64,000 nucleotides of DNA from Methanoregula sp. (lineage in GTDB: Archaea > Halobacteriota > Methanomicrobia > Methanomicrobiales > Methanospirillaceae), in assembly GCA_028679075.1 (NCBI GenBank), contig JAJRCF010000018.1, positions 1 to 64,000 of the forward strand, given 5' to 3'. A program made the translations under genes and the position numbers. This document shows, one piece after another, positions 1 to 64,000 of this stretch (its first letter is position 1; each line of letters begins with the position of its first letter). The notes under the pieces are model-generated. The model ran no database searches. It was not told the DNA's origin and saw nothing but the letters and a program-made list of their open reading frames with translations.

Positions 1-61
1 CTTCCGTTAATGGCTATTATCTTCATGATCGTATCCGTTTTCGATTCCCGGGTATTCCGGT

Positions 62-880
62 TCACTGCCATGTCACGTGCAGGGGATTCCTGCGGGGGAT
101 GCCGTGGATCGTGTACTGCGGATTGCCAAACATCATCGCATAGGCAGACTTCCGTCCTGCGGGAATACCAATCTCCTTCTGGAGCGGTTCATACACGGTG
201 GCTGCCATTGCGACAAATCCTGCCCAGCAGGTACCGATCCCAAAGCCCGGAGCAGCGACATCGAAGTGCGTCATGGCGATAATGGCGTCGGTCTGCGCTA
301 CGGGGTTGTTCTCGGGAATGGTCGCAATGAGGAGGTGCGGGGCGCCCCGGCAAATGACATCATTCCCCCGCTCCCAGGACCCGATCAGTACCGGGATATA
401 CCCGCTCATCGGGTGAGCCGAGCCAATGAGGGTCTTCATCCACCCGATGGTCAGCCCGGCAATCTTCTTCACCTTCTTCGGATCGTGGACTACGACCCAT
501 TCCACCGGCTGTCCGTTACCGCCCGTTGCGGCATATCGGGCAATATCGAGCACTTTGAGGATCTTCTCCTTCGGGACCGGGTCCCTGGTGAAGCGCCGTA
601 CGGAGCGCCGTTTCCTGAGGTAATACCCCATATCCTCCGGTGTGATGGTTCCTGCACCGGCGGGCAGGGGTATTCTCTCGTCCGGGCGTTCATTCAGGAG
701 GAGTGCCTGTGATGGGCAGTAGACCTCGCAGTGCCCGCACCGTATGCACATGCCGGCCTTTGCCTCCGGCACTTTTGGCAGGGTGTTCTCATCGGCAGGG
801 TCAATGAGCCCCATCGTACAGACATTCGAACAGATCCCGCACCGGGTGCAGAGGTCCTGGTCAACAAGTATCGTAGTCAT
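62..880 (-). CDS. Nitroreductase family protein with N-terminal 2x[4Fe-4S] ferredoxin domain
   Basis: Probable flavin-dependent oxidoreductase that takes electrons from its own ferredoxin module. Two CxxCxxCxxxC clusters lie at residues 11-21 and 45-55. The nitroreductase fold follows from about residue 85 (RRSVRRF near its start) to the end. Length 272 aa is normal for this fusion, which is common in anaerobes. I use the ATG at 880, which has GAGG nine bases upstream. An in-frame ATG at 895 would overlap the upstream stop as ATGA and is also possible. It is the last gene of a leftward three-gene redox cluster. The natural substrate is unknown. Confidence 0.85.
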   Translation of the reverse strand: MTTILVDQDLCTRCGICSNVCTMGLIDPADENTLPKVPEAKAGMCIRCGHCEVYCPSQALLLNERPDERIPLPAGAGTITPEDMGYYLRKRRSVRRFTRDPVPKEKILKVLDIARYAATGGNGQPVEWVVVHDPKKVKKIAGLTIGWMKTLIGSAHPMSGYIPVLIGSWERGNDVICRGAPHLLIATIPENNPVAQTDAIIAMTHFDVAAPGFGIGTCWAGFVAMAATVYEPLQKEIGIPAGRKSAYAMMFGNPQYTIHGIPRRNPLHVTWQ

Positions 881-891
881 GGTTATCATCC

Positions 892-1524
892 TCATTTCTT
901 TTTCTTCGTCATCCTCTCATCAGCCTTTGCTGGTTTCTGTACCGGGAGCGGGTGCCGGTCCAGGTGCGTGAGGAGCAGCGCCATGGTCTCTCCCAGGTTC
1001 TTTGCGCGGCCCATGCCCTCCTCGTCCTTCTCAACATCGCCGATATCCCGCCCCATCCCGATAACGGGGAGGCCGGCTACGATCATCTCGTTTGCCAGGA
1101 AGAAGTGGAGCATCGTGTCCGCGGTCCGGCTGGCCCCGGCGCGCCGCACGGCGACCGTTGCGTTCCCGATCTTGTTCTTAAAGAGGAGCCCGTTGGCATA
1201 CGAGACAAACCCGGCCCGGTCGATGAGCGCTTTCATCTCGGAAGTGACATCAAGGAAGTAGACCGGGGACCCAAAGAGGATCCCATCCGCGTTGCTCATC
1301 TTCTCAATACAGGTGTTCACGAGGTCATCGTCGATAACGCATTTTTTATCGCGGTTCTCGAAGCACTTCATGCAGGCCGTGCAGCCATGGATCTTTTTCC
1401 CGCCCAGCTGGATCGTCTCGGTTGTTATCCCTTCCTTCTCCAGTTCTTTGAGAATTGTCCGGATCAGGACGGCAGTGTTGCCATCCTTTCTCGGGCTCCC
1501 GTTGATAGCGAGGACTTTTGTCAT
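892..1524 (-). CDS. Iron-sulfur flavoprotein (flavodoxin-like, Isf family)
   Basis: FMN-binding flavodoxin-fold electron carrier of the Isf/NADPH-dependent FMN reductase family. The N-terminal phosphate loop NGSPRKDGNT is at residues 8-17. A compact cysteine motif C-x2-C-x2-C-x7-C at 48-62 is the Isf signature for a [4Fe-4S] cluster. Length 210 aa fits. In methanogens Isf proteins are linked to electron transfer and oxygen or peroxide defence. Its stop overlaps the longest start of the downstream nitroreductase, and the flavin reductase gene is 4 bp upstream, so the three are probably co-transcribed. Confidence 0.88.
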   Translation of the reverse strand: MTKVLAINGSPRKDGNTAVLIRTILKELEKEGITTETIQLGGKKIHGCTACMKCFENRDKKCVIDDDLVNTCIEKMSNADGILFGSPVYFLDVTSEMKALIDRAGFVSYANGLLFKNKIGNATVAVRRAGASRTADTMLHFFLANEMIVAGLPVIGMGRDIGDVEKDEEGMGRAKNLGETMALLLTHLDRHPLPVQKPAKADERMTKKKK

Positions 1525-1528
1525 GGTT

Positions 1529-2092
1529 TCACTCCTGTATCAGCTTCTTTCCGGCACTCCATGCATCGCCGGCATACTTGCCGAGCGTCCAGTAACGGTT
1601 GTCGGGCATGGTCAGGAAGAGCGGGTCGATCTCGGGGAAATCCGGTTTTCCATCCTTGATTACCCTGCCATCAGCATAGGCCCCGACGATCTCCCCGATA
1701 TAGAGGCCGTGCGTTGGAAGGGACACGATCTGGACAAGCCGGCATTCAAGGGTGACAGGACATTCCTTTATCATCGGCGCTGTCGCGAGCGAACCGTAAA
1801 AGACGTCAAAGACCCTCGATTTATCAGCGTTTTCACCGGAGACGATCCCGCAGTAATCGGTCTTTTCAAGGAGATCCGATGAGGGAATATTCACCGAGAA
1901 CGTCCTGGCCGTGGTCATCCCTTTCGGGGTATAATGGTTGTTCGCAATTCCGCAGGCGATCATGGGCGGGTTGCCGTTCACCCGGGCACACCAGCCCACG
2001 GCCATGAAGTTGTCCTTCCCTTTTACCTGCGTCCCGACGAGCACTACCGGCATCGGGATAAAAAAATTGTTTCCAATCTGTTGTTTTTCCAT
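1529..2092 (-). CDS. Flavin reductase family protein (FMN-binding split barrel)
   Basis: Flavin reductase-like FMN-binding protein of 187 aa. The region IPMPVVLVGTQ...NFMAVGWCARVNGNPPMIACGI is the typical flavin-binding start of the family, and NNHYTPKGMTTARTFSVNIPS follows. The start at 2092 has GGAG about 12 bases upstream. A longer reading frame reaches 2170 but adds a non-conserved hydrophobic tail and runs into the promoter region. It is first in the leftward redox cluster and divergent from the HxlR regulator at 2264, a common arrangement for HxlR-controlled flavoproteins. Confidence 0.85.
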   Translation of the reverse strand: MEKQQIGNNFFIPMPVVLVGTQVKGKDNFMAVGWCARVNGNPPMIACGIANNHYTPKGMTTARTFSVNIPSSDLLEKTDYCGIVSGENADKSRVFDVFYGSLATAPMIKECPVTLECRLVQIVSLPTHGLYIGEIVGAYADGRVIKDGKPDFPEIDPLFLTMPDNRYWTLGKYAGDAWSAGKKLIQE

Positions 2093-2203
2093 GGTTACTT
2101 CAAGCTCCTTTCGCTCAAGTGCCGGAACAGAAAACCATAAGCAGACGAAATACATACTATTCTTCTGCAAGGGTAATCTGAACCATTAGATTAAAATCCG
2201 CCT

Positions 2204-2231
2204 TAACTGAATATATAGCAACTACAGTTAA
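2204..2231. promoter_or_regulatory. Inverted repeat, putative HxlR operator
   Basis: A perfect 7-bp inverted repeat, TTAACTG (2204-2210) and CAGTTAA (2225-2231), is separated by 14 bases that contain the TATA-like AATATATAG. It lies in the divergent promoter region between the flavin reductase and the HxlR regulator, so a bound dimer could control both. Operator function is inferred from position and symmetry. Confidence 0.45.
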
Positions 2232-2263
2232 TTTGGTAACATACTTTCATCGAGGTAACTATA

Positions 2264-2635
2264 ATGTACACGAGGAACGGGAAAATCTACCATTGCCCGG
2301 TCGAGGCGGCGCTGGATGTCATTGGCGGAAAGTGGAAGCCGCTCATCCTCTGGGCGCTGGGTGATGACGTGCTGCGGTTCAATGAGCTGCAGAAGGCACT
2401 TCCGAGCGTGAATGCCAAGATGCTTACAAAGCAGCTCCGCGAGCTCGAGGAGGACGGGATCATCCGGCGAAAGATCTATCCCGAGGTGCCCCCCCGGGTC
2501 GAGTACGCCATCACGAACTTCGGCAAGACCCTCATCCCAATCCTCAATGCGCTCTGTAACTGGGGAGCGGAATATCTCGGGGTAAGCAGGACGGAAGCGG
2601 GTCAGTGCTCCACGAAGGGCGCGAAGAAAAAGTAA
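2264..2635 (+). CDS. HxlR-family winged-helix transcriptional regulator
   Basis: A 123-aa MarR-like winged-helix protein of the HxlR type. The diagnostic N-terminus [21 protein letters not shown] is followed by the recognition region [32 protein letters not shown] and the wing [20 protein letters not shown]. The conserved Cys at residue 10 is present and is a redox or electrophile sensor in some family members. It is divergent from the flavoprotein cluster at 62-2092, its probable target. Its own C-terminus is Lys-rich. Confidence 0.92.
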
Positions 2636-2665
2636 GGGCAATTTCACCCGGTAAACCGGTAGACT

Positions 2666-3139
2666 ATGACAAGCCATCCTGTCGAATACCGTTCAACTGA
2701 TATCATGGAGATCGAGCTGATCCGGCCGCTCTGGGTCCAGCTCAACGAGCACCACCATGCAAATGCCGGTGCATTCAGGAAGGTATACGAGGACTGGACG
2801 TTTGATGACCGAAAGGCATACTTTTGTAAGCTCGCAGAAACCGGGCCTTTCCGGGTCGACCTTGCCTTCAATCCGGAGGCCGTGCGGTACGTGGGGTATT
2901 GCGTGAGTTCGCTCTCTCAGGAGAAAACAGGTGAGATCGATTCGATCTTCATCGAAGAAGCATACCGAACGCACGGTATCGGTTCAGCCCTCATGACCCG
3001 GGCGCTTGCCTGGCTCGATACGAACGGCTCTGTCAGGAACCGGGTCTCGGTTGCTGACGGGAACGAGGACGCCTTCCCGTTCTACCGGAAGTTCGGTTTC
3101 CTTCCACGTATGACCGTGCTTGAGCAGAAAAAGAATTAG
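2666..3139 (+). CDS. GNAT-family N-acetyltransferase
   Basis: A 157-aa acetyl-CoA-dependent acyltransferase fold. The acetyl-CoA loop is in EIDSIFIEEAYRTHGIGSALMTRALAWL (about residues 90-118), where RTHGIG corresponds to Q/RxxGxG/A. The C-terminal strand NEDAFPFYRKFGFLPR is typical. The substrate cannot be read from sequence. It lies 30 bp after the HxlR gene on the same strand and may be co-transcribed with it. Confidence 0.85.
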   Translation: MTSHPVEYRSTDIMEIELIRPLWVQLNEHHHANAGAFRKVYEDWTFDDRKAYFCKLAETGPFRVDLAFNPEAVRYVGYCVSSLSQEKTGEIDSIFIEEAYRTHGIGSALMTRALAWLDTNGSVRNRVSVADGNEDAFPFYRKFGFLPRMTVLEQKKN

Positions 3140-3205
3140 CTGCCTGTTCATCTTCACCCTCCGCATACCACGCTCCTTATCCGTAAATCCATCCATTTTC
3201 TTTTC

Positions 3206-3919
3206 ATGGACCCGGTCATTGCACAGATACGGCAGGAACTAGAAAGCCAGGCTGATCCCGAGATACAGAAGAGCTCAAAGAGATTCTTTAAGGAGGAGAT
3301 CCGGTGCTATGGTATGAAGACAGCGACCGTGATCGCCATGGGAAAGAAATACTGGAAGGAGGTGAAAACCCGGCCAAAAAAAGAGATCTTCACCCTCTGC
3401 GAGGAACTGTACCAGTCGGGATACATGGAGGAATCATTTATCGTCTCTGAATGGGCCCATGCCCTTTCGGGGAAGTATGAGAAAGAGGACCTCGCGATCT
3501 TCCGGCGCTGGATCGAGACCTATATCACCAACTGGGCGTCCTGTGATGGTTTCTGTAACCACACAATGGGGGATTTCATCGAACAGTTCCCTGAATGCAT
3601 TGAAGAACTGAAGCACTGGACACAGTCGGAAAACCGCTGGATGCGCCGGGCGGCAGCGGTCTCGCTCATTGTTCCCGCCAAACACGGAAAATTCCAGAGG
3701 GAGGCCATGGACATTGCCAGCCTGCTCCTGACGGATAAGGATGATATGGTGCAGAAAGGTTACGGCTGGCTCTTAAAGGAGGCGAGCCGGAAGCACACGG
3801 ATGAGGTCTTCGCCTATGTCATGAAAAACAAGAGGCAGATGCCCAGGACCGCGCTGCGGTATGCGATCGAACTGATGCCAAAAGACCTGAAAGCTGAGGC
3901 GATGAAGAAAGACTGGTAG
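3206..3919 (+). CDS. DNA alkylation repair protein, AlkD-like HEAT-repeat glycosylase
   Basis: A 237-aa all-helical HEAT-like protein of the AlkC/AlkD family, which removes N3- and N7-alkylated purines. Recognisable blocks are KRFFKEEIRCYGMKTATVIAMGKKYWKEV near the N-terminus, IETYITNWASCDGFCNHTMGDFIEQFP (about residues 107-133, with the conserved NWxxCD region) and QKGYGWLLKEASRKHTDEVFAYV. Length matches AlkD. It is a single gene on the plus strand. Exact base specificity is not predictable. Confidence 0.85.
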   Translation: MDPVIAQIRQELESQADPEIQKSSKRFFKEEIRCYGMKTATVIAMGKKYWKEVKTRPKKEIFTLCEELYQSGYMEESFIVSEWAHALSGKYEKEDLAIFRRWIETYITNWASCDGFCNHTMGDFIEQFPECIEELKHWTQSENRWMRRAAAVSLIVPAKHGKFQREAMDIASLLLTDKDDMVQKGYGWLLKEASRKHTDEVFAYVMKNKRQMPRTALRYAIELMPKDLKAEAMKKDW

Positions 3920-3939
3920 AAGAAAGAGAGAATTAGGGG

Positions 3940-4107
3940 TTACGCCGCTGCGGAGGTATCCTCAAGGAGATACTTCCACACGAGAGCCGCGATCACGGTC
4001 CCGAGAAATCCAATATATGTTCCCGCAACCACAGCGCTTCCTATCCCGATAAGGATCAGGACAAAGGTTTCCGGAAATTCAGCAAGGTACTTTTTCAGCT
4101 CACTCAT
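3940..4107 (-). CDS. Small membrane protein
   Basis: A 55-aa protein starting MSELKKYLAEFPETF with one or two hydrophobic segments (VLILIGIGSAVVAGTYIGFLGTVIAALVWKYLL). I chose the start at 4107 because the upstream in-frame extension is not protein-like and a G-run lies just upstream as a possible ribosome-binding site. It is convergent with the AlkD-like gene. No family is recognised. Confidence 0.5.
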   Translation of the reverse strand: MSELKKYLAEFPETFVLILIGIGSAVVAGTYIGFLGTVIAALVWKYLLEDTSAAA

Positions 4108-4243
4108 AAAGACCCCCCGATGTCGGCAGTCTCTTTTTGAGGGGAGGTTGTCCACGCCAGGGATAATAGAGATATCATGCTTTTGCATTCTGGTAACAAG
4201 AAACGAGAATAAGAACAGGTGTCCGCTGATAATACCCCCGATT

Positions 4244-4618
4244 TCAGGGAATTTCAGAAGACCGCAGTTTGACCAGGCTGATGAGATCCTCCAAGCTCTG
4301 GCACCGGTTGATCTCTTCACTGCTTGCAAGCATCAGCAGGTCCTTCCCGGTCTGCACGAGTATTGCAGGGAATGAGATGAGACCGGCTCCAATCTCCGAG
4401 ACAAATTCATTCCTGTTCAGGAACCGGGCCGGTAGCCCGAGTTCCCTGACAAACCGCTTCCAGTCCTTCTTCATACCGATCGGGCTGCTGGTTATTGACA
4501 TCAGGTTGCAGTACTGCTTCGCATGGGAGGTACCGGATTTTAAGGAGTAGTCCTTCATTCCCGGCAATACGCCGCTGTCGGCATTATATACGAAAAGGAG
4601 GGTCTTCCCGTATGACAT
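4244..4618 (-). CDS. Conserved hypothetical protein, thioredoxin-fold-like
   Basis: A 124-aa protein starting MSYGKTLLFVYNADSGVLPGMKDY. The pattern is a first beta strand (TLLFVYNAD), a mid-protein single Cys (YCNLMSITSSPIG), then FPAILVQTGKDLLMLASSEEINRCQSLEDLISLV as a strand-strand-helix ending. It resembles small thioredoxin- or glutaredoxin-like proteins without a CxxC pair. This is a fold guess only. The start at 4618 is preferred over 4645 because the fold begins there. Confidence 0.5.
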   Translation of the reverse strand: MSYGKTLLFVYNADSGVLPGMKDYSLKSGTSHAKQYCNLMSITSSPIGMKKDWKRFVRELGLPARFLNRNEFVSEIGAGLISFPAILVQTGKDLLMLASSEEINRCQSLEDLISLVKLRSSEIP

Positions 4619-4706
4619 GGTTAGTGCAGTTCTCCCTCCCGGCATATATTTTGAGAGGATGGCGGGAGTTCAGGTAATCGGGAAGTATCGTCGAAAAAAA
4701 GGTTTT

Positions 4707-6917
4707 TCAGCTGCACCCGGTCCAGCCACAGTGTTTGCAGATCCCCTTGTTACAGCCTTCCCCAAAATCCAGCGGCTCCCCGCAGTCGGGACAGGGATTT
4801 TTTGTTCCCACTTCGCGGATATCCCAGTCCTTTAAGGTAGTGATGCTTTGGTTCTTTGCCGAGAGCTCGATACAGCGCCCGACAACATCCGCACAGGAAT
4901 GCCCTTCTGATGAGGGGTTCTTGATGGAGACAACACAGTTGACTTTTGCGAACTGCTTCACGAATTTCATGAAGGGAACACCGTTCTGGAGGCCCGTGCT
5001 GATTGCCCGGCCAAGGGCGCTGCTGTTCGCCTCGCAGCCTCCGCTCCCTACGGTCCTGATGAAGACCTCCATCGGTTTGCCGTCAAGGAGATTTACGGTT
5101 ACATACAGGCGGCAACAACCCGACTGACACAGGTACGTCCGCCCGGAGAGTTCCCGGGGCCGGTCGATCGAGAGTGCCGGGATCTTCTCCGGCACGTTCC
5201 TGCCGGCTGCGACTGCGGAGGGAGGGGCTGCCGCGGGATCTTTCTCCTTCAGGGCAAGGACCACGTCTTCGCGGCTGCCGGTCCGGTAGATGGTGATGCC
5301 CTTCAGTTTCAGGGACCAGGCCATGAGAAGCGCTTCCGCACAGTCATCCTTTGTTGCGGATGAGGGCATGTTGATGGTCTTGCTGATGGAAGCGTGGACG
5401 TGTTTCTGGAACGCGGCCTGCATCAGGATGTGGTCCTTCCAGCTGATATCGAGCGCAGTCCTGCAGAGCGTCCGGAGGTCTTCGGGGAGCCAGTGCAGGT
5501 CCCGGACCGTCCCTGTCTCGTGGACATGGGCAATCACTTCCTCGGTCTTCTTTTCAAGCTCGCTACCTGCAAGACCCATCTTTGAGAGGGTTACAACAAG
5601 CCGGTCGCGGAAGACCGGGTTCACGATGACAAATGTCTTTCCTACGGTGTTCTTCCGGGTATAGGCAAACGAGAAGATCGGTTCGATCCCGCTCGAACAC
5701 CCGGCGAGAAGGGAGATCGTACCGGTAGGGGCGATGGTTGTCATCGCCGCGTTCCTGACCGGAAACTCCTTCCAGATGCTGCCTTCCCATGCCGGGAACG
5801 GGCCGGTTTTTTCTGCACGCTGCCGCGATTCTTCAATCGCCGCTTCCGTCACCTGCTGCATGACCCGTTCACACCAGGCGCGGCCTTCCGGGGAATCGTA
5901 CGCAAGCCCGGCCATGAGCAGGGCATCGTGGACCCCCATGAGGCCGAGGACGATCTTCCGGGTCCTCTTTGTCGCTTCCCCGATCTGCGGGATCGGGAAG
6001 ACATTCTTGTCAATGACGATGTCAAGGAAACGTGTCGCCATACGGGAAGTCTCCTTGAGTTTCTTCTCATTGAGAGTCCCATGGTCCATGCAGGCTGCGA
6101 GGTTGATGCTCCCGAGGACACAGCTCTCGAAGGGGAAGAGTGGCTGTTCGCCGCAGGGATTGGTGGTGTCGATCTCGCCGAGTTGCGGTGTCGGGTTTTT
6201 ACGGTTGATCTCGTCGAAGAAGAGGAGGCCCGGTTCCCCATTCTTCCAGATCCCCTCGACGATTGCTGTCCAGATCCGGCCTACCGTCACCTGATCCCCG
6301 GTATGGGGGTGGGTGAGCCAGACGGTCTCGAACTGCTTTTTAGCGACGAGGTCCATGAACCGGTCATTGACCATCACGGATATGTTGAAATTGGCAAACT
6401 CGCCCTCTTTTGTCTTCGCGGTGATGAACGGGAGGATGTCGGGGTGCCAGACATTGAGGATCCCCATGTTTGCCCCACGCCTGCGGCCACCCTGCTTGAT
6501 CACCTCGGTGGCGGCATTGAAGACCCGCATGAACGAGACCGGGCCTGACGCTACACCCTCGGTTGACTGCACCGGGGAGCCTTCGGGACGGAGATGGGAG
6601 AAATTATACCCGGTCCCCCCTCCGGTCTTATGGATGATTGCTCCCTGCTTCATCGCATCGAAGATCCCGTCAATGGAGTCAGAGACCGGGAGGGTGAAGC
6701 AGGCGGAGAGCTGGCCGAGTTCGGTACCGGCATTCATCAGCGTGGGGGAGTTGGGAAGGAAACGCAGCGAGTGCATGGCATCGAAAAACCGGGCCTCTTC
6801 CTCTTTATCTTCTGCAAGAGCTGCTGCCACGCGACGGCAGATATCAGTAAAATCCTTCTCGCCTTTCCGGAGGTACCGTGCCGAGAGGATGCTGTCAACA
6901 ACCGGTTGTGAACTCAT
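4707..6917 (-). CDS. nrdJ: Adenosylcobalamin-dependent (class II) ribonucleoside reductase
   Basis: Reduces ribonucleotides to deoxyribonucleotides with a B12-generated thiyl radical. The 736-aa protein shows RFLPNSPTLMNAGTELGQLSACF (redox Cys), KTGGGTGYNFSHLRP, the active-site NPCGEQPLFPFESCVLGSINL, and ATIAPTGTISLLAGCSSGIEP. A TSCPD domain follows (TVGSGGCEANSSALGRAISTGLQNG). The C-terminus is a four-Cys zinc ribbon (NPCPDCGEPLDFGEGCNKGICKHCGW). The start at 6917 has AGGGATC upstream. An in-frame ATG at 6977 adds 20 non-conserved residues. The B12 dependence fits the nearby cobD/cbiB gene. Confidence 0.95.
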   Translation of the reverse strand: MSSQPVVDSILSARYLRKGEKDFTDICRRVAAALAEDKEEEARFFDAMHSLRFLPNSPTLMNAGTELGQLSACFTLPVSDSIDGIFDAMKQGAIIHKTGGGTGYNFSHLRPEGSPVQSTEGVASGPVSFMRVFNAATEVIKQGGRRRGANMGILNVWHPDILPFITAKTKEGEFANFNISVMVNDRFMDLVAKKQFETVWLTHPHTGDQVTVGRIWTAIVEGIWKNGEPGLLFFDEINRKNPTPQLGEIDTTNPCGEQPLFPFESCVLGSINLAACMDHGTLNEKKLKETSRMATRFLDIVIDKNVFPIPQIGEATKRTRKIVLGLMGVHDALLMAGLAYDSPEGRAWCERVMQQVTEAAIEESRQRAEKTGPFPAWEGSIWKEFPVRNAAMTTIAPTGTISLLAGCSSGIEPIFSFAYTRKNTVGKTFVIVNPVFRDRLVVTLSKMGLAGSELEKKTEEVIAHVHETGTVRDLHWLPEDLRTLCRTALDISWKDHILMQAAFQKHVHASISKTINMPSSATKDDCAEALLMAWSLKLKGITIYRTGSREDVVLALKEKDPAAAPPSAVAAGRNVPEKIPALSIDRPRELSGRTYLCQSGCCRLYVTVNLLDGKPMEVFIRTVGSGGCEANSSALGRAISTGLQNGVPFMKFVKQFAKVNCVVSIKNPSSEGHSCADVVGRCIELSAKNQSITTLKDWDIREVGTKNPCPDCGEPLDFGEGCNKGICKHCGWTGCS

Positions 6918-7092
6918 AGTGATCCCTGAATTGTCCTTATCTGTTCTGAGAATTTTTGACCCGGGCAATGCTTCCACAGATCGTGTATATCATGGACGAT
7001 CCCAAGTCGATAATCAACATCCACTTGTAGCATCGCGGAATTAAAAGCAGTTTCCAAACAGGCACCTGTCGCAAGGCTTTTCGAAACCGCAC

Positions 7093-7698
7093 TTATTTTT
7101 TGATGGCGGCAATCCCGAGCCGGTTCAGGAACCGCTGGTGAAGCCGGGTGTCACTGCCCAGTTCGGGATGAAACGACAGGGCCATGTGGTTTCTCTGTTC
7201 CAGGGCAACAATACCCTGAGGGACCCGGGCAAGCACGCGGACAGCACTTCCGGCTGTTGTTGCTACCGGAGCGCGGATAAAGACGGCGTGGAATGGCCCG
7301 CCGTCCATCCCGTCCATCGGGATATCGGCTTCGAAGGATTCCCGCTGGCGCCCGAATGCGTTCCGGTCCACTGCCATATCGATGAGGCCCAGCGGGTGGA
7401 TCCGGGAATCGTCAACACGGGTTGCCATCAGGACCATGCCGGCACAGGTTGCAAAGATCCCGCCCCTGAAGCTGCGGAGCGGTTCATAGAGCCCGTTCTT
7501 GTCGATCAGGCGGGAGATGGTCGTGGATTCCCCACCGGGGAGGGCGAGGGCGTTGCATTCCGCGAGATGCGCAGGGCTCCTTACCTCAAATACCTCGGAC
7601 GAGGGGCCATGCCCCATCCGTTCGAGTGCCAGAAGAAACGCGTCGATATGCTCGCTCACGTTCCCCTGGAGCGCCAGTACGCCGATCTTAGCGTCCAC
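7093..7698 (-). CDS. pdxT: Pyridoxal 5'-phosphate synthase, glutaminase subunit PdxT
   Basis: Class I glutamine amidotransferase that feeds ammonia to PdxS for PLP synthesis. The N-terminus [20 protein letters not shown] is diagnostic. The oxyanion region [13 protein letters not shown] and the nucleophile Cys in [13 protein letters not shown] are present, as is the C-terminal [19 protein letters not shown] containing the His/Glu of the triad. The GTG start at 7698 overlaps the pdxS stop (7688-7690) by 11 bp and has GAGGTG ten bases upstream. A longer frame to 7761 lies wholly inside pdxS and is not plausible. Length 201 aa. Confidence 0.95.
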
Positions 7699-8584
7699 GG
7701 GTCTGGAGCACCTCGTCATCCTTGAGCTTGTGGACATCGAGACCCGGCATTGCGTCGCCAAGGCCTTTGCTGACCTTTGCGATCACATTGGCATCATCGA
7801 AGTGGTTGACCGCCTCGACAATTGCTTTTGCCATCAGCTCGGGATTGGTGGACTTGAAGATCCCTGACCCGACAAAGACACCGTCCGCTCCCAGCTGCAT
7901 CATGAGGGCTGCATCCGAGGGTGTGGCGATACCGCCTGCCGAGAAGTTCACGACCGGCAGCCGGCCGCGTTCGGCGCATTCGAAGACCAGTTCCGCCGGG
8001 GCTTCAATCTCGCGGGCATAATCGGTCATCTCCTGCTTGTCAAGCCCGCGGAGCATCCGGATCTCGCCCATGATGTTCCGCATGTGGCGGACCGCTTCAA
8101 CAACGTTACCCGTACCGGCTTCTCCCTTGGTCCGGATCATTGCTGCGCCTTCATTGATCCTGCGGAGAGCCTCGCCGAGATCGCGTGCACCGCAGACGAA
8201 GGGGACCTTGAACTGTTTCTTATCGATATGGTATTGCTCGTCTGCGGGCGTCAGGACCTCGCTCTCATCGATCATATCCACGCCAAGGACTTCAAGCACC
8301 TGGGCCTCGACGAAATGCCCAATCCGCACCTTTCCCATCACCGGGATCGAGACCGCATCAATGATCTCGAGGACCTTCTCGGGATCTGCCATGCGTGCGA
8401 CTCCGCCCATCTTCCTGATATCGGACGGCACCCGCTCAAGCGACATGACTGCGACTGCCCCGGCGTCCTCGGCAATCTTCGCCTGTTCGGCATTGACAAC
8501 ATCCATGATAACGCCCCCTTTCTGCATGGATGCAAAGCCGCGCTTGAGAAGCTCGGTGCCAAATCTCAGTTCTTCCAGCTTCAT
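7688..8584 (-). CDS. pdxS: Pyridoxal 5'-phosphate synthase, synthase subunit PdxS
   Basis: A 298-aa TIM-barrel enzyme making PLP from ribose 5-phosphate, glyceraldehyde 3-phosphate and ammonia. [70 protein letters not shown] and [32 protein letters not shown] are near-invariant family blocks. Both catalytic lysines fall inside the conserved segments. Its ATG overlaps the cobD stop as ATGA, and the pdxT start overlaps its end, so translation of the three is probably coupled. Confidence 0.98.
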
Positions 8585-9522
8585 ATGCCAATATTATTGA
8601 TCAAGGCTCCCAATAAAAACAGAGTACAACAGGCAATTATTGCATACATCAGCGTGACTGCCCGGGCTGCTTTTAAAATGTCAACGCCCCCATCATCAAG
8701 CGTTCTGTCACCGTTGCCTATCGTATACACCCCGGGTTTTTCGAACCGGGTGCCAGTCCCCCCTGCCATTACCGCCATCACAATCCCCCCGTTGAACCCG
8801 GGGCGTTTATGGCCGTCGCGGCGCATGACCTGCCAGGCACGGGAGAACGTCCCCCTGCCGGCAAACCAGATGAGCAGCAGCAGGACGGTAATCCGGGCCG
8901 GGATAAAATTCACCAGATCGTCCATGCGTGCAGCACACCACCCAAGACGCTCGCGCTCGTCCCGGTACCCGAGCATTGCGTCCATGGTATTGATGGCCCG
9001 GCAGGCTGCCGCACCGGGAAGGTTAAGGAGCGTGAACCAGAAGAGCGGTGCGACGATGCTATCGTTGAGGTTCTCGGTCATGGACTCGTACCCTGCCGAG
9101 AGGATATGATCCCTGTCAAGGTCTGCCGTATCCCGCGACACCAGCAGCCGTACTTTTTCCCTGCCGGTCTCAACGCCCTTGTCCAGAGCCGACACGACAG
9201 CGAGCGTATGCTCCTCGAGTGAGCGCCAGGCAAAACAACATTTCAGCAGGAAGGGAGCGATGAGAAGGTAGAGATACCATGGGGCATAGGCAGAGACAAG
9301 GAAGAACGGAAGACAGAACAGGCACACCGTAAGCACCCAGAACAGGACTCCTGCCGCACGCTGGAGTCGCGGGGGATAGTATCCGGGTTTGCCCCACACA
9401 CCGATGAAGGAGCCAAGGAGGGCAACAGGGTGATAGCGGGAGTGAGGATCTCCGATCAGCCGGTCCACAACAAGCGCAGCACAGAGAATGATGGCCGCAA
9501 GTGTTACTGCTGGCGGTACCAT
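8581..9522 (-). CDS. cobD: Adenosylcobinamide-phosphate synthase, CobD/CbiB
   Basis: Integral membrane enzyme that attaches the aminopropanol arm in cobamide biosynthesis. The 313-aa protein begins with hydrophobic segments and the signature [57 protein letters not shown] and [43 protein letters not shown] are classical family blocks. The C-terminus is another membrane helix. It overlaps the upstream membrane-protein gene by 19 bp and pdxS by 4 bp. Together with the B12-dependent reductase it shows a cobalamin-using organism. Confidence 0.95.
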
Positions 9523-10073
9523 GTGTAGAGGGCCCCGATGATGAGGATGATGAACGAGGCGATATTCAGGAACTCGATGGTGGTATAGAGCCAGCCGCAG
9601 TAAAGGACAAGGGCAATGCCCATCATGATCATCAGGAAATGCGGGCGCCCGTGTGCTACCGGCTGGAGGGGATATTCCTCAAGAATCGCCGGCCTTGTGG
9701 GCTGCGGGAGCACGATATGGACCTGCAGCTGGGCTTTCATCACCCCATATCCCGAGATGACCTCAAGATCGAATGTACCTTCACGGCAGTCTTTCCGGAT
9801 CGGGATGGGGAGTATGAACTCATCCACCACATATTGGTTTTCATGGTAAAAACCGGTATACATGTCGGCATTCGAGGAAGAGATGGTGATATGGATCGGT
9901 GCGCCCCGGTTCAGGAAACGGAGGAGCAGGCTGGCGCCGGGTTCCGCAGTAATCGTTTCCCGGGGGATGTCAATGGAGTTGATCCCGCTGCGGTTGAGAT
10001 AAATATCATAGCCGGCGCCTTTCCCATCCGCACCGGCCGATAAAAAAACCGGAACGGGAAGGGGGAATATCAT
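9504..10073 (-). CDS. Membrane-anchored beta-sandwich protein of unknown function
   Basis: A 189-aa protein. Residues about 1-130 are predicted beta-rich and soluble (YDIYLNRSGINSIDIPRETITAEPGASLLLRFLNRGAPIHITISSSN, reminiscent of an extracytoplasmic beta-sandwich). The C-terminus has two hydrophobic helices ([40 protein letters not shown]). It is conserved in position in the purA-to-pdxT transcription unit, between the Trm112-like gene (15 bp upstream) and cobD. AAGGTG precedes the ATG. I know no experimentally assigned function. Confidence 0.6.
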   Translation of the reverse strand: MIFPLPVPVFLSAGADGKGAGYDIYLNRSGINSIDIPRETITAEPGASLLLRFLNRGAPIHITISSSNADMYTGFYHENQYVVDEFILPIPIRKDCREGTFDLEVISGYGVMKAQLQVHIVLPQPTRPAILEEYPLQPVAHGRPHFLMIMMGIALVLYCGWLYTTIEFLNIASFIILIIGALYTWYRQQ

Positions 10074-10088
10074 ACTGGCACCTTTGGT

Positions 10089-10253
10089 TCACTGTCCTGC
10101 GGGGGGCAGGAGATTGGGGATGCCCTCGTGAATGGGATAGTCCGCGTTGCAGGCAGTACAGTGAAGGTTGCCTTCGAGGATCTCTTTCTCATCTTCCGCA
10201 TCCACACGGAGGGCGAGGTCCCCTTTGCAGACCGGGCAGCAGAGGATATCCAT
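10089..10253 (-). CDS. Trm112-like zinc-ribbon mini-protein
   Basis: A 54-aa open frame starting MDILCCPVCKGDLALRVDAE and ending GIPNLLPPAGQ. It has CPVCKG and CTACNADYPIHEGIPNLLP, the two halves of the Trm112/YcaR (UPF0434) zinc ribbon. In archaea and eukaryotes Trm112 is the activating partner of several tRNA, rRNA and translation-factor methyltransferases. It sits 11 bp after purA and 15 bp before the next gene, so it is embedded in an operon. It is short enough to be missed by automatic annotation. Confidence 0.85.
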   Translation of the reverse strand: MDILCCPVCKGDLALRVDAEDEKEILEGNLHCTACNADYPIHEGIPNLLPPAGQ

Positions 10254-10264
10254 GAGCGAACGTC

Positions 10265-11278
10265 TCATTTCAGCTCGTCCCTTAAATCGATGATCTGGGT
10301 CATCTCCGGCCCGGTTGAGATGAGAGTGACGGGGCTGCCGATATCGTCTTCGGCCTGCTTGATAAAGTCTTTTGCCTTCTTGGTCAGTTTTGAATATTCT
10401 GTGACACCAAAGCAGGCCTTGTCAATCCTGTCGATCCCCGTGATCGCTGCCTGGGTACACCCGTTGATCATTGCCGAATACCGGGCCATGTCCCCGTCCC
10501 AGCCGCCGATACGCCGCTTGCGGTGGGTAACGGTCCCGAACTCCTGGATCCCCATTGCATCGGATTTGTCCGAGGTCATCTCGGTGCTGAACGGGCCTTC
10601 CCCGACCCGGGTCGGGTAGGCCTTGAAGACAACGATCACATCGTCGATCTTTGTCGGCCCGACACCGTTGTCCGCGGCAATCTGGGATGCGGATGTGTCC
10701 TTGCTCGTGACAAATGGATAGGTCCCGTAATACAGCGAGATACCGAAACCCTGTGTCCCTTCAAGGAGGACGGTCTCGTTCTTTTTCAGCGCATCGTCAA
10801 TCGCTTTTGGGACATCCAGGAGGTATTCCTTCAGTTCGGGAACGTCCTTTGCCTGCGGGGAGACCCGCATAACACGGTCGGAGTTGGCCGGGCCGCACCC
10901 TGAGCCGGTGCTCCCGATCTTCTTGGAAAGGTGGGCACTTCCCTTGTCGCGGGCAATGTGGTCTTCCGTGATGATGCCGCAGCGCTTGTCAACAAAGACC
11001 CGTCCCCTGACACCGAGCATCTCGACTTCGTGTTCCAGGACACGCGGATCGACAAGAACGCCGCTCCCGATGCAGAGTTTCGCGTCCTTGTATACAAAAC
11101 CGGAGGGAACCATACGGACACCATATTCCTTGGTTCCAACTTGGACAGTGTGCCCGGCATTCGGACCCACACCGCCGCGGGAGATGATTACGGGTTTGTC
11201 CTTATAGGCAATATGGGCAACAACCTTGCCCTTACCCTCATCCCCAAAAAATCCACCAACGATGATTGTACAGCTCAT
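10265..11278 (-). CDS. purA: Adenylosuccinate synthetase (archaeal short form)
   Basis: Converts IMP and aspartate to adenylosuccinate with GTP, the first committed step to AMP. The N-terminal GGFFGDEGKGKVVAHIAYKDKP is the GTP-binding glycine loop. GGVGPNAGHTVQ, GSTGSGCGPA, LLEGTQGFGISLYYGTYPFVTSKDT and GTVTHRKRRIGGWD are family blocks. The 337-aa length is typical of the archaeal form, about 100 aa shorter than bacterial enzymes. It is the first gene of a leftward unit purA, trm112-like, membrane protein, cobD, pdxS, pdxT. Confidence 0.96.
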   Translation of the reverse strand: MSCTIIVGGFFGDEGKGKVVAHIAYKDKPVIISRGGVGPNAGHTVQVGTKEYGVRMVPSGFVYKDAKLCIGSGVLVDPRVLEHEVEMLGVRGRVFVDKRCGIITEDHIARDKGSAHLSKKIGSTGSGCGPANSDRVMRVSPQAKDVPELKEYLLDVPKAIDDALKKNETVLLEGTQGFGISLYYGTYPFVTSKDTSASQIAADNGVGPTKIDDVIVVFKAYPTRVGEGPFSTEMTSDKSDAMGIQEFGTVTHRKRRIGGWDGDMARYSAMINGCTQAAITGIDRIDKACFGVTEYSKLTKKAKDFIKQAEDDIGSPVTLISTGPEMTQIIDLRDELK

Positions 11279-11384
11279 TGTCTTTCATGTAGTATTGCAC
11301 GAGTTTGCCAATAAACTATTCCTTGCAGGAGAAACGGGGAGTGTTTTTTTAAAAGAGGGGTGATGGGGCCTTCAGGTATGGGGA

Positions 11385-12542
11385 TCAAAGACTCTGGAGG
11401 AACGTGTCCATCCGTTCAAGTGCTCCGGCCAATCCCTTTCTTGAAACCGCATACGCACATCGCACATGACCTTCCCCGCCAGCGCCAAAGACGCTGCCCG
11501 GAACGACGGCTACTTTCTGTTCTTTCAGCAGGCGCTCTGCAAATTCTACATCCGAGAGCCCGGTCTTTTCTATGGAGGGGAAGGCATAGAACGCACCTTC
11601 CGGCACATGACAGGGGAGGCCGATGCGGTTGAGACCTGCGACGAACAGGTTGCGACGGAGGCGGTACTCATTGACCATGCTGTTTTTGTCTTCCTCTGCT
11701 GAACGGAGTGCCTCCAGTGCCGCTACCTGGCCCATGACCGGGGCGCAGAGCATGACGTACTGGTGGATCTTGAGGGCCGCGTCGCAGAGATCCTTTGGAG
11801 CGCAGAGATACCCGATACGCCACCCGGTCATTGCATATGCCTTGGAGAAACCATTGAGCGTGATGGTCCGTTCCCGGAGATCCCCGACTGTTGCTGCGGA
11901 GCAGTGAGATCCCTCGTAGGTGAGTTCGGCATACACCTCGTCGCTGATAAGCACGAGGTCGTGGTCGATGATGATGTCCGCGACGGCCTTGAGATCGCTC
12001 TCGTTCATGCCCCCCCCCGTTGGATTGTTCGGGAAATTGATGATCAGCGCCTTGGTCTTTGCCGTTACCTGTTCGGCCAGGACATCGGGATTGAGCTTGA
12101 AGTGATCCTTCTCCGTGCACCGGATGGGGACGGGTTTTCCCCCGGCAAGGGTCACGCAGGGAGCGTACGAGACATAACTGGGCTGGGCAACAAGGACCTC
12201 ATCACCCGGGTCGGTGATCGCCCGGATGGCAATATCAAGCGCTTCGGACACACCGGTGGTGATGACCATCTCGTCATCGGCACTGTACTTCAGCCGGTAA
12301 TGCTCTGCAAGATAGTGCGAGAGGGCATCCCGCAACGTCTGGAGACCCCGGTTGGAGGTGTAGGACGTGACCCCCTGTTCGATTGAATAGATGCCCGATT
12401 CGCAGATGTTCCAGGGGGTATTGAAGTCCGGTTCCCCGACTCCGAGAGAGATCACGTCCTCCATGGTGAGCACGAGATCGAAAAACTTCCTGATGCCGGA
12501 CGGGGGGATCTCCTGCGCTCGCGCTGATACAAAATTACGCAT
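11385..12542 (-). CDS. PLP-dependent class I/II aminotransferase
   Basis: A 385-aa fold-type I aminotransferase of the archaeal aspartate/aromatic group. The PLP lysine is in the motif LNGFSKAYAMTGWRIGYLCAP (about residues 228-248). NNPTGGGM and ISDEVYAELTYEG hold the Asn and Asp/Tyr that bind PLP. VISLGVGEPDFNTPWNI is the N-terminal substrate-binding stretch. The amino-acid specificity cannot be decided. It is 9 bp downstream of an Lrp-type regulator, a pairing often found with aminotransferases. Confidence 0.9.
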   Translation of the reverse strand: MRNFVSARAQEIPPSGIRKFFDLVLTMEDVISLGVGEPDFNTPWNICESGIYSIEQGVTSYTSNRGLQTLRDALSHYLAEHYRLKYSADDEMVITTGVSEALDIAIRAITDPGDEVLVAQPSYVSYAPCVTLAGGKPVPIRCTEKDHFKLNPDVLAEQVTAKTKALIINFPNNPTGGGMNESDLKAVADIIIDHDLVLISDEVYAELTYEGSHCSAATVGDLRERTITLNGFSKAYAMTGWRIGYLCAPKDLCDAALKIHQYVMLCAPVMGQVAALEALRSAEEDKNSMVNEYRLRRNLFVAGLNRIGLPCHVPEGAFYAFPSIEKTGLSDVEFAERLLKEQKVAVVPGSVFGAGGEGHVRCAYAVSRKGLAGALERMDTFLQSL

Positions 12543-12551
12543 GATACCTCC

Positions 12552-13043
12552 TCATGGGCTTATCGGGAGGCGTTCCGTCTCCGGTTGTTCAAAGAACGTG
12601 TTGCCGTTTTCTTTGTACGACTTCATGATGATGTGCGTCGCCGTCTCCCGGATACGATCCATCGGTGCCACATGCTCGGAGACGAACCGCGAGACGTCCT
12701 GCATATTCTTCCCGGTCACGATGAGCTGGAGATCGTAGGTGCCGGTAATGAGACGAAGGCTCTTCACCTGCCGGAACCGGGAGAGCCGTTCTGCGATGCG
12801 ATCGTAACCAAAATCACGTTCAGGGCTGACCTTCAGTTCGATAATGGCGGAGACCTCGCCGTTGCCGGCCTTTTCCCAGTTAACAACCGTGGAGTATCGC
12901 TTGATCACCTGAGTGGCCTCAAGTGCTCCGATACGGCGTTCAACCTCTGCTTTGGCGAGGCTGGTCATGGTCGCGATTTCTTCTGTTGACAGCCGGCTGT
13001 TCTCTTCAAGAATACGGAGAAGCTCGAGATCCTTATCATCCAT
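12552..13043 (-). CDS. Lrp/AsnC-family transcriptional regulator
   Basis: A 163-aa regulator. The helix-turn-helix spans residues about 1-50 (LLRILEENSRLSTEEIATMTSLAKAEVERRIGALEATQVIKRY), followed by an AsnC/RAM ligand-binding domain (AIIELKVSPERDFGYDRIAERLSRF...LITGTYDLQLIVTGKNMQDVSRFV). AGGTGA precedes the ATG. It lies between orc1/cdc6 (6 bp upstream) and the aminotransferase (9 bp downstream), which it may regulate. Confidence 0.93.
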   Translation of the reverse strand: MDDKDLELLRILEENSRLSTEEIATMTSLAKAEVERRIGALEATQVIKRYSTVVNWEKAGNGEVSAIIELKVSPERDFGYDRIAERLSRFRQVKSLRLITGTYDLQLIVTGKNMQDVSRFVSEHVAPMDRIRETATHIIMKSYKENGNTFFEQPETERLPISP

Positions 13044-13049
13044 GTTATT

Positions 13050-14342
13050 TCACCTGAACCAGGTCTTCAACCACTTTGCTTCCATCTGGGAGACATCGAG
13101 ATCCTTGAGTCCGTTCATACGTGTGTCCTTGAGTACGACCTCGCGGATCTTCCCCGTGTTCGCATCGAACCACATCTCCTTTGTCCTGCCGTACCGCCCG
13201 CGGCTCACAACCCGTGTGTTGATCACGCCGAGCATGTTCAGCTCGGAGATCAGGTCGGTGATTCTCCGGTGGGTCAGGATATCGAGCTCAATGGTCGGGG
13301 CAATGTCCTGGTATATGCGTGAGACTTCCCCGCTCGTAAAGATATTCTGTCCCAGCTGTTCAAGGATCAGCATCGAGAAGAGGATCAGCTTGCTCTGCGT
13401 GGGCAGCGTTGCAATGCACTCGATCATGCTGTCCGTCTCGATCTTGGCCTGGGCCTGCTTGACGTGCTCTTCCGTCACCTTGGAGGATTCGTCACGGTCT
13501 GCAAGTTCCCCGGATATCCTGAAAAGGTCCAGTGCACGCCGGGCATCCCCATGCTCCTGTGCTGCAAGGGCAGAACAGAGGGGTATGACGCCTTCCGCGA
13601 GGGCCCCGGTGACAAAGGCCCCCTCGGCTCGTTGTGCAAGGATATCCACCAGCTGGGGCGCGTTATACGGCGGGAACACAATCTCTTCTTCTGACAGGGA
13701 GGACAGGACCCGCGGGTCCAGGAAATCCTTGAAGCTCAGGTCATTGGAAATACCAATGATACTGACCTTGGAGTTTTTCAGGTCGGAGTTTATCCGCGTG
13801 AGGTTGTAGAGTGTGTCATCACCACTTTTCTTTACCAGCTTATCGATTTCGTCAAGCACGATGACGAGGACGCCCCCACCAGCCTCCAGCTGGTTCTTCA
13901 GCTCCGCGTACACCTGGTCTGTCGGCCACCCGGTCATCGGGATGTGGGTCCGGGTCTTGTCGCTGGACAGTTCATCGACAACGTCAAGGCACTTGGCAAT
14001 CTGGGCTAAGACCCGGTACTGGGTGTCGATCACTTCGCAATTTAAGTGGACGATCCGGCAGATGGTCCCCATCTTGCTGCTGGCCTTCTCGAGTTCTGAG
14101 CCAACATAACGGACGCAGGCGGTCTTGCCGGTCCCGGTCTTACCGTAGATGAGGATATTCGAGGGGGTTTCATTCCGGAGTGAGGGGGCAAGAATTGAGG
14201 CAACTTCATCGATCTTGGGTTTCCGGTGGGGGAGGATCTGGGGACGGTACGAGTGCCGTAGTACTTCCCGGTCCTTAAATATCCGGTTATTAGTGAGATA
14301 TTTCTTGAATAGTCCCGTTGAGGGATCTTCTGGTTCAGGCAT
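13050..14342 (-). CDS. cdc6: Orc1/Cdc6 replication initiator
   Basis: AAA+ ATPase that binds origin-recognition boxes and starts chromosome replication. The 430-aa protein has Walker A GKTGTGKT at residues 67-74, Walker B LVIVLDEID at 159-167, sensor 1 around SIIGISNDL, and a C-terminal winged helix (GEVSRIYQDIAPTIELDILTHRRITDLISELNMLGVINTR). It starts next to a gene-free region with inverted origin boxes (14413-14820), the usual archaeal arrangement in which the initiator gene flanks its origin. Confidence 0.96.
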   Translation of the reverse strand: MPEPEDPSTGLFKKYLTNNRIFKDREVLRHSYRPQILPHRKPKIDEVASILAPSLRNETPSNILIYGKTGTGKTACVRYVGSELEKASSKMGTICRIVHLNCEVIDTQYRVLAQIAKCLDVVDELSSDKTRTHIPMTGWPTDQVYAELKNQLEAGGGVLVIVLDEIDKLVKKSGDDTLYNLTRINSDLKNSKVSIIGISNDLSFKDFLDPRVLSSLSEEEIVFPPYNAPQLVDILAQRAEGAFVTGALAEGVIPLCSALAAQEHGDARRALDLFRISGELADRDESSKVTEEHVKQAQAKIETDSMIECIATLPTQSKLILFSMLILEQLGQNIFTSGEVSRIYQDIAPTIELDILTHRRITDLISELNMLGVINTRVVSRGRYGRTKEMWFDANTGKIREVVLKDTRMNGLKDLDVSQMEAKWLKTWFR

Positions 14343-14412
14343 GGTGACACAGTGGAGCTGAGAATTAGCGAGATAAGACTAAAAAACGATCGGTTTACCT
14401 GACCCCATATAA

Positions 14413-14435
14413 ACCCCTTTATTTCGTGTGGAAAA
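14413..14435 (-). repeat. Origin-recognition box 1 (ORB-like)
   Basis: Plus strand reads ACCCCTTTATTTCGTGTGGA followed by AAA. Read on the minus strand it has the ORB order TTCCACACGAAA-T-AAAGGGG. It is about 70 bp upstream of the cdc6 start codon, so it could also let Cdc6 repress its own gene. Confidence 0.7.
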
Positions 14436-14596
14436 CCGATGATTCGCGCATTTTATTTGAAATGGCGGGGGATTTGACGTTTTTGTTATTTCGGTTTTTT
14501 CCTTTGTCAGACATATCAACTCACACTGTTTACCTCATTATATCTCTTGATATTGCCTAACAACACGAGAAAGGGTTTAATAATAACATGGGGGGC

Positions 14597-14618
14597 ACCC
14601 CTTTGTTTCGTGTGGAAC
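14597..14618 (-). repeat. Origin-recognition box 2 (ORB-like)
   Basis: Plus strand reads ACCCCTTTGTTTCGTGTGGA followed by AC. It has the same orientation as box 1 and matches it except at a few positions. It borders the left side of the AT-rich core. Confidence 0.75.
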
Positions 14619-14798
14619 AGAAATAAACATCACATGATTCTTTTGTTTATTTTAATAAAACAGCCATTTTAATATATAACATTAATAATATATAAAGTAA
14701 TTGAAATTGTTTTCCAGATGATTTTCCAAATTTATTATGCACTTCACGATAGAAAAAAGAGAAACCGGAGAATAATCTGGAGGAGCACGAAAAAGAAA

Positions 14799-14823
14799 AC
14801 TCCAAGCGAAACAAAGGGGTGCC
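14799..14823 (+). repeat. Origin-recognition box 3 (inverted ORB-like)
   Basis: The segment ends in CGAAACAAAGGGGTGCC, identical over 17 bases to the reverse complement of box 2 and its flank. It therefore points toward box 2 across the AT-rich core, the inverted-pair layout of archaeal origins. Confidence 0.75.
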
Positions 14824-14925
14824 CGGTCCACAGATAAAGATCAAACTATCAAAATCCGGAATTCTCTGCTCTGTAGAAATCATTTCGGGAGGCTAACGTT
14901 CCCGGGCTTACGTTGCACTCATTGA

Positions 14926-15150
14926 GGGGGTCGGGTGGTGTACTTCCGATGCGAACAAACCGGTGTGATCCGGGTAAGTACCGTCGGAAATTTCCCCCCG
15001 GATCTGTTGGTCACGGGCAATAAAGTATCAAAGTACACCGCCCGACCCCCGCCAAACCTCTCCCATTTCCGAGCCGGATTCGTGCAATTTCCCGTCTGAA
15101 GAAAGGGGTTGCCCTGGCTCTATGGGGGAGTGGGGGTCGGATGGTGTACT
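14926..15150. repeat. Direct-inverted-direct 20-bp repeat triad, cluster 1
   Basis: Three copies of a G-rich motif: GGGGGTCGGGTGGTGTACTT at 14926-14945, its inverted form at 15031-15050 (reverse complement GGGGGTCGGGCGGTGTACTT), and GGGGGTCGGATGGTGTACT at 15132-15150. Start-to-start distances are 105 and 101 bp. It lies between oriC and moaB and encodes no protein. A sister cluster with the same layout is at 22181-22405. The middle copy can pair with either outer copy but not both at once. Function unknown. Confidence 0.8.
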
Positions 15151-15236
15151 AAAAGTGTGAGCGAGGAATGTCATATCAAAAAAGTTTTCAACAGAGCAGA
15201 ATTCTCTTAATCCATTACAAACAACATCACACCATT

Positions 15237-15725
15237 ATGAGTCATGCCCATGTCCGGTCCCTTGAGATAACTGCAGCAATCATCACCGTTTCAAGTACAA
15301 GAACAGAGAAAAATGACACAAGTGGAAAAGCAATTGAAGGGATTCTCAGGGATAACAATATCCCGGTAACTTATTATTCAATTGTCCCGGATCGTGTCGA
15401 CAATATCCGGGAAGCCTGGTTTTTGGGAATGAAAAAAGCAAACTGCATCATTTTCAATGGTGGCACCGGCCTCACTCATGATGACTGCACGATCGAGGCG
15501 ATATCCCCTCTTCTGGAGAAACGGATCGAGGGATTTGGCGAGTTCTTCCGGATGAAAAGCATCCAGCAGATTGGCATGGCAGCCATGCTGTCCCGTGCTG
15601 TTGCCGGCACCTGCAATGGAAGAGCAGTATTTTGCATCCCGGGCTCAACACCGGCAGTCACGCTTGCAACAACAGAACTGATCGTTCCGGAGATTGCCCA
15701 CATCCTTTCTCATGCAAACATATGA
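15237..15725 (+). CDS. moaB: MoaB/MogA-type molybdenum cofactor biosynthesis protein
   Basis: Adenylates molybdopterin or otherwise acts in Mo/W cofactor synthesis, needed for formylmethanofuran and formate dehydrogenases. The 162-aa protein shows ITVSSTRTEKNDTSGKAIEGIL (family N-terminal strand and loop), IIFNGGTGLTHDDCTIEAISPLLEKRIEGFGEFFRM (the GGTG...D motif) and AVFCIPGSTPAVTLA. I prefer the ATG at 15237 (MSHAHVRSLEITAAI). It has no clear ribosome-binding site and may be leaderless. An in-frame ATG at 15168 adds 23 unconserved residues. Confidence 0.93.
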   Translation: MSHAHVRSLEITAAIITVSSTRTEKNDTSGKAIEGILRDNNIPVTYYSIVPDRVDNIREAWFLGMKKANCIIFNGGTGLTHDDCTIEAISPLLEKRIEGFGEFFRMKSIQQIGMAAMLSRAVAGTCNGRAVFCIPGSTPAVTLATTELIVPEIAHILSHANI

Positions 15726-15792
15726 GATTGTAACTTTTTTAAATTAAAACGGGCAAGACGCGAAGGCCACCCCGATATACCATCCAGACCTT

Positions 15793-16365
15793 TTATCGCA
15801 GGACATCAAGCAGGGCAACTCGTTCAAGGACAAGATCTCCAATACGGTCTTCATTGTCAAATGAACCAAGTTCTTCCGGTGTAATATCAAAGACCCTTAT
15901 CAACAGCTCTCGTTTTTTCTGATCGATTGCGTCCCCGTCGCAAACTTCCTGAAAATGCAGGACCGGTGCCAGGACATCCCATAGACCCTCGACCGGTGGA
16001 TAACAACATACCCAGAGACTATTGTCACCCTCCTGAAGACCGAACGATGCGGCAATACTGCACTGCCGTGATCCGGCAGCATACAACAGCGCCTCCATCT
16101 CAAGGGTTTTGGATATGGCCGTTCCGGCCTCAAACGAGCGGATAGCGTGTATCATCGCCGACTCAGCATGTCTTCTTCCAGCAAGCATGTCAGCATTGAA
16201 ACAGACAATATGGGTATTGAACCGTTGTCCGGCATCCTTGAGCACGCGGAGAAAGCCGGGTTTATCATCAATATGGCACCCTGCTGCCCGGATCTCGCAC
16301 GTATCTGAACCTGCAACCACAAGATCACCCGAACCGGGAGAGTGTTGACTGTCCCGGCATATCAT
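15793..16365 (-). CDS. cgi121: KEOPS complex subunit Cgi121
   Basis: Small subunit of the KEOPS complex (with Kae1, Bud32, Pcc1) that makes t6A37 in ANN-decoding tRNAs. Cgi121 helps bind the tRNA 3' end. The 190-aa protein contains [63 protein letters not shown], which matches the archaeal Cgi121 core. Its ATG at 16365 lies inside the end of hel308, a 41-bp overlap, so the two are transcribed together. A longer frame to 16440 extends further into hel308. Confidence 0.85.
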
Positions 16366-18490
16366 CTTCACCGGCCGGCTGGCCGGAGGTCCTTTTATTT
16401 CCTTTCTCCAGCTGGGCAAACACCTGCTCGGCGATACCACGGCCGATGAGGGCAGTCACCGTCTCAATCCCGGCGGCTGAAACCGCTTCAGGAGACGTGA
16501 TCGTATTGTTGAAGAGACGGCGTGCACGTACCCTCCCTATCCCTCGTAGTTTAACGAGCGGGAGGAGTTCGCGCCGGATGCCGTTCTTCATGCAGATCTC
16601 GTACTCGCGGATCTGTGTCTGGAAATTTCCTGCAAACATCCGCGAGAGTTCCCCGCTTGCATGCAGCAGCCAGTTCACGCTCTCCACCATCCCGTAGATA
16701 TCACCGGGTCCCACCGAGTACCGCTCGCATATCTTCGCGTCCGGTAGTTCGTCGGCCCAGTCGTTCAGGAGCATCGCGGTCTTGAGTGCACGGTAATAAT
16801 CCTCCTGGTCCTCCTCATCGGGGGGCAGAACAAGCCACAGTTCATCTTCATGGGCCTCAATCATGCGGTCAAGCGCACCCCGGTCCGTGTTGCGGACATA
16901 GAGCTTGGGCATGTCGGGAGTACTGCAGATGAGGTGGAGGAGCCCGAGATCCGCATACTCAGACCGGTTACGGAGTATGGTGACGATCATTGCTGCACTC
17001 CGGGGATCGATGTACAGCCGTGAGACCAGGGTGCCGAACTCCGTTGATCCGAGATGGTCTCCGACCTCCAGCACCATCTCGGCATCTGTGAGGAATTTGA
17101 GGGCGGCATCCACCGCCCTCTTCATAAGGCGTCCCTGGCGGTGCTCGTGGACATAATAACTCCTGTCCATGAAAGAGGCCAGTTCGCCCCGTGTTCCGGC
17201 AAAGCCGGATGCAATCAGGGACAGCACATGCGTGTAGAGGGCATTGGGTTCCGCAATTTTCGAATGGATCTCTTCCGGCGGGGCCTCGATATACCAGTCG
17301 AACAGTTCCTCGACCTGCCCCTCGTCCTTGGCAATGAGCACGGCCTCTCCATAGGGGTCCAGGCGCGGCCTTCCCGCCCGTCCTGCCATCTGGTGGTATT
17401 CGCTCGCCGGGATCGGCTGCATCCCCTCGCCCGCGGTGAATCTGAGGTAATCACGGATGATCACCCGCCGTGCAGGAAGGTTCAGCCCGGCAGCGAGGGT
17501 TGGTGTGGAGGAGATGCTTTTTATCAGGCCTTTCCGGAACCCCTCTTCGACAATCGCCCGTTCCGGGCGGCTGAGGCCGGCATGGTGGAACGCAGCACCC
17601 TGCGAAACGCACGCTGCCAGTGTCTTTCCCATCTCGGTCTCCGCGGTTTTTTCGAGCTGGGCGGCATAGGTTTTGAGTTCCGGTTCTTCGCTTTTGATGG
17701 CACCGGCAGCCCGTTTGGCAAATGCCTCTGCATTGCGGCGGGATGAGACAAAGACGAGGCACTGGCCCCCTTCGGCGATCGTGTCGAGGCACAGGTTGAG
17801 GTCATCGTAATTCTTTGACACGGCCTTGACGGGCCGTTCCCCATCCCTGAAATAGATCCTGTCTTTACAGAACACACCCTGGCGGAGATCGACCGGGCGC
17901 CAGGTACTGGTGACCAGCTCCGCATCCAGCCACCCGGCCAGGACCTGCGGGTTGCCGATAGTTGCCGAGAGCCCGATCACCTGCATGGCAGGGTTCCGGT
18001 ACCGCAGCTTTGCAATGACCATCTCGACAACAGGTCCCCTGTTTTGGGAATCGATCAGGTGCACTTCATCGACAACAAGGAGGGAAATTTCAGAGATCCA
18101 CCGGGCGTTGTTGCGCAGGAGGGAGTCTACCTTCTCGCTGGTGGCAACAATGATATCATTCCTGCCGAGCTGATCGTCGCGGCGGTCGAAATCACCGGTC
18201 GCAATACCGACCCGGACGCCTTTGTTGCTGAACTCATCGTATTTCTCGCTTGCCAGCGCCTTTAAGGGAACAATATACAGGCACTTCCCCTTTCGGGCAA
18301 TATGGTGGTGCATTGCCATCTCGGCAACCAGGGTCTTGCCGCTTGCGGTCGGTATGGCAACGAGCAGGTTCTTGTCATCGAACATGCCTTTTTCAACACA
18401 TTGCGCCTGGGGAGGGTAGAGTTCTAGGACACCCGCTGCCAGGTAGTGCTGCTTCAGGTTTTCCGGAATCGAAAGCCCGCTTATGTGCAT
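16325..18490 (-). CDS. hel308: ATP-dependent DNA helicase Hel308
   Basis: Superfamily 2 Ski2-like 3'-5' helicase acting at stalled replication forks. The 721-aa protein has the Q-motif region [11 protein letters not shown], Walker [10 protein letters not shown] (45-53), DEVH (141-144), motif [12 protein letters not shown], motif IVa [15 protein letters not shown] and motif [21 protein letters not shown]. The C-terminal ratchet/helix-hairpin-helix region has [18 protein letters not shown]. It overlaps cgi121. An isolated ORB-like sequence lies just upstream at 18509. Confidence 0.97.
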
Positions 18491-18508
18491 GTCACACCCA
18501 AGTTCTGA

Positions 18509-18529
18509 ACCCCTTTAATTCCACTGAAA
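18509..18529 (-). promoter_or_regulatory. Isolated ORB-like sequence upstream of hel308
   Basis: Plus strand ACCCCTTTAATTCCACTGAA(A). It resembles the reverse complement of the general archaeal ORB form (TTCCAGTGGAAA..AAGGGGT) and shares ACCCCTTT-A with box 1 at 14413. It lies between the hel308 and KH-protein genes. A chance match is possible because there is only one copy. Confidence 0.3.
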
Positions 18530-18637
18530 TCCGCTGGTATTTCAGTCCTTTTTGTCAAATCTAATCTAATTATCGAATTATTCTCCACAGGAAATGTAGC
18601 ATAAGGCATATATGGAGGTTCCTGAATTTGGCAGGAC

Positions 18638-19183
18638 TCAATAGTAATAGCTGATCATATCCTGCTTGGACTCTTTCTTTTTCCGGTCAAGGAACGCAAA
18701 GACGTTTTCGTGGGGGACGCCCTCGATCAGCATATCGATGGCAGCCCGTGCGATCTTCAATGGTTCAGGATACCCGATGAGGGCAATGGTCTTGCCGAAG
18801 ACGGAAATCTCGACATCGGTCATGTCTTCAATCTGTTCGCGGGCACGCCCGTCTTTCCCAATAATCCTGCCTCTCAGCCGGTCCAGTTGCTTGGGGCTGT
18901 CTGCCATACCGCCCAGATCGATCACTTCAAGAAGGAGGTCTTCATCCTCGATCATCTCAAATGCCCGCTCCGGTGAGAACCCTCGGTTGATGGCATTGAT
19001 AATCTCCACTGCCCTGAGGAGGGATATGGTATTCTCTTCCGTCCCCTCAACCTTGACGAGACCTTCTTTGCTGTCGACGGTGATGGTGGTGTGTGTCCTG
19101 GTCTCAAGCTCTTTTTTTGTTGCACCGGCCTTACCAATCAGCACACCAACCCTGCTTCCCGAAATTTTTACTTCCTGCATCAT
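18638..19183 (-). CDS. KH-domain RNA-processing protein (Dim2/Pno1-like)
   Basis: A 181-aa protein with two KH domains. The first is ISGSRVGVLIGKAGATKKELETRTHTTITVDSKEG (GxxG = GKAG). The second contains LRGRIIGKDGRAREQIEDMTDVEISVFGKTIALIG (GxxG = GKDG). Archaeal Dim2 works with Rio1 kinase in late 16S rRNA and small-subunit maturation, and here it lies directly downstream of rio1. The start at 19183 has AGGGGAG upstream. The longer frame from 19225 uses GTG and adds non-conserved residues. Confidence 0.92.
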   Translation of the reverse strand: MMQEVKISGSRVGVLIGKAGATKKELETRTHTTITVDSKEGLVKVEGTEENTISLLRAVEIINAINRGFSPERAFEMIEDEDLLLEVIDLGGMADSPKQLDRLRGRIIGKDGRAREQIEDMTDVEISVFGKTIALIGYPEPLKIARAAIDMLIEGVPHENVFAFLDRKKKESKQDMISYYY

Positions 19184-19238
19184 GTCATATCTCCCCTTGG
19201 TATTTTGTGGTAATTCCCTGCACACTCTTGATCGAGTG

Positions 19239-20027
19239 TCATGGTTCTGCCGTATTCAGTCCGGTCACCGCATTGAAAATTTCAACATCGTTCCGGACAT
19301 CGCAGCGGTTTTTAAAGAACCGGTTGATGTTCCTGATGTCCCGCATCAGGAACGGGAGGGCACGGGGGTGATCACGGGTGACGGACTGTCCCATATCTAT
19401 GAGATATGGTTGGTCGCTGTATAATATATTGAACTCGCTCAAATCAGCATGCACCAGCTCGGCTTTCTTGTAGAGGGTGTCGATTGTACTGATAATCCGT
19501 GCGTACGTATCTGCGGGGTCATCCAGTTCGACATTGCGGAGCTGGGGGTAGGGAACCTCTCCCTCGCCAAGGAAGGACATGATGAGGATGTTCCGGTCCC
19601 AGACAAGAGGTTCGGGAACCGCGATCCCGGCATCCCGGGCCCTGACAAGGTTGGAGAACTCTTTTTTCGTCCAGGCAAAGATCAGCTCTTTTTTTGCTTT
19701 CTTGACATGGGAGAAGCGACGGTCACCGACGATGTAGGAGCTCATCGTCGTGAAGTTGGCGGTCCGGATCCGGTAGATCTTGATGGCAACCCCGACACCG
19801 TCCCGCTCAGCGTAAAAGACATTGGCCTCTTTTCCGGTACTGATCGAGCCGCCAAGAACGGAAAACCATTTTTTATGCACCAGTTTGTAAAGGGCGAGGA
19901 GGGTCACGTCATCAAAGACATCCTCCCGCACCTTGAAATTATTGGCATCCTTGATGCGGATCCCCATCTCTTCGAGCCGCTGGTCAAACCGGTCCAGTTC
20001 TTTATCGATGTTTGTTTCCTTTTTCAC
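19239..20027 (-). CDS. rio1: RIO1-type serine protein kinase
   Basis: Atypical kinase/ATPase of ribosome small-subunit maturation. It has the Rio-specific glycine-loop variant STGKEANVFYAERDG, the lysine in VAIKIYRIRTANF, the catalytic loop LVHADLSEFNIL and the metal-binding LIDMGQSV. The C-terminus FLMRDIRNINRFFKNR is the Rio1 form. I place the start at the GTG at 20027 (VKKETNIDKELDRFD, 262 aa). The frame upstream of it overlaps tyrS and has no family similarity. It lies between tyrS and the KH gene in one leftward unit. Confidence 0.92.
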   Translation of the reverse strand: MKKETNIDKELDRFDQRLEEMGIRIKDANNFKVREDVFDDVTLLALYKLVHKKWFSVLGGSISTGKEANVFYAERDGVGVAIKIYRIRTANFTTMSSYIVGDRRFSHVKKAKKELIFAWTKKEFSNLVRARDAGIAVPEPLVWDRNILIMSFLGEGEVPYPQLRNVELDDPADTYARIISTIDTLYKKAELVHADLSEFNILYSDQPYLIDMGQSVTRDHPRALPFLMRDIRNINRFFKNRCDVRNDVEIFNAVTGLNTAEP

Positions 20028-20064
20028 GCAGTGCCACCGGTTATTCCAGAGTTCTTTTGACAAA

Positions 20065-21006
20065 TCACCGGATGTAGTCCCGGACAGGTGCGAGGATCTC
20101 AACGAGAGACTCTCCGCAGCATTTCTTAAGGTCCATCGGGTGGACTTCACCCTTGCCGTAAGCAGTCTCGAGTTCAGTATAACCTGCAAACGCCCGGTCG
20201 CCACCGAACTTTTCCGGTCGCTTGATCATGATCTCCGGCAGGCGGGGGAAGACGTGGTGCTGGAAGATCTGGAGGATCGGGTTCTCTGCAATCTCCGGCG
20301 GGCAGAATGCCTTCTGGCACTTCTTCCGGATCTCATCCTCGCTGTCTGCAACCGAGATATAGTTCCCCTGCGAGGAGGACATCTTCTTGCCATCAAGCCC
20401 GTTTAAGATCGGCGTGTGGATGCAGACCGGTGCCTTGTACCCGTAGTGGATCAGGTGCTCGCGGGCGAGCATGTGGATCTTCCGCTGGTCGATACCCCCG
20501 ACCGCTGCATCGGCGCCCAGGAGGGCGATATCGGCCATCTGCATGATGGGGTAGACCATCTGGGAGACCGTCGGGTTGTCCATCTGCCGCCCGACCTCGT
20601 CCATACTCCGGGTGGCCCGATTCAGGGTGATCTCCTGCGCAAGCCGGAGTACCAGCAGCTGATATTCCCGGTTGAGCTGGAACTCGGATCCCAGAACATA
20701 CTTCACGTTCTTCAGGCCCAGCCCCTCGAAACAACGTTTGTTGTACTCGGCAAGCTCCCCGACCTTTTCCATGGTTCCTTTCCGGTTGAGGAAGGCATGA
20801 AGGTCGGCAAGGAGTACTGTGACTTCGAAACCGGCAGCCTGGAGATCTACCAGTTTATTGATCGTAACGAGATGGCCAAGGTGGATCTCGCCGCTCGGCT
20901 CATAGCCGGCATAAACCCGTTTTATGGGCTGTAAAAGAAGCGCCCGGAGGTCATCATCCGTGACGACTTCGACAGTGTTCCGGGTAACACGTTCGTATGC
21001 GTCCAT
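20065..21006 (-). CDS. tyrS: Tyrosyl-tRNA synthetase
   Basis: Class I aminoacyl-tRNA synthetase, archaeal/eukaryal type, 313 aa. It shows YAGYEPSGEIHLGHLVTINKL (HLGH in place of HIGH, residues 42-45), the tyrosine pocket around MQMADIALLGADAAVGGIDQRKIHMLARE, and KKMSSSQGNYISV. The anticodon-binding C-terminus is the compact archaeal one. The ATG at 21006 (MDAYERVTRN) begins the conserved protein. The frame continues upstream to 21108 over the end of gap and is not used. Confidence 0.97.
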   Translation of the reverse strand: MDAYERVTRNTVEVVTDDDLRALLLQPIKRVYAGYEPSGEIHLGHLVTINKLVDLQAAGFEVTVLLADLHAFLNRKGTMEKVGELAEYNKRCFEGLGLKNVKYVLGSEFQLNREYQLLVLRLAQEITLNRATRSMDEVGRQMDNPTVSQMVYPIMQMADIALLGADAAVGGIDQRKIHMLAREHLIHYGYKAPVCIHTPILNGLDGKKMSSSQGNYISVADSEDEIRKKCQKAFCPPEIAENPILQIFQHHVFPRLPEIMIKRPEKFGGDRAFAGYTELETAYGKGEVHPMDLKKCCGESLVEILAPVRDYIR

Positions 21007-21031
21007 CAAAAAGAATGGGTGATGAAGGGAG

Positions 21032-22063
21032 TTAATGGTTATTCTGGATGATTTTGAAATTGAGGGCGGCGTTGGTTGCGGCGATGGATTTGGTAGCATC
21101 CTTCTCATTACCCATCATGGCGCGGATCGCATCGACGTTCTCGACCACAACATCGGCTTCCTGGTGGATGGCCTGGAAGAAGCAGAGTTCGTTCTTATTT
21201 GCGTAGATCGATTCCTCGAAGATGCAGTTCTCCCAGAGATCGGAACGTGGACGGCCGAGGTCCATGGCGAATTCCTTGAGTTCGGCGGTGCTCTTGAGAC
21301 CGGCACTCTTCTTGATGAGCCCCAGGCGGGGGTGCCTGTTGATGAGCTCGAGGACCCGTTCCTGGGAGACAGGTTTTTTCGTTGTCATCTGGATTGCATG
21401 CATGTGCATCATGGTTGTCGGCACAATCATCGCCATCGTGGTGATGGAGATGTGGGGCAGCACGGAGAGGACATCGGGACCGTGATGGCTGGGGACTGTC
21501 ACGGGATCGAGAACGATTGCATCGATCGGTCCCTTCTTGATCTCGCCGGGATCGGAACCACGGCGGACCATAATAGCGTGGACGTGAGTCACGCCGAACT
21601 CTTTGTCAATCTCATTGATGATCCGGCACAGGCCGGTCGTGTTGCATGACACAACCCGGACAAACTGCCTGCCGAGGGCATCCTTGTAATTGCATGACGA
21701 GTTGAAGGAAAACCCCGCAAGGTCGTGCTCCTCCCCACCCTGCCAGAGCGCCTTGACACCGAGCTTCTCGTACAGGGCCTTGTTCGTTGCCCCGACTTTT
21801 CCCGGGGTGCCATCTACCACGACGTCCGCTGCCTTGCACATGTCCTCAACACTGCCGGCAACTTTCAGGCCAACCTTCTCGAACGCCGCTTTCTTCGAGA
21901 TATCAGCGATATACAGCGGGTATCCCCGCTGCTTTGCAACAAAGGCCTCCGCGTTCGGCCGTGTCTTGGAGACACCAATCACCTTCATGTCTTTCTGAGC
22001 AGCCACCGCATCGGCGACGCGTTTGCCGATGGTCCCGTACCCGTTAATGGCAACCTTGATCAT
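21032..22063 (-). CDS. gap: Glyceraldehyde-3-phosphate dehydrogenase, archaeal type II
   Basis: NAD(P)-dependent GAPDH of the archaeal class (343 aa), for gluconeogenic or glycolytic flux. The N-terminal Rossmann motif is [20 protein letters not shown]. The catalytic Cys is in [15 protein letters not shown] (about residue 140), followed by [22 protein letters not shown] and [16 protein letters not shown]. The start is taken at 22063 because the family begins with this strand. The upstream four residues are not conserved. Upstream lies the second repeat triad (22181-22405). Confidence 0.97.
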
Positions 22064-22180
22064 ACAATCGTACATTGCGCCGGAATGGAAAAAGCTATGC
22101 GAAATGTTTGCAGTGCCCGGCAGGCAAAGACAAGAGGAGGTGCTCTCAGGAAAATCACCTCATTCAAAAGAAAGGGTGGT

Positions 22181-22405
22181 GGGGGGTCGCATGGGTACAC
22201 TTTTTAGGTCAGGATCCGGGGAGGTGATGTGATTTTACGTCATAATTTTTTAACCCTGACCATCAATCGCGGACGATAAAAATACAAATGTACCCATGCG
22301 ACCCCCCTTCAATAGTTCTTGGTTTTGGGCTAAAATGTATAAATTTCACGTCATAAAATATACACTGGCGTGGTGTTTGGGGGTGAGGGGGGTCGCGTGG
22401 GTACA
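22181..22405. repeat. Direct-inverted-direct repeat triad, cluster 2
   Basis: The motif GGGGGGTCGCATGGGTACA occurs at 22181-22199, exactly inverted at 22289-22307, and as GGGGGGTCGCGTGGGTACA at 22387-22405. Start-to-start distances are 108 and 98 bp, almost the same as cluster 1 at 14926-15150. Each spacer also contains ACGTCATAA (22237-22245 and 22348-22356). It fills the 433-bp gene-free stretch upstream of gap and downstream of tsr3. No open reading frame of note is present. The first half, GGGGGTCG, is shared with cluster 1, while the second half is related but not identical. Confidence 0.8.
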
Positions 22406-22496
22406 GAAAAATTTTCCCCGTGCGATGGGATGCAGGACCACCCATCACGGGTTTTTCCAGAATAAAAAGAAAAAAATTGCACGTACTTGCACGTAC

Positions 22497-22988
22497 TCAG
22501 ATGAACAGCGCCTGGTACTTGACAACTTCCGTGCTGTCTTTGGCCGAGGCGTACAGTTCGAGCGGCTCTTTGTTCACTTCCAGGAACCGGATCCCCCAGT
22601 TCACTTTCGAAAGTACTTCTTCTGCCCGGTCCTGTTCCCCCATGATATAGAGCGCCGCAGCAACGGCCTCGATGGATGACAATTTACAGGGCTTGCCGAA
22701 ATTTACCGGGTTTGCCGCCATCAAAAAAGGGAGTGCCCTGCGTATCCGCCATGAGCTGATCGCACCCGTGTCGAGCACCTCCCACGAGCAGTCCAGCACG
22801 GTGAGGGATTTCACGTACCGGTCTGCGGGAGAGAGTGCCTGTTCGGCAGTGGGATCGAGGATGAGGGTATTGCGCGGGATCTGCGACAGGGTCTTGAAAA
22901 TTTTGAGAAAACCGGCCCGCTCAAGCTTCTTGACCGTACATTTACGGGGATCGCAGCTGTTGTCCCGAAAGGCGTACAGGGGGATCAT
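22497..22988 (-). CDS. tsr3: 16S rRNA aminocarboxypropyltransferase Tsr3
   Basis: SPOUT-like enzyme (formerly DUF367) that transfers the aminocarboxypropyl group of SAM to a hypermodified uridine of small-subunit rRNA. The 163-aa protein contains DNSCDPRKCTVKKLERAG (N-terminal RLI-type segment), LILDPTAEQALSPAD, LTVLDCSWEV and the highly conserved RALPFLMAANPVNFGKPCKLSSIEAVAAALYIMG. NWGIRFLEVNKEPLELY follows. Start at 22988, and the gene is divergent from the 23019 gene. Confidence 0.93.
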   Translation of the reverse strand: MIPLYAFRDNSCDPRKCTVKKLERAGFLKIFKTLSQIPRNTLILDPTAEQALSPADRYVKSLTVLDCSWEVLDTGAISSWRIRRALPFLMAANPVNFGKPCKLSSIEAVAAALYIMGEQDRAEEVLSKVNWGIRFLEVNKEPLELYASAKDSTEVVKYQALFI

Positions 22989-23018
22989 TGATCATCTGTG
23001 CGTGCACACACTAAAATA

Positions 23019-23876
23019 ATGTACGTGCTGTGCAGCCCCTGCATACTCAACCCGGCCCTCCGGGCAGACGGCATAACCAGACCCTCGGATCTCGAGGCAT
23101 TTAAGCGTACGAAAGACCGGTGCACTGCATTCGGGATCGAGATGGTCCCCCTGCCATGCCCTGAGACGCTCTTCCTGGGACCTGCCCGGAAGCCGGGCAC
23201 ATTTCTTGAACGGCTGGACACCCCGGAATTCTCCCGGCTGCTGGGGATATTGGAAGGTGCGGTATGCAAGGTTATCTCTGAACGGGGGCCCCCCCTCTGC
23301 ATAATCGGAGTCAATTCCTCACCAACATGCGGCGTCACAACAACATATTACGGGAACCATGGGGATGAATCCCCCAAATGGCATGGCCGGGGTGTATTTC
23401 TCTCACGTTTCCCCCGAATCCCTGCAATGGATACGATCACGTTCTCCCGTTACAGGGTGTACCTTGCAGCACCTCTCTTCTCTGAGGCAGAACGCTCCTA
23501 CAATTCCCTCCTTGCAGGACTTTTAAAGAAGAACCTGTTTGAGGTCTACCTGCCCCAGGATGCCGGTGACGATTCAGCGGGCCGGGGCAAAAGTGAGCAC
23601 GAACGGCTCTTCCTGACGAACAAAAAGGCCCTTGAACAGGCCGATATCGTCGTCTCAATCATTGACGGTGCGGATGCTGATTCCGGTACTTCATGGGAGA
23701 TGGGGTATGCCCATGCACGGGGTAAACCGGTTTTTGCTCTCAGGACCGATTTCCGCCGCGTGGGGACCTCAGAAAAGGTCAACCTGATGCTTGAACAATC
23801 TGCAACGGTCGTAACCACTCCCGGGGATCTGGTTGAAATCATTGGATCGCCGTTACTCCTGAAACACGATCGGTAA
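23019..23876 (+). CDS. Fusion: DUF523/TudS-like domain + nucleoside 2-deoxyribosyltransferase-like domain
   Basis: A 285-aa two-domain protein. The N-terminus (about 1-135) has CSPCILNPALRADG with a CxxC-like Cys pair at residues 5 and 8, a PCPE stretch at 47-50, and NSSPTCG at 99-105. This matches the layout of DUF523/thiouracil desulfurases (Cys pair plus KSPSCG). The C-terminus (about 145-285) has YLAAPLFSEAERSYNSLL, ADIVVSIIDGADADSGTSWEMGYAHARGKPVFALRTDFR, the nucleoside deoxyribosyltransferase fold with catalytic Glu in TSWEMGYA. Together they suggest nucleobase salvage or clean-up. Start at 23019. An upstream in-frame ATG is at 22998. Confidence 0.75.
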   Translation: MYVLCSPCILNPALRADGITRPSDLEAFKRTKDRCTAFGIEMVPLPCPETLFLGPARKPGTFLERLDTPEFSRLLGILEGAVCKVISERGPPLCIIGVNSSPTCGVTTTYYGNHGDESPKWHGRGVFLSRFPRIPAMDTITFSRYRVYLAAPLFSEAERSYNSLLAGLLKKNLFEVYLPQDAGDDSAGRGKSEHERLFLTNKKALEQADIVVSIIDGADADSGTSWEMGYAHARGKPVFALRTDFRRVGTSEKVNLMLEQSATVVTTPGDLVEIIGSPLLLKHDR

Positions 23877-23967
23877 TGATACCCGACACGAAAAACATCA
23901 AAAAACCCCGGAAAACCCATAAGCGATAAACTATATTGGACGCATTACGCAATAGTACTGGGTTATT

Positions 23968-25500
23968 ATGGCGAAGAAGCGCGAGGACCGGGTAGACCGG
24001 AAGAAAACGATCGGAGGTGCTGTTTGTGATCTGGATGGGGGTTATACCGGATCCATCCAGTCATGTAAGGATATCACGCCAGCCAGTGTGAAGTCCCTGA
24101 TCGTAAACAGCCGGTACCTGCAGATCCTCCTCTCTCTCACGCTTATCGGCGCTGTCCTGCGTTTTTTCAACCTGGGATTCAACTCTCTCTGGCTTGATGA
24201 GGCCTCGACATACACCTTTGCAAAGATGTCGATCCCTGAGATCTGGCAGGCAACCGCAGCCGGGGAGTTCAACCCGCCGCTCTTCTACTGGATTGAGCAC
24301 ATCATGCTCTTCTTCGGGAACAACGAGGTCATTTTAAGATTCGTCCCGGCCCTTCTGGGGGTTCTGACAATTCCCCTCGTATATTACGTGGGAAAGGAGT
24401 TTGCTGACAGGAATGTGGGGATTATCGCTGCAACGCTCTGTACGTTCTCACCCTTTCTCATCCAGTACTCCCAGGAAGCAAGGGCATACTCCATGGGGCT
24501 TTTCTTTATCGCATTTGCCATGGTCTTTTTCTTAAAAGCGATCAAGAGCGACAACCTGACCCCCTGGATCCTCTTTGGCCTCATGTCCGCCCTCGCATTC
24601 TGGTCTCATTTCTATACGCTCGTGATCATCGGGACCCTGTTCCTGTATGCCCTTGCCGTTAAAATCCCTGAGGTCATGAAAGATATCAGGGCATTCAAAC
24701 CAATTGTCGGGGCGGGAGCGGTGTTTGCCATCGTCTGCCTGCCGCTGCTCCTTGCCACGATCCAGCTCTTTGCAAAAAGGACTGCCGGAGGTCCGACGTT
24801 CGGGATCCAGGGATTGGGCATCATCCCCGAAACATTCTGGCAGTTATCCGGATTTTCAATATGGGTAATGTACCTGTTCCTGATCCTGTTTGTGATAGGG
24901 ATCGTGCAGGCATTTTTCCTTGACAGGAACAAGGGAATCCTGCTCGTTGTCCTGATGTTTTTCCCCTTTATGATCAGCTGGTTCCTCTCTTACCGGATCC
25001 CGATGGTGCCCCGGTATCTCATCATCCTTGCCCCGGTATTTTTTATCGGGATCGCTCTTGCCTATAAACCCGTTTATTCCTTTATTAACAACCGCGGTGT
25101 TGTGTACGGATTTATGGCGGTGCTGGTCCTGCTCAGTGTCACCACGTCGTTTTACTCGGGTTATTATTCCGGATACTCGAAGGAGGACTGGCGGGGTTTT
25201 TCAGGACAGATCCAACAGGTAACCCGGCCGGGAGATTTCATTGTCCTCGTTCCCGGTTATATGGCCCAGCCGTTTGACTATTATTACTCCAATTCTTCCG
25301 GGCAGACATTTGAGTACGGGGCATCAACGGCAGATCAACTGGCAGCGATCGCATCATCCGGGGCCAACAATACAGTTTATTATGTGGTTACCGGTGATAT
25401 CAGCTCGGCAGACCCTTCCGGCAATGCAGTCAAATGGCTTGAAGAGCACACAAAAGGGGGAGAAGCAACACCCGGCATTTACCTGTTCACTTCTGCCTAA
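23968..25500 (+). CDS. Membrane glycosyltransferase, GT39/ArnT-like (GT-C fold)
   Basis: A 510-aa polytopic protein with about ten to twelve hydrophobic helices after a charged 45-residue N-terminus. LRFFNLGFNSLWLDEASTYTFAKM holds the acidic residues of the first external loop (xLDE), the GT-C signature. GEFNPPLFYWIEHIM, FSPFLIQYSQEARAYS and YRIPMVPRYLIILAPVFF are family blocks of dolichyl-phosphate-mannose-protein mannosyltransferase-like enzymes. A soluble C-terminal domain follows. It would transfer a lipid-phosphate-linked sugar to an acceptor outside the membrane. The next gene makes polyprenyl-phosphate sugar, which fits. Confidence 0.85.
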   Translation: MAKKREDRVDRKKTIGGAVCDLDGGYTGSIQSCKDITPASVKSLIVNSRYLQILLSLTLIGAVLRFFNLGFNSLWLDEASTYTFAKMSIPEIWQATAAGEFNPPLFYWIEHIMLFFGNNEVILRFVPALLGVLTIPLVYYVGKEFADRNVGIIAATLCTFSPFLIQYSQEARAYSMGLFFIAFAMVFFLKAIKSDNLTPWILFGLMSALAFWSHFYTLVIIGTLFLYALAVKIPEVMKDIRAFKPIVGAGAVFAIVCLPLLLATIQLFAKRTAGGPTFGIQGLGIIPETFWQLSGFSIWVMYLFLILFVIGIVQAFFLDRNKGILLVVLMFFPFMISWFLSYRIPMVPRYLIILAPVFFIGIALAYKPVYSFINNRGVVYGFMAVLVLLSVTTSFYSGYYSGYSKEDWRGFSGQIQQVTRPGDFIVLVPGYMAQPFDYYYSNSSGQTFEYGASTADQLAAIASSGANNTVYYVVTGDISSADPSGNAVKWLEEHTKGGEATPGIYLFTSA

Positions 25501-25518
25501 AGGAGTCCCCCATCCATC

Positions 25519-26628
25519 ATGTACGACCTGACGGTTATCATTCCCACGTTCAAAGAAGAGGCGAATATCCGGAATATCATCACTGAAGTGGACGCGGTTT
25601 TCCAGAAGAATGCCCTGAACGGGGAAATTCTTGTCGTGGATGACAACTCGCCGGACAATACGATTGCCATTGTTAACGAACTGAAAAAGACGATGAAGAA
25701 TCTCAACCTGCTGGTACGGACCTCCGATCACGGGCTTTCGCAATCCGTTGCTGACGGATTTCTCCATGCGTGCTCGGATGTTTTTGTAGTCATCGATGCG
25801 GATATGTCCCATCCCCCCTCTCTCATCCCGAAGATGTTCGAAGAGATCAGGGCAGGCAGCGAAGTCGTAATTGGCAGCCGGTACATGGAAGGCGGGGGGA
25901 TAAAAAAATGGCCCCTGAAACGAAGGATCATCTCCCTTGGTGCGACATTCCTGGGCCGGCTCCTCGTCCCTGATATCACCGATCCGGTAAGCGGTTTTTT
26001 CGCAGTCAGACAAAGTGTGGTGGCAGAGGCGCACCTCAAGCCACGGGGATACAAGATCCTCCTTGAAGTGCTGGGGAAGGGTACATGGGAGAATGACAAG
26101 GAGATACCGTTTGAGTTCAGCGACCGCGAGATCGGGACAAGCAAGCTGAAGATTAAAACGATCATCGAATATGCCCAGCAGGTTCTGGATATTACCCTGT
26201 ACTCATTCACCCATCACCAGAGCGCTGCGTGGAGGGAATGGAAAAAGATATTCAAGTTCGGAATTGTGGGGCTGACGGGGATTGTCGTAAATGTTGCTAT
26301 CCTCAATCTTTTGCTTCTTGCTGGCGTCCGGTATGAAATTGCACTTGTTTTTGCTATCGTTGTCGCCATTTTCAACAACTTTTTGTGGAACGATCTCTGG
26401 ACATTTAAGGATCATGCCCGGAAATCAATATCAAGCATCTGGAAGCGCCTCCAGTTGTTCTACGTTGTCTCTGCAGGTGGCGCACTTATCAATTACGGCG
26501 TTGCAGTAATCCTCGTTTATGTCGTAACAATGGATGGCAACCTCGCTAACTTATGCGGGATCCTGCTGGGATTTATCTGGAACTTTGTGGTGAACCGTCG
26601 GGTCACCTGGCCCCGCACGAGAGGATGA
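25519..26628 (+). CDS. Polyprenyl-phosphate sugar synthase (GT2, DPM1-like) fused to GtrA domain
   Basis: A 369-aa fusion. Residues about 1-230 are a GT2 transferase: DLTVIIPTFKEEANI, VVDDNSPDNT, VFVVIDADMSHPPSLIPKM (DxD-type), VIGSRYMEGGGIKKWPLKRR and DPVSGFFAVR. This is dolichol-phosphate mannose synthase-like. Residues about 240-365 are a four-helix GtrA membrane domain (FKFGIVGLTGIVVNVAILNLLLL...FNNFLWNDLWTFKD...LCGILLGFIWNFVVNRRVTW). It charges a polyprenyl-phosphate and may help flip or anchor it. It is 18 bp after the GT39-like gene and belongs to a three-gene glycan operon. Confidence 0.9.
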   Translation: MYDLTVIIPTFKEEANIRNIITEVDAVFQKNALNGEILVVDDNSPDNTIAIVNELKKTMKNLNLLVRTSDHGLSQSVADGFLHACSDVFVVIDADMSHPPSLIPKMFEEIRAGSEVVIGSRYMEGGGIKKWPLKRRIISLGATFLGRLLVPDITDPVSGFFAVRQSVVAEAHLKPRGYKILLEVLGKGTWENDKEIPFEFSDREIGTSKLKIKTIIEYAQQVLDITLYSFTHHQSAAWREWKKIFKFGIVGLTGIVVNVAILNLLLLAGVRYEIALVFAIVVAIFNNFLWNDLWTFKDHARKSISSIWKRLQLFYVVSAGGALINYGVAVILVYVVTMDGNLANLCGILLGFIWNFVVNRRVTWPRTRG

Positions 26629-26670
26629 ATGTAGAAAAATTTTTCCGTTCACCTCTTCAACGAATATTCG

Positions 26671-28962
26671 ATGGATCTCCTCGGATCGATAAAAAAAAGG
26701 ACAGATGATCTCACTTTCACTCATTTGATCTATTATGTGTTTCCCGTTCTGCTGATCGCAGTCCTCTATTATTCGGTATTCAGTTCACCATCGGCATATA
26801 TTGGCGAATGGCACGACATTATCTCCAATTCCCTGTATTACACCCAGATCGAAACACACCTGTTCTCGCAGTGGAACAACCTCTGGTCCGGTGGTTTCCC
26901 CACCACGGCAAGCCCCGGGTCCGACAAATACTATATCCTCTCGTTCCCCTTCTACTTCGTCTTTCACGACCTGACCATCGTGAACATCGTCATCCTGCTC
27001 CATATCCTGATAGCGTATTTTGCCTTCTTCAAGCTCGGTTCACTGGTCTGTAAAAATTACGATCTCCTGACAATCTTCTCCCTGTTCTTTGCGTTTTCCG
27101 GTATGATCCTTGCGAGGATCGATACCGGTCATCACCTAATCCTTTACGGGCTGGTCTGGATCCCTCTCCTGTTTTATTTCTTCCTGAAGATCATGGTGTT
27201 CGACCGCCCCACAATCCTGAATGTGATCGGGCTCTCGGTCGTCTCCATGCTGATCTATTTTACCGGGAACATCTACCACTTCGTCTTTGCCTATCTCATC
27301 ATCCTTGTCTTTTTCCTCTATTACGCTGTGCAAGGAAAAGTCTCCCGGAAAATACTGGTATTTTTATTTCTGTCAGTTTTGTTGACAACTCTCCTTGCTG
27401 CGATAAAAGCAGTTCCGGACCTGGTTGTATCGAATTCTCTTGTCAGGATCGATCCGATCAATCCTTTTGAGGGAGGTGGATCCATTGGTACTGACCTGGC
27501 GGCCTTTATTTTCGGGACAGCAACCTCTCCCAGATTCTCTGTTGAGGAAACCTGTATCCTCATTGGAGTACTTCCCCTCCTCCTGATGATTCTTGCCTGG
27601 GTATATGGTAAAAGGGAGATTGCAATACCCTCTTTTTTTGCAATACTCTTCGCCATGATTTGGTCAGACGGGGGAAATAACCTGCTCTCGTTTATTCACC
27701 TGCTCCCGATTGTCAGTGGATTCAGGGTTCCCGGACGAATTTTCGGTGCATTGTTGCCCATTGTGCTCCTGATGGCGCTCTATGGAGCCTGGATTGTTTT
27801 CAATAAAATGAAATCCGGCGAATCGTTCCTCCTGTCCCAGGACCAGCGGCGATCTGTTCTGATCGGTGTCGGTCTCATGACCCTCGTATTTTTATGTGAA
27901 CTGCCCTATTTCAGCCTCCCCTCGTCCGAATCCATCATCTCCGTCATTCTTATTGGTGCCTTTATCCTCCTCCTCTATCTTCAGAAAGCGACAATTAAGA
28001 ATCTCCTGTATTTTTTTATCTTCGCACTTGCCCTGAATCTCCTTATTCTTGTCATGCTGAATACGGCAACAATTACAGATGATGTAATCAAGCTCCTCAT
28101 AATAGGGGTTCTCCTCATCGCATTTTTTTCCATCACCAGGAGAAAATACCAGAAAAATCCCAATTGCCATGCATTCTATTGCCTTCTTGTACTCGGAATT
28201 TTTGTAATGATGGCCGGTTCAATCTCCTTCGTGAACACATACACCTCCCCGTTTGATAAGAGTCCGGCAATTGGCGTAATATCGGCAATCAATACATCCG
28301 GGTCAGAAAACCCCCAGGTATGGGTTTATGAGAACGGCTGGGCGTTTCAGCACATGGATTTCACCTATTGGGATGTCATGAATGGTCTTCATCCTGCAAA
28401 CCTGTATCTCCCGTACTACCTCGATACGGCAATACCGGTTGCCATTGGTATCGGAAACGTGACATATTACACATCTGATTATCTCGTTGATACAGCATAC
28501 CTTGAAAATGGGAATGAGAACCTCCCGAATGTTACCTTCAAGGTCAACAATATTTCGGTATTCAAACCGGATCATGTTCTGCCGAACGCATTTGTTGTCA
28601 GGAATGAACAGCTGATTCCTGCAAGAATTGAAAAATTTACACCAGATGAAGTGACACTATCCGGGCAGTTCCAGACCGGGGATGTTGCAGGTCTGAAGAC
28701 CTCCTATTACCCGGGATGGACGATGAACGGGCAGGACACATCGAATAGTGGAAATCTGGTCAGTGCACGGATACCTTCGGGGACATCATCAGTCACCTTC
28801 AGATACGATCCTTTCGATGTAAAATTCGGTGCGCTTTTAAGTGGAATTGGGATCCTTCTCGTAATTGTGATTATCATGAAGCGCAGGAACATTGAACTCT
28901 ATCTTGATAAGACCGGCAAGACACCTGTTCAGGATTCGGAGAGAAAAAAGAAGAAACGATAA
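26671..28962 (+). CDS. YfhO-like polytopic membrane protein
   Basis: A 763-aa membrane protein with about twelve hydrophobic segments to about residue 520, then a soluble domain (about 525-725) and a final helix with a Lys/Arg-rich tail. The region FSGMILARIDTGHHLILYGLVWIPLLFYFFLKIM and the late LKTSYYPGWTMNGQDTSNSGNLVSARIPSGTSSVTFRYDP match the YfhO/DUF2142-like sugar-transfer membrane family. The gene lies 42 bp after the GT2-GtrA gene. A role in glycosylating a cell-surface polymer is inferred from the operon. Confidence 0.75.
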   Translation: MDLLGSIKKRTDDLTFTHLIYYVFPVLLIAVLYYSVFSSPSAYIGEWHDIISNSLYYTQIETHLFSQWNNLWSGGFPTTASPGSDKYYILSFPFYFVFHDLTIVNIVILLHILIAYFAFFKLGSLVCKNYDLLTIFSLFFAFSGMILARIDTGHHLILYGLVWIPLLFYFFLKIMVFDRPTILNVIGLSVVSMLIYFTGNIYHFVFAYLIILVFFLYYAVQGKVSRKILVFLFLSVLLTTLLAAIKAVPDLVVSNSLVRIDPINPFEGGGSIGTDLAAFIFGTATSPRFSVEETCILIGVLPLLLMILAWVYGKREIAIPSFFAILFAMIWSDGGNNLLSFIHLLPIVSGFRVPGRIFGALLPIVLLMALYGAWIVFNKMKSGESFLLSQDQRRSVLIGVGLMTLVFLCELPYFSLPSSESIISVILIGAFILLLYLQKATIKNLLYFFIFALALNLLILVMLNTATITDDVIKLLIIGVLLIAFFSITRRKYQKNPNCHAFYCLLVLGIFVMMAGSISFVNTYTSPFDKSPAIGVISAINTSGSENPQVWVYENGWAFQHMDFTYWDVMNGLHPANLYLPYYLDTAIPVAIGIGNVTYYTSDYLVDTAYLENGNENLPNVTFKVNNISVFKPDHVLPNAFVVRNEQLIPARIEKFTPDEVTLSGQFQTGDVAGLKTSYYPGWTMNGQDTSNSGNLVSARIPSGTSSVTFRYDPFDVKFGALLSGIGILLVIVIIMKRRNIELYLDKTGKTPVQDSERKKKKR

Positions 28963-29088
28963 TCAAGAGCGGGACGTCCCTGTTTTAAGGGGAGCACACA
29001 ACCATTTCCCAATTCCGAATCATTTTTCCTGACAAGGGTCTGTTGTTAAAAAATCCTCATATTCTCAGCCAACCAACTATCAGGTATC

Positions 29089-30060
29089 ATGTCCAACCAC
29101 ACGGTCGCGGTCCTCGCCCCCCCAGATTATGCCAAGGATCTGGGAAAGAAGGGAACGACGAGCGACATCACCTTCTATAACCTGAAAAAAGGTGAAGCAA
29201 CGGTCACCTTCATTGAACCGACGCGGTACCCGGAAAAGTTATCCTCGCTGTTCTATGCGGTCTCCCTGGCGGACCGCGTGATCCTTGTCGTTGATGAGAT
29301 CAACGCCACGTTCGGCGAGTGCGTGCTGATGCTCCAGTCTGCCGGTAAATCCGACGGCTGGCTCATCCTCAAGAACTACATCTCCCCGGACCAGATCGCC
29401 CCGTTGATCAAGGGCACGGTGCTTGAGCATTACGAGGTCCTCGAAGAGGATATGGTCGGCCTCCGGGAGAAAATGCTCGAGATCTCGACAAAACAGACCG
29501 CCCACCAGAAAGCCCACGAGACTGCGGGAAAGGGAGTTGTGCCGGTGGACGCCCACTTCAATGTGAAAGGGGTCGGGGTCGTTGTCCTCGGTTCCGTTGC
29601 ACAGGGGAGCATCAAAAAGCACGACACCCTCAAGCTGCTCCCGACTGAAAAGACCGCCCAGATCCGCTCAATACAGAAGCACGATGACGATGCCGAGAGT
29701 GCAGTGACCGGCGATCGCGTCGGTCTCGCCCTGAAGAATATCGAATCCGAAGACCTTGACCGCGGCTTCGTCCTCACCACCGACCCCGCGGTCCGGCACG
29801 CCACGACCGTCTCCGGGAAAGCCCAGCTGGTGAAATACTGGCCGGCCCCGCTCAAGGAGGGGATGGTCCTCTATGCCGGTCACTGGATGCAGTTCCTTCC
29901 CACACGGCTCGAAAAAACCGTTGTTGAAGGCGATTGGCGGATGCCGGTCCTGACCCTCTCCATGGAGAAGGCGCTCGTCTATCTCCCCGGTTCCCGTGTC
30001 GTGCTCCACTACCTGGAAGGCGGCAAGCTCCGGGTTGTCGGATCGATGATCATACAATAA
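29089..30060 (+). CDS. SelB/EF-Tu-like pseudo-GTPase
   Basis: A 323-aa translation-factor-like protein lacking a canonical P-loop. Residues about 20-90 (GKKGTTSDITFYNLKKGEATVTFIEPTRYPEKLSSLFYAVSLADRVILVVDEINATFGECVLML) keep the shape of the SelB GTPase switch region but have no GxxxxGKS/T, DxxG or NKxD. About 150-230 is an EF-Tu domain 2 barrel (VPVDAHFNVKGVGVVVLGSVAQGSIKKHDTLKLLP), with a domain 3-like end. It may act as an RNA- or ribosome-binding relative without GTP hydrolysis. Function unknown. Confidence 0.7.
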   Translation: MSNHTVAVLAPPDYAKDLGKKGTTSDITFYNLKKGEATVTFIEPTRYPEKLSSLFYAVSLADRVILVVDEINATFGECVLMLQSAGKSDGWLILKNYISPDQIAPLIKGTVLEHYEVLEEDMVGLREKMLEISTKQTAHQKAHETAGKGVVPVDAHFNVKGVGVVVLGSVAQGSIKKHDTLKLLPTEKTAQIRSIQKHDDDAESAVTGDRVGLALKNIESEDLDRGFVLTTDPAVRHATTVSGKAQLVKYWPAPLKEGMVLYAGHWMQFLPTRLEKTVVEGDWRMPVLTLSMEKALVYLPGSRVVLHYLEGGKLRVVGSMIIQ

Positions 30061-30150
30061 CCCGTCCTTTTTTCATGGTTTCCGGCGTTATCAGGTCCGC
30101 CCAACACCACATCTTATCTTTAGGAACGCACATCAGTACTGCGAGAAATC

Positions 30151-30732
30151 ATGCTGGAAGGTATTATTGGAGCAATTGTTCCATGGATCATCCCGGGTAT
30201 CATCGTCCTTGTCATCATTGGACTGATCATCTGGATCGTCGGTATCTATAACCGGTTTGTCAGCCTGAAGAACTCTTCCGAGGCCACGCTCGGGCAGATC
30301 CGGGTTGCCATGAAGAAGCGGCTCGACATGATCGACCAGCTCCTCGGCGCAGTCAAGAGCTATGCAAAGTTCGAGAAGGAGACCCTTGAACGGGTCACCG
30401 CGATGCGGGCAAGCGTTGCTACTGCAGGTCCCGGCGACCTCAACAAGGTTGAAGCCGAGTCCCGCTCCATCTTCGGCAGGCTCCTCGCGGTTGCCGAGAA
30501 CTATCCCGACCTCAAGACTTCGACCACGGTCACGAGCCTCATGGACTCGGTCAAGACCCTTGAAGACGAGATTGCCCGCCAGCGCTATACCTTCAACACC
30601 ATCTCCCAGGAATTCAATACGATGGTGGACACGATTCCCTCGAACTTTGTTGCAAAGATGATGCACCTGGCGAAGCTCGAGTACCTCCAATTCGAGGAAG
30701 CGATCAAGACCCCGCCGAAGATCGAGTTCTAA
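30151..30732 (+). CDS. lemA: LemA family membrane protein
   Basis: A 193-aa protein with one N-terminal helix ([31 protein letters not shown]) and a long helical LemA domain. The domain includes [54 protein letters not shown] and [29 protein letters not shown]. It is cytoplasm- or outside-facing and of unknown biochemical role. It is 12 bp upstream of the DUF2207 gene. LemA plus a DUF2207 or TPM protein is a recurrent pair in prokaryotes and suggests a shared membrane function. Confidence 0.93.
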
Positions 30733-30744
30733 AGGGTAATTCCC

Positions 30745-32571
30745 GTGGGCGAAACACGACAACTAGCACTGGTGGTGGGGGCAGGTCTCATCATCGGACT
30801 TGCCACCCTCCTCCTTATTCCTGTTATTGGCCCCCTTTTTGACGGAAGCCTCACTGCCCGTTCCTACGAAGCAGTTCTCCAGGAAGACGGGACGCTCTCA
30901 GAACAATACGTCTATCATGTCGGGAGCAGCGGGGAGTACCGCATGCTCTACCGCACCTGGGAAGTCCCGCTGACACTCAACACCAGTACAGAACCGTATA
31001 TCCGGCTGGTGTCCATGACCCCTCCCTCCGGCACGATCGGGTACCTCAGGGACAGTACCGGCACGGTCACCGTCTATGGCCCGTCCGCCACCGGGTCATC
31101 CCGCAGCAGTATCGGGAACCTTGCCGAATACAATGAAGTGGGGATCTATAACCCGTCGTATTACGATGCAGGGGAATACGCCACTCAATATACGTACACC
31201 ATCAATCCGCCCCTTGAATACGATGCAACGACCACGCACCTCAACCTGAAATTTGCCGGTGGGACACATATCCCGTACCGCAGCGTGAAGATCACGGTCC
31301 CTGCAACGGGGATCGACGAGGTGTATGCCTATCCCCCCTCGCTGCAGACAGAGATGACAGGGGACCGTTATGTCATCACCGGGAGCCTTGCTGCAAACGA
31401 GATCCTTGCAGTTGAGATGCTCGGGACGCCTGAGGCATTCAGCCGGTTCCCGGGATTCCGGACTGCAGTAGATGATGTGAGGGGAAAAACAGCATCGGCG
31501 GCGTTCTGGTACAACCTTCCCTACTATGCTGCGGACCTGCTGAGTCTCCTCGGGATGATCGCACTCATCCTTGTCCCGTTCCTCTTAATCGTTATTTACT
31601 ACCGGTACGGCAGGGAGAAGGAGTTCACGGTACCGGCATACCTGAGCACGATGCCCGCAACGAAGCTTCTGCCCTGGCAGGTGAACCTGCTCTTCGCCAA
31701 AGATGCGCTGGATTTCGATAAAGACGGGTACTTTGCCACCCTGCTCGATCTCCACCGGAGGAAGGTGGTTGCCATCCGCGAGAAAGAGGACGGTAAGAGT
31801 ATCGAAATACGCGTCCTCTCCCAGCAGGTGAGCGATCCCTACGAGCAGCGGGTCATCGCCTTTATCGGGATGCTCTCGGAAAACGGCGTGCTGGACACTG
31901 GTCATATCGACGCGCTGGCAACGAAGGCACAGACCATCAGCAGCGCCGAGGAGACCACCCTCCGGTACCAGCGTTCGCTCACCGATGTCACGAGCCGGGT
32001 GGATACCGCGATCTCCAGCCAGTATATCGTGGACGGCAGGGATCACCTGGTCCTGCCCCTTCTCGCCAGCATCGTCTTCCTCGGGGTCACCCTTGTCCTC
32101 CTCCTTGTCGCACCGATGGTGAGTTATATCACCGGACCGGCCCTCGTGATGTGGATCGTTGTACTGGTGCAGGTCGCCATCGCCTTTGCCGCCCCGTCAA
32201 CTCTCTTCGGGCACTGGAAGGACGACAGCTACCGGGAGAAACTCGAATGGGACGCATTTGCCCGTTTCCTCTCGGACATGGCCATGATCCAGAAGTATGC
32301 CCCCGCGGACCTCTCCATGTGGGGCGACTGGCTCATCTACGGCACGGCCCTCGGGGTTGGTGAAACGGTGGAGAAAGCCATGCAGTCCCTCAACATCCAG
32401 GTTGCGGATGCCGGTTTACCCGTAGGGGCGATGGGGATGAACCATGCGTTTATCCCGCTGATGGTCTTTACGCCGCCCAGCCACGGGGGTTCCGGCAGCG
32501 GAGGGTTCGGCGGCGGTGGCGGCTTTGGCGGGGGAGGGGGGTTCGGCGGCGGCGGTGCCGGTGGACGCTGA
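30745..32571 (+). CDS. DUF2207 family membrane protein with Gly-rich tail
   Basis: A 608-aa protein starting at GTG 30745. An N-terminal helix is followed by an extracytoplasmic DUF2207 domain (about 35-255; YEAVLQEDGTLSEQYVYHV...YTYTINPPLEY). A membrane segment (LSLLGMIALILVPFLLIVIYYRYGREKEF), a cytoplasmic part (PWQVNLLFAKDALDFDKDGYFATLLDLHRRKVVAIRE), two more helices and a C-terminal low-complexity Gly/Ser/Phe tail follow. The tail, with FGGGGGFGGGGG blocks, is usual for this family. It is paired with lemA. Confidence 0.9.
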   Translation: MGETRQLALVVGAGLIIGLATLLLIPVIGPLFDGSLTARSYEAVLQEDGTLSEQYVYHVGSSGEYRMLYRTWEVPLTLNTSTEPYIRLVSMTPPSGTIGYLRDSTGTVTVYGPSATGSSRSSIGNLAEYNEVGIYNPSYYDAGEYATQYTYTINPPLEYDATTTHLNLKFAGGTHIPYRSVKITVPATGIDEVYAYPPSLQTEMTGDRYVITGSLAANEILAVEMLGTPEAFSRFPGFRTAVDDVRGKTASAAFWYNLPYYAADLLSLLGMIALILVPFLLIVIYYRYGREKEFTVPAYLSTMPATKLLPWQVNLLFAKDALDFDKDGYFATLLDLHRRKVVAIREKEDGKSIEIRVLSQQVSDPYEQRVIAFIGMLSENGVLDTGHIDALATKAQTISSAEETTLRYQRSLTDVTSRVDTAISSQYIVDGRDHLVLPLLASIVFLGVTLVLLLVAPMVSYITGPALVMWIVVLVQVAIAFAAPSTLFGHWKDDSYREKLEWDAFARFLSDMAMIQKYAPADLSMWGDWLIYGTALGVGETVEKAMQSLNIQVADAGLPVGAMGMNHAFIPLMVFTPPSHGGSGSGGFGGGGGFGGGGGFGGGGAGGR

Positions 32572-32654
32572 GCCGAAAGACACCTGCCCGCGAGGGGTCA
32601 CAGGAGATATAAACCCGCGCAAACCATATGAATACCAGAGGGAAGTCTGATCGT

Positions 32655-33239
32655 ATGCAATATACGGAAGGTCAGCTCGGCAGGGTCTTTGTCGTGAGGA
32701 TCGATGACGGGGAGGACATGCTCGTCTCGCTCCGCCAGTTTATCACCGACAAGGGTATCCAGGCCGGTTCGGTTGTCTTCCTCGGCGCCCTGAAGGAGGG
32801 GCGGATGGTCACCGGCCCGGAAGAACCGGTCATCCCCCCGGTTCCCCATTTTGTGATGTTTGAAGGCGGCTGGGAAGTATTTGGCGTGGGCACGATCTAT
32901 CCCGGCGAGGGCGGCCCGCAGATCCATTACCATGCCTCAGTGGGCCGGGCCGGCCATGCCCTGACCGGTTGCCTGCGGGAGAAAGCGGTCACCTATCTCA
33001 TTGTCGAAGCGGTCATCTACGAGATCACCGGGCTCTCTGCCCGGCGGGGATTCGATCAGAAGACCCAGCTCAACCTCCCCATCCTCGGGGACCGCGATGA
33101 GCCTGATCGAGGCGCACACGAGAGAGCAGGTGAGAAGGAGAGTCCGGCTGCCGGTGATGAGATAAAGGAAGATGAAAAAGAAATACCCGGCGGCCTTGCC
33201 GATATCATCCGCGACCTGACCCGGCGACCTCCGGTGTAA
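32655..33239 (+). CDS. PPC/DUF296 domain protein with charged C-terminal extension
   Basis: A 194-aa protein. The PCC domain occupies about 1-135 (GRVFVVRIDDGEDMLVSLRQFITDKGIQAGSVVFLGALKEGRM...EGGPQIHYHASVGRAGHALTGCL). It is the fold of AT-hook-associated PPC proteins, with His residues that bind a metal in archaeal homologues. An unusual Glu/Lys/Asp-rich extension of about 60 residues follows (AGEKESPAAGDEIKEDEKEIPGG). The start at 32655 has AGGGAAG nine bases upstream. The ATG at 32628 lies in the probable leader. DNA binding is suggested by family only. Confidence 0.8.
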   Translation: MQYTEGQLGRVFVVRIDDGEDMLVSLRQFITDKGIQAGSVVFLGALKEGRMVTGPEEPVIPPVPHFVMFEGGWEVFGVGTIYPGEGGPQIHYHASVGRAGHALTGCLREKAVTYLIVEAVIYEITGLSARRGFDQKTQLNLPILGDRDEPDRGAHERAGEKESPAAGDEIKEDEKEIPGGLADIIRDLTRRPPV

Positions 33240-33283
33240 CCTCAGAGCGTGCCCTCCTCTCATACCGATAACCAGACCGTCCT

Positions 33284-35122
33284 ATGATCCGCCAGCCCCC
33301 GTTCCTCCCTGTTTCGCGTGAAGAAGGGAAGCGGCTGGGTATCGACCGGTTCGATGTCATCCTCATCACCGGGGACGCCTACGTTGACCACCCCTCATTC
33401 GGGACCGCCCTCATCGGCAGGGTCCTGTGGGATGCCGGCTTTTCTGTTGGTGTTATTGCGCAGCCGGACTGGAAGAGCGGGCCGGACTTTACCCGGCTCG
33501 GTGCGCCCCGGCTCTTCTTTGGCATATCGTCCGGCAATGTCGACTCGATGGTGAACAACCTCACCCCGAACCTGAAGAGGAGGAGCGATGATGTCTATTC
33601 TCCCGGTGGCATCCCGAAACGCCCTGACCGTGCCGTGATCGTGTACGCCAACAAGGTCCGCGAACTGTTCCCCGGCACCCCCGTTGTCCTCGGGGGCATC
33701 GAGGCCAGCCTCCGGCGGTTCGCCCACTATGATTACTGGCAGGACCGGGTGAGGCAGGCGATCCTTGCCGATGCGCCGGCCAGCCTCCTTGCCTTTGGCA
33801 TGGCCGAGACGCAGATGGTGGAGATCGCCCGCCGGCTCCATGCAGGAGAACCGGGGTCATCGTTGCGGGATATCCGCGGGACCGCGTACACCATGGAGCT
33901 CGCGGAATGGCGCAGCCAGCGGCCACCGGGCATTGTCGAGATCCCCGGCTTTTCTGAAGTTTCGCAGGACAAGGCCGCTTATGCCCGGGCGTTCGCCCTC
34001 CACTATTACGAGCAGGACCCTGTCCGCGGGAAACCCGTTGCACAGCCGCACCCAAAGACGGTCGTCATCCAGAACCCCCCTGCCCGGCCGCTGACCACGG
34101 AAGAGCTCGACCATATCTATGAACTGCCGTTCTCCCGCGAGGCGCACCCGACGTACAAACAGCCGGTACCCGCGCTCGAACCGGTCCGGTTCTCGGTGAC
34201 CAGCCACCGCGGCTGTTTTGGCGGCTGCTCGTTCTGCGCCCTCACCCACCACCAGGGCCGGATCATCCAGGGCCGGAGCCCGGGATCGATTGTCCGGGAG
34301 GTGACGCGGATGACGAAGATGCCGGGTTTCAAGGGTATCGTGCACGACGTGGGTGGCCCGACGGCAAACATGTACGGTCTCTCCTGTGACCTCTGGGAAA
34401 AGACCGGGGCCTGCCGGGACAGGCATTGCAGCCCCGCCTGCAGGACATTGCATACCAGCCACCTTGCCCAGTGCGAACTTCTCGCGTCCCTCCGGAATAT
34501 TCCCGGCGTCCGGAAAGTCTTCATCGGTTCCGGCATCCGCTATGACCTCGTGATGGCAGACCAGAGCGGGTATCTTGAACAGATCTGCGACCACCACGTC
34601 TCCGGCCACATGAAGATCGCCCCGGAGCATATCGCAACAAACGTTACCGGCATCATGAACAAACCCCCGCGGGAAGTCCTTGACCGGTTCCGCGAACAGT
34701 TCTCTTCCCTGCAGACGGGTAAACAAAAGAAGCAGTACCTGCTGCCCTACTTTATGTCCGGTCACCCGGGCTGCACGGTTGCGGACATGGTCCAGCTTGC
34801 AGAGTATATCCGGGACAACAACCTGTATACCGAGCAGGTCCAGGACTTCACCCCGACGCCAATGAGTGTCTCGACCTGCATGTATTACACCGGTCTCAAC
34901 CCGTTCACCATGGAACCGGTGCACGTGGCAAAGGGACGCGAGAAGCAGGTCCAGCGGGCCCTGCTCCAGTACCGCGAACCACGGAACCGCACGCTGGTGA
35001 TCGAAGGGCTGGAGGCAGTGAACCGGAAGGACCTGATCGGCAGCGGGGCCCGGTGCCTGGTACACTCTGGTCCCGGGAATACCGACGGGTCCTTTGGAAA
35101 GTTCCGGGGATCAAAAAAATAG
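33284..35122 (+). CDS. YgiQ-family radical SAM protein
   Basis: A 612-aa protein of the UPF0313/YgiQ family. An N-terminal B12-binding-like region (FDVILITGDAYVDHPSFGTALIGRVLWDAGFSVGVIAQPDW) precedes the radical SAM cluster CFGGCSFC (about residues 310-317) in SHRGCFGGCSFCALTHHQGR. GSGIRYDLVM, HMKIAPEH and FTPTPMSVSTCMYYTGLNPFT are family motifs. The reaction is not established. It is a single gene, convergent with manC. Confidence 0.93.
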   Translation: MIRQPPFLPVSREEGKRLGIDRFDVILITGDAYVDHPSFGTALIGRVLWDAGFSVGVIAQPDWKSGPDFTRLGAPRLFFGISSGNVDSMVNNLTPNLKRRSDDVYSPGGIPKRPDRAVIVYANKVRELFPGTPVVLGGIEASLRRFAHYDYWQDRVRQAILADAPASLLAFGMAETQMVEIARRLHAGEPGSSLRDIRGTAYTMELAEWRSQRPPGIVEIPGFSEVSQDKAAYARAFALHYYEQDPVRGKPVAQPHPKTVVIQNPPARPLTTEELDHIYELPFSREAHPTYKQPVPALEPVRFSVTSHRGCFGGCSFCALTHHQGRIIQGRSPGSIVREVTRMTKMPGFKGIVHDVGGPTANMYGLSCDLWEKTGACRDRHCSPACRTLHTSHLAQCELLASLRNIPGVRKVFIGSGIRYDLVMADQSGYLEQICDHHVSGHMKIAPEHIATNVTGIMNKPPREVLDRFREQFSSLQTGKQKKQYLLPYFMSGHPGCTVADMVQLAEYIRDNNLYTEQVQDFTPTPMSVSTCMYYTGLNPFTMEPVHVAKGREKQVQRALLQYREPRNRTLVIEGLEAVNRKDLIGSGARCLVHSGPGNTDGSFGKFRGSKK

Positions 35123-35186
35123 TGCCCGTTACCGGAAAATCCTGTTCCGATGCGGGAATGTGTGGACAAGACGCGGAAGTACCGGC

Positions 35187-36536
35187 TCACTTCCGGCCGT
35201 ACTCATCGTCGAACCGGACGATATCGTCTTCCTCCAGGTAATCCCCGAGCTGGACCTCAATAACTTCAAGGGGGATCAGGCCGGGGTTCTTCAGCCGGTG
35301 CTTCGCCCCGCTGTGGACATATGTGCTCTCGCCTTTCCGCAGGAACCGGGTCTCCCCGTTCAGCTCAACCTCCGCGGTCCCGCTGACAACGACCCAGTGC
35401 TCGCTCCGGTGGTGATGGAGCTGGAGGGAGAGTCTCTCGCCGGGCTTCACGGTCACCCGCTTGATCTTGTAGCTCGCCCCGCCCTCAAGGACCGTATAAG
35501 AGCCCCACGGGCGGTGGACCTGCCGGTGGAACCGGGTCACCGGATCATTGTCGGCGTTATACCGGTTCACCAGGTGTTTGACCTGCTCGGTCTCGCGGTT
35601 ATTGCAGACCAGGAGGGCGTCCGCGGTATCCACGACAATGAGATCGCTGACACCGATAAGGCCGACGTGTTTTCCGGGGGCATGCACATAATTGTTCCGG
35701 GATGAGAGGTATTCCGCCTCCCCGACATTACCTTCCCCGTCATGGGATTCCGTGTCGTAGAGCGCCCGGAACGTCCCGAGGTCATTCCATTCCGCGTCCA
35801 GCGGCACGACAGCGACCTTCTCCGAGTGCTCCAGCAGGCCGTAATCGATCGAGATCGCGTCAAGGGCCGCATAATCCGGGTCCTGGCTGCCCTTCATTGT
35901 GGCATACATCGCTGGCTGGTATTTTTTGAGTTCCGCAAAGAAACAGTCCGCCGAGAGGAGGAAGATCCCGCTGTTCCAGAGATATCCCCGGCGGACATAC
36001 GCTTTTGCCGTCTTCTCGTCCGGCTTCTCTTTGAATTCCTCGACAATGTTGCCGACAGCAATCTTCCTGCCCGGCCGGATATACCCGTACCCGGTATGGG
36101 GTGATGTTGGTTTTACACCGAAGGTTACGAGATAGTTCTTGGCAATGGGCTCTGCTGAACGGATCTGGTCGAGCGCATCATCACCGAGGATATGATCGCT
36201 TGGGAATACCACGGCCGTTGCATGGCGATCGGTCTTTTTGATCCGCTGCATCGCCCACCCGATCGCGGGCAGGGTATTTTTCCCTTCCGGCTCTACGAGA
36301 AGATACGATTCGTCGGGGGTATACCCGAGCTCATCGATCTGGTTTCTGACAAGGTACCGGTGGATCTCGTTCGTGACAACGTAGATGCCGTCAGGTCCCG
36401 AGAGACGGACCGCTCTCCCGTACGTCTTCTGGAACAGGGACTGGCCGTCGAGCTGGATGAACTGCTTGGGATAATATTCCCGCGAGAGCGGCCAGAGCCG
36501 CGTTCCGACACCGCCTGCGAGTATGATCGATTTCAT
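35187..36536 (-). CDS. manC: Mannose-1-phosphate guanylyltransferase / mannose-6-phosphate isomerase
   Basis: Bifunctional ManC/AlgA-type enzyme supplying GDP-mannose. The 449-aa protein has the nucleotidyltransferase signature ILAGGVGTRLWPLSREYYPKQF (3-24), FPSDHI and EKPDEKTAKAYV in domain 1. A C-terminal cupin (about 335-445; RPWGSYTVLEGGASYKIKRVTVKPGERLSLQLHHHRSEHWVVVSGTAEV) carries the metal-binding His set of type II PMI. It probably feeds the glycan operon at 23968-28962 or mannosylated lipids. AsnB lies 152 bp upstream on the same strand. Confidence 0.96.
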   Translation of the reverse strand: MKSIILAGGVGTRLWPLSREYYPKQFIQLDGQSLFQKTYGRAVRLSGPDGIYVVTNEIHRYLVRNQIDELGYTPDESYLLVEPEGKNTLPAIGWAMQRIKKTDRHATAVVFPSDHILGDDALDQIRSAEPIAKNYLVTFGVKPTSPHTGYGYIRPGRKIAVGNIVEEFKEKPDEKTAKAYVRRGYLWNSGIFLLSADCFFAELKKYQPAMYATMKGSQDPDYAALDAISIDYGLLEHSEKVAVVPLDAEWNDLGTFRALYDTESHDGEGNVGEAEYLSSRNNYVHAPGKHVGLIGVSDLIVVDTADALLVCNNRETEQVKHLVNRYNADNDPVTRFHRQVHRPWGSYTVLEGGASYKIKRVTVKPGERLSLQLHHHRSEHWVVVSGTAEVELNGETRFLRKGESTYVHSGAKHRLKNPGLIPLEVIEVQLGDYLEEDDIVRFDDEYGRK

Positions 36537-36688
36537 GTAAAACCTTCAGGAGCTTCCGGGCCGGTGCCGGTGTGCACCGTTCATCCGGTTTTATCACATA
36601 AATCTCGTGGGATAGACCATTTATAGGATTCGATCCTGAGTACGGCCATCGCAATACCGTTCGTTCGCCACCCGTTCCGGGGGTAAGG

Positions 36689-38521
36689 TTATGCCGGCCC
36701 GGCAACACTGCGCTGATCGAAGAATTTCCGCAGCCATAGTTCTGCACATACGATCCTCCAGATCTCCGGTGAATACTCCGATTGTCCCTCGAGGAACGCG
36801 AGATAATTCTGGAGTACCGCATCCGCGTCCCAGTACGGCCGGGCCCGGAAGGCGTCCGATGAGAGCAGGTCCAGCACGGACGGGCGCAGCTCCTCCCGCA
36901 TCCAGATTTCTTCGGGGGTTACAAACCCCATCTTGTCCCCGCGGCAGCGGATGGACTCGGGCACGATCCCCCTGATCGCGTTCCGGAGCGCGATCTTGGT
37001 GACACCGCCCCGGATTTTCTGGCTGAGAGGGAGGGAAGCACCATATTCAACGAACCGGTAATCGAGGAACGGGACTCTTGACTCGATCGAGAACGCCATC
37101 GCATTCCGGTCCTCGTAATGGAGGAGCGAGGGCAGGTTTGTGGACACCAGTTCGCGGTACAATACGCTGTCCAGGGTCCCGTTGTACCGGAGAATCTCTT
37201 CCCCGGAACACTTCAGGAGGTTCCTGCGCTTTTTTCGTTCGCGTAGCTGCCGGGCTGCGGAACGGAAGAACCCCCCGTGATGCACCAGGCTGCCGGTCAT
37301 TTCCCGGAGGGCGGTCCACAAGCGGAACGAACGGAGGAGCGTGCTGATGTAACTGCCCTGGTACGCGAGATACCCGGCAAGGAGTTCGTCTGCCCCCTGC
37401 CCGTCCAGCACCACCTTCACGTGCTCCTGCGCAAGGCGCATGACACAGAACTGGGCATAGATCGAGAGCGACCCGAACGGCTCGTCCTGTATCCAGACCA
37501 GCCGGTCAATGTCCTCCCAGAGTTTTTCCGGCGTGGGCTCGACCCGGTGGGCGTCGACCCCGGTTGCGGCAACGATCTCATCGATATACCGGCTCTCATC
37601 GAACCGCTTGTCGGTAAAGACCGCCGAGAAGGTCTTCTGCCGGGCCCCGACACTCGCGGGGGCCTCGTCCCGGATAAGGTCGTTGATGAGCACCGTGAGC
37701 GTTGACGAATCGATGCCCCCCGAGAGGCAGGTCCCCACCGCGACATCGCTCCGGAGGTGGATACGGGTTGCATCGCGGAGGACCGCGAGGAGCCGGGATG
37801 CAGCCTCATCGTCCCCGGTACCAGAACGGACCGCAGGACTGACCGTCACATCCCAGTACCGGAACGGCGGCTGTGGGCCGGCAGCGGTCACGACCATCGC
37901 ATGGGCGGGTTCAAGCTGGAAGATCCCGTCAAACATCGTCCGGCCGGAATGGTCGAGCACGCCCCATGCGAGGAACGTCCCGAGCGTCCTGTCGTCCGGG
38001 CACGTCCCCACATCCGGGTGGGCGAGCAGGGCCTTGATCTCTGAGGCGAACAGGAACGAGCTTCCTGCCTGCGTGTAATAGAACGGTTTGATACCCAGGC
38101 GGTCCCGTGCACAGAAGAGCCGCTGCCGCCGGTCGTCCCAGAGGGCGAAGGACCACATGCCGTTGAACCGGCTCAGGCACCCGGTATCCCACTCCTCGTA
38201 CGCGTGGAGGATCACCTCGGTATCGGAACGGGAGTGGAACTGGTGCCCTGCCCTGATCAGTTCCTCACGGAGCTCGACATAATTGTAGATCTCGCCGTTG
38301 AAGACCAGCCAGAGCGTGCCGTCCTCGCTCGTCATCGGCTGGAGGCCTTCATCGGTCAGGTCGATGATGGCAAGCCGGCGGTGGACGAGGCCGGTGCTCC
38401 CGCAGGTCCGGGTGCCCTCGCCATCGGGCCCGCGGTGGGTGAGCCGCCCGGACATCGCGGCAAGGAGATCCGGATCCGGTGCCCTGCCGTCAAGACAGTA
38501 CTGCCCTGCGATCCCGCACAT
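36689..38521 (-). CDS. asnB: Glutamine-hydrolysing asparagine synthetase
   Basis: A 610-aa AsnB. The class II glutaminase domain starts with the nucleophile Cys2 (MCGIAGQYC) and shows LTHRGPDGEGT, RLAIIDLTDEGLQPM and VFNGEIYNYVELREEL. The synthase domain has the PP-loop SGGIDSSTLTVL (about 265-275), followed by FDESRYIDEIVAATGVDAH, VVLDGQGADELLAGYLAYQ and AFSIESRVPFLDYRFVEYGASLP. It may make free asparagine or amidate a sugar or cell-envelope compound, since it lies next to manC. A hairpin array lies just upstream. Confidence 0.95.
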   Translation of the reverse strand: MCGIAGQYCLDGRAPDPDLLAAMSGRLTHRGPDGEGTRTCGSTGLVHRRLAIIDLTDEGLQPMTSEDGTLWLVFNGEIYNYVELREELIRAGHQFHSRSDTEVILHAYEEWDTGCLSRFNGMWSFALWDDRRQRLFCARDRLGIKPFYYTQAGSSFLFASEIKALLAHPDVGTCPDDRTLGTFLAWGVLDHSGRTMFDGIFQLEPAHAMVVTAAGPQPPFRYWDVTVSPAVRSGTGDDEAASRLLAVLRDATRIHLRSDVAVGTCLSGGIDSSTLTVLINDLIRDEAPASVGARQKTFSAVFTDKRFDESRYIDEIVAATGVDAHRVEPTPEKLWEDIDRLVWIQDEPFGSLSIYAQFCVMRLAQEHVKVVLDGQGADELLAGYLAYQGSYISTLLRSFRLWTALREMTGSLVHHGGFFRSAARQLRERKKRRNLLKCSGEEILRYNGTLDSVLYRELVSTNLPSLLHYEDRNAMAFSIESRVPFLDYRFVEYGASLPLSQKIRGGVTKIALRNAIRGIVPESIRCRGDKMGFVTPEEIWMREELRPSVLDLLSSDAFRARPYWDADAVLQNYLAFLEGQSEYSPEIWRIVCAELWLRKFFDQRSVAGPA

Positions 38522-38558
38522 TATGGTAAAGGTGGGTACCGGGGGTTAATAGTCCTGA

Positions 38559-38882
38559 GGGTCATAAGACCCGAAGGAGGAGAAGAACGCATCAGCGTTC
38601 TTCGACTGAATCCTGAGGGTCATCAGGGTCGAAGGCCGTTTTCAACGGCCTTCTCCATGTCGAGGTCTGCGACCTCTCCAATCCCAAAGGAGGAGAATCG
38701 AACAAGTCATCAGAATGCCAAGTGGTCTTCAGACCCGAGGCAGGAGAAGAACTCAATGGGTTCTTCGACTTGTGAGATGAGAAGAACGCCAGTTCTTCGA
38801 ACGAACGCATCAGCCTTCTTCGAGTCAGTGCATTCGAAGAATGCTGATGCATTCTTCTCGTCCTCCTGGCTCTACAAGCCAG
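38559..38882. repeat. Array of nine consecutive DNA/RNA hairpins
   Basis: Fills the 439-bp divergent gap between asnB and the GNAT gene. Hairpins (arm, loop, arm): GGGTC/GACCC 38559-38572; GAAGAACGC/GCGTTCTTC 38582-38603; GAAGGCCGTT/AACGGCCTTC 38631-38653; GAGGTC/GACCTC 38662-38676; GGTC/GACC 38724-38735; GAAGAAC/GTTCTTC 38746-38766; GAAGAAC/GTTCTTC 38781-38798; GAAGAATGC/GCATTCTTC 38836-38857; CTGGCT/AGCCAG 38866-38882. Stems differ but stay paired, and loops are short. A purine leader such as GGAGGAGAA precedes several. No gene is present. Confidence 0.8.
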
Positions 38883-38960
38883 TCGGAGCGGTAAAAACCG
38901 CATGCTGAAATATTATTGCGTGTAAGGTCTGTCAGGTATGAAGATCACCGGGAGATTACG

Positions 38961-39386
38961 ATGACGACCGAGACCCGCGAACTGAAGCCGGAGGAATTCG
39001 GTCTTGCCGAAAAGCTCTGGGTAGAGTACCGGGGCCAGAAAGCGGATAAGGAACATGAACGGATATTCGGCGTCTTCGATGATGGCACCCTTGCGGCAAC
39101 GGCCCGGTGTACCCGTCACCCGGACGGCCTGGAGATGGACTGCGTCTTTGCGTCTGAAAAGTACCGGGGGAAAGGGTATGCGAAGATGGCGGTAGGTCTG
39201 CTCCTGCAGGTATGCGGATGGGAGCAGATCTTCATTCACTCAACGCTGGTCCTGATCCCGTTTTACAAGAGAATGGGGTTCGTGCCGATTCCCGAGGATA
39301 AACTTCCCCAGACCATCCGGGAACGGTTCCTCTTCTGTTTCGGGGAGATGCAGGGGTGTAATGTCTGCCCGATGACAAGGGTTTGA
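38961..39386 (+). CDS. GNAT-family N-acetyltransferase
   Basis: A 141-aa GNAT protein. ERIFGVFDDGTLAATARCTRHPDGLEMDCVFASEKYRGKGYAKMAVGLLLQVCG contains strand 4 and the acetyl-CoA loop RGKGYA, and IPFYKRMGFVPIPEDKLP is the C-terminal motif. ERFLFCFGEMQGCNVCPMTRV adds a Cys pair near the end, seen in some methanogen GNATs. The start at 38961 has CGGGAG upstream. The frame extends to 38916 without similarity. It is divergent from asnB across the hairpin array. Confidence 0.85.
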   Translation: MTTETRELKPEEFGLAEKLWVEYRGQKADKEHERIFGVFDDGTLAATARCTRHPDGLEMDCVFASEKYRGKGYAKMAVGLLLQVCGWEQIFIHSTLVLIPFYKRMGFVPIPEDKLPQTIRERFLFCFGEMQGCNVCPMTRV

Positions 39387-39449
39387 TCAGCTTGCGCCGA
39401 GGTTAAGACAGAATTTAATTCACCAGGACCAGACAACACCCGCACTGAG

Positions 39450-39497
39450 GAAAGAAGGGATCGAAGATGGATGTAAACGATCCCCTCTTTCGTTTTT
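39450..39497 (+). terminator. Hairpin followed by T-run, probable terminator of the GNAT gene
   Basis: The left arm GAAAGAAGGGATCG (39450-39463) pairs with CGATCCCCTCTTTC (39478-39491) with a single mismatch and a 14-base loop. GTTTTTC follows on the plus strand. It lies 64 bp after the GNAT stop. Archaeal termination depends mainly on the T-run, so a small structured RNA is the alternative. Confidence 0.5.
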
Positions 39498-39538
39498 CGG
39501 GACAGCACATGACTATCCACACAGGATCCTATGATGAG

Positions 39539-39571
39539 GGGTTATAAGCGATTTCTCGTTCAAAGCTCTAC
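39539..39571 (-). promoter_or_regulatory. 33-bp block shared with the promoter of the 42283 gene (copy 1)
   Basis: CGATTTCTCGTTCAAAGCTC and flanks (39549-39571, extended 39539-39571) match 42330-42352 with one mismatch in the 23-bp core. On the minus strand it reads AACGAGAAATCGCTTATAAC, an A-rich BRE-like segment and TATA box directed leftward. No gene starts downstream on that strand here, so it may drive an unannotated RNA or be a remnant. Confidence 0.4.
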
Positions 39572-39789
39572 ACGTTCATAAAAACGGGCGGCAGCACCAT
39601 TCATACAAACCGTTGTCATCGGATAATTCCGGCCCTGCTCCCGCCAGCATCTTTTTTTGAAGTCCCACAGCGGCATATGCCGGCCTGAAAAACGGACCCG
39701 GCTGAAAGAGGCGCTACCGGCATGCCGGTTTGCAAACGATCTGCGAACAAATCATAATCCTTTTTTTATCGTCCGGGATATATTCAGCG

Positions 39790-40575
39790 ATGAAAGGAAA
39801 GGTCCTGTTCGCTGTTGTTGTGATCATCGCGTTGCTGTACCTCTTCCACGCACTGCTCCCGGCCAACACCGGGATGAATGGGATTATTGTTGAACCGGTA
39901 CCTCCCGGCACGGATCTTGCCTCCCTTGGGGAACCCTTGGAAATGGAAAAAGTCGAGTTCTGGGACCTGCCTCCCAAGATTATGCTGATGTCCATTATTC
40001 CGGTCATCCCGTTCATCGCATTTCCCGCGGAGTTGATTTTCGCCGCCAGTATCTGCCTGTTTTTTGGTTTCCGGATCATTGCGCGGCATAACATCTTTGA
40101 CAGTGCGGTCCGGAACCAGATCTATACCTGTATCCGGAACAACCCCGGGATCTCCTTCATGGCAATTGCCCGGGACACCGAGATAAAACCGGGGACCCTC
40201 CGTTATCACCTTGGCCTTATGAGGGTGACCGGCAAGATCACCCTGCTTGAGAGCTACGGTCACATACGGTACTTTGAAAACTCCGGGAAATATCCGGAAG
40301 TTGAACAGAAGATCCTGAAGTACCTCAAGAAACCTACCGAGCGGACAATCTTCGGCCTCATCCTCAGAAACCCGGAGGTGTCCCGGAAGGACCTCGAAGA
40401 GCAGCTGGGGATCTCCGGGTCTTCTGTCACCTGGCACATGAACCGGCTCGCTGAGGACGGGCTTATCACGGTCGACAAGATCGGGAAGAGTTCACGGTAC
40501 GTGATCGAACCGGAAGCACTGCAGTACGTGAGAAAGTATATGCCGGCTTCAACGGAGGATTACTCCTCGCAATAA
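39790..40575 (+). CDS. Membrane-anchored winged-helix transcriptional regulator
   Basis: A 261-aa protein starting MKGKVLFAVVVIIALLYLFHALLP (helix 1). A second hydrophobic hairpin is at about 58-95 (IMLMSIIPVIPFIAFPAELIFAASICLFFGFRIIA). Two winged-helix modules follow: IYTCIRNNPGISFMAIARDTEIKPGTLRYHLGLMRVTGKITLLESYG and ILKYLKKPTERTIFGLILRNPEVSRKDLEEQLGISGSSVTWHMNRLAEDGLITVDKIGKSSRYVI. Methanogens have many such membrane-tethered ArsR-like regulators, and the signal is unknown. An in-frame ATG at 39730 would extend it by 20 residues. Confidence 0.85.
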   Translation: MKGKVLFAVVVIIALLYLFHALLPANTGMNGIIVEPVPPGTDLASLGEPLEMEKVEFWDLPPKIMLMSIIPVIPFIAFPAELIFAASICLFFGFRIIARHNIFDSAVRNQIYTCIRNNPGISFMAIARDTEIKPGTLRYHLGLMRVTGKITLLESYGHIRYFENSGKYPEVEQKILKYLKKPTERTIFGLILRNPEVSRKDLEEQLGISGSSVTWHMNRLAEDGLITVDKIGKSSRYVIEPEALQYVRKYMPASTEDYSSQ

Positions 40576-40643
40576 GGCAGGGGTGTCAGCAGGATCAGGA
40601 TTTCCTCCGATCGGTTTCTGCCATTGCCCCACTCTTAAAAAAT

Positions 40644-40883
40644 TTACGGCAGGATGCCGGATGAGAAAAGCAGACCGGCGATAATCCCCGCCACTACCAG
40701 CATCAGGAAGATCCGGGCCCAGAACCTCAGGCCATAGATCCCTGTCGGGTCAGGGTCCCGGGGATGTACCAGCGTATCGATATAATCCCTGACATACGGG
40801 CGGCCGCATTCCGGGCAGATCGCATGGAACATGGTATCCCTGTACCCGCAGTGCGGACAGATCAAGGGAGGTTTCAGGCACAT
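40644..40883 (-). CDS. Small zinc-ribbon membrane protein
   Basis: A 79-aa protein with a two-knuckle zinc ribbon (CPHCGY at about 9-14 and CPECGR at about 23-28). A hydrophilic linker and a C-terminal membrane helix (FWARIFLMLVVAGIIAGLLFSSGIL) follow. It is 26 bp downstream of the secreted-protein gene and may be co-transcribed with it. No specific family is recognised. Confidence 0.65.
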   Translation of the reverse strand: MCLKPPLICPHCGYRDTMFHAICPECGRPYVRDYIDTLVHPRDPDPTGIYGLRFWARIFLMLVVAGIIAGLLFSSGILP

Positions 40884-40909
40884 GGTATCTCAGGGTTTCT
40901 CCCGCGTTG

Positions 40910-42283
40910 TCATGTCGAGTTGCCGGTACCACCCTGTACTGCGGCGCCTGAAGCAGCATTGGGTGACGGGAAAAGATTCAGGGAAGGAATACCTGCATTC
41001 GCTTTCCCGAGGGTGATCTTGTATTCAAAGCTCTGGGCATTCTTCGGCATGACAGAGAGCTGCCATGCGCCGGGCCTGCCCTCGGCCGTATAGGTAACAA
41101 TATACTGGGTGTTCACTTCCTGGTAGGTCCCTGCCTGTGAGGATGAAGCAAGGATGGGATCACCGCCAAGGCTGACGGTACCTTTGATGACTTTCTGGAC
41201 CGGACTAATCGGGACGTTCCCCTCAGGCCCGGTGAGTGTGGTATCAAACGAGGGTTCCCGGACCGTGGCCGCGGTGAGAGGGTTAGGGTATCCCGAGTAC
41301 CCTGAAGTGAGTTCAATCGAGATGGGTTCTGCAGCATCAAGGGTGAATTTCCTGACATAGGATTCCGGGGGCTGCTTCCAGATATTGAAGTTCATCGATA
41401 CCCGGCCCTCTCCCTGCTGGAGCGACGGGTCATCGATACCGAGATCGATATAGCCGTTATAGTAGCCGGTCGCAGCTGCCGGCACGTTCATTACAACCTC
41501 CAGGGTCCCGGTTGCACCCGGCGGGATGGATGACGGGGCATTCAACTTGAAGGCACTCTCGGTCAGCCCCGGCTCTACCGGGCCGTACGGCCCGTATGCC
41601 ATGAAGCTGTCGCTGCTGATTTCCGGGTCCAGCCGGACCGCAGTGGTCCCGGTGTTTTTTATCTCTATGGGATACCTGTACTCCTTTCCCGCCTCGACCT
41701 GGTCAGATATATACATCGGTGAAACCTGGACCGCAGGGAGGGAAACAATATTCACGCCAACATTCATCTGGTGGATATAGTTCGGGAACGGGGTGGGATA
41801 CACCGAGGGATACTGCTCATCGGTGAATGCGATCATGGTGCTGGAGGAGCCCCGGGATGCATCCGCGGGCGCTGCCACCTTCACGGTGAACTTTGTGCTC
41901 TCGCCTGCCGGGACCTCCGCGCTATCCGGTGTGATGGTTATCCAGGAACTGTCAAGGGCATACTGCACTTTGTAGGGCTCTGTCTTTACTGTGGGCCGGA
42001 TGCTCACGGATTTACTGTCCCGGTTCCTGACCGTGACCGTCATGTCTTTTGACTCGCCCGGCTTGAGGGCGAACTGCATGTACGTGGGATTGATCTCAAG
42101 TTTCGTGAAGTTGCCTGCCGTGTCAGAGCCGGCAGCCGGTGTGGGTGCCGGCAAGGGAATCGCCGTGACCACCTGCATGGCCTGGCTGCTGTATGCTGTT
42201 TGCTCTTCTGCTGCGCCGGCTGCTGCGATGAGGAAGACGAGCATCACGGCAGTAATAAGGAGTGTTGTGACAGTTCTGGTCAT
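40910..42283 (-). CDS. Secreted beta-sandwich surface protein
   Basis: A 457-aa protein with an N-terminal signal peptide (RTVTTLLITAVMLVFLIAAAGAAEE, residues about 3-27, cleavage after AGA/AAG). Three or more immunoglobulin-like NEW3/COG1470-type modules follow, for example MQFALKPGESKDMTVTVRNRDSKSVSIRPTV and ITPDSAEVPAGESTKFTVKVAAPADASRG, then KEYRYPIEIKNTGTTAVRLDPEIS. There is no C-terminal anchor helix, so it is exported or attached non-covalently. Its promoter region carries the 33-bp block at 42320-42352. Confidence 0.8.
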   Translation of the reverse strand: MTRTVTTLLITAVMLVFLIAAAGAAEEQTAYSSQAMQVVTAIPLPAPTPAAGSDTAGNFTKLEINPTYMQFALKPGESKDMTVTVRNRDSKSVSIRPTVKTEPYKVQYALDSSWITITPDSAEVPAGESTKFTVKVAAPADASRGSSSTMIAFTDEQYPSVYPTPFPNYIHQMNVGVNIVSLPAVQVSPMYISDQVEAGKEYRYPIEIKNTGTTAVRLDPEISSDSFMAYGPYGPVEPGLTESAFKLNAPSSIPPGATGTLEVVMNVPAAATGYYNGYIDLGIDDPSLQQGEGRVSMNFNIWKQPPESYVRKFTLDAAEPISIELTSGYSGYPNPLTAATVREPSFDTTLTGPEGNVPISPVQKVIKGTVSLGGDPILASSSQAGTYQEVNTQYIVTYTAEGRPGAWQLSVMPKNAQSFEYKITLGKANAGIPSLNLFPSPNAASGAAVQGGTGNST

Positions 42284-42319
42284 GGAATCTCTCTCGTATG
42301 TGATTATCGATCAGGGCCG

Positions 42320-42352
42320 GGGTAATAAACGATTTCTCGTTGAAAGCTCTAC
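42320..42352 (-). promoter_or_regulatory. 33-bp promoter block shared with 39539-39571 (copy 2)
   Basis: Minus strand reads AACGAGAAATCGTTTATTAC, a BRE-like A-rich stretch and TATA box about 40 bp upstream of the secreted-protein ATG at 42283. The 23-bp core matches copy 1 with one mismatch (position 42342), and the flanks keep GGTnATAAnCG. Confidence 0.5.
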
Positions 42353-42443
42353 CGATGGCTGGTTGGCATGCGGCATTTCCTGCCGAAGAAAAGAGTCTTT
42401 AAAAAAAATGGGCAGGGGAGAATCCCCCACCCCGTGTGTTTTT

Positions 42444-42578
42444 TTACTTACGGTCGTTGTCTCCCGAACCGATATGGTCGAGCACCCGGTCCCAGATGAC
42501 GAGGAGTCCCGGGATGATCACGTAGGCGAGCAGTCCTGCGCCAAGGAACGCACCGGTGATGATGAGTTCATTGTCCAT
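42444..42578 (-). CDS. 44-aa single-pass membrane protein
   Basis: The protein begins MDNELIITGAFLGAGLLAYV, continues with a hydrophobic helix and ends in a charged tail (IGSGDNDRK). It starts 5 bp after the stop of the 42584 gene and is probably translated with it. The strict pairing with the unknown soluble protein suggests a joint function. It resembles neither a known transporter subunit nor a classical holin closely enough to name. Confidence 0.6.
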   Translation of the reverse strand: MDNELIITGAFLGAGLLAYVIIPGLLVIWDRVLDHIGSGDNDRK

Positions 42579-42583
42579 GCCGC

Positions 42584-43087
42584 TCACCCGAGTGCTGCTA
42601 CGGTATCCGCCCAGGTCTCGACCCTGCTCCGGATCGCCTCGTCCGAGAACGAGGTGAGGGTCACCTGGTCCCGGCTGAAGTTGACGAAGTAGATCTCGCC
42701 GTTTGCGTCGTGGCATTTCAGGGATGCGGCGTACTTCTCGTTCTCAAGGTCCCGGACCGGTGTCCCGCCATATGCAGTGGCAATGGCCGTGTCGGCAACG
42801 ATCAGGTTTGCGACGCTTGTGAAGGACGCGATGCTCGGTGCCCGGGCCGTGATCACGGCGACGGTCTTTGCATCTTCATCCTGGTAGACGACACGTGCGG
42901 TGTATCCCTGCTTGCTGCGTTCTACCGGGTTGTGGTTCACTCCCTGTGCGTTGTATGAGACGCACTGGAAGGGGTTGTTCGTGATGACGCCCTGGACAAT
43001 GTTGTCGAAGGCAGTCACATCTGCGAGCGGGGCCGCGAGCTTGCGGACCGCGCTCTTCGTGGTGTTGCTTGTGGTAAAGTCTGCCAT
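42584..43087 (-). CDS. Unknown conserved-looking protein paired with a small membrane protein
   Basis: A 167-aa protein starting MADFTTSNTTKSAVRKLAAP. GGAGG lies eight bases upstream, one of the strongest ribosome-binding sites in the window. It is rich in Ala, Thr and Val, has a single region of low hydrophobicity, and alternates short helices and strands (TARVVYQDEDAKTVAVITARAPSIASFTSVANLIVADTAIATAYGG; GEIYFVNFSRDQVTLTSFSDEAIRSRVETWADTV). There is no signal peptide or known motif. A structural or assembly protein of cellular or viral origin is possible. Confidence 0.6.
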   Translation of the reverse strand: MADFTTSNTTKSAVRKLAAPLADVTAFDNIVQGVITNNPFQCVSYNAQGVNHNPVERSKQGYTARVVYQDEDAKTVAVITARAPSIASFTSVANLIVADTAIATAYGGTPVRDLENEKYAASLKCHDANGEIYFVNFSRDQVTLTSFSDEAIRSRVETWADTVAALG

Positions 43088-43587
43088 TTGTGTTTCCTCC
43101 ATTCTGTTGTTTTTTCCTGGGTGTCCTCGGGCGCCCTTGGACATACAGCATTGGCTGAGAGGATATAACGGGTAATTGTGGGGGTATCAATCCGAAGCGA
43201 TAACGAGTCTGGAATTAAAATTCAGGCAATCCGGCGCGGATTGGCATTGATCGGGGCTGGAAATAAAACAAAATCACTTGGAGAAATGATACGGGTCTGA
43301 CGCTCTCGGGGGCTTTCGCCCCCGCCGCGTGGGCACCCCCCGATTAGGATGTCACCACATTACCTGTTAACAAAAGTGCAGAGTTTTTCCTGACGAGCAA
43401 TTCCGAAGAATTGTAAGCGCCCCCGAATCGAAGAACGCGAATCGTTCCTCTCCTGCTTCAGGTCTTACGACCCTCAGCACCCCCACGGGGGTGTCGAATC
43501 TGAAAGGTTCTTCGATTCAAGACTGGCGCGAGGGGGGGCAATCCTATCAGATGAACAACTCTATCCCGTGTGAAAAAAAGGAGAGGA
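43088..43587. other. Gene-free stretch: promoter and hairpin array 2
   Basis: 500 bp without a gene. The left part holds the promoter of the 42584 gene (TATA-like CGTTATATCC on the minus strand near 43160-43170). The right part is the second hairpin array (43307-43518), listed separately. Confidence 0.6.
43307..43518. repeat. Hairpin array 2, related to the 38559 array in opposite orientation
   Basis: Inverted repeats: CGGGGGC/GCCCCCG 43307-43324; CAATTC/GAATTG 43398-43413; GAACG/CGTTC 43433-43447; GGTC/GACC 43461-43472; CACCCCC/GGGGGTG 43478-43493; GAATC/GATTC 43496-43518. The segment 43461-43477 is the reverse complement of 38555-38571 with one mismatch (CTGAGGGTCATAAGACC form). The next part, a purine run then the GAACG hairpin, also corresponds. 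The two arrays are therefore copies of one element family. Confidence 0.75.
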
Positions 43588-44112
43588 TTATTCCAGTGAT
43601 CGCGGGAAGTCGAGGTCGTACCTGAGACCTCCCGGGTATACTAAGTAATAACGCCAGCCGCAGGCCGGGGAGTAGACCCAGATCATGATCCGGTCCAGGA
43701 CCTTTCCTGCCATACCACGGAGGAAGTCTACCTTCCCGGTATAGAGTTCGCGAAGCTTCGCAGCACTCGATACCGGCAGGCGCGAGCGGAGGGCGAATAT
43801 GAGCAGCGACCCGGTCTTTTTCAATCCTATCAGATTGATCGGGATCGAGGGCTCGCTCAGCCGTACTGGCAGGTATCCGTACGTACTGAGCAGATCCATT
43901 GCTTCGTACACGATCGGACTGCTCCGTGTCCGGCCCGGTAGTACATTCTCATCTGTCACATCAACGGGCGGATGGACAATGACCTCTTTCTGTATCTTTG
44001 CATGTGCTGTCTCTGAATGCCTGTGGCGCTGTACCGGCATCGTGCTTCCCGATCCGGTAGTCTCTCCTTTCCGGGAGATACTTCGGGGCCTCCCGGCGTT
44101 TTTCTTTGTCAC
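43588..44112 (-). CDS. Hypothetical protein, possible restriction-endonuclease-like fold
   Basis: A 174-aa protein from a GTG start at 44112 (GGGAAG upstream). The N-terminal 60 residues are basic and probably disordered (KKNAGRPRSISRKG...). The core, YEAMDLLSTYGYLPVRLSEPSIPINLIGLKKTGSLLIFALRSRLPVSSAAKLRELYTGKVDFLR followed by RIMIWVYSPACGWRYYLVYPGGL, has the order helix, PxNLIxxKxxxxLLIxxxR, helix, strand. This recalls PD-(D/E)XK resolvase-like nucleases, but the acidic catalytic residues look incomplete. Not assigned with confidence. Confidence 0.5.
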   Translation of the reverse strand: MTKKNAGRPRSISRKGETTGSGSTMPVQRHRHSETAHAKIQKEVIVHPPVDVTDENVLPGRTRSSPIVYEAMDLLSTYGYLPVRLSEPSIPINLIGLKKTGSLLIFALRSRLPVSSAAKLRELYTGKVDFLRGMAGKVLDRIMIWVYSPACGWRYYLVYPGGLRYDLDFPRSLE

Positions 44113-44410
44113 TCTTATTGTATCACTTCCCTGTTTTCATTCAATGATGTTCTCCTGCGATACGATGCATAATCCCACAATGCCTGGATTGGTACAACAA
44201 GTACACCTGTTACTGCTGCACTGAGGAATTTACTTCTGGTAATCCCCGTGAGCAGTTCTTATCGGGCAGTTGTGATTAGATCAGGTGAAATATATTTGTT
44301 TAAATATTAATTGGTCGATGCGAAATAATTGGGAGTATTTGGTATTAAAAATGAAGAAGATGGGGCAATCCCTCAAAAAAAATTAGAGAGATAGCACAGT
44401 GAACGGCTAG

Positions 44411-44959
44411 TTATAATGTTCGTTTACCAATTTTTTCAACTAATGTTATCAATCCTGAGATATATCCTAAACTTTCATTTAAATCAGGATGGTACGAACT
44501 TGGATGTGCACATTCATTTCGCTTGGATAATTCCCCGTGAAGACGCTTCATTTCAGCGTTAGATAGTAGCCGCATCTCCTTTGCAACTTTTATTAACTCA
44601 TGTTCACTTGCACCACTTTCCCGAATTTCTTCGATTGTATTATATTTTGACCAGGCAGGGCGGACTTGCTTAATCATCATCATTTGATCTGACGACATTT
44701 TTTGCTCAAGGTTATCAATAAATCCAGCCCACGCCATGACGATAGCAGAACGATAGATCTCCTGTTCAATACAACGCAATGATTCATCGAATAATTCTTC
44801 TTGATGAAGTGAGAGGGTTCTCAATTTCTTTCGTGAGTGATCGACCGAAATAATTCGTGAGGGTGATGTTTCATATTGGGAGAATAATTTATGCGATTCC
44901 GATTCAAACTGCTTAATACTCCCGTGAATTTGGGAAAAAATGTTATTCATTAAGATCAT
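44411..44959 (-). CDS. HEPN-like protein with Rx4H motif (candidate RNase)
   Basis: A 182-aa, mostly helical protein. The helix ESLRCIEQEIYRSAIVMAWAGFIDNLEQKM (about 59-88) and the motif RNECAH (R147 to H152) match the HEPN superfamily, whose Rx4-6H pair forms an RNA-cleaving site in many toxins and defence proteins. Its ATG at 44959 overlaps the DUF5343 stop as ATGA. An ATG at 44950 is also possible. It is the last gene of an AT-rich three-gene operon. The 298 bp beyond it (44113-44410) are AT-rich with no gene. Confidence 0.65.
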   Translation of the reverse strand: MILMNNIFSQIHGSIKQFESESHKLFSQYETSPSRIISVDHSRKKLRTLSLHQEELFDESLRCIEQEIYRSAIVMAWAGFIDNLEQKMSSDQMMMIKQVRPAWSKYNTIEEIRESGASEHELIKVAKEMRLLSNAEMKRLHGELSKRNECAHPSSYHPDLNESLGYISGLITLVEKIGKRTL

Positions 44960-45585
44960 TGTTCAATGAGGTATTTTTTCATCGCTGCAAAGAAGTTATC
45001 ATAGACTTTTGCATCCGTTGTATCCGGCAATGTCAATTGAATATTGATATTAATGGTAACTCCGGACCCCTGCAATTTCGTCTTTGATAATGTCGTTTTA
45101 CTTCCTGTAGATATTGCTGCGATGGGGGGCTCTACATCAGAGGCCAATTCATCTTGGTCGACATATTCTCCATTAAAGTCGGCAAGTTCGCATAAGGTCT
45201 TGAACGTTAAAATTGTCTTATCGATAACTTGCTTACCAGCATTTGAACGCTTCGTGAAGAAATGCTCCAGCTCTTGGTTACTTCGAGCGTTGGCATCAGG
45301 ATATATTGAGAATAGATCCTTGTAACCTCGTTTAATTCCTTCTGCGAGAACTTTTTTATGACTCGGTGTCCGGTATTGAATCCACAAATCGCTTGGTGTA
45401 CTGGAATCAGTTATGAACTCGATCGATCGCATTACTCGAAGGATCGGCCGATCGTTACTGGATCGAAATCCGATTGATTGGAACCAATCTTGGGTTGCCC
45501 CAGTTGTAGGTACTCCAATATCTCGAATTTTTTTCAGGAACTCTTTAAGCCTGCCAGTGTTGGGAGTATATGTATATTCAGACAT
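44956..45585 (-). CDS. DUF5343 family protein
   Basis: A 209-aa protein. Residues about 5-135 (TPNTGRLKEFLKKIRDIGVPTTGATQDWFQSIGFRSSNDRPILRVMRSIEFI...LWIQYRTPSHKKVLAEGIKRGYKDLFSIYPDANARSNQELEHFFTK...TFKTLCELADF) follow the DUF5343 pattern, a helical/winged-helix module. A polar linker leads to a beta-strand and helix (VTININIQLTLPDTTDAKVYDNFFAAMKKYL) that recurs at the end of such proteins. The start at 45585 lies within the end of the upstream gene (8-bp overlap). It is flanked by a wHTH protein and a HEPN protein. Confidence 0.75.
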   Translation of the reverse strand: MSEYTYTPNTGRLKEFLKKIRDIGVPTTGATQDWFQSIGFRSSNDRPILRVMRSIEFITDSSTPSDLWIQYRTPSHKKVLAEGIKRGYKDLFSIYPDANARSNQELEHFFTKRSNAGKQVIDKTILTFKTLCELADFNGEYVDQDELASDVEPPIAAISTGSKTTLSKTKLQGSGVTININIQLTLPDTTDAKVYDNFFAAMKKYLIEQ

Positions 45586-46336
45586 CTTTTTCACCACACA
45601 AAACATCCAAGATTGCTTTCAGTTTTGTTAGGTCACTCTTGGTACAGCCATCAGGGATTTGGATAAGTGCTTTTTTGCCCGAGGACGTTATAAATTCGAA
45701 CTTATGATAACCCTCTGCCTCGGATGGAGCAGGCTCTGCCTTTGCACCCGCGGGTGGTGCAGGTTCAGGTGGCTTTTGCTCTGCACCTTTTTTTTGTTCT
45801 GCTTGATCGTCAGTGGAAGTGACCACTAGTCTGTTGTCCTTCAATAAATTGGCATATTTTGCACTTTCAATAAAGGATACTACTGCTTGTCCAACAACAT
45901 TTTCGGCAATTCCGTAATGTAGGAACATATTTTTGAGGATCTCCTGATCGGGTAAATCCACCCCGTCATATTGGGTGATCATAGTAGTGTAGAGATGTGG
46001 TTTTTTGAAGCATTCTTTCAGTAACGCATTTTTTTGCGCCTCCCCTTCCGTCGGGAAAAGGATTGTAAAAACTTTGTCCGTCACTTTCAATGCATTATCC
46101 ATCCTCTCTATCAAACCAAACTGTTCTGCGCTACTTACACTGTAGGAGTACCTTTTATTCGAGGTATCTTTTACGTCCATTTCTTTTAAAACAGAGGAAA
46201 TTGGTGCTTCTTTACGTCCACCGATATTTTTAACCATCTCTGCAAAATTGATGCAGTCTTTAAGACTGTAGTAAGGATAGCGTACACTCCTTTCAACAGT
46301 CCTTTTTGTTTTTACGGGAGCTTCATTTTCGGTCAT
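45578..46336 (-). CDS. wHTH/DUF5343-like protein with Pro/Ala linker
   Basis: A 252-aa protein starting MTENEAPVKTKRTVERS with GGAGAAA upstream. The helical N-terminal part (RYPYYSLKDCINFAEMVKNIGGRKEAPISSVLKEMDVKDTSNKRYSYSVSSAEQFGLIERMDNALKVTDKVFTILFP) looks like a winged helix and continues into a DUF5343-like helical stretch. A Pro/Ala/Glu-rich linker (about 180-210) leads to a small C-terminal strand-strand-helix domain like that ending the next protein. It is the first gene of the three-gene unit. A frame continuing to 46519 is AT-rich and not protein-like. Confidence 0.65.
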   Translation of the reverse strand: MTENEAPVKTKRTVERSVRYPYYSLKDCINFAEMVKNIGGRKEAPISSVLKEMDVKDTSNKRYSYSVSSAEQFGLIERMDNALKVTDKVFTILFPTEGEAQKNALLKECFKKPHLYTTMITQYDGVDLPDQEILKNMFLHYGIAENVVGQAVVSFIESAKYANLLKDNRLVVTSTDDQAEQKKGAEQKPPEPAPPAGAKAEPAPSEAEGYHKFEFITSSGKKALIQIPDGCTKSDLTKLKAILDVLCGEKDV

Positions 46337-46633
46337 AATATTTCTCCAAACTTTGTTATAACTATGTATGTTCCTTTTACTATATATGTTCTCGCAGAGT
46401 TTTGAGACCAACATATTATGTGAATGTGTACATCTTTTAAAAAATAGAAATTGTATTATTATTTTTTTTAACGTCGAAAAATCGCTTATATTGTCTTTAT
46501 GTCTCAAAAGTACTCTCAATGTTCTTAAAAGAACAAATTATTAGCTTAGTTTATGTTTTTGGCGAGAAAGGATCGACGGTCTCCTAATGCCTGTTGATTC
46601 TTCATTCAACTCCCGCTCATTCTTTTCACTCAG

Positions 46634-46748
46634 ACCCTGCCCAAAATCTGCGAGCAGATCAACCAGACCTTGCATGAAAATTTTCAATCAAACCTTGCTC
46701 AAAAAATTTCAGGCAGACCTTGGTTGCAAAAAGTTAAACAGATCTGTC
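46634..46748. repeat. 25-bp tandem repeats, block 1
   Basis: After a partial unit at 46634-46657, three exact-length 25-bp units start with ACCTTG at 46667, 46692 and 46717 and end ..CAA or ..CAG. Unit 1 has the palindrome GAAAATTTTC at its centre. Unit 3 (46717-46741) plus its flank GCAAAAAGTTAAACAGATCT recurs at the end of block 2. Confidence 0.75.
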
Positions 46749-46806
46749 TGAACCGAAAACCAGAGAAATGCCTCACCGTCGTAAGAAAATCCGGGAATTG
46801 AACCAG

Positions 46807-46972
46807 ACCCTGCTTGAAAAATTTTAATCAAACCTTGCTTGATGTGCTTTCAAGCAGACCCTGCTCAAAATTTTTGAACCGGACCTTGCGTGAAAAATTT
46901 CAATCGACCCCTCAGCCCCTGCCCAATTTTTTTCAAGCAGACTTTGATTGCAAAAAGTTAAACAGATCTGTA
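46807..46972. repeat. 25-bp tandem repeats, block 2
   Basis: Units of 24-26 bp begin at 46807, 46832, 46858, 46883, 46916 and 46941 with ACCYTG-, CCCCTG- or ACTTTG-like starts and AT-rich near-palindromic centres (TTGAAAAATT, TGAAAAATTTCA). The last unit (46941-46965) matches the last unit of block 1 except at two positions. The two blocks probably arose by duplication of the same array. Confidence 0.75.
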
Positions 46973-47146
46973 CGACCGCCAAACTATGGACCAGCCCCCG
47001 CCCGGTGAAACCGCACCACATGGATTCTCTAAAATGTGGTTGTGCGGGAAATGGATTGAGAGATGTCAGTATTGTGACGGGCATCAGGTATCCCTGTGAA
47101 CATGACAAAAGAATATTGAAGCGAGAGAGCATAAATCTGAAAAGAT

Positions 47147-47488
47147 ATGAGTGGCAAAATAGAATCCCGCCCGCAAAAGTTGTTTCAAAGAGAGATGAAA
47201 AAGAAATTTGCTGAAACGACACCTCCCGACAATACAGTACGCGGGGTGTACGAATCCGCCCCTCCTGTTCCTGCAACGGAAAACCGGGAGGTCAAGGTGA
47301 TGCTTGCCGATATTATTTCCCGGCTCGACCGGATTGAAGAGAAGATCGACGAGAATGTCTATCCTCCTGAATCGGCAATCAAACCGGCGTTTGTCAAACG
47401 GATAAAAAAAGCCCAGGCCGATATCGCTAAAGGAAAAGGGAAGACGTACGAATCGATGGACGCTTTTATCAGGGCCATCTCTGAATGA
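47147..47488 (+). CDS. RelB/antitoxin-like protein
   Basis: A 113-aa protein starting MSGKIESRPQKLFQREMKKK. The N-terminus is basic. The middle has a helix DIISRLDRIEEKIDENVYPPESAI, and the end FVKRIKKAQADIAKGKGKTYESMDAFIRAISE resembles the toxin-wrapping tail of RelB/DUF5678-type antitoxins (…GKxxxxxSxxdfl…). Its stop overlaps the ATG of the RelE-like frame as ATGA, the usual toxin-antitoxin coupling. The AT-rich 25-bp repeats lie upstream. Confidence 0.75.
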   Translation: MSGKIESRPQKLFQREMKKKFAETTPPDNTVRGVYESAPPVPATENREVKVMLADIISRLDRIEEKIDENVYPPESAIKPAFVKRIKKAQADIAKGKGKTYESMDAFIRAISE

Positions 47489-47747
47489 CGTACACGATTG
47501 TCGCGAATCCTGAGGTTGAGGCGAGCTTTGGGAAGATGGCAAAGAAGGACGTTGCCCGGTTTGGGCAGATAATCAAAAACTCCAGGAACTTGGCGAGAAC
47601 CCGGAGATCGGTAAGCCGCTTCACCGGCCAATGCAGGGACTGCGGCGCGTGCATATCGGGCACTTTATCCTGACGTATAAATTTGAAAAGAAAAAAGGGC
47701 TGATTACTCTCGTGGATTATGCACACCACGATGAAGCGTATAGTTAG
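47485..47747 (+). pseudogene. RelE/ParE-type toxin, frameshifted
   Basis: The first part reads MTYTIVANPEVEASFGKMAK-KDVARFGQIIK in frame 1. After the A-run at 47575-47579 the family sequence continues in another frame: LQELGENPEIGKPLHRPMQG, then LRRVHIGHFILTYKFEKKKGLITLVDYAHHDEAYS and a stop at 47745. Adding one A to the five-A run restores a complete toxin of about 87 aa. So the gene is inactivated by a 1-bp deletion, or the run was misread. The last strand VDYAHHDEAY is the RelE catalytic end. In frame 1 alone the peptide stops at 47673. Confidence 0.85.
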
Positions 47748-47827
47748 GATTTGACCAATCCTTTTTTTGTCCGGTAAGTCCCGGGACTGAAAAGGCCGGG
47801 ATGCCAGCAATACAGCAGGCGGGCGAG

Positions 47828-48343
47828 CTACGTTCTTCCGGATTTTTTCACAGCAGGTTTCTTCCCCCGCACCGTCTTCTTCTTCGCCACTTTCGGCTTC
47901 GCCACAACCCCCGGCACATCGCACGGCATGCACTTCTCCAGCTTCTCGTCAACGATACGATAGGCATTCGCAAGAACCGACGAATTGGAGATCATGCCGG
48001 ACAATAAAATAACCTCAAGGATCTCGTCGCGGGTCGCCCCCATCTTCATCGCCGCCTGCATGTGGTAGCCGGTACAGTGCGGGCACTTTAAGGCCGCCCC
48101 CACCGCCATGCTGATCAGCTCCACGTACTTCGGGTCGAGCGGGCTTGTCTGCGCCACCGTCCCCTTGTACAGGAGGTGGGAGATGAGCACCTCGGGGCGC
48201 TCGCCCATCCGCTTGAAGATGAGCGGGATCTTCCCGTACTCGACCTCGATTGCCTTCATCCATTCATCTGCCGTTGCCTCCGAGCCCTGCTCCACAATCC
48301 GGGCGAGCTTCTCCTCAAACGTTCCTTTTGTTGTCCTGCCCAT
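47828..48343 (-). CDS. Carboxymuconolactone decarboxylase (CMD/AhpD) family protein with Lys-rich tail
   Basis: A 171-aa all-helical CMD-family protein. The redox motif CPHCTGYHMQAAMKMGATRDEILEVILLSGMI (CxxC with the following His) places it with AhpD-like peroxidase or disulfide reductase members. The C-terminal 25 residues are a basic tail (KPKVAKKKTVRGKKPAVKK), unusual for the family. It is 10 bp after methanogenesis marker 7, so it is the last gene of the MCR activation operon. An oxygen- or thiol-protection role for that machinery is inferred. Confidence 0.85.
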   Translation of the reverse strand: MGRTTKGTFEEKLARIVEQGSEATADEWMKAIEVEYGKIPLIFKRMGERPEVLISHLLYKGTVAQTSPLDPKYVELISMAVGAALKCPHCTGYHMQAAMKMGATRDEILEVILLSGMISNSSVLANAYRIVDEKLEKCMPCDVPGVVAKPKVAKKKTVRGKKPAVKKSGRT

Positions 48344-48353
48344 TATACCGCCT

Positions 48354-49292
48354 TCATATCACCGTGTTCGTCTCCGAGAACGGGAGTACCCTGACAAGGA
48401 TGTAGTCCCGCATCCGCGAAGGATGGACTTCCGCAATATCCCCGAGCTGGATCCCGTCCTCGATCTCGATATGCCTCAGCCGCTCCGCGAATGTGTCGTA
48501 AGGTAACTTGACCCGCAGGCCGGCCATCTGCACGGTCAGGGGCGTGGGGGAGGTCACGTCAAGGATCTCGGGGATCTTCTCCCGGATCACGCCCATGAGC
48601 CGGGCCGGCGAGACCGAGAGGGGGTCCTTTGCAATCTCGTCCCGCTTCTTCTCGAGCACCCGGGTGATCTCCGCCACGATCTCGTCCAGCTTGTCCAGCT
48701 GGTCGGCCTCTTTTGTCCTCCGCATGAACCGGCCCACGTTCCCCACGTACCCATCCACCGGAGGGTCGATGATCTTTTTCAAGACCTCGATATCCGGCCC
48801 CCCGCAGAGCACGATCGGCACCTCGATCCCGCGCCGGAGCGTGGGCATCTTGTACTCGATGCAGGTCTCGAAGTTGCCGAGGAGGTACACCGCGATGTCG
48901 TGCTCGTTGATCACGTCCCGCTCTTCGTCGTTCAGGCCCGCGATCCGCTTCCCCGGGCCCCGGGCAAGGCTGACCATGTTGCTCTTGGCCCCGAGGCGCC
49001 GGACGTACTCCGCGATGTCGCAGGAGGGGTGGGGCAGGTGGTGGATCTCGAGGCTCATGCTGACAATCGCGATCTCCGTCCCGACCAGCGGGGAATCGGT
49101 CACTTCCCCGAAGAGCGGGCGGGAGATCTCGCGGATCAGTTCGATGTCGTCCCGCGGGACAAAGCACTGGAGCACGACCTCCTGCGCAAGGATGTGCTTC
49201 TGGACGACATAGCCCCCGAGGTCCTCGATCAGGTCCTCGACAATATCGTGCTGGTAGATCCCGCCCTTGTAGGTGACCGGCACGAGCATCAT
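48354..49292 (-). CDS. mmp7: Methanogenesis marker protein 7
   Basis: A 312-aa protein found only in methanogens and relatives. The start MMLVPVTYKGGIYQHDIVEDLIEDLGGYVVQKHILAQEVVLQCFVP and IPIVLCGGPDIEVLKKIIDPPVDGYVGNVGRFMRRTK are recognised family blocks. Marker 7 is known as part of the ATP-dependent complex that activates MCR nickel together with component A2, markers 3 and 17 and McrC. Its ATG overlaps the marker 17 stop as ATGA. No mcr structural gene is in this window. Confidence 0.9.
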   Translation of the reverse strand: MMLVPVTYKGGIYQHDIVEDLIEDLGGYVVQKHILAQEVVLQCFVPRDDIELIREISRPLFGEVTDSPLVGTEIAIVSMSLEIHHLPHPSCDIAEYVRRLGAKSNMVSLARGPGKRIAGLNDEERDVINEHDIAVYLLGNFETCIEYKMPTLRRGIEVPIVLCGGPDIEVLKKIIDPPVDGYVGNVGRFMRRTKEADQLDKLDEIVAEITRVLEKKRDEIAKDPLSVSPARLMGVIREKIPEILDVTSPTPLTVQMAGLRVKLPYDTFAERLRHIEIEDGIQLGDIAEVHPSRMRDYILVRVLPFSETNTVI

Positions 49293-49873
49293 GGCGGCAC
49301 CTCGCCCATCAACGCGAATTTTTCTTTGATGAGCGTGCCGATGTCCTCAGCGAGCGTGTTCTCGCTTGCCACGAAGAGGAACTTGCTGCCCGTGAAGACC
49401 TCGCTCCTGAGCCGGAAGCCTTCAGGAGCAATGCACCGGAGGGCGTAGATGAGGTCCTTGTGCACCGACTCGCTCGGGTCGGCGACCACGATCTCCTCGA
49501 TCTCTTTTGCCTGGACCGGGACATCATAGAGGATCACCGTGAACCGGTCGGGCTGCTCGACCTTGTCCTTGCCGAACCGCTCCCAGAAGATTTTGAGCAT
49601 CGGCGCCAGGTAGGTCTCGTCCGATATGACAAGGGTCATCTTGCCCTCCTGCGGGTTGACGTTCGCAAAGTCCCCGACCCGGACAACGGTCGTGATCTTC
49701 CGGAGTATCCCGACCGCGACAAAGACCGGGACCCTGGGATCGATGAAGATGTGGAGCTTGTCAACGACCTTGAGCAGGTTGTGGTCGAGGAGGACGTCGT
49801 TTGCGATCTGCTTGTAGTACTCGGCGCCCAGCGGTTCGGGGCATTCCACCTCAAAGTACTCAACGGCGAGCAT
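49289..49873 (-). CDS. mmp17: Methanogenesis marker protein 17
   Basis: A 194-aa methanogen-specific protein starting MLAVEYFEVECPEPLGAEYY. Strand-rich blocks include HIFIDPRVPVFVAVGILRKITTVVRVGDFANVNPQEGKMTLVISDETYLAPML and LRSEVFTGSKFLFVASENTLAEDIGTLI. I use the ATG at 49873, one base after the marker 15 stop, because the frame upstream to 49990 lies inside marker 15. Marker 17 is a component of the MCR activation complex. The marker 15-17-7 order is a conserved operon order. Confidence 0.9.
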   Translation of the reverse strand: MLAVEYFEVECPEPLGAEYYKQIANDVLLDHNLLKVVDKLHIFIDPRVPVFVAVGILRKITTVVRVGDFANVNPQEGKMTLVISDETYLAPMLKIFWERFGKDKVEQPDRFTVILYDVPVQAKEIEEIVVADPSESVHKDLIYALRCIAPEGFRLRSEVFTGSKFLFVASENTLAEDIGTLIKEKFALMGEVPP

Positions 49874-49874
49874 C

Positions 49875-51113
49875 TTATTCGTCCTTGATGAATCCTGATG
49901 CGAGGAGCGCTGATCCGACGGCACCGATATACTGGGAGTGGTGGGGCACGACGACCTTCGTCTGCAACAACTCCCCCATGGCATGGACAAGCCCCTCGAT
50001 GAGGGACGTGCCCCCGACCATGATCACCGGCTCCTTGATGTCCACTTCCTGCAGCTGCTGCTCGAAGACCTGCTCGGCCACCGAATGGCAGGCGGCTGCG
50101 GCCACGTCCTCGCGGGAGGACCCCGCGGCGAGGGCGTTGACCAGGCTCTGGGTGCCAAAGACGATACAGTAGCTGTTCATCGGCACGCGTCCGCCAAACC
50201 CTTTCATGGAGAGCGGGCCGAGCTCGGTGATATCGACGCCGAGGCGTTTTGCGGTCATCTCGAGGAACCGCCCGCTCGCGCCGGCGCAGATCCCGCCCAT
50301 CGTGAAGACGCCGGGGATCCCGTCCATCACCGTTATCGCCTTGTTGTCCATCCCCCCGATATCGATCACCGTTGCCGGCCCGTGCTGCCGGTCCGCGAGG
50401 TAGACCGCCCCCTTCGAATTGACGGTCAGCTCTTCCTGGACGAGGTTGGCATTGAGGTCCTTGCCGACAAGGAACCGGCCGTATCCCGTGGTGCCGGTTG
50501 CCTGGATATCCTTCATGGTCATGCCGGCTTCGGCAAGGGCGGTCTCGATCACGCCGTGGGCGCTCTTGAGCACTTCCGTAGTGGGCTGCCAGCCGGTCCC
50601 GATGATCTTGTTGTCCTTCATCACGACCGCTTTCGTTGTCGCGGAACCGGAATCGAGGCCGAGGGTGATCCCTTGCTGGGTCTCGCGGGCGAGCAGGGCA
50701 CGCCTCCGGGCGATGGTGGTCAGGGCCTCCATCCTCGTCAGGAGCGTCCCGGCCGTGGTCCGCTCGGTGAAGGAGTAACTGACCACCGGCAGTTTCGAGT
50801 TCTCGTGGATAAAACGCCGGAGCTCGTTTCTCACGATTGCAGCCTCGGCACACCGGAAGCAGGTGGCAATGAAGACCGCGTCAGCCTCCACCCGCCCGTC
50901 AACAAGTGCCTTTGCCCGGGCGATGGCGAGCTTGAGGTCGGGGCTTCTCACGTCCAGCCCGAATGCATCGAAGTCCCGCCGGATATCCTTCAACGCAATG
51001 TCCGGGAAGAAGATCTCCCCGTTGACTTCGTGTGCCGCGGTCTCGATCTCGTGCTGGACCCCGGAATAGTCCGGCCCGCAGGAGAGCTGTGCGATCCGTA
51101 CCGGGGGTGTCAT
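49875..51113 (-). CDS. mmp15: Methanogenesis marker protein 15 (BadF/BcrA-like ATPase)
   Basis: A 412-aa protein of the ASKHA ATPase superfamily, related to activators of 2-hydroxyacyl-CoA dehydratases. It has [32 protein letters not shown] (phosphate-1 loop, about residues 150-181), [19 protein letters not shown] and [23 protein letters not shown] with the cluster-binding Cys of this group, and [18 protein letters not shown] (adenosine motif). It probably couples ATP hydrolysis to low-potential electron delivery for MCR activation. It overlaps the marker 5 stop by 4 bp. Confidence 0.92.
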
Positions 51114-51556
51114 TTCTTACCCCCGAGTTCTGAGAGGAACCTTTTGATCGCGGCCACGAATTTTACCCCCTCTTCCTCGTTCTTCGGGTAGTTCAGGTCG
51201 AGCCGGGGGATATCCTTCTGGCGCAGGAGGAACTTGATCAGCTCGTTTGTCCGGGCACACCCCATGCACCCGAACGCGAAGTCGGCATCGTTGATGATGA
51301 TGGCAGCCTCGCACTCCTCGATCATCGGGCCGTACAGCGACATACGCCCGCGGACGCCGCTCGGGACCTCCACGGCTGCCCACTTCAGCCCCTTCTTGGG
51401 CTCCTCGGGCGTGATCTGGAGCGGCGGGGATTCGAGTCCTGCGGTCTGGACGCGTTCGCGGATGGCGACGGCCGACGAGAGCGGGGTGTGGCCGTGCCGT
51501 GACACGAGGTCAGAGAGGATCAGGCTCGTTGCGGGATAGATGAATATTTTTGCCAT
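51110..51556 (-). CDS. mmp5: Methanogenesis marker protein 5
   Basis: A 148-aa methanogen-specific protein starting [20 protein letters not shown]. Conserved blocks are [61 protein letters not shown], with a CMGC pair likely to bind metal or a cluster. The ATG at 51556 is one base after the marker 6 stop, with AGGAG upstream. It overlaps the marker 15 start as ATGA. The role in MCR assembly or activation is inferred from genomic linkage. Confidence 0.9.
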
Positions 51557-51557
51557 T

Positions 51558-52016
51558 TCAGGACTCCTGTGCATCGATCAGTTTTTTCAGCGTGGTGATA
51601 TCGATCACCGGGTGTTCGAGCGGGTTTTCCGGTGCGGAGACAGCTGCCCCGTCACGCTTTTTCAGTTCTTCAAGGCCGTGCGAGACATAAGGGATGACGG
51701 TCATCTCGTACTCCATGCCATGATAGCCGGGCCGGGCCCCGCCGAGGTTTGCCCGGCAGCGCCGGGAATCGCCCGGAGGGAACCCCCGGTCCTTGACAAA
51801 GATGTGGTCCGGGTCCACCTTCCGGAGTTCATTGACGATCCGGTCGACCTCCTCCTCTTTCCCGTTCACGACGAGACCAAAACAGGTCTCCTTGATCATC
51901 GCCCCGTTCGAGATCTCGTACCCGCGGATCGCCAGGTCCGCCGGCGTAACCTCGAACGATTCCACGACCACGTATTTCGTCACCGTGCCCACGTGGGTCG
52001 GCGTGTAGTCAGTCAT
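51558..52016 (-). CDS. mmp6: Methanogenesis marker protein 6
   Basis: A 152-aa methanogen-specific protein. TKYVVVESFEVTPADLAIRGYEISNGAMIKETCFGLVVNGKEEEVDRIVNELRKVDPDHIFVKDRGFPPGDSRRCRANLGGARPGYHGMEYE is a typical family stretch, rich in charged and conserved Arg and Cys. Its ATG overlaps the marker 3 stop as ATGA. It is fully embedded in the marker operon. The biochemical role is unknown. Confidence 0.9.
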   Translation of the reverse strand: MTDYTPTHVGTVTKYVVVESFEVTPADLAIRGYEISNGAMIKETCFGLVVNGKEEEVDRIVNELRKVDPDHIFVKDRGFPPGDSRRCRANLGGARPGYHGMEYEMTVIPYVSHGLEELKKRDGAAVSAPENPLEHPVIDITTLKKLIDAQES

Positions 52017-53542
52017 CGTCTTACCTCCCTGATATACACGGTCTCCCGCTCCTTCACTTTCTTCAGTTTCTGGGTATCGATTACTTTGCCGATGATGTTT
52101 GTCCCCTCGAATGGCTCCGAGGTCGGGCCGAACTCCTTGTTCGCCGACAACCGCACGCCGACAAGCCCGGCCCCTTTCCGGGAATCGTTGGTGATCGCGA
52201 GCGCGGCAGCCGGTGCCTCGTCCACGGGCTGGTTCTCCGGCGTGATCTTGGTGCCGGCAGCAATTGCCGGCTTGAAGAGGACCACGTCGTCGAACTTGAA
52301 GAAGACCGGCATCATGCCGGCATCGTGTTCCTTCAGGCCGGTGTAGCGCCGGAAGACATCGCAGCTCAGGGGTGCCGCGACATCGTCCAGCTCGATGTCG
52401 ATCACCTTGTCGACCGGGGCCGTTGTCACGGTCACGAGCCGCTCATTGAGGGCATCAAGCGTTGTCCCCGGCTCCTGCGAGACGATGATCCGTTCCCCCT
52501 CTTCCTTGTCGGACTTGAGAGTGATGCCCGCAGCGGTAGCGATCTCCTTTGCCGCTGTGAGCGGGCGGCCGAGCAGGCTGATCCGGTGCGGCGTAACGTT
52601 GACAGAGAGCACGTCATGCTCCTTTGCAAGCCGTACCAGTTCGATGCCGTGGACGACCTGCCCGGCCATGTTATGGGCAGGGCTGTTCGGCACGTCCGCC
52701 CGGTAGATGTACACCCCGCCTGCACCCTTTCCCGTATTCCGTATCGTGACGCTCCCCTCGAGCCGCGGGCGCCGGAATTCCCTGGAGATGCCATCCTCAC
52801 CGGCAAGGTGCGGGTCGAGCACGTGCGTGGTCGTTGCACGCCCGACTGTAAACCTCCCGGACTGGAGCGCGAGGAGCAGGTGCTCCACGCTGGCTGCCGC
52901 CTCCGTGGAGATCGTGTCCTTTGCATATCCCTGTGCAACAATTTCGATACGGGTGACGACCTGCATGCCGTCTTCGAGGATGAGGTCCGGATCGGTCGTG
53001 GTGTACGACCTGCTCGTATCCGCCCAGCTGACCACCGGTTCGATCTTCGTGATCCGGTCGCCGGTGGTGAAGCGGTCCAGCACCCCCCGGCCGCTGACGA
53101 CTTTTCCCATGACGCCGCCACTCTCGTCGGCCCCGTGGTCTGCCGAGTGCCGGGTCTTCGCAAAGATCAGGTACGACCGCTCCGGCTCGTACCCGCCGCA
53201 CCCGAGGATCACGTCGCCCCGTTCGTACACGTGGGGCTTTCTCAACGGGCGGATAGAAGAGGGAAACGGCCCGAAGGCTGCGGCATACCGGTCGCTCCAG
53301 TGGAGTGCAAGTTTTTCCGTAATCTCCGGTAAACCGGGGAGACCGTCCCCCTCCCCGCTCATCTCGACCGTGATCTCGCCGGCAGTGGTGCCGATCGCGA
53401 GGTTTGCCGTCTTTGTCTGTTCCTGCGTTGCCGGGCGGATGACGGCGACCGCACAGCCGGCCGGGTGGCGGGAGAGGATCGAAGAGAGCCTGCTCCCCTC
53501 AGCCAGTTCCAGCCTCTCTCCGTCGAGGTGGATGGTGATCAT
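52013..53542 (-). CDS. mmp3: Methanogenesis marker protein 3 (UPF0288)
   Basis: A 509-aa methanogen-specific protein. A ubiquitin-like N-terminus (MITIHLDGERLELAEGSRLSSIL) is followed by a large body with HVYERGDVILGCGGYEPERSYLIFAKTRHSADHGADESGGVMGKVVSGRGVLDRF and FRRPRLEGSVTIRNTGKGAGGVYIYRADVPNSPAHNMAGQVVHGIELV. The paired GGVMGKVVSGR and AHNMAGQVVHG segments resemble cyclophilin-like strands. Marker 3 has been reported in the MCR activation complex. It is 8 bp after atwA. Confidence 0.92.
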   Translation of the reverse strand: MITIHLDGERLELAEGSRLSSILSRHPAGCAVAVIRPATQEQTKTANLAIGTTAGEITVEMSGEGDGLPGLPEITEKLALHWSDRYAAAFGPFPSSIRPLRKPHVYERGDVILGCGGYEPERSYLIFAKTRHSADHGADESGGVMGKVVSGRGVLDRFTTGDRITKIEPVVSWADTSRSYTTTDPDLILEDGMQVVTRIEIVAQGYAKDTISTEAAASVEHLLLALQSGRFTVGRATTTHVLDPHLAGEDGISREFRRPRLEGSVTIRNTGKGAGGVYIYRADVPNSPAHNMAGQVVHGIELVRLAKEHDVLSVNVTPHRISLLGRPLTAAKEIATAAGITLKSDKEEGERIIVSQEPGTTLDALNERLVTVTTAPVDKVIDIELDDVAAPLSCDVFRRYTGLKEHDAGMMPVFFKFDDVVLFKPAIAAGTKITPENQPVDEAPAAALAITNDSRKGAGLVGVRLSANKEFGPTSEPFEGTNIIGKVIDTQKLKKVKERETVYIREVRR

Positions 53543-53550
53543 GCATCACC

Positions 53551-55164
53551 TCATGCCGTGGGCTGGCTCATGACCTTCTTCTCTTCCTCGGTAAGGATGG
53601 CAAGGACCTCCGCAGTCTTGCCGATCTGGATGATCTTGCCGCCCCGCATGAGGGCAAGGCGGTCACAGGTGTCCCGCACGAACTCCATGTCGTGGGACAC
53701 GACAATGAAGGTCTCGTCCATCTCCTCGCGGGAGTGCATGATGGAGTGCTTTACGTCGATCTTCGTGATCGGGTCCATCGTGCCGGTCGGTTCGTCAAGG
53801 ATCACGATACGCGGTTCCCGGATCAGGACCTGTGCGAGCGCGACCCGGTGGCGTTCCCCCTCGGAGAGCTGGGCGGGCATCCGGTTGAGGATCTCCTGGC
53901 TCTTCTGGTCGGAAAACCCGGCCATCTTCAGGGTCACGAGGGCTTTTCTCATCGCCAGTTCCTTCGGGAACTCGAGGCCAATCGCATCGGTCAGGTTGTC
54001 GAGTACGGTCCGGTGGGGGAAGAGGTCATACTCCTGGTGGAGGAGCCCGATATACGCGGTCGCCCTCCCCCGCTGGTCGATGCCCGGCTTGGTCATGTCG
54101 ACCCAGTCGTCGCCGATGCGGACATTGATCTCGCCGCTCGTAGGCTCGATGAGGCCGGCGATGATCCCGGAGAGCGTGGTCTTTCCCGCCCCGCTCTTCC
54201 CGATGATCCCGAAGATCTCCTTGGTACTGACCTCAAAGGAGACGCCGTTGACGGCTTTCACAACTCCGCGGTCAGCGGAGATATACCGCTTGACCAGGTC
54301 CCGTGCAACAACAACACTCTCCCCGATCTCCGCCTCCTCGAACGTCTCGGTGTCCTCGCACCCCTTCATGAACTCGGCGATCACGTCTTTGGGCGTCCCC
54401 ATCTTTGCAATGCTGCCTTCGACGAGCAGCATCGCCCGGTGGGCGACATCCTCGATCACCTGCGAGAAGTGGGAGGTGACGACGATGCCCATGTTATTGG
54501 CCTTTGCGGAATCGATGAGCATGGCGTGGACGACTTTTGCCGTCCCCGGGTCAAGCGTCCCGGTGGGCTCGTCGGCAAACAGCATGAAGGGCTCCTTTGC
54601 CAGCTGCCGGGCGAGCACGACCCGCTGCTTCTCGCCACCGGAGAGGTCGCGGGCGATATGCATCATCCGGTGGGAGAGTTTCACCTCGTCGATAAGGTCC
54701 GCGGCCCGGCTGATCGCTTTTTCCTGCGGGTAATCGATATCATCGAGCGCATGGAGGACGTTCTCGATCACCCGGTCGTCACCATAAAGGGCAAAGGTGC
54801 GCTGGAACATGATCGCGGTCCGGCGCATCAGGCGCCGTCTTAGTGTCTCGTCCTTCTCGTTCCAGAGGTCCACGTCGAGTGCAAAAAGAGTGCCACCGCA
54901 CTTCGGGCAGGTCTTTCCTGCCATGCTTGCCACGTCCATGTAATCGCACCCGCCACAGGCAGCGACATGGTATATGATGCGCCCGCTGGTCGGGGCCTGC
55001 TCGACCCCGCGGATGAGGTGCATCAGGACCGTCTTACCGGCGCCGCTCCTGCCGATAATCCCGAGGATCTCCCCCTCGCCAATCTCAAAGGAAATATTCT
55101 TGAGAACCCTCTCGCCATCAAAATCCATGCAGAGGTTGTCGACTGTGATCAATGGAGCCTTCAT
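53551..55164 (-). CDS. atwA: Methyl-coenzyme M reductase activation component A2
   Basis: A 537-aa soluble twin-ABC ATPase that powers reductive activation of MCR. Domain 1 has Walker A GRSGAGKTVLMHL (about 38-50), a Cys-rich insertion CGGCDYMDVASMAGKTCPKCGG that probably binds zinc, signature LSGGEKQRV and Walker B LFADEPTGTLD. Domain 2 has Walker A GKSGAGKTTLSGI (about 318-330), signature LSEGERHRV and ILDEPTGTMD. There are no membrane segments. It is the first clear gene of the marker operon, and AAGGGTATT precedes the ATG. Confidence 0.95.
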   Translation of the reverse strand: MKAPLITVDNLCMDFDGERVLKNISFEIGEGEILGIIGRSGAGKTVLMHLIRGVEQAPTSGRIIYHVAACGGCDYMDVASMAGKTCPKCGGTLFALDVDLWNEKDETLRRRLMRRTAIMFQRTFALYGDDRVIENVLHALDDIDYPQEKAISRAADLIDEVKLSHRMMHIARDLSGGEKQRVVLARQLAKEPFMLFADEPTGTLDPGTAKVVHAMLIDSAKANNMGIVVTSHFSQVIEDVAHRAMLLVEGSIAKMGTPKDVIAEFMKGCEDTETFEEAEIGESVVVARDLVKRYISADRGVVKAVNGVSFEVSTKEIFGIIGKSGAGKTTLSGIIAGLIEPTSGEINVRIGDDWVDMTKPGIDQRGRATAYIGLLHQEYDLFPHRTVLDNLTDAIGLEFPKELAMRKALVTLKMAGFSDQKSQEILNRMPAQLSEGERHRVALAQVLIREPRIVILDEPTGTMDPITKIDVKHSIMHSREEMDETFIVVSHDMEFVRDTCDRLALMRGGKIIQIGKTAEVLAILTEEEKKVMSQPTA

Positions 55165-55199
55165 AATACCCTTGTATCTAATGTGACAGAGGTATGATA

Positions 55200-56060
55200 T
55201 TACCTTTTATGTAGTACCCTACAGCCGTCACGATCGCTAATTTTCCCGGACCCGGGCAGGAGGTCCTGCACGATGGTCACGACTTCGCTGACGTTCTTCA
55301 CCACATGGTCTGCTGCCTTGTACAATATTTCAGGGCGGTCGCCCGGCTGCTGGACGGTGAGGATTGCGATATCGGCGTTCCGCATGGCGGAGAGGTCGTT
55401 GATCCCGTCTCCTACCATCAGCACCCGGTCGTACTCCTGCCGGAGGTCGTGGATGATCTGCGCCTTGACCGTGGGCGTTGCGACCCCGTACACCCGGTCG
55501 CGGGGGATGCCGAAGTGATCGGCCATGATCTCGAGTTTGGTGACCCGGTCGCCGGAGGCGATGAACGTGGGTACGCCCATCCGGTGCAGGGCCGTGATCG
55601 TCTCCTTGGCGCCATCGAACGGCCATCCCCCGGCCGTGATAGTGAACTCGACTGCCTTGTGCGCCATGTTGATGATCGCCCCGCTGTTGAGCGTGACCAT
55701 GGTCTCCGCCTTGCACACCGACCAGACATTGCGGATACATTCCTGGAGGTCGCCCACCAGGGCCCGGCGGTCGGTATAGAGGACGTCCCCGATATCATCG
55801 GAGGTGAGGATCTTCCGGGTGCAGCTGACGCCAAACCCGATATTCCGGCTGACCAGGTATTCCGAGAGGAGCATGTCCGGCGAAGCGGCCATGAGGTCCT
55901 TGGAGTGGACGGGGAGGACGATGAGCACCCGGTCCGGGGAACTGAAGGTGAGCGTCGTGGTCTCGATGCCGGGGAGCAGTTTTGCATGGCAGATGTCCTT
56001 TGCCACCCGGTAGGTATTCAGCAGCGTTCCGGCACTGTCAAAGACCACGGCAACCGACAT
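55200..56060 (-). CDS. HAD-superfamily hydrolase (P-type-ATPase-like soluble phosphatase)
   Basis: A 286-aa HAD protein with an unusual insertion. Motif I VVFDSAGTLLNTYRVAKDI has Ser in place of the second Asp (DxS), so general acid chemistry may differ. Motif II/III region PFDGAKETITALHRMGVPTFIASGDRVTKLEIMADHFGIPRDRVYG and motif IV VLMVGDGINDLSAMRNADIAILTV match the P-domain of P-type ATPases. The start at 56060 has AAGGTGTC upstream. It ends 35 bp before the atwA start, so it could be the head of the MCR activation operon. Confidence 0.8.
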   Translation of the reverse strand: MSVAVVFDSAGTLLNTYRVAKDICHAKLLPGIETTTLTFSSPDRVLIVLPVHSKDLMAASPDMLLSEYLVSRNIGFGVSCTRKILTSDDIGDVLYTDRRALVGDLQECIRNVWSVCKAETMVTLNSGAIINMAHKAVEFTITAGGWPFDGAKETITALHRMGVPTFIASGDRVTKLEIMADHFGIPRDRVYGVATPTVKAQIIHDLRQEYDRVLMVGDGINDLSAMRNADIAILTVQQPGDRPEILYKAADHVVKNVSEVVTIVQDLLPGSGKISDRDGCRVLHKR

Positions 56061-56107
56061 GATGACACCTTCAATAACTCTATGTATTTTTATAATGTAT
56101 TGGATCA

Positions 56108-57079
56108 ATGAAGCTGATGTTCGTTACTGAAACTGCAGAGAAGATAAAGAGCATGGAGATCCGGGGTGCAGGCCGGATCGCCCGGGCAGCTGCCGAGGCC
56201 CTCCGGGACCATGCCCTGGCCGCGAAGGCACAGAACAATACGGCGTTCCGCCTGGATATGGAACGGGCAGCAGCCCTGCTCCTCGCGACCCGCCCGACTG
56301 CGGTCTCGCTCCCGAATGCGGTCCATTTTGTGATGGCGGGTCTTGGTGCAGCGAAGACCACAGAAGAGGCACAGGTACAGGTAGTCCGCAGGGCGGAAGA
56401 GTTCATCAACTCCTCCCAGCATGCCGTGGAGAAGATCGCGGAGTTCGGCGCCCGCCACATCCGGGACGGGGACGTGATCCTCACGCACTGCAACTCGGAA
56501 GTGGCGCTCGGCTGCATGATCGAGGCCCACCGGCAGGGAAAGGAGATCGAGGTCTTTGCAACGGAAGTGCGGCCGCGGAACCAGGGGCATATCACGATCC
56601 GTACCCTGAACGATGCCGGCATCAAAACGAACTTTATTGTCGATTCCGCGGTCCGGTCCTTCATCAGCGATGTCGACCTCGTGATTGTCGGTGCGGATGC
56701 GGTGACGGTCAACGGTGCCGTGGTAAACAAGATCGGGACCTCCCAGGTCGCCCACACGGCCGCCGAGGCCCGCGTGAACGTGATCGTGGCTGCCGAGACC
56801 TACAAGTTTGCGCCCCGGACCGTGGTCGGGGAACTGATCCAGATCGAGGAGCGCCCGCCCGGCGAGGTGCTTGCAGATGAGATTGCAAAGACCCTCCCGC
56901 ATGTCACGGTCCGGAACCCGGCATTCGATGTGACCCCCGCGGAATATATCGACCTCATCGTCACGGAACAGGGCGCGATCCCGCCGCAGATGGCATACGT
57001 GATCATCCGGGAGTACCTTGGCTGGGACATCGGGGAGTTCCACAAGGCATTCCACATGAATTCAGTTCACGAGGACTGA
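56108..57079 (+). CDS. Ribose-1,5-bisphosphate isomerase (eIF2B-like)
   Basis: A 323-aa member of the eIF2B/methylthioribose-1-phosphate isomerase family, archaeal R15P isomerase group. It converts ribose 1,5-bisphosphate to ribulose 1,5-bisphosphate in the AMP salvage route that ends at form III RuBisCO. MEIRGAGRIARAAAEALRDHA, ILTHCNSEVALGCMIEAHRQGKEIEVFATEVRPRNQGHITIRTLNDAGI (catalytic Cys in HCNS), and DLVIVGADAVTVNGAVVNKIGTSQVA (catalytic Asp) are visible. It is divergent from the HAD gene and upstream of dapF. RuBisCO itself is not in the window. Confidence 0.93.
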   Translation: MKLMFVTETAEKIKSMEIRGAGRIARAAAEALRDHALAAKAQNNTAFRLDMERAAALLLATRPTAVSLPNAVHFVMAGLGAAKTTEEAQVQVVRRAEEFINSSQHAVEKIAEFGARHIRDGDVILTHCNSEVALGCMIEAHRQGKEIEVFATEVRPRNQGHITIRTLNDAGIKTNFIVDSAVRSFISDVDLVIVGADAVTVNGAVVNKIGTSQVAHTAAEARVNVIVAAETYKFAPRTVVGELIQIEERPPGEVLADEIAKTLPHVTVRNPAFDVTPAEYIDLIVTEQGAIPPQMAYVIIREYLGWDIGEFHKAFHMNSVHED

Positions 57080-57204
57080 CCGCATGCGTGACGGGCACAG
57101 GTACCGATGCATTTATTGAACGGCAGGACGCTTGAGCTGTACACAACGATCGCACCCCGCACCAGGGAGTGCGCGGACAGGAAAACAACGCAGGGGGACA
57201 ATCA

Positions 57205-58026
57205 ATGGAGATACATTTTACCAAGCTGCATGGGAACGGCAATGACTTCATCGTGATCGATGAATGGGAACATACCGTCATACCGGATGAGATGAAGGCG
57301 CAGTTCGCCGCATGCTATTGCGACCGGCGCTTCGGTGTCGGGGCGGACGGGGTCATCTTCCTCCTGCGGTCGGAGAAGAGCAGCCTCCGCATGCGGATCC
57401 TGCAGCCGGACGAGAGCGAGGCCGAGATGTGTGGCAACGGCATCCGCTGCATTGCCAAGTATGCGTTCGACACCGGGTACGTGAAAGAGTCCTGCACGGT
57501 GGAGACCCTTGCCGGCGAGATGGGGGTCACGATGGGATATACCGAAGACGCGTTCACCGCGACCATCACGATGACCACGCCGAAATTCGACCGGAAGGAG
57601 ATCCCGGCAACCGGGAAGGGCGACTACAAAGAGACGATCGAGGGCTACGAGGTCCATGCGTTGAATTCCGGCGTTCCCCACGCGGTCGTCATCGTGGACG
57701 CAGTGGATGCCGTGGACCTTGAAGCGGTCGCCCCGAAGATCCGCCACCACGCAACGTTCCCGAAAGGCGCGAACGTGAACTTCGTGGAAAAGACCGGCGA
57801 CAATAGTATCCGGATCCGTACCTTCGAGCGCGGCGTGGAAGGGGAGACCCTATCGTGCGGCACCGGGGCCACCGCGTCGGCAGCAATAGCCCACAAGCTC
57901 GGCCTTGTCGGGGATGTCGTGAACGTGGAGACCCAGGGCGGGCCGCTGACCATTTACTTAAAAGACGGTGGCGCGAAGATGGAAGGCCCGGCCGCAACGG
58001 TCTTTACCGGGATCATCCCGTTCTGA
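57205..58026 (+). CDS. dapF: Diaminopimelate epimerase
   Basis: Interconverts LL- and meso-diaminopimelate for lysine synthesis. The 273-aa protein has FTKLHGNGNDFIVIDEWE, the first catalytic Cys in MCGNGIRCIAKYAFDTGY, and the second in ETLSCGTGATASAAIAHKLG. NSGVPHAVVIVD and GANVNFVEK are further blocks. The start at 57205 is preceded by AGGGGGA. An in-frame ATG at 57169 adds 12 residues. The stop lies 14 bp inside the convergent HTH-PAS gene. Confidence 0.96.
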   Translation: MEIHFTKLHGNGNDFIVIDEWEHTVIPDEMKAQFAACYCDRRFGVGADGVIFLLRSEKSSLRMRILQPDESEAEMCGNGIRCIAKYAFDTGYVKESCTVETLAGEMGVTMGYTEDAFTATITMTTPKFDRKEIPATGKGDYKETIEGYEVHALNSGVPHAVVIVDAVDAVDLEAVAPKIRHHATFPKGANVNFVEKTGDNSIRIRTFERGVEGETLSCGTGATASAAIAHKLGLVGDVVNVETQGGPLTIYLKDGGAKMEGPAATVFTGIIPF

Positions 58027-59734
58027 TCTTTTCTCTCCCTTTTGTCCTCAGGCCCGCTGTCTCCCCGTCGATGTTGCGGGAAATGTTCAGGAACTCTCTG
58101 ACCTGCCCCGCAGCGTCGCGGACAACTCTCGTGGTTGATTCAAAGCAGAGATAGTGCCCGTCCTTGTGCCGGAACCGGAAGCTCGAAGTAATGGTATCCT
58201 GCCCGCTGCTGCGGATCGTAGCGATTTTCTCTGTTACCCCGTGAAGGTCGTCAGGATGCACAAGCGCAAGTACGGATGTGCCCAGTACCTCCCGCTCCGC
58301 ATACCCCAGCAGCGTTGTCACGGACGGGGAGATGTAGGTGAAGATGCACTCCGGTGTCAGCCGGTTGATAATGTCCACGGAGTGTTCGGCAATGAACCGG
58401 TTGTTCCGCTCGTTCTGCCGCTGTTCCTGTTCCGCTGCAACGCGTTTGGTGATATCCCTCGACACTCCAAGTACCGAGGTAATCCGCCCCTCTGCATCCG
58501 GGACCGGCACCAGTGCGTGATCCAACCATATGACCTTGTCCCCGACCGTCATCGGGCCTTCACTCCTCACCGGCTCACCGGTTGCAAAGACCTGCTGGAT
58601 CTCCCTGTACTGGTCGGTGGCGGTGTCCGGGGGAAACAGGGAGCTGCGGAGCCTGCCAACGAGCGCCTCGCCCGGTTTCCCAAGAAACGCCGCTGCCTTC
58701 TGGTTGATATACAGCACCCGGTCATCCCGGTCGATCACATAGATCATGTCCTGCGAGACTTCTGAAAGGGAACGGTACCGGGCCTCGCTCTCCCGCAACG
58801 CGGCATCGGCCCGCTTGCGTTCGGTGATGTCCAGCGCGGTGAAGGTGACCCCGGCGCTCACATCAGCGGGGTTCAGGGGTGTGGAACTGACGAGGACATC
58901 GATGACCGTCCCGTCTTTTCTCACCCATTGTGTCTCGATTGATCCGGTCCCGGACTTCCGGATCTGGCCGTACTTGAGCTCGCCGACGCGGTCGAACTCC
59001 TCCTGCGTTGCATAGATCTTCCGGGCAGGGTGCCCTACCAGTTCTTCAGCCGGGTAGCCGGTCATCCGGCAGAGCCGGTCATTCACTTCGAGAATGATGC
59101 GGTCCGCGACCACACCGATCCCGATGGGCGCAACATGGATGATACTGCGCAGCCTCGCCTCGCTCTCCCGCAACCTCGCCTCGCCCCGTTTCCGCTGGGT
59201 AATGTCCTCGAAAAGGACCGAAACCCCTTTCTGGCCGTTATTGAAGACCATCGGGGTAATCCGGCAGAGAAAGATCCTGGCCTGCGAGGGGACTTCCAGT
59301 TCGCCCTTGAATTCCGTACCTGCGAGACCTTCCCGGATCCCTGCAAGGACCGGGGGAAATGTTTCGTCAAAGAACGAAGGAATTGCGGAATATTCAATAT
59401 TTTTTCCCGTGATCTCTCTCTCTCCTGTCCCGAGCAGGTCAAGGAACGGCCGGTTGAGAAAGACGATGCGGAGGCTGGCGTCGAGATGCATCACAAATTC
59501 GGATGAGATGGAGAGGACGGAAGAGACCGGTAACCGGTGGGAGAGCGAGTAAATCTTTGCCATGCCGAACTGGCGCATCTCCACCTGCCCGGAGACGAGC
59601 AGGTTGTCCAGGTACCGCCCGGCAGTATTCCGGTTGATCCCACCGTTCTTCACGATCTCCGTAATGCTGAGCCCCTGCGGGTTCTTCTTCAGAAGATCGG
59701 CGATCCGGGTGGTGATCTCCATCCTCAGTGCCAT
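58013..59734 (-). CDS. HTH-PAS multi-sensor protein without kinase domain
   Basis: A 573-aa soluble protein. An N-terminal winged helix (residues about 4-70; ITTRIADLLKKNPQGLSITEIVKNGGINRNTAGRYLDNLLVSGQVEMR) is followed by four PAS/PAC repeats at about 78-185, 193-310, 318-435 and 440-560. Typical PAC segments are VLFEDITQRKRGEARLRESEARLR and VTFALDITERKRADAALRESEARYR-like. No histidine kinase or GGDEF domain follows. It is most likely a one-component regulator that senses a ligand or redox state and binds DNA itself. The gene end overlaps dapF by 14 bp. Confidence 0.88.
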   Translation of the reverse strand: MALRMEITTRIADLLKKNPQGLSITEIVKNGGINRNTAGRYLDNLLVSGQVEMRQFGMAKIYSLSHRLPVSSVLSISSEFVMHLDASLRIVFLNRPFLDLLGTGEREITGKNIEYSAIPSFFDETFPPVLAGIREGLAGTEFKGELEVPSQARIFLCRITPMVFNNGQKGVSVLFEDITQRKRGEARLRESEARLRSIIHVAPIGIGVVADRIILEVNDRLCRMTGYPAEELVGHPARKIYATQEEFDRVGELKYGQIRKSGTGSIETQWVRKDGTVIDVLVSSTPLNPADVSAGVTFTALDITERKRADAALRESEARYRSLSEVSQDMIYVIDRDDRVLYINQKAAAFLGKPGEALVGRLRSSLFPPDTATDQYREIQQVFATGEPVRSEGPMTVGDKVIWLDHALVPVPDAEGRITSVLGVSRDITKRVAAEQEQRQNERNNRFIAEHSVDIINRLTPECIFTYISPSVTTLLGYAEREVLGTSVLALVHPDDLHGVTEKIATIRSSGQDTITSSFRFRHKDGHYLCFESTTRVVRDAAGQVREFLNISRNIDGETAGLRTKGREKIRTG

Positions 59735-59831
59735 GGGTGTTGGAACTATTCCGTTTCAAAAGATATAATGATTACAATGGCGGGGGGTCTATGAAACCAG
59801 GTTTTGCCGGGCATCCCGCGGGAGACCGGGA

Positions 59832-60512
59832 TCAGCGGGTGCCGATGCCGTCCCCGGTAATCTCGTATTCGAGAGTGGCACCTTCCGGCCGGGAACGGTG
59901 TTTTACCAGCCGTGCCCTCCGGAGCCCGGGTGTATCGGTCTTCTCCAGCCGCACGATCACCTTGGAGAGGTGCTCGAGGGCAGTCCCTCCCAGCCCGTAA
60001 TACGTGTTCTTCACCGTGTCCATGTACACTTGGTTGGTGATGATGACCGGGATCTCGTACCGTTTCGCATACCCGAGGAGGTGGAGCATCTGCCGGGTGA
60101 GCGCCTGCATTGCGTCCCGGCCCTTTTCAAGGTCGGTGCGGTAGAGGGCGGTCGCAGAGTCCATGACGAGCAGGCCCGGCTTGTGCGCCTTTAAGACCTT
60201 CTCTGCCTCAAGGATCATCGTCCCCTGGTGCTCGAAGTCGACCGGCTCGAAGAGGAAGAGCCGGTCTGCAATCGTATCCGTATCATCCCCCGCTACCTGC
60301 CGGAACCGCTCGATTGAGAACCCTTCGGAATCGATCCACACCACCGCATGGCCGGCCCTGAGGCAGGCAACCGCGGCAACCGTGCAGAGGGTGCTCTTGC
60401 CGCTCGCGGGCTCACCAAAAAATTGGGTGATGGTCCGCAGCTCGAGGCCTCCCCCAAGGAGGGTGTCGAGGGCTGCATTTCCGCTGGATTGTTTTTCTGT
60501 TTTCACGTGCAC
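59832..60512 (-). CDS. radB: DNA repair and recombination protein RadB
   Basis: A 226-aa RecA/RadA paralogue confined to euryarchaea. Walker A GEPASGKSTLC (about 35-45), Walker B-like LLVMDSATALY and the L1/L2-like region TNQVYMDTVKNTYYGLGGTALEHLSKVIVRLEK are visible. It lacks the N-terminal helix-hairpin-helix of RadA, as RadB should. RadB is a recombination mediator for RadA. It is downstream of a short gap from a GNAT gene in the same direction. Confidence 0.95.
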   Translation of the reverse strand: MHVKTEKQSSGNAALDTLLGGGLELRTITQFFGEPASGKSTLCTVAAVACLRAGHAVVWIDSEGFSIERFRQVAGDDTDTIADRLFLFEPVDFEHQGTMILEAEKVLKAHKPGLLVMDSATALYRTDLEKGRDAMQALTRQMLHLLGYAKRYEIPVIITNQVYMDTVKNTYYGLGGTALEHLSKVIVRLEKTDTPGLRRARLVKHRSRPEGATLEYEITGDGIGTR

Positions 60513-60655
60513 GCCCTCCGGTCTGATCTCTGATCAGAATCGTCTGGAAGAAGAGATAAGCGTTCTGACTAGTTCCCTGCATTCACGTATCTGGCGGAGC
60601 GGGTTATAAGCCGGCACCGCAGGGGATGAAAATGAACGACCGTGGTTTGCCAGGC

Positions 60656-61198
60656 TCACGTGTGTTCAAGCACATAGCAGACCGTCCCCTCTTCGGCGCC
60701 GGATCCGGCAGGCACCCGGTCAGTCTTCACAAACCCGTTCTTCTCCAGGACCCGGATGGATGCAGCGAGGTCCGGATATGTCGTGGCAATTATTTTCCGG
60801 GTGCCGGGCCGGGAGAAAATCTCCGGGATAAGGGTACGTACCGCCTCAGTTGCATAACCCCGGTCCTGGAACGCGTCCAGCACCGAATATCCCAGCACAA
60901 CGGAAGAGGCGTCGTTCTCTGCCTCAAGAATCCCGCCATTGCCGATCAGTGTCCTTCCTGCCGTACCGGGTTCATCGAGTATCCAGTACCATGCGGCAAA
61001 GGCAGGCCCTGAAGTCTCGGCACACATCCGGATAAATTCCCGGATCACCCCCTCGTCCATGAGCGGCGGCGGCCATGCGGACGGGATACCGGCGTTGAGA
61101 AGCCGGGCGAGTTCACCTTTATTGTTCAGGTCTGCTGAAAGGATTTCCATTGTGGCGGGGATGAGTTCGAGTCGCCCGGTGCGGAGTGAGGTTGTCAT
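60656..61198 (-). CDS. GNAT-family N-acetyltransferase (RimJ/RimL-like)
   Basis: A 180-aa protein of the RimJ-type GNAT group. The N-terminus LRTGRLELIPATMEILSADL, WYWILDEPGTAGRTLIGNGGILEAENDASSVVLGYSVLDAFQDRGYATEAVRTLI and AASIRVLEKNGFVKTD are family blocks. The acetyl-CoA loop is QDRGYA. RimJ-like enzymes acetylate protein N-termini or small amines. It is upstream of radB by 143 bp. Confidence 0.88.
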   Translation of the reverse strand: MTTSLRTGRLELIPATMEILSADLNNKGELARLLNAGIPSAWPPPLMDEGVIREFIRMCAETSGPAFAAWYWILDEPGTAGRTLIGNGGILEAENDASSVVLGYSVLDAFQDRGYATEAVRTLIPEIFSRPGTRKIIATTYPDLAASIRVLEKNGFVKTDRVPAGSGAEEGTVCYVLEHT

Positions 61199-61265
61199 GT
61201 CGGACAGAGTCCCAGAATCTTTTTGAAAAAGGAATGATGTGTTCTTCAGCGGGGAGCCGCGTGAA

Positions 61266-62465
61266 TTATCTCTCCACCTGTTTCCACGCGATCTCTTCGA
61301 TGATCCGGAGCACTTCGCGGACCGGCATATTCACCTCGGCGGCAAATGCCCGGGCCGGCTCGAACTCCGCCTTCAGCGTGTACACCGAGCCGTGCATCCA
61401 CCCGAGTTTCACCGGCAGCTTCCGGCACTTCCCGGCAAGTTCGATCTCCACCTCTTCGGTTGTCCGGTCTGCAATGAACCGGTGGACCGCAGGGATGCAG
61501 CGGATGCCGAGCGTCCCGAGCTCGGTTGCCATCAGCTCCGCGAGCTGCACGCTTGTTTCAGGGAGGCTGATGACACGGATAAGATATCCTGGCCGTCCCT
61601 TCTTCATGATGATCGGCGTGGCGCTCGCGTCCCGGGCACCGGCCTCCATGAACCTGGCGATCGCGTGGGCGATCACCTCCCCGCTCACGTCGTCCACGTT
61701 CGTTTCAAGGATATCAACGGTGTCCTGCGGGAGTTCGCCGGTTGCCCCGGCAGCGCCGGTCGTCTCAACGATCATCGCCCGGAGCACGTTGGGCGTGTGG
61801 GTGGGATCGCGGGTGCCGGCACCGTACCCGACGGATTTGATGGTGTAGGCCGGCAGTTCCTTTACCGCGAGTGTTGCAAATTCCGCGAGGAGGGCGGCGC
61901 CGGTCGGGGTGCAGAGCTCCCCGGCATGGACGCCGGAGATCGTGGCAAGCTGTGCGTTATGGAAGATCGCGGCAGTTGCCGGTGCCGGGATCGGGAAGGT
62001 ACCGTGGGAGCCGGTGCCGGTCCCGTGCCCGAGCGTGACCGGCAGGATCCAAACCCCGTCAACATTGAGTGTGTGGAGGGCGGTGCAGGCCCCGACGATA
62101 TCCGCGATTGCGTCATCGGCCCCGACTTCGTGGAAGTGGACGTGGGCCCCGTGCACTTCCTCCTCTGCTGCATTGATCCGCTCAAAGACCCGGCGGGCCA
62201 TTGCGAGCGCCGGTCCCGGTACATTTGGTGCGGCCTCGTCCAGCCGTCCCAGCACCTCGGAAAGGGTCCGGTGGACCGGCAGGGCTTTCGTATCGATCTT
62301 CAGCGCCTGTATTCCGGCCCGGGTCACGCGGGAGATCGCCGGCTCTGCTACGACGGCCTTCATCGCATGCACGACCGTTTCCCTGTCAGCCCCGCAGTCC
62401 AGCAGGGCGGCCGTGATCATGTCGCCCGCTGCCCCGTGGAAGGGATCGAGTATGAGGAGACGCAT
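61266..62465 (-). CDS. larC: Nickel pincer cofactor / LarC-like nickel insertion protein
   Basis: A 399-aa protein of the LarC (formerly DUF111) family. The N-terminus RLLILDPFHGAAGDMITAALLDCGAD, HVHFHEVGADDAIADIVGACTAL (metal-binding His-rich stretch) and PTGAALLAEFA are diagnostic. LETNVDDVSGEVIAHAI and KKGRPGYLIRVI belong to the C-terminal half. LarC is a CTP-dependent nickel insertase for the pincer cofactor of lactate racemase in bacteria. Its substrate in methanogens is not established, and larB or larE are not in this window. It is divergent from cdc48. Confidence 0.9.
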   Translation of the reverse strand: MRLLILDPFHGAAGDMITAALLDCGADRETVVHAMKAVVAEPAISRVTRAGIQALKIDTKALPVHRTLSEVLGRLDEAAPNVPGPALAMARRVFERINAAEEEVHGAHVHFHEVGADDAIADIVGACTALHTLNVDGVWILPVTLGHGTGTGSHGTFPIPAPATAAIFHNAQLATISGVHAGELCTPTGAALLAEFATLAVKELPAYTIKSVGYGAGTRDPTHTPNVLRAMIVETTGAAGATGELPQDTVDILETNVDDVSGEVIAHAIARFMEAGARDASATPIIMKKGRPGYLIRVISLPETSVQLAELMATELGTLGIRCIPAVHRFIADRTTEEVEIELAGKCRKLPVKLGWMHGSVYTLKAEFEPARAFAAEVNMPVREVLRIIEEIAWKQVER

Positions 62466-62474
62466 TATCAGTAC

Positions 62475-62482
62475 TTATAAAT
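62475..62482 (+). promoter_or_regulatory. TATA box of the CDC48 gene
   Basis: The TTATAAAT-type element at 62475-62482 lies about 28 bp before the ATG at 62508. That spacing would make a leaderless or nearly leaderless mRNA beginning at this ATG. It supports 62508 over an in-frame ATG at 62493. Confidence 0.5.
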
Positions 62483-62507
62483 CCCTGCGTATATGACCTT
62501 TAAGGTA

Positions 62508-64000
62508 ATGCCAGAAGTGCAATTGAGGGTGGATTCCGCGTACCCCGGCGACCAGGGTGGCGGGAAAGCCCGGCTGGATCCCGAGACGATGCTCGCACTC
62601 AAGATCTCGCCCGGCGATCTTGTAGCTATCGAGGGGAAGCGCCGTACCGTCGCGAAGGTCTGGCGGTCACTGGTCGAGGACTGGAACCAGAAGAAGATCC
62701 GGATCGATAATTTTACCCGGATCAATGCCGGTGTCAGCATCGGCGACACGGTGAAGGTGGCAAAGATCGCAGACGAGATCGAGGCAAAACGGGTCGTGCT
62801 CGCACCTCCCGAGGACCTCCCGAAGAAGATCCCGATCGCAAACAACCCGCATGTCGTGAACGGCCTGATCGATTTCCCGGTCGTAAAGAACGACACCGTC
62901 CCCGTGATGCTCGGCCTGCCGTTCATCCAGCCCCAGATCATCGGCTTCAAGGTCGTCGAGATCGAACCCGAGGAAGCCGTTATCATCACCAAGAACACCT
63001 CTGTCGAGTTCTCGGACAAGCCGGCAGCAGGGTTCGAAGGCATCAAGCGGTTCAGTTACGAGGACATCGGGGGGCTCAAGGACGAGCTCCAGCGGTTACG
63101 CGAGACGATCGAGCTCCCCCTCAGGCACCCGGAGCTCTTCCAGAAGCTCGGGATCGAGCCGCCCAAGGGCGTGCTCCTCTATGGCCCGCCCGGTACGGGC
63201 AAGACTTTGATCGCAAAGGCGGTGGCAAGTGAGAGCGGGGCGCACTTCATCTCAATTGCCGGGCCTGAAGTGATCTCGAAGTACTATGGTGAGAGCGAGC
63301 AGCGGCTCCGCGAGGTCTTCGAGGAAGCCCGCGAGAACGCCCCCTCGATCATCTTCATCGACGAACTTGACTCCATCGCCCCCCGGCGTGAGGAAGTGAC
63401 CGGGGAAGTGGAGCGCCGGGTTGTGGCCCAGCTCCTGACCATGATGGACGGCCTCGAGGAACGCGGGCAGGTCGTGGTCATCGGCGCAACGAACCGGGTC
63501 GATGCGATCGACGCGGCCCTGCGTCGTCCTGGCCGGTTCGACCGGGAGATCGAGATCGGCGTCCCGGGCGAGCCCGACCGGATCGAGATCATGAAGATCC
63601 ACACCCGGGGCATGCCCCTCTCCGAGGATGTCAGCCTCGATACCCTCGCGCAGCAGACCCACGGGTTTGTCGGGGCCGACCTCGCGGCCCTTGCACGCGA
63701 AGCCGCGATCCGTGCCCTGCGCCGGTACCTGCCGGACCTGGACCTTGATGCAGAAGAGATCCCGGCGGAAGTGCTTGATAACCTCAAGGTCTATGCCAGC
63801 GACTTCCGCAGCGCCCAGCGCGACGTGGGCCCGAGCGCGATGCGGGAAGTGATGCTCGAGGTCTCGCACGTGAAGTGGCAGAATGTGGGAGGCCTTGATT
63901 CTGCAAAGACCGAGGTAAGGGAAGCGATCGAGCTCCCGCTCACTGACCGGCAGAAGTTCGAGGACCTCGGGATCGAGCCCCCGCGTGGCATCCTCCTCTA
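62508..64000 (+). CDS. cdc48: CDC48/VAT-type AAA ATPase (partial, runs off window)
   Basis: The first about 497 codons of a double-AAA unfoldase. The N-domain (about 1-185) starts [29 protein letters not shown] and has the double-psi barrel. D1 has Walker A GPPGTGKT (about 226-233), Walker [16 protein letters not shown] and the second region of homology [13 protein letters not shown]. The D2 domain begins near 63880 ([23 protein letters not shown]). The stop is beyond 64000. Start at 62508 from the TATA distance. The 62493 ATG would add five residues. Confidence 0.95.

What the first reader, a model, noticed from the sequence alone, without database searches (positions are those of the whole stretch)
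38559..38882. Nine consecutive hairpins with covarying stems
Seen: the hairpins listed in the feature occupy most of a 325-bp divergent region. Stems such as GAAGAACGC/GCGTTCTTC, GAAGGCCGTT/AACGGCCTTC and GAAGAATGC/GCATTCTTC differ at several positions, yet both arms changed together. That is the mark of selection on pairing or of cassette-like insertion. No coding capacity. It could be a structured RNA, a family of palindromic (REP-like) sequences, or a protein-binding array insulating asnB from the GNAT gene.
Basis: seen in the sequence. Interest (0 to 1): 0.78.

Follow-up and report, generated by a model that had tools for sequence, protein, structure and literature searches.

The report
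Dispersed double-hairpin repeats in methanogens
The row of hairpins is one cluster of a genome-wide family of short paired-hairpin elements found in methane-producing archaea, built around an unusual double mismatch, whose pairing is kept while the letters change and whose maker and use are unknown.

Summary
The hairpins are real: the 361-nt region folds far better than shuffles (z -9.5). They are not unique to this locus. The array holds five units (some degenerate or truncated) of a dispersed ~54-nt element: hairpin 1 (nine Watson-Crick pairs interrupted by a tandem G·A/G·A mismatch), one base, GA, hairpin 2 (GAAGAA..TTCTTC), GA. The own genome has at least 139 matches; 140 of the 150 best aligned are intergenic, on either strand. 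In a letter-blind census, 144 of 169 2x2 internal loops in hairpins of the fetched sources are GA/GA or its mirror TC/TC. The family is abundant in 7 of 39 Methanoregula-genus genomes; the same plan with other stem letters occurs in 30 of 199 genomes of the order, up to 83 copies. Stems covary, also between aligned sites of related species. At asnB-GNAT, four relatives have 2, 1, 1 and 0 units, so a locus-specific role is unlikely. It works like REP repeats but lacks their end tag, and no Y1 transposase was found in the seven high-copy genomes. Likeliest: REP-like hairpins recognised as a folded single strand by an unidentified protein.

The parts
38553..38606 (+). Unit 1, complete: hairpin 1 38553-38578 (TCCT-GA-GGGTC ATAA GACCC-GA-AGGA), N, GA, hairpin 2 38582-38603, GA, N'
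   Evidence: R1 79.3 bits (it is one of the 19 sequences R1 was built from); folds as drawn as RNA and as DNA
38628..38681 (-). Unit 2, degenerate hairpin 1; hairpin 2 = 38631-38653 (GAAGGCCGTT/AACGGCCTTC)
   Evidence: R1 31.2 bits; stem
38716..38769 (+). Unit 3, degenerate hairpin 1; hairpin 2 = 38746-38766
   Evidence: R1 47.3 bits; stem
38770..38801 (+). Unit 4, truncated; hairpin 2 = 38781-38798
   Evidence: R1 21.4 bits, E 0.0037
38803..38823 (+). Degenerate hairpin-2 copy (95% like 38585-38605); can pair instead with unit 5
   Evidence: Repeat D7 and inverted repeat I2; long hairpin in the fold
38833..38887 (-). Unit 5, complete: hairpin 2 = 38836-38857, hairpin 1 = 38861-38887; sits where G034 has its only unit in this gap
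   Evidence: R1 60.7 bits; GA/GA hairpin; flank match to G034
38522..38552 (.). Block next to the asnB start that is conserved in relatives, outside the array (probable asnB promoter, by eye)
   Evidence: Side-by-side sequences of five genomes; promoter role inferred
38888..38960 (.). Less conserved block next to the GNAT start, outside the array (probable GNAT promoter, by eye)
   Evidence: Side-by-side sequences of five genomes; promoter role inferred
43427..43479 (-). Isolated unit of the same family elsewhere in the window
   Evidence: R1 48.2 bits

Best explanation
The feature is a cluster of five units of a dispersed, REP-like palindromic element family of Methanomicrobiales. Shown by the calls: a unit is two hairpins in fixed geometry, with tandem G·A/G·A mismatches inside hairpin 1 and at the foot of hairpin 2; units are mostly intergenic, on both strands; close neighbours join head-to-tail with a one-base gap or tail-to-tail with a six-base overlap; stems change on both sides together while the G·A pairs stay. 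Inferred: what is selected is one strand folded as single-stranded nucleic acid, rather more likely ssDNA (or a stand-alone RNA) than an mRNA element, because strand is random relative to genes; an unidentified protein recognises the tandem-G·A hairpins and copied, or still converts, units between sites. At asnB-GNAT the array is one such deposit between two divergent promoters, not a dedicated regulator of either gene.
For: Dispersal: 78 pieces by DNA similarity, 139 R1 matches, 140 of 150 intergenic. Tandem G·A: 144 of 169 2x2 loops are GA/GA or mirror TC/TC; in shuffles 18 loops with 2 TC/TC, GA/GA not among the eight types printed; hairpin-2 feet GA/GA or mirror in 188 of 228 own and 131 of 153 in relatives. 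Covariation: 32 of 42; Methanoculleus inner pairs 83, 85, 71 and 87 of 95 against shuffle means 39, 42, 31 and 60. Strand: hairpin-2 mismatches G·T 14, A·C 2. Geometry: gap of one base in 19 of 21 same-strand neighbours, overlap of six in 12 of 16 tail-to-tail. Sites: 20 of 30 best G034 loci lie beside relatives of proteins that flank own units, against 3 places in a 100-kb control; 54 pairs changed on both sides and still Watson-Crick at aligned sites. No strand bias to genes or along the G034 chromosome.
Against: No protein candidate: no gene family recurs beside units (largest cluster 4 of 243 proteins). No expression, binding or mobility data. Hairpin-1 mismatches give G·T 26 to A·C 11 in own loci but 10 to 13 in relatives, against strand selection. 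No replication-strand bias, which lagging-strand ssDNA transposition might leave. Stems differ where flanks are 95% alike (L015), so conversion between copies may explain part of the 'covariation'. In one search 21 cells are broken or shifted. One bacterial chance-type hit (L067) scores 29.9 bits with R1.
Confidence: 0.5

Rival explanations
1. RNA element: units are transcribed, on their own or in untranslated regions, and the folded G·A strand binds a protein, stabilises or ends transcripts.
For: Strong RNA fold; tandem G·A and G·T over A·C in hairpin 2 suit RNA; bacterial REPs are thought by their authors to be partly RNA elements (PMC3733652, abstract and section 15).
Against: Random strand relative to tandem genes (44 to 34; single units 8 to 12); T-runs follow only 2 of 95 units and precede 21 of 119, so not intrinsic terminators; no Rfam match; array here lies between, not in, the probable leaders.
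Confidence: 0.25
2. No function: old palindromic repeats kept paired by template switching between arms and by gene conversion between copies.
For: Template switching can create and maintain hairpins (PMC8794818, listing and abstract start only); stems change faster than some flanks; tandem arrays of near-identical units in G041 and G076.
Against: Arm-to-arm correction should erase the G·A mismatch, which is kept in most 2x2 loops and in two genera with different stems; hairpin-2 mismatches favour G·T over A·C. Conversion alone does not explain the letters chosen.
Confidence: 0.17
3. Ordinary non-autonomous mobile element (REP/REPIN moved by a RAYT, or a MITE moved by another transposase), now partly relic.
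For: Copy number, palindromes, dimers, patchy distribution; a relative without units in the asnB-GNAT gap (G025).
Against: No Y1 transposase in any of the seven high-copy genus genomes, although it is found in 5 of the 39; none over cut-off in 14 genomes outside the genus; no GTAG tag in the flank profile. Other transposase families were not tested; target duplications were not tested beyond looking at one locus.
Confidence: 0.12
4. Locus-specific insulator or regulator between asnB and the GNAT gene.
For: The array separates two divergent genes; four of the five genomes compared have at least one unit in this gap.
Against: Unit number is 5, 2, 1, 1 and 0; the same elements lie in 78 other intergenic regions of the loci examined.
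Confidence: 0.03

Closest known systems
GTAG- and CGTC-tagged REP elements (PMC3733652: abstract, sections 5, 14, 15 read) and REPINs (PMC3116915: listing and abstract start only)
   Same: Short dispersed extragenic palindromes, complementary stem changes between copies, dimers and clusters, patchy among species; CGTC REPs also lack a dedicated transposase according to that paper
   Different: No GTAG or CGTC tag; two-hairpin unit with tandem G·A; [quoted passage not shown] archaeal; no Y1 transposase in the high-copy genus genomes
Archaeal REPs reported by RepRanger (PMC12306157, passages only)
   Same: Intergenic palindromes in archaea
   Different: That survey's table lists six archaea, none of them Methanomicrobiales, and is based on single hairpins; the unit and its mismatch are not described in the passages seen
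Kink-turn and other tandem-G·A RNA modules (recalled)
   Same: Tandem 5'-GA-3'/3'-AG-5' inside a helix
   Different: Symmetric 2x2 loop without the three-base bulge of a kink-turn
MITEs (recalled; review PMC10969869 seen in listing only)
   Same: Short, non-coding, many copies
   Different: No terminal inverted repeats framing a body; the whole unit is two hairpins; target duplication not shown

Membership tests
REP elements (GTAG/CGTC) | Short palindromic repeats, many copies, mostly intergenic | tested here: met
   139 matches; 140 of the 150 best intergenic
REP elements (GTAG/CGTC) | GTAG or CGTC motif at one end | tested here: not met
   Base profile of 25 nt on each side of units shows neither motif; hairpin-2 feet are GA/GA
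REP elements (GTAG kind) | RAYT (Y1 tyrosine transposase, PF01797) in the genome | tested here: not met
   0 matches in the seven high-copy genomes, one of them a single contig, 99% complete; found in 5 of 39 genus genomes and 5 of 14 controls; 0 of 14 over cut-off outside the genus, one sub-cut-off match
REP elements | Dimers head-head or tail-tail, head-tail rare | tested here: not met
   Tail-to-tail 16, head-to-head 5, but same-strand neighbours 21 among the 42 close pairs
MITE | Target-site duplication and matching transposase | tested here: inconclusive
   No duplication seen by eye at asnB-GNAT; only Y1 transposase and reverse transcriptase searched
Known RNA family | Match to an Rfam model | tested here: not met
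   0 at gathering score in the window; best below-threshold match in the region 22.2 bits, E 0.16
Kink-turn | Three-base bulge next to tandem G·A | tested here: not met
   Loops are symmetric 2x2
Intrinsic terminator | Hairpin followed by a T-run | tested here: not met
   T-run of 5 or more within 25 nt after 2 of 95 units
mRNA leader or tail element | Consistent strand relative to the gene | tested here: not met
   44 same, 34 opposite in tandem regions; single units 8 and 12
Single-strand hairpin recognised by a protein | Binding of folded ssDNA or RNA by a host protein | not testable with these tools
   No binding or expression data held

The most novel reading that the evidence does not exclude
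A previously undescribed class of strand-specific tandem-G·A double-hairpin elements, kept by selection at many intergenic sites across an archaeal order and read as folded single-stranded DNA or RNA by a dedicated protein that is not a Y1 transposase; units are rewritten in place while their fold is preserved.
Probability: 0.35. Interest if true: 0.82.

Novelty: new variant of a known kind. Interest (0 to 1): 0.62.

Why it matters
REP-like palindromes are best known from bacteria, where the best-studied kind is tied to Y1 transposases. Here an archaeal order carries an abundant family with a different hallmark, without that transposase in the high-copy genomes searched, and with stems that differ at aligned sites while pairing and the G·A mismatch persist. 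It offers a clean test of what keeps dispersed hairpins paired: selection on a fold, conversion between copies, or template switching between arms. Of these, arm-to-arm template switching should not preserve the mismatch.

Tried and rejected
Rfam on the window and region: nothing at gathering score. Y1 transposase and reverse transcriptase as movers: no match in the seven high-copy genus genomes. A recurrent neighbour gene: 243 predicted proteins gave no cluster above four. Orientation along the G034 chromosome: no two-arc split better than chance (p 0.87). Viral contigs: 2 pattern hits, 18 bits each with R1, taken as chance and not followed. The three bacterial hits were taken as chance because 0, 0 and 1 of their two free pairs match and no GA/GA hairpin 1 could be placed, although one (Bauldia) scores 29.9 bits with R1. 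A second covariance model for the Methanoculleus form was not built because alignment A3 mis-set hairpin 2; a pattern search replaced it. A convergent-region excess (22 of 74 regions; 17% of window intergenic bases) was dropped because a Fisher test against window regions of 60 bp or more gave p 0.34. Kink-turn, leader, terminator and locus-specific readings: see membership test and rivals.

Dropped rows and choices: R1 was built from 19 units chosen for a 22-nt hairpin 2 and good pairing, so leans towards the structure; searches do not share that choice. Alignment A2 holds the best 150 of 176 matches, A4 the best 150 of 197. Of 55 flank-matched comparisons, 18 with at least 140 aligned flank bases (15 own units) went into and 37 were left out (short flanks, shifted places, paralogous flanking genes). 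The census can count one hairpin twice under two loop lengths, and used a block shuffle of single bases. Gene calls are from my own coding-potential script, not a standard gene finder.

Full report
1. The observation. The + strand of 38540-38900 folds with z -9.5 and the - strand with z -8.1 against dinucleotide shuffles, and its 361-nt bin is the richest in perfect hairpins of the window. It lies between asnB (36689-38521, -) and a GNAT gene (to 39386, +).

2. A dispersed family. Searching the own genome (2.50 Mb, 40 contigs) with the region gave 78 matches. Aligned copies show one unit: hairpin 1 of nine Watson-Crick pairs with a tandem GA/GA mismatch after two, three or four outer pairs and a loop that is often ATCA; one base N; GA; hairpin 2 GAAGAA..TTCTTC with variable inner pairs; GA; N'. 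A covariance model R1 from 19 units finds 139 matches in the own genome at E<=0.01, 150 of 1860 candidates being scored, and 176 in 74 fetched sources. In the finding they are 38553-38606 (+), 38628-38681 (-), 38716-38769 (+), 38770-38801 (+, truncated) and 38833-38887 (-); another is at 43427-43479 (-).

3. The tandem G·A mismatch. I counted each hairpin with at least three outer and five inner Watson-Crick pairs around a 2x2 mismatch in the 74 sources, both strands, without regard to its letters: 72 are GA/GA and 72 the mirror TC/TC, of 169. Block shuffles gave 18 such hairpins, 2 of them TC/TC, GA/GA not among the eight types printed. The sources were chosen for holding units; the census itself is letter-blind. 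In 100-kb stretches not chosen for units, G034 (high copy) gave 6 of 11, G076 3 of 10, G018 1 of 7, and G037, G011, G041, G048 and G021 none of 13, 5, 4, 4 and 10; the window gave 2 of 5 (some places counted twice). Hairpins of the form GAAG..CTTC are flanked GA and GA (or mirror) in 188 of 228 own and 131 of 153 relative cases. N and N' are Watson-Crick in 50 of 94 against 24 expected.

4. Pairing is maintained. On A1, 57 cells are changed on both sides against 14.7 in shuffles, but A1 was chosen for pairing. A cleaner test: a pattern that leaves two hairpin-2 pairs free was run over genome contigs (one genome for each of 84,980 species). It gave 42 matches in 38 loci: 32 pair at both free positions, 8 at one, 2 at none. 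The 39 matches in the 35 loci titled Methanoregula or Methanomicrobiales split 32, 7, 0; the three bacterial ones 0, 1, 2. For Methanoculleus-type elements the inner hairpin-1 pairs, left free by the pattern, are Watson-Crick in 83, 85, 71 and 87 of 95 distinct strings taken from the listed places, against shuffle means of 39, 42, 31 and 60.

5. Which strand. Single mismatches in hairpin 2 on the GA strand are G·T 14 and A·C 2, own and relatives together (p 0.004). Hairpin 1 gives 26 to 11 in own loci but 10 to 13 in relatives, which does not agree. With the G·A pairs this suggests, but does not prove, that one strand folded as single-stranded nucleic acid is what selection sees.

6. Place in the genome. 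Of the 150 best matches 140 are intergenic by my own simple gene calls, in 79 regions; 74 have both neighbours called: 41 tandem, 22 convergent, 11 divergent. Against window regions of 60 bp or more neither the convergent excess (p 0.34) nor the divergent deficit (p 0.39) is significant. Strand is not biased relative to tandem genes (44 to 34; single units 8 to 12), nor, for 119 matches in the one-contig genome G034, by any two-arc split of the chromosome (p 0.87). Among neighbours within 15 nt, same-strand units are one base apart in 19 of 21 cases and tail-to-tail units overlap by six in 12 of 16. A T-run of five or more lies within 25 nt before 21 of 119 units and after 2 of 95.

7. The asnB-GNAT gap in relatives. 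asnB was found beside GNAT in G034, G031, G014 and G025 as well as here, in 5 of 17 GNAT loci examined, some of them cut by contig ends. The gap between the protein matches is 436 bases here, 293 (G014), 286 (G031), 176 (G034) and 118 (G025), with 5, 2, 1, 1 and 0 R1 matches. Blocks next to each gene are similar in the five and the units lie between them; that these are promoters is my inference. The last unit here lies where G034 has its only one; stems differ and still pair.

8. Sites are old. Of the 30 best G034 loci, several in the same array and some in paralogous gene clusters, 20 lie near relatives of proteins that flank own units; 100 kb of other G034 sequence gave 3 such places. In 18 comparisons (15 own units) with at least 140 aligned flank bases, out of 55 flank matches, 276 pairs are unchanged, 54 changed on both sides and still Watson-Crick, 9 differ through a G·U, and 21 are broken or shifted. 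Some stems differ where the flank is 95% identical (L015 against G031), so stems may be swapped by conversion or template switching rather than mutated step by step. Template switching between arms (PMC8794818, listing and abstract start only) should however erase the G·A mismatch.

9. Spread. By shared contig lengths G031 is Methanoregula sp. STB_131, G014 is PD_MW2_B and G019 is PtaB.Bin085. Beyond the genus the same plan appears with other stems: in the G076 loci, 10 of 11 GA/GA hairpins 1 are followed by GA-hairpin-GA and one by GA-hairpin-GG. A pattern for that form occurs in 30 of 199 genomes of the order, 2 of 38 genera, with up to 83 copies; the reversed control pattern gave 0. G076 has exactly the length given for Methanoculleus marisnigri in PMC2686161, where 3 transposable elements are listed. 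G041 holds about ten head-to-tail copies of a 41-nt form and G076 seven of a 52-nt form.

10. What it is like. It works like REP elements: dispersed, extragenic, palindromic, often paired or clustered, patchy. I do not file it as one, because defining features were tested and not met: the GTAG/CGTC tag and, for the GTAG kind, a Y1 transposase, not found in the seven high-copy genomes while the same search finds it in 5 of 39 of the genus and in 5 of 14 controls, and not over cut-off in 14 genomes outside the genus. Reverse transcriptase is not found in the seven either. Other transposase families were not searched. [quoted passage not shown]

11. Literature. I read passages of PMC12306157, the abstract and sections 5, 14 and 15 of PMC3733652, and passages of PMC3035220 and PMC2686161. 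PMC8794818, PMC3116915 and PMC10969869 were seen only in search listings. Searches combining Methanoregula, Methanoculleus, Methanomicrobiales or archaea with palindromic, inverted repeats, intergenic, miniature inverted-repeat, noncoding RNA or tandem G-A listed no paper that from its title and abstract start describes these elements; only the best-ranked papers are listed and most subscription papers are not held.

12. Verdict. Best reading: a new REP-like variant with a tandem-G·A double hairpin, acting as a folded single strand through an unidentified protein. The weakest link is that protein, for which there is no candidate.

Noticed in passing
window 43427-43479: An isolated unit of the same family (-) in another intergenic region of the window, 48.2 bits with R1.
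   Followed up: partly
L271 about 2080-2520 (G041) and L275 about 1720-2080 (G076): Head-to-tail arrays of near-identical 41-nt (about ten) and 52-nt (seven) forms, as if recently expanded.
   Followed up: partly
5' side of units in the own genome: A T-run of at least five bases lies within 25 nt before 21 of 119 units but after only 2 of 95; possibly an insertion preference or nearby gene ends.
   Followed up: partly
39 genomes of the genus: The seven high-copy genomes have no match for Y1 transposase or reverse transcriptase, which occur in 5 and 8 of the 32 low-copy ones; numbers are small.
   Followed up: no
window 46659-46732: A 25-nt tandem repeat of 2.9 copies, unrelated by eye to the units.
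   Followed up: no
GNAT gene, window 38916-39386: Every one of 39 genomes of the genus has at least one relative of this protein at E<=1e-15, up to six.
   Followed up: no
L067 2043-2095: A Bauldia (bacterial) place scores 29.9 bits with R1 although neither free pair matches; taken as chance.
   Followed up: no
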